Shown piece after piece: positions 1-5,694 of a stretch of 5,694 bases of DNA (position 1 is the first letter of the stretch; every line of letters starts with the position of its first letter). The stretch is from Candidatus Hydrogenedentes bacterium CG07_land_8_20_14_0_80_42_17 (lineage in GTDB: Bacteria; UBA8481), in NCBI GenBank assembly GCA_002780065.1, contig PEWQ01000171.1:1-5694 (forward strand), given 5' to 3'. A program made the position numbers and the translations under genes. Under the pieces are notes generated by a model. That model had not been told where the DNA came from, ran no database searches, and saw only the letters and a list, made by a program, of their open reading frames with translations.

Positions 1-153
1 GTATGAAATAATTGAAAAAAGAAAATTGGAAGAATAAAATTTTCAATTTGCACTTTCCAATTTGCAATTTCAAATAAATAACATTGCAATTACAAAATAC
101 TACTTTTTGGTTAGCCTTGGCTACCGCTCAAAATCGAAAATATTAATCTCTAT
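1..153. other. AT-rich intergenic region downstream of the cyclic-nucleotide-binding pair
   Basis: I see no credible gene here. The stretch is strongly AT-rich and contains short repeats. AAATTGGAA at 23-31 is the perfect inverted complement of TTCCAATTT at 55-63, CAATTTGCA occurs at 44-52 and again at 58-66, and ATTGCAAT at 83-90 is a palindrome. A small imperfect hairpin lies at 109-125 (GGT..AGCC / GGCT.ACC). It is not followed by a T-run on the minus strand, so it is not a convincing intrinsic terminator for the gene ending at 154. Confidence 0.6.
23..63. repeat. AT-rich inverted repeat
   Basis: Arms of 9 bases (23-31 and 55-63) are perfectly complementary around a 23-base loop that itself contains the palindrome AAAATTTT (36-43). 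In so AT-rich a stretch the pairing could be chance. It lies about 90 bases past the stop of the minus-strand operon and could help stabilise or end that transcript, but there is no classical GC-rich stem with a U-tract. Confidence 0.35.
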
Positions 154-1236
154 TCAGCTTTCAGTGAACTTATCGTGCTCTACTACAGAACTTGATATGT
201 CTACAAAGTGGGTTCCAGACTCGGACATGGCAACGAGATTTTTTATCTGCTCTTCGTATTCATCTTCTATTCCAAGCTCACGAGCGGCTTGATACAACAT
301 AACTAAATCGTTTCCTGAATCGGCTTTTACTCCGTCAATAGTCAGCTTGAATTTTCGTTCGAGTGAAATTCTTCGCCTTTCTTCGTCGATCTCTTCAAGA
401 TGTTTTGAAAAATAAACCGACTTCAAAGTTTCCAGTTTTGCTTTGAATGGAACAATGCCTTCCATTCTTAATAAGTCCATCTCTTTTCGTATTCCAGGCA
501 TTCTTTCGTACTCCATCAGCAACTGATGCGCCTCTATCACTACTTCAGCTTTTGGCGAAAGATATTTTATCCCTTCCTGCCCTTCAAGTAATTTCCATTT
601 GCTTTCGACATTGCTCAATCTAATTATCAAAGAATCATCGAGCCATGGCTTTTCTGCGACTTTTTCCCGGTATTTATCGAGAGCGTCATATTCCTGAGCG
701 ATCTTTTCTATTACCTTTGGATCATCGAGGTCGGGATAGAGCGCGATCCTTTCATCGATTCTTTGTCTGATTTGATGACGTATGATGCTCAAATCAGAAT
801 CGCTTGAATTATCCAGTTTGCGTTTTGCTTCCGTCTCCTCCCTCAATGTTTGCTGCAATAATGACCGCCTCAAAGTAGATGTAATTGTCTTATACATCTG
901 AGTTTTGTTGAAGACGATGTAGAACCTGCGAGTTATAGCCGAATTTATCTTTTCAATGATGCTCGGCATGCGCTCGATATTTAAATTGTTCAACTGACGC
1001 ACCAGAAGAACTTCTGAAGGCGCTTTTGCGGATACTGAAGCTGTTCGAGCATGCCCTGTTAATGCTCCGAGTTCGCCGACAACTTCGCCGACGCTAGTGA
1101 CCCTGCCGAGCATTTTACCTCCGCATGTGACCGTCAATTCTCCTGAAAGTAAAACGAACAGTTCGCGGCTGATGTCACCTTCACGAATGATAATTTGTCC
1201 GGGCTTTAATAAAAGTGTTTCGGCAGGAACGTTCAT
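154..1236 (-). CDS. Cyclic nucleotide-binding domain protein with unassigned helical C-terminus (downstream paralogue)
   Basis: The 360-residue protein is probably cytoplasmic: I see no signal peptide or membrane segment. Residues about 5-105 form a cyclic-nucleotide-binding (CNB) domain of the CRP/PKA-regulatory type. The phosphate-binding cassette is at 50-67, with G54-E55-L56 and R64-x-A66-S67; Glu and Arg are the residues that normally contact the ribose and cyclic phosphate, so ligand binding is plausible. The remaining ~250 residues are rich in charged helix-forming residues and show no helix-turn-helix, kinase, cyclase or channel signature that I recognise. Landmarks shared with the neighbouring paralogue are NKTxxY (110-115), a DDP block followed by I-x-K-I-A (171-180), a W-x-D-D-S-L block (198-203), an MPG...MD block (246-254) and a terminal FVDI (344-347). 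The ATG start is supported by GGTGAG 8 bases upstream and by the one-base gap from the preceding stop. The function is unknown; a cAMP- or cGMP-responsive regulatory or scaffold protein is inference. Confidence 0.88.
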   Translation of the reverse strand: MNVPAETLLLKPGQIIIREGDISRELFVLLSGELTVTCGGKMLGRVTSVGEVVGELGALTGHARTASVSAKAPSEVLLVRQLNNLNIERMPSIIEKINSAITRRFYIVFNKTQMYKTITSTLRRSLLQQTLREETEAKRKLDNSSDSDLSIIRHQIRQRIDERIALYPDLDDPKVIEKIAQEYDALDKYREKVAEKPWLDDSLIIRLSNVESKWKLLEGQEGIKYLSPKAEVVIEAHQLLMEYERMPGIRKEMDLLRMEGIVPFKAKLETLKSVYFSKHLEEIDEERRRISLERKFKLTIDGVKADSGNDLVMLYQAARELGIEDEYEEQIKNLVAMSESGTHFVDISSSVVEHDKFTES

Positions 1237-1237
1237 T

Positions 1238-2284
1238 CTATCTGCTCACCGGCATGAGATCTACAAAGGTAGAACGTGTTTCAGAAACGTCCATAATTCT
1301 GCGAAGCTCTTCTTCATAAAGTGTGAGAACTTTCAGTTCTTTTGCAGAGCGGCTTACGAGCACATTACCACTGCCTGAAGCGAGTTTCTGTTTTTCAATT
1401 GTCTCTTGAACTTTTTTGTTGAGATAAGACAAAGTCTCAACATCTTTATCTTCGGATTTGTTTTTTACAACCTCGTAAAGCGCTTTTGCTCTGGCTTCGA
1501 AAGGAATTATTTCCTCAAGTTTTGCTATGTCCATATGCTTTTGCGCACCCGGAGTATTTTCAAATTCGTTTAGGAGGTCAATCATTTCCATTGTTAATTT
1601 TGCTCGCTCACGAATTGCAGTAAGCCCTTTATTAATGTTTGAAATCTTGAAGCTGTCATTAATTTCGTTGAAACGATTATAAAGAGATTCGTCCGTCCAA
1701 ACTTGTTTCTGCAATTCGATCGAATAATCGGTTAATATTCCGTGAGTGTCGGCAATCTTTTTGAGAATTCGAGGGTCTTCATCTGTCTGATGCAGTTCGA
1801 ATTCTTCGTCGAGAATTTTTCTGACTTTTTTTATTATTTGGTTCTCTTTATCCTTTTGGAGTTTTCCTGATTTTTGTATCTCTTTATTCAATAATGCTTC
1901 GTACAAAATAAGACTTCTGGCTTGAGCGGCAATTTTACAATAAAAATTTGTTTTATTACCGGCAATCTCGAATCTGAATTTAATTGTGGAGTCGATCTTC
2001 TCAAGTATTTCGGGATGCATTTTAGAAAACGTATGAAACTCTACTTTAACAGAAAGCATTTCAACATCTGTGACTGCTATTATTGACGCCGATCTTGGCT
2101 TTCCGGTCAAAGAAGCGAGCTCACCAAGAATATCACCTTGCCCGCGAACTCTGCCAAGCTCAGTTTTTCCTCGCCAGACCGAAACCTCACCCTTCATCAG
2201 AATTAGAATATTATTTCCGGTTTCGCCTTCGGTCACTATTCTCTCGCCTGCTCGAAAGACCTGTGCTGTTTTCTGATCGCTCAT
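1238..2284 (-). CDS. Cyclic nucleotide-binding domain protein with unassigned helical C-terminus (upstream paralogue)
   Basis: The 348-residue protein is the first gene of a two-gene minus-strand operon and a clear paralogue of the gene after it. In an ungapped hand alignment about 25 of the first 70 residues are identical, and 14 of 25 across residues 43-67. The N-terminal CNB domain keeps its phosphate-binding cassette (G54-E55-L56, then R64-S-A66-S67), so it could bind a cyclic nucleotide. After it come NKTxxY (110-115), an EDP block with I-L-K-K-I-A (169-178), W-T-D-E-S-L (196-201), a TPG...MD block (244-252) and a terminal FVDL (340-343), in the same order as in the paralogue. No helix-turn-helix follows the CNB domain, so it is not an ordinary CRP/FNR activator. 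I chose ATG 2284 over the in-frame TTG at 2290 because GAGG sits 7 bases before the ATG but only 1 base before the TTG. The function is unknown. Confidence 0.88.
   Translation of the reverse strand: MSDQKTAQVFRAGERIVTEGETGNNILILMKGEVSVWRGKTELGRVRGQGDILGELASLTGKPRSASIIAVTDVEMLSVKVEFHTFSKMHPEILEKIDSTIKFRFEIAGNKTNFYCKIAAQARSLILYEALLNKEIQKSGKLQKDKENQIIKKVRKILDEEFELHQTDEDPRILKKIADTHGILTDYSIELQKQVWTDESLYNRFNEINDSFKISNINKGLTAIRERAKLTMEMIDLLNEFENTPGAQKHMDIAKLEEIIPFEARAKALYEVVKNKSEDKDVETLSYLNKKVQETIEKQKLASGSGNVLVSRSAKELKVLTLYEEELRRIMDVSETRSTFVDLMPVSR
1245..1250 (-). promoter_or_regulatory. Ribosome binding site inside the end of the upstream gene
   Basis: On the minus strand GGTGAG lies 8 bases before the ATG at 1236 and is embedded in the last codons of the upstream CNB gene, whose TAG stop (1238-1240) is one base from that ATG. 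This supports the start choice and suggests that translation of the two paralogues is coupled. Confidence 0.65.
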
Positions 2285-2290
2285 TTTCAA

Positions 2291-2298
2291 ACCTCACT
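2291..2298 (-). promoter_or_regulatory. Shine-Dalgarno site deciding the start of the upstream CNB gene
   Basis: Read on the minus strand, AGTGAGGT carries GAGG 7 bases ahead of ATG 2284. The spacing suits that ATG and rules against the TTG two codons earlier. It would lie at the very 5' end of the transcript from the promoter predicted here, giving a leader of about 11 bases. Confidence 0.65.
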
Positions 2299-2301
2299 TG
2301 A

Positions 2302-2331
2302 ACTATATCAGCTTCATGAATAAATTTTCAA
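2302..2331 (-). promoter_or_regulatory. Predicted sigma70-type promoter for the CNB operon
   Basis: On the minus strand a -35 box TTGAAA (plus coordinates 2326-2331, 5 of 6 consensus bases) and a -10 box TATAGT (2302-2307, 5 of 6) are separated by 18 bases. The -10 is preceded by TGA, giving an extended -10 (TGnTATAGT). The predicted start of transcription is near 2295. Boxes and spacing are seen directly. That the promoter is used, and by which sigma factor, is inference; AT-rich DNA gives chance matches. Confidence 0.5.
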
Positions 2332-2359
2332 TTGATTACTTTCAAAAACTTTGTATCAT
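2332..2359 (+). promoter_or_regulatory. Predicted sigma70-type promoter for glgC-thrS
   Basis: TTGATT (2332-2337, first four bases match the -35 consensus) and TATCAT (2354-2359, 5 of 6 match the -10) are separated by 16 bases. The predicted transcription start is at 2366-2367, which is the glgC ATG itself. Its -35 directly abuts the -35 of the opposing promoter (2326-2331), the two sharing the palindrome CAATTG at 2329-2334. No CRP-type TGTGA-N6-TCACA operator is visible between 2285 and 2366. Confidence 0.42.
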
Positions 2360-2366
2360 CATAACT

Positions 2367-3656
2367 ATGCTCCAGAAAAAAATAGTTGCCGTTATTATGG
2401 GAGGTGGACAGGGCGTAAGGCTTTTTCCACTCACAAAAGACAGGTGTAAACCTGCGGTTCCTATAGGCGGAAGATATCGGCTGATAGATATTCCAATCTC
2501 GAACAGCATTAATTCGGGCCTGAAAAAGATTAATATTTTGACTCAGTTCAATACATCATCATTGCATAGGCATATTGAGAGAACCTACCGCTTTGATAAT
2601 TTCTCTGACGGTTTCTGCACTATCCGCTCTGCAGAGCAGACTACAGAAAATACAAATTGGTATCAAGGAACTGCTGATGCTGTGAGACAAAATTTGCGAT
2701 ATATTCTTGCTTTTGATCCGGAGTATGTGCTCATTCTTTCAGGCGACCAGCTCTATAGAATGAATTACATGGATCTTGCGGAATTTCATATTGAGCGCAA
2801 GGCTGATGTCACTATTTGCGTCAACCCTGTTGCCAGAGACAGAGCTAAACACATGGGCTTATTACATGTTGATGATAATTTGAAGATTAAAGATTTTGTC
2901 GAGAAGCCTAAAGAAGATGAGCTGTTGGACAAAATGAAGACAGATCCTGAAATGCTTGCTCGTTTCGGATTCACGGTTAACGAAGACAGAAACTACATGG
3001 CAAACATGGGAATCTATTTTTTCAATGCAGATGTATTGAAGAGAATACTTCTTGGAAATTCGATGGTCGATTTTGGCAGAGAAGTTATGCCTTCCAATAT
3101 TGAACATTTTAAAATGTTTGCATTTCCTTTTACGGGCTTTTGGGAGGACCTTGGAACTATAGACGCTTTTTACAAGGTGAATATGAGCCTTTTGGACCGC
3201 AATCCCGAGTTTAATTTTTTCGACCCTAGCGCTCCGATTTACACTCGTCCAAGATTTCTTCCTCCGACTAAAATAATGCAATGCACTATCGATCATTCGC
3301 TTGTTTCTGAAGGAGGATTTCTTGAACAATGCGTTATTCATAGATGCCTTCTTTCGGATAGGTGTGTTATCAGAAATAATTCTGTTCTTCGAGACGTTTT
3401 TATGATGGGAGCAGATTTTATGGAAGGAAAGAATGAACGCGAGGAGAATCGCAGAAAAGATATTCCCGATATCGGTGTCGGACAGGATTGTTTAATTGAA
3501 CGGGTAATCATTGATAAGGGCGCGCGAATCGGCAGTGGAGTAAGAATACGGCGCCATGAAAATGAGCCTGACCGCGATGGGGAATTTTATTATATTAGAG
3601 ATGGAATTACGATTATTCCTCGGAGAGCGATAGTTCCTTCCGGTTCTGAAATATAA
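2367..3656 (+). CDS. glgC: Glucose-1-phosphate adenylyltransferase (ADP-glucose pyrophosphorylase)
   Basis: This enzyme makes ADP-glucose and pyrophosphate from ATP and glucose 1-phosphate, the committed and normally allosterically controlled step of bacterial glycogen synthesis; it is cytoplasmic and usually a homotetramer. The 429 residues match the family length. The N-terminal nucleotidyltransferase domain shows GGGQGVRL (12-19) with the following LTKDRCKPAVPIGG segment, SGDQLYRM (125-132) with the catalytic aspartate D127, FVEKP (177-181) with the glucose-1-phosphate lysine K180, and GFWEDLGT (257-264). Residues about 285-429 form the left-handed beta-helix domain. The C-terminal part resembles the plant/cyanobacterial class: VIIDKGARIG at 380-389 keeps an effector-site lysine (K384), while the second such lysine is replaced by R419. 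I chose ATG 2367 because it puts the usual ~10 residues before the GGG loop; upstream in-frame TTG 2298 and ATG 2316 would add a non-conserved tail and cross the predicted promoter. No SD precedes it. thrS follows 5 bases later. Confidence 0.96.
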   Translation: MLQKKIVAVIMGGGQGVRLFPLTKDRCKPAVPIGGRYRLIDIPISNSINSGLKKINILTQFNTSSLHRHIERTYRFDNFSDGFCTIRSAEQTTENTNWYQGTADAVRQNLRYILAFDPEYVLILSGDQLYRMNYMDLAEFHIERKADVTICVNPVARDRAKHMGLLHVDDNLKIKDFVEKPKEDELLDKMKTDPEMLARFGFTVNEDRNYMANMGIYFFNADVLKRILLGNSMVDFGREVMPSNIEHFKMFAFPFTGFWEDLGTIDAFYKVNMSLLDRNPEFNFFDPSAPIYTRPRFLPPTKIMQCTIDHSLVSEGGFLEQCVIHRCLLSDRCVIRNNSVLRDVFMMGADFMEGKNEREENRRKDIPDIGVGQDCLIERVIIDKGARIGSGVRIRRHENEPDRDGEFYYIRDGITIIPRRAIVPSGSEI

Positions 3657-3661
3657 AAGAT

Positions 3662-5590
3662 ATGTCTATTCAACTGACTTTTCCTGACGGCCGTGTATCC
3701 GAGTTCTCTGATTTTATAACTCCGCGAATGATTGCAGAGAAAGAAGGAATGCCGCCGAAATTCAAGAAGGCGCTTGGAGCTGTTGTCGACAAACGAATAA
3801 TAGATATGCAGACTCCGATTACTTCTGACGGAGCTTTCAGATTTTTCTTTGAAGGCGAGCCCGAAGAATTGGAACTGGTCAGGCATACTGCCGCGCATGT
3901 TATGGCTCAAGCAGTCCGGGATATATTTCCGGATACGCTCTTTGCGATAGGTCCTACTATCGAAGATGGCTTTTATTATGATTTTGATTTATCAAAAACT
4001 TTTCAGCCTGAGGACCTCGAGAAAATTGAAAAGAGAATGTCGGAAATAATTGCGGCGGACTTTCAGATTGTAAGAAAAACTTTGAGCAGAGAAGAGGCAA
4101 ATGAATTCTTCAAGAACGATCCTTATAAACTCGAATTGATTCGTGATTTGCCGGCTGATGTGGAATTAACGACTTATACTCAAGATACTTTTACTGACCT
4201 TTGCCGAGGCCCGCATCTTGACAGAACAGGCCGGATAAAAGTTTTCAAATTATTAAAAATAGCCGGAGCTTATTGGCGCGGCGACGAGTCGCGGCAGATG
4301 CTCCAAAGAATTTACGGTACTGCGTGGCGAAAAAAATCAGAACTTGATGAATATCTTCGAAAACTTGAAGAGGCCAAGAAACGCGACCATAGGGTTCTGG
4401 GACGAACCCTCGACTTATTTTCGATTGAAGAGGAAGTCGGAGGCGGATTGGTATTGTGGCATCCGAAGGGCGCCGCGATAAGATTGGTTATTGAAAATTA
4501 TTGGCGGGATTGTCATCAAAAGGGCGGCTATCAGTTGGTTTATACTCCGCATGTCGGCCGCTCAAAATTATGGCAGACATCTGGGCACTTGGATTTCTTT
4601 AAAGAAAATATGTTTGCTCCGATGGATATAGAAGGGCAGGAATATTATGTGAAACCTATGAACTGCCCGTTTCATATTCATATCTATAAGTCCGGTATGA
4701 AGTCGTACAGGGAACTTCCTATTCGAACTGCGGAGCTTGGCACGGTTTATCGTTACGAAAGGTCTGGAGTTCTTCACGGACTTTTGAGAGTTCGGGGATT
4801 TACTCAAGATGACGCTCACATCATCTGCAGACCTGATCAAGTGAACGAAGAGGTGAGAAGAGTTGTGAGATTTTGTCTCTCGATGCTGAAAGCTTTCGGC
4901 TTTACTGAGTTTGCAACTTATATCGCTACGAAGCCGCTCGAAAAATTTGCGGGAAAGCCTGAGGATTGGGAGATAGCCGAGTCTGCGCTATGTGATGCCG
5001 CGCGCGTCGAGGGATTGGATTTTGAGATTGATAAGGGTGGAGGAGCTTTTTACGGGCCTAAGATTGATTTAAAGATCAAAGATGCTTTGGGACGTGAATG
5101 GCAGTGCTCGACAATTCAGTTTGATTTTAATCTGCCTGAAAGATTCGATATGACATATATAGGTGAAGATGGAAAGGCAAAACGACCTTACATGATTCAC
5201 CGCGCTTTACTGGGTTCTATCGAGCGTTTTTTTGGATGCTTGATAGAACATTATGCCGGCGACTTTCCTGTTTGGCTTGCTCCGATTCAGGCGACGATTC
5301 TCACCGTATCCGATAAGGCGATTGAATATGCAAAAGAAATTTCGGAAAAACTGCTATCATCAGGATTTAGAGTAGCAACGGATTTTGGCGCTGAGAAGAT
5401 AGGAAAAAAAATTCGGACTGCAGAACTTTCTAAAATTCCGTTCATGATTGTAATTGGAGAGCGTGATATGAATGAAGGCAAGGTCTCCGTAAGAAGGCGT
5501 AAGATAGGAGAGCAAGGCTCGATGAAATTTGATGAGCTTAATTCTCTTCTAAAAGCAGAATCGCTTTCGCCTCTAACTTGCAAATCGTAA
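3662..5590 (+). CDS. thrS: Threonine--tRNA ligase (threonyl-tRNA synthetase)
   Basis: This class II synthetase charges tRNA-Thr with threonine and hydrolyses mischarged Ser-tRNA-Thr. At 642 residues it is full length with the complete bacterial domain order. A TGS domain occupies about 1-62. The N2 editing domain (about 63-225) has H75-TAA-H79 and C181-RGP-H185, the expected editing residues. The catalytic core (about 240-535) has the zinc ligands C335 (MNCPFH), H386 (DDAHI) and H513 (MIHRALLGS), the motif 2 arginine R364 and the motif 3 arginine R522. The anticodon-binding domain runs from about 538 to 635 and includes EKIGKKIR (578-585). All key residues are present, so it should be active. 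The ATG at 3662 begins the TGS domain cleanly (MSIQLTFPDG), 5 bases after the glgC stop; no good SD is visible (only AAAAGA close by), so translation may depend on ribosomes finishing glgC. In many bacteria thrS is followed by infC-rpmI-rplT; the window ends too soon to tell. Confidence 0.98.
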   Translation: MSIQLTFPDGRVSEFSDFITPRMIAEKEGMPPKFKKALGAVVDKRIIDMQTPITSDGAFRFFFEGEPEELELVRHTAAHVMAQAVRDIFPDTLFAIGPTIEDGFYYDFDLSKTFQPEDLEKIEKRMSEIIAADFQIVRKTLSREEANEFFKNDPYKLELIRDLPADVELTTYTQDTFTDLCRGPHLDRTGRIKVFKLLKIAGAYWRGDESRQMLQRIYGTAWRKKSELDEYLRKLEEAKKRDHRVLGRTLDLFSIEEEVGGGLVLWHPKGAAIRLVIENYWRDCHQKGGYQLVYTPHVGRSKLWQTSGHLDFFKENMFAPMDIEGQEYYVKPMNCPFHIHIYKSGMKSYRELPIRTAELGTVYRYERSGVLHGLLRVRGFTQDDAHIICRPDQVNEEVRRVVRFCLSMLKAFGFTEFATYIATKPLEKFAGKPEDWEIAESALCDAARVEGLDFEIDKGGGAFYGPKIDLKIKDALGREWQCSTIQFDFNLPERFDMTYIGEDGKAKRPYMIHRALLGSIERFFGCLIEHYAGDFPVWLAPIQATILTVSDKAIEYAKEISEKLLSSGFRVATDFGAEKIGKKIRTAELSKIPFMIVIGERDMNEGKVSVRRRKIGEQGSMKFDELNSLLKAESLSPLTCKS

Positions 5591-5596
5591 TACAAT

Positions 5597-5602
5597 AGGA
5601 GG
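5597..5602 (+). promoter_or_regulatory. Orphan perfect AGGAGG Shine-Dalgarno-like site
   Basis: A six-base match to the anti-SD sequence lies 7 bases after the thrS stop. The nearest downstream start is GTG 5606, only 3 bases away, which opens an 11-codon frame ending at TGA 5639-5641 and coding a very basic peptide (VRKSKHRRGVH if read literally). The spacing is shorter than normal. It could be a leader peptide site, a remnant start, or chance. It stands out because glgC and thrS themselves lack SD sites. Confidence 0.3.
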
Positions 5603-5619
5603 CACGTGCGGAAGAGCAA

Positions 5620-5674
5620 GCACAGGCGTGGCGTCCATTGACGCGTGACGTCCATTGACGCGTAGCGCCTGTGC
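5620..5674. repeat. GC-rich nested inverted repeat enclosing two hairpin-forming direct repeats
   Basis: The outer arms GCACAGGCG (5620-5628) and CGCCTGTGC (5666-5674) are perfectly complementary over 9 bp, with one more G-U pair possible in RNA. Inside, GCGTC-CATT-GACGC (5631-5644) is a perfect 5-bp hairpin with a 4-base loop, and CGTC-CATT-GACG (5649-5660) is a 4-bp hairpin with the same loop, so the element can draw as a three-way junction. No T-run follows the outer stem, so it is not a standard intrinsic terminator. The stretch 5601-5680 is 62.5% GC, well above the AT-rich genes and the AT-rich left end. Candidates are a dispersed REP-like or MITE-like repeat, or a structured 3' or leader RNA. 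Confidence 0.6.
5632..5663 (+). repeat. Two tandem copies of a 15-base direct repeat, 17-base period
   Basis: CGTCCATTGACGCGT occurs identically at 5632-5646 and 5649-5663, separated by GA. Each copy contains the palindrome ACGCGT and the hairpin-forming CGTC...GACG. Two copies are too few and too close for a CRISPR array; a duplicated unit inside a structured element is the simplest reading. Confidence 0.85.
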
Positions 5675-5694
5675 ATCCAAGACGAGTTATAATA

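Follow-up and report, generated by a model that had tools for sequence, protein, structure and literature searches.

The window, a 5,694-nucleotide stretch of DNA that spans the whole of contig G000:C80, one of the 207 contigs of a 2.39 Mb assembly, encodes two tandem paralogous proteins in which a cyclic-nucleotide-binding (CNB) domain is followed by a predicted all-helical C-terminal domain. CNB fusions to diverse output domains are well known, but the output domain here matches no family or structure that we searched. The two proteins belong to a real but small signalling family, and we put at about one in two the chance that its members are cyclic-nucleotide-regulated, CRP-like dimerising effectors in which the DNA-binding module has been replaced by a helical, protein-contacting output domain. 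Recurrence of the tandem in a second genome, occurrence in a second phylum, an AlphaFold2 helical model and an apparent internal duplication are all new relative to an earlier note on this DNA.

Both genes lie on the minus strand, divergent from the plus-strand glgC and thrS genes. The first gene (P0002, 348 aa; 1238–2284) is an open frame that starts with ATG, has a GAGG ribosome-binding-like site at 2292–2295 and is kept in a second genome, G001. The second (P0001, 360 aa; 154–1236) has a 40% identical orthologue, also in second position, in G001. A single base separates the P0002 stop codon from the P0001 start (TAG-A-ATG), a spacing that suggests co-translation, and the two proteins are probably made from one message. 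They are 32% identical over 340 residues (E 6e-54), far beyond chance, with 34% identity between the CNB parts and 30% between the C-terminal parts; together with the same arrangement in G001, this bears out the earlier description of the genes as tandem paralogues. For the neighbouring glgC gene (glucose-1-phosphate adenylyltransferase; 2298–3656, plus strand), the TTG listed as the start, at 2298, probably lies too far upstream, and the ATG at 2367 is more likely, so that ∼80 bases would separate it from the divergent CNB pair.

The CNB domains span residues 10–80 of P0001 (997–1209, minus strand) and 8–80 of P0002 (2045–2263, minus strand). Both are assigned to PF00027, because they match the Pfam cNMP_binding family at 48.3 and 56.6 bits, respectively (cut-off 27.5), and carry the G-E-L ... 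R-x-A-S signature. Residues G54, E55, L56, R64, A66 and S67 occupy the same positions in both proteins, and our sequence check thus agrees with the earlier placement of the pocket residues E55, R64, A66 and S67. From these residues, cAMP or cGMP would be bound in the canonical CNB pocket. The same pocket signature is found in the regulatory CNB domains of PKA and PKG, which are the top PDB matches, by sequence and by fold, for residues 1–100; the window proteins differ from these in that each chain has a single CNB domain, lacks a kinase or inhibitor segment and continues into an unrelated C-terminal domain. The pair had also been proposed to form a heteromeric sensor, perhaps with a different ligand preference per subunit. 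A heteromer would fit the retention and adjacency of the paralogues in two genomes, whereas nothing points directly to a difference in ligand preference, since the two proteins share their key pocket residues. Class III nucleotide cyclase domains are present in all five genomes that carry the family (5 matches in G000 and 6–13 in the others), indicating that a source of ligand probably exists, although this support is weak because 5 of 14 control genomes have such domains too.

The C-terminal domain comprises residues ∼102–347 of P0001 (196–933, minus strand) and ∼102–343 of P0002 (1256–1981, minus strand). The ordered landmarks listed for it in the earlier note are all there and in sequence in both proteins, including NKTxxY (at residue 110), [DE]DP..I.KIA, W.D[DE]SL and FVD[IL]; only the spacing of the motif given as PG...MD needs correction, to PG-x4-MD (PGIRKEMD and PGAQKHMD). 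In Pfam, the C-terminal part has no match when searched with either window protein, with nine family members singly or with consensus sequences; hits to NPHP3_N, PEARLI-4 and Terpene_synth fell below the cut-offs, differed from member to member and were rejected. NCBIfam gave weak matches only, far under the cut-offs, PHROGs gave nothing significant for this part, and comparison of the domain profile with all PDB sequences gave a best E value of 0.38. AlphaFold2 predicts the isolated P0001 domain, from an 11-sequence alignment, as entirely helical with a mean pLDDT of 83.7 and a pTM of 0.73. A Foldseek search with this model returned nothing significant (lowest E 0.97 against the PDB and 0.53 against viral structures), and VIA-align gave Z scores of at most 7.8, which is the range reached by unrelated helical proteins.

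The proposal that this is a conserved, unrecognised domain has therefore held up, since none of the Pfam, NCBIfam, PHROG and PDB searches produced a strong match to a characterised domain and homologues are present both in a second genome from this taxonomic order and in another phylum. A missing fold match is no proof of a new fold. The domain could instead be a diverged member of a known helical family, and the architecture perhaps already described under another name, which a narrow literature search for a CNB domain joined to a helical domain did not find. Helical domains diverge fast, and with a search reach of hmmscan and PDB structures a remote relationship to a known family is conceivable; hmmscan with the members and consensus sequences and Foldseek against the PDB nevertheless gave nothing significant, and we regard this explanation as rather unlikely, though it is the strongest of the alternatives.

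The AlphaFold2 model of full-length P0001 (mean pLDDT 82.2) consists of a CNB beta-roll, a long helix at residues 91–138 and then the helical domain. CRP-family chains align with residues 1–117 of this model, including part of the long helix, with the best alignments to 3i54_C (Z 14.3 over 116 residues) and 4ev0_D (Z 13.7 over 114 residues). In CRP proteins, the corresponding long helix is the dimerisation helix. Like the CRP/FNR proteins, among them T. thermophilus CRP (4ev0) and M. tuberculosis CRP (3i54), the window proteins are predicted to have a CNB domain followed by a long helix; unlike them, they would have ∼240 helical residues where the winged helix-turn-helix would be, and no winged-helix or helix-turn-helix match was detected in Pfam or NCBIfam for P0001, P0002 or seven further members. 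As modelled, the family appears to keep the sensor and dimerisation helix of a CRP protein and to have exchanged the DNA-binding domain. The mycobacterial cAMP-regulated protein acetyltransferase Pat (4orf) likewise combines, in one chain, a CNB sensor at the N terminus with an output domain at the C terminus, but matches to the Pat family model are confined to the CNB part (residues 8–104; ∼23 bits against a cut-off of 460), and neither window protein has an acetyltransferase match in Pfam that would correspond to a GNAT domain.

From profile comparison and the model, the C-terminal domain appears to contain an internal duplication of a ∼54-residue unit. The two copies in P0001, at residues 145–200 (637–804, minus strand) and 284–338 (223–387, minus strand), have the common pattern L...A...G....Y...L, and the repeat profile places the corresponding copies of P0002 at 1691–1852 and 1286–1441 (both minus strand). 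Alignment of the profiles of the two P0001 stretches with hhalign gave a probability of 87.7% and a score of 29.3, compared with 15.3 for the best of 200 column shuffles and 8.8 for a reversed profile. The shuffle control is lenient because column shuffling destroys helical periodicity, and better support comes from the reversed control and from a window-pair scan along the C-terminal domain, in which this repeat offset alone stood out. The signal is weaker when a profile is built for each phylum separately (scores of 22.2 and 25.1, where the best shuffles reach 17.0). Across five genomes, the repeat profile finds 22 copies, two in each of 11 CNB proteins, and outside these proteins no match rises above noise; all 22 were in the profile, and the count therefore shows only that the repeat is confined to these genes in these genomes.

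The spacing within this unit is the reason for keeping a second alternative, in which the repeated hairpin L...A...G....Y...L binds DNA and the proteins are transcription regulators, which would make them divergent relatives of CRP with a DNA-binding module of a new kind. CRP/FNR regulators account for most bacterial CNB proteins of this size, the N-terminal 117 residues weakly resemble CRP chains, and the repeat has the A-x3-G spacing of a helix-turn-helix, with two short helices and a three-residue gap. Against this, no helix-turn-helix family was matched in Pfam or NCBIfam, and the conserved tyrosine sits one position away from where that motif usually has its hydrophobic residue. In the window proteins the second helix of the hairpin is acidic (EDEYEEQ), and the family as a whole shows no conserved basic face there. 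On balance, we consider DNA binding by the repeat improbable.

The tandem pair occurs again, in the same order, in G001, the sole other genome of the window's phylum in the comparison, on a contig that matches RFFU01000033.1 from Candidatus Hydrogenedentota bacterium isolate J006; the arrangement that the earlier note had described thus has homologues in another genome. The likely start codon of the first CNB gene of G001, GTG, shares bases with the stop codon of a tatA-like gene (GTGA; L002 1118–1480, plus strand), so the pair may share an operon with a Tat component, and the second CNB gene starts ∼13 bases after the first. In a tree of 11 full-length proteins, the two first genes group together (98/98) and all four members of the pairs group together (100/100). 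The former grouping indicates that the duplication is older than the split of G000 and G001. The second phylum contributes seven single copies, spread over three genomes with one to three in each. Profile–profile comparison of the C-terminal families of the two phyla gave 96.5% probability and an E value of 9.7e-10 over 213 columns, the second phylum's C-terminal profile alone finds a G001 protein (E 1.1e-9), and the C-terminal domain is fused to a CNB domain in all family members of both phyla.

No other convincing members were found in up to 385 genomes, a wide sample of the domain in three overlapping sets, and a pattern scan of genome contigs returned only the G001 record; both kinds of search can miss diverged members, and a first scan of genome contigs with P0001 alone as query had found no relative. 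CNB-only matches in dozens of genomes were set aside because their alignments stop before the C-terminal domain. The weak C-terminal profile matches that we inspected, in G065, G006, G060 and G084, lack a CNB domain and are not relatives; a further weak match, in G071, lies outside the inspected set.

The complete pocket signature is kept in both window proteins and both G001 proteins, whereas outside the window phylum the pocket glutamate is missing from G030_b, which reads GGLG, and the pocket A is replaced by T in several second-phylum members. This variation, and the commonness of class III cyclases, which makes their presence weak support for ligand binding, would suit proteins that are scaffolds, with a CNB domain serving as a structural or dimerising module that binds an unrelated ligand or no cyclic nucleotide, a reading that the four intact pockets of the tandem pairs make doubtful, to about the same degree as DNA binding by the repeat.

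Two independent neighbourhoods place family members near type II secretion genes. The G001 pair ends ∼2.3 kb upstream of genes for a PDZ (GspC-like) protein, GspD and GspE, and in the second phylum the orthologous set of G030_a and G290_b lies beside or near GspF, GspG, GspK or GspD genes. This proximity is suggestive and falls short of proof, because each genome contains 3–7 secretin matches. A second orthologous set (G030_b, G177_a and G290_a) has a conserved yicC-gmk-CNB-dtd-rpe order in the three second-phylum genomes (L064 6484–9037, L023 2578–5663 and L032 378–3703), where gmk is confirmed by Pfam and the other names come from inspection. The most diverged member, G290_c (L066 4202–5721, plus strand; G290:C221), overlaps a RimI-like acetyltransferase gene at the latter's end, and yajC follows it after ∼250 bases.

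At the window itself, positions 1–84 hold one copy of an AT-rich, dispersed repeat, ∼75–90 bases long, that has 50 further matches in the genome at 83–100% identity. Many copies lie at contig ends, and the repeat is probably why the contig ends on the left side of the window. Contig G000:C24, which carries gspD, gspE and gspF, starts in the same repeat (L075 1–120). A join of the left end of the window to this contig would have a compatible orientation and would put the gsp genes downstream of the pair; we do not claim it, since the ∼50 matches of the repeat in the genome make such a join impossible to demonstrate.

The reading that we favour, a CNB-regulated effector with a helical output domain, can be put as follows. 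The two paralogues would each bind cAMP or cGMP in the canonical CNB pocket, as their residues suggest. In the model of P0001, a 48-residue helix (residues 91–138) is joined to the pocket at the position that the dimerisation helix takes in CRP-family proteins; this helix is therefore the probable site of dimerisation, of each protein with itself or with the other. Where CRP has its DNA-binding module, profile comparison and the model point to an all-helical domain with two copies of the ∼54-residue unit. Once the ligand is bound, the long helix would move and the helical domain would be rearranged as a result; this domain would act through contact with a protein partner, possibly, on weaker grounds, one at the cell envelope or the secretion machinery. 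This reading is favoured by the intact pockets, the alignment with CRP that includes part of the long helix and the absence of a match to any DNA-binding family, as well as by the fusion to a CNB domain in two phyla, the retained tandem, the cyclases in all five carriers and the type II secretion neighbours. Against it stand the lost pocket glutamate of G030_b, the yicC-gmk-CNB-dtd-rpe set, which is not beside secretion genes, the glgC and thrS neighbours in the window, and the fact that the dimerisation helix is a modelled feature. A far more specific version, in which the family is a new effector class whose CRP-like sensor and dimerisation helix drive an undescribed, internally duplicated helical output, with the paralogues an obligate heteromer in the window phylum that acts on the envelope or type II secretion machinery and not on DNA, seems to us a long shot.

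The characterised bacterial receptors for cAMP and cGMP are mostly transcription factors, with a few channels and enzymes. Here, a conserved family keeps the sensor and swaps the DNA-binding part for an unrecognised helical domain, and it thereby points to a possible non-transcriptional output of cyclic-nucleotide signalling in little-studied candidate phyla.
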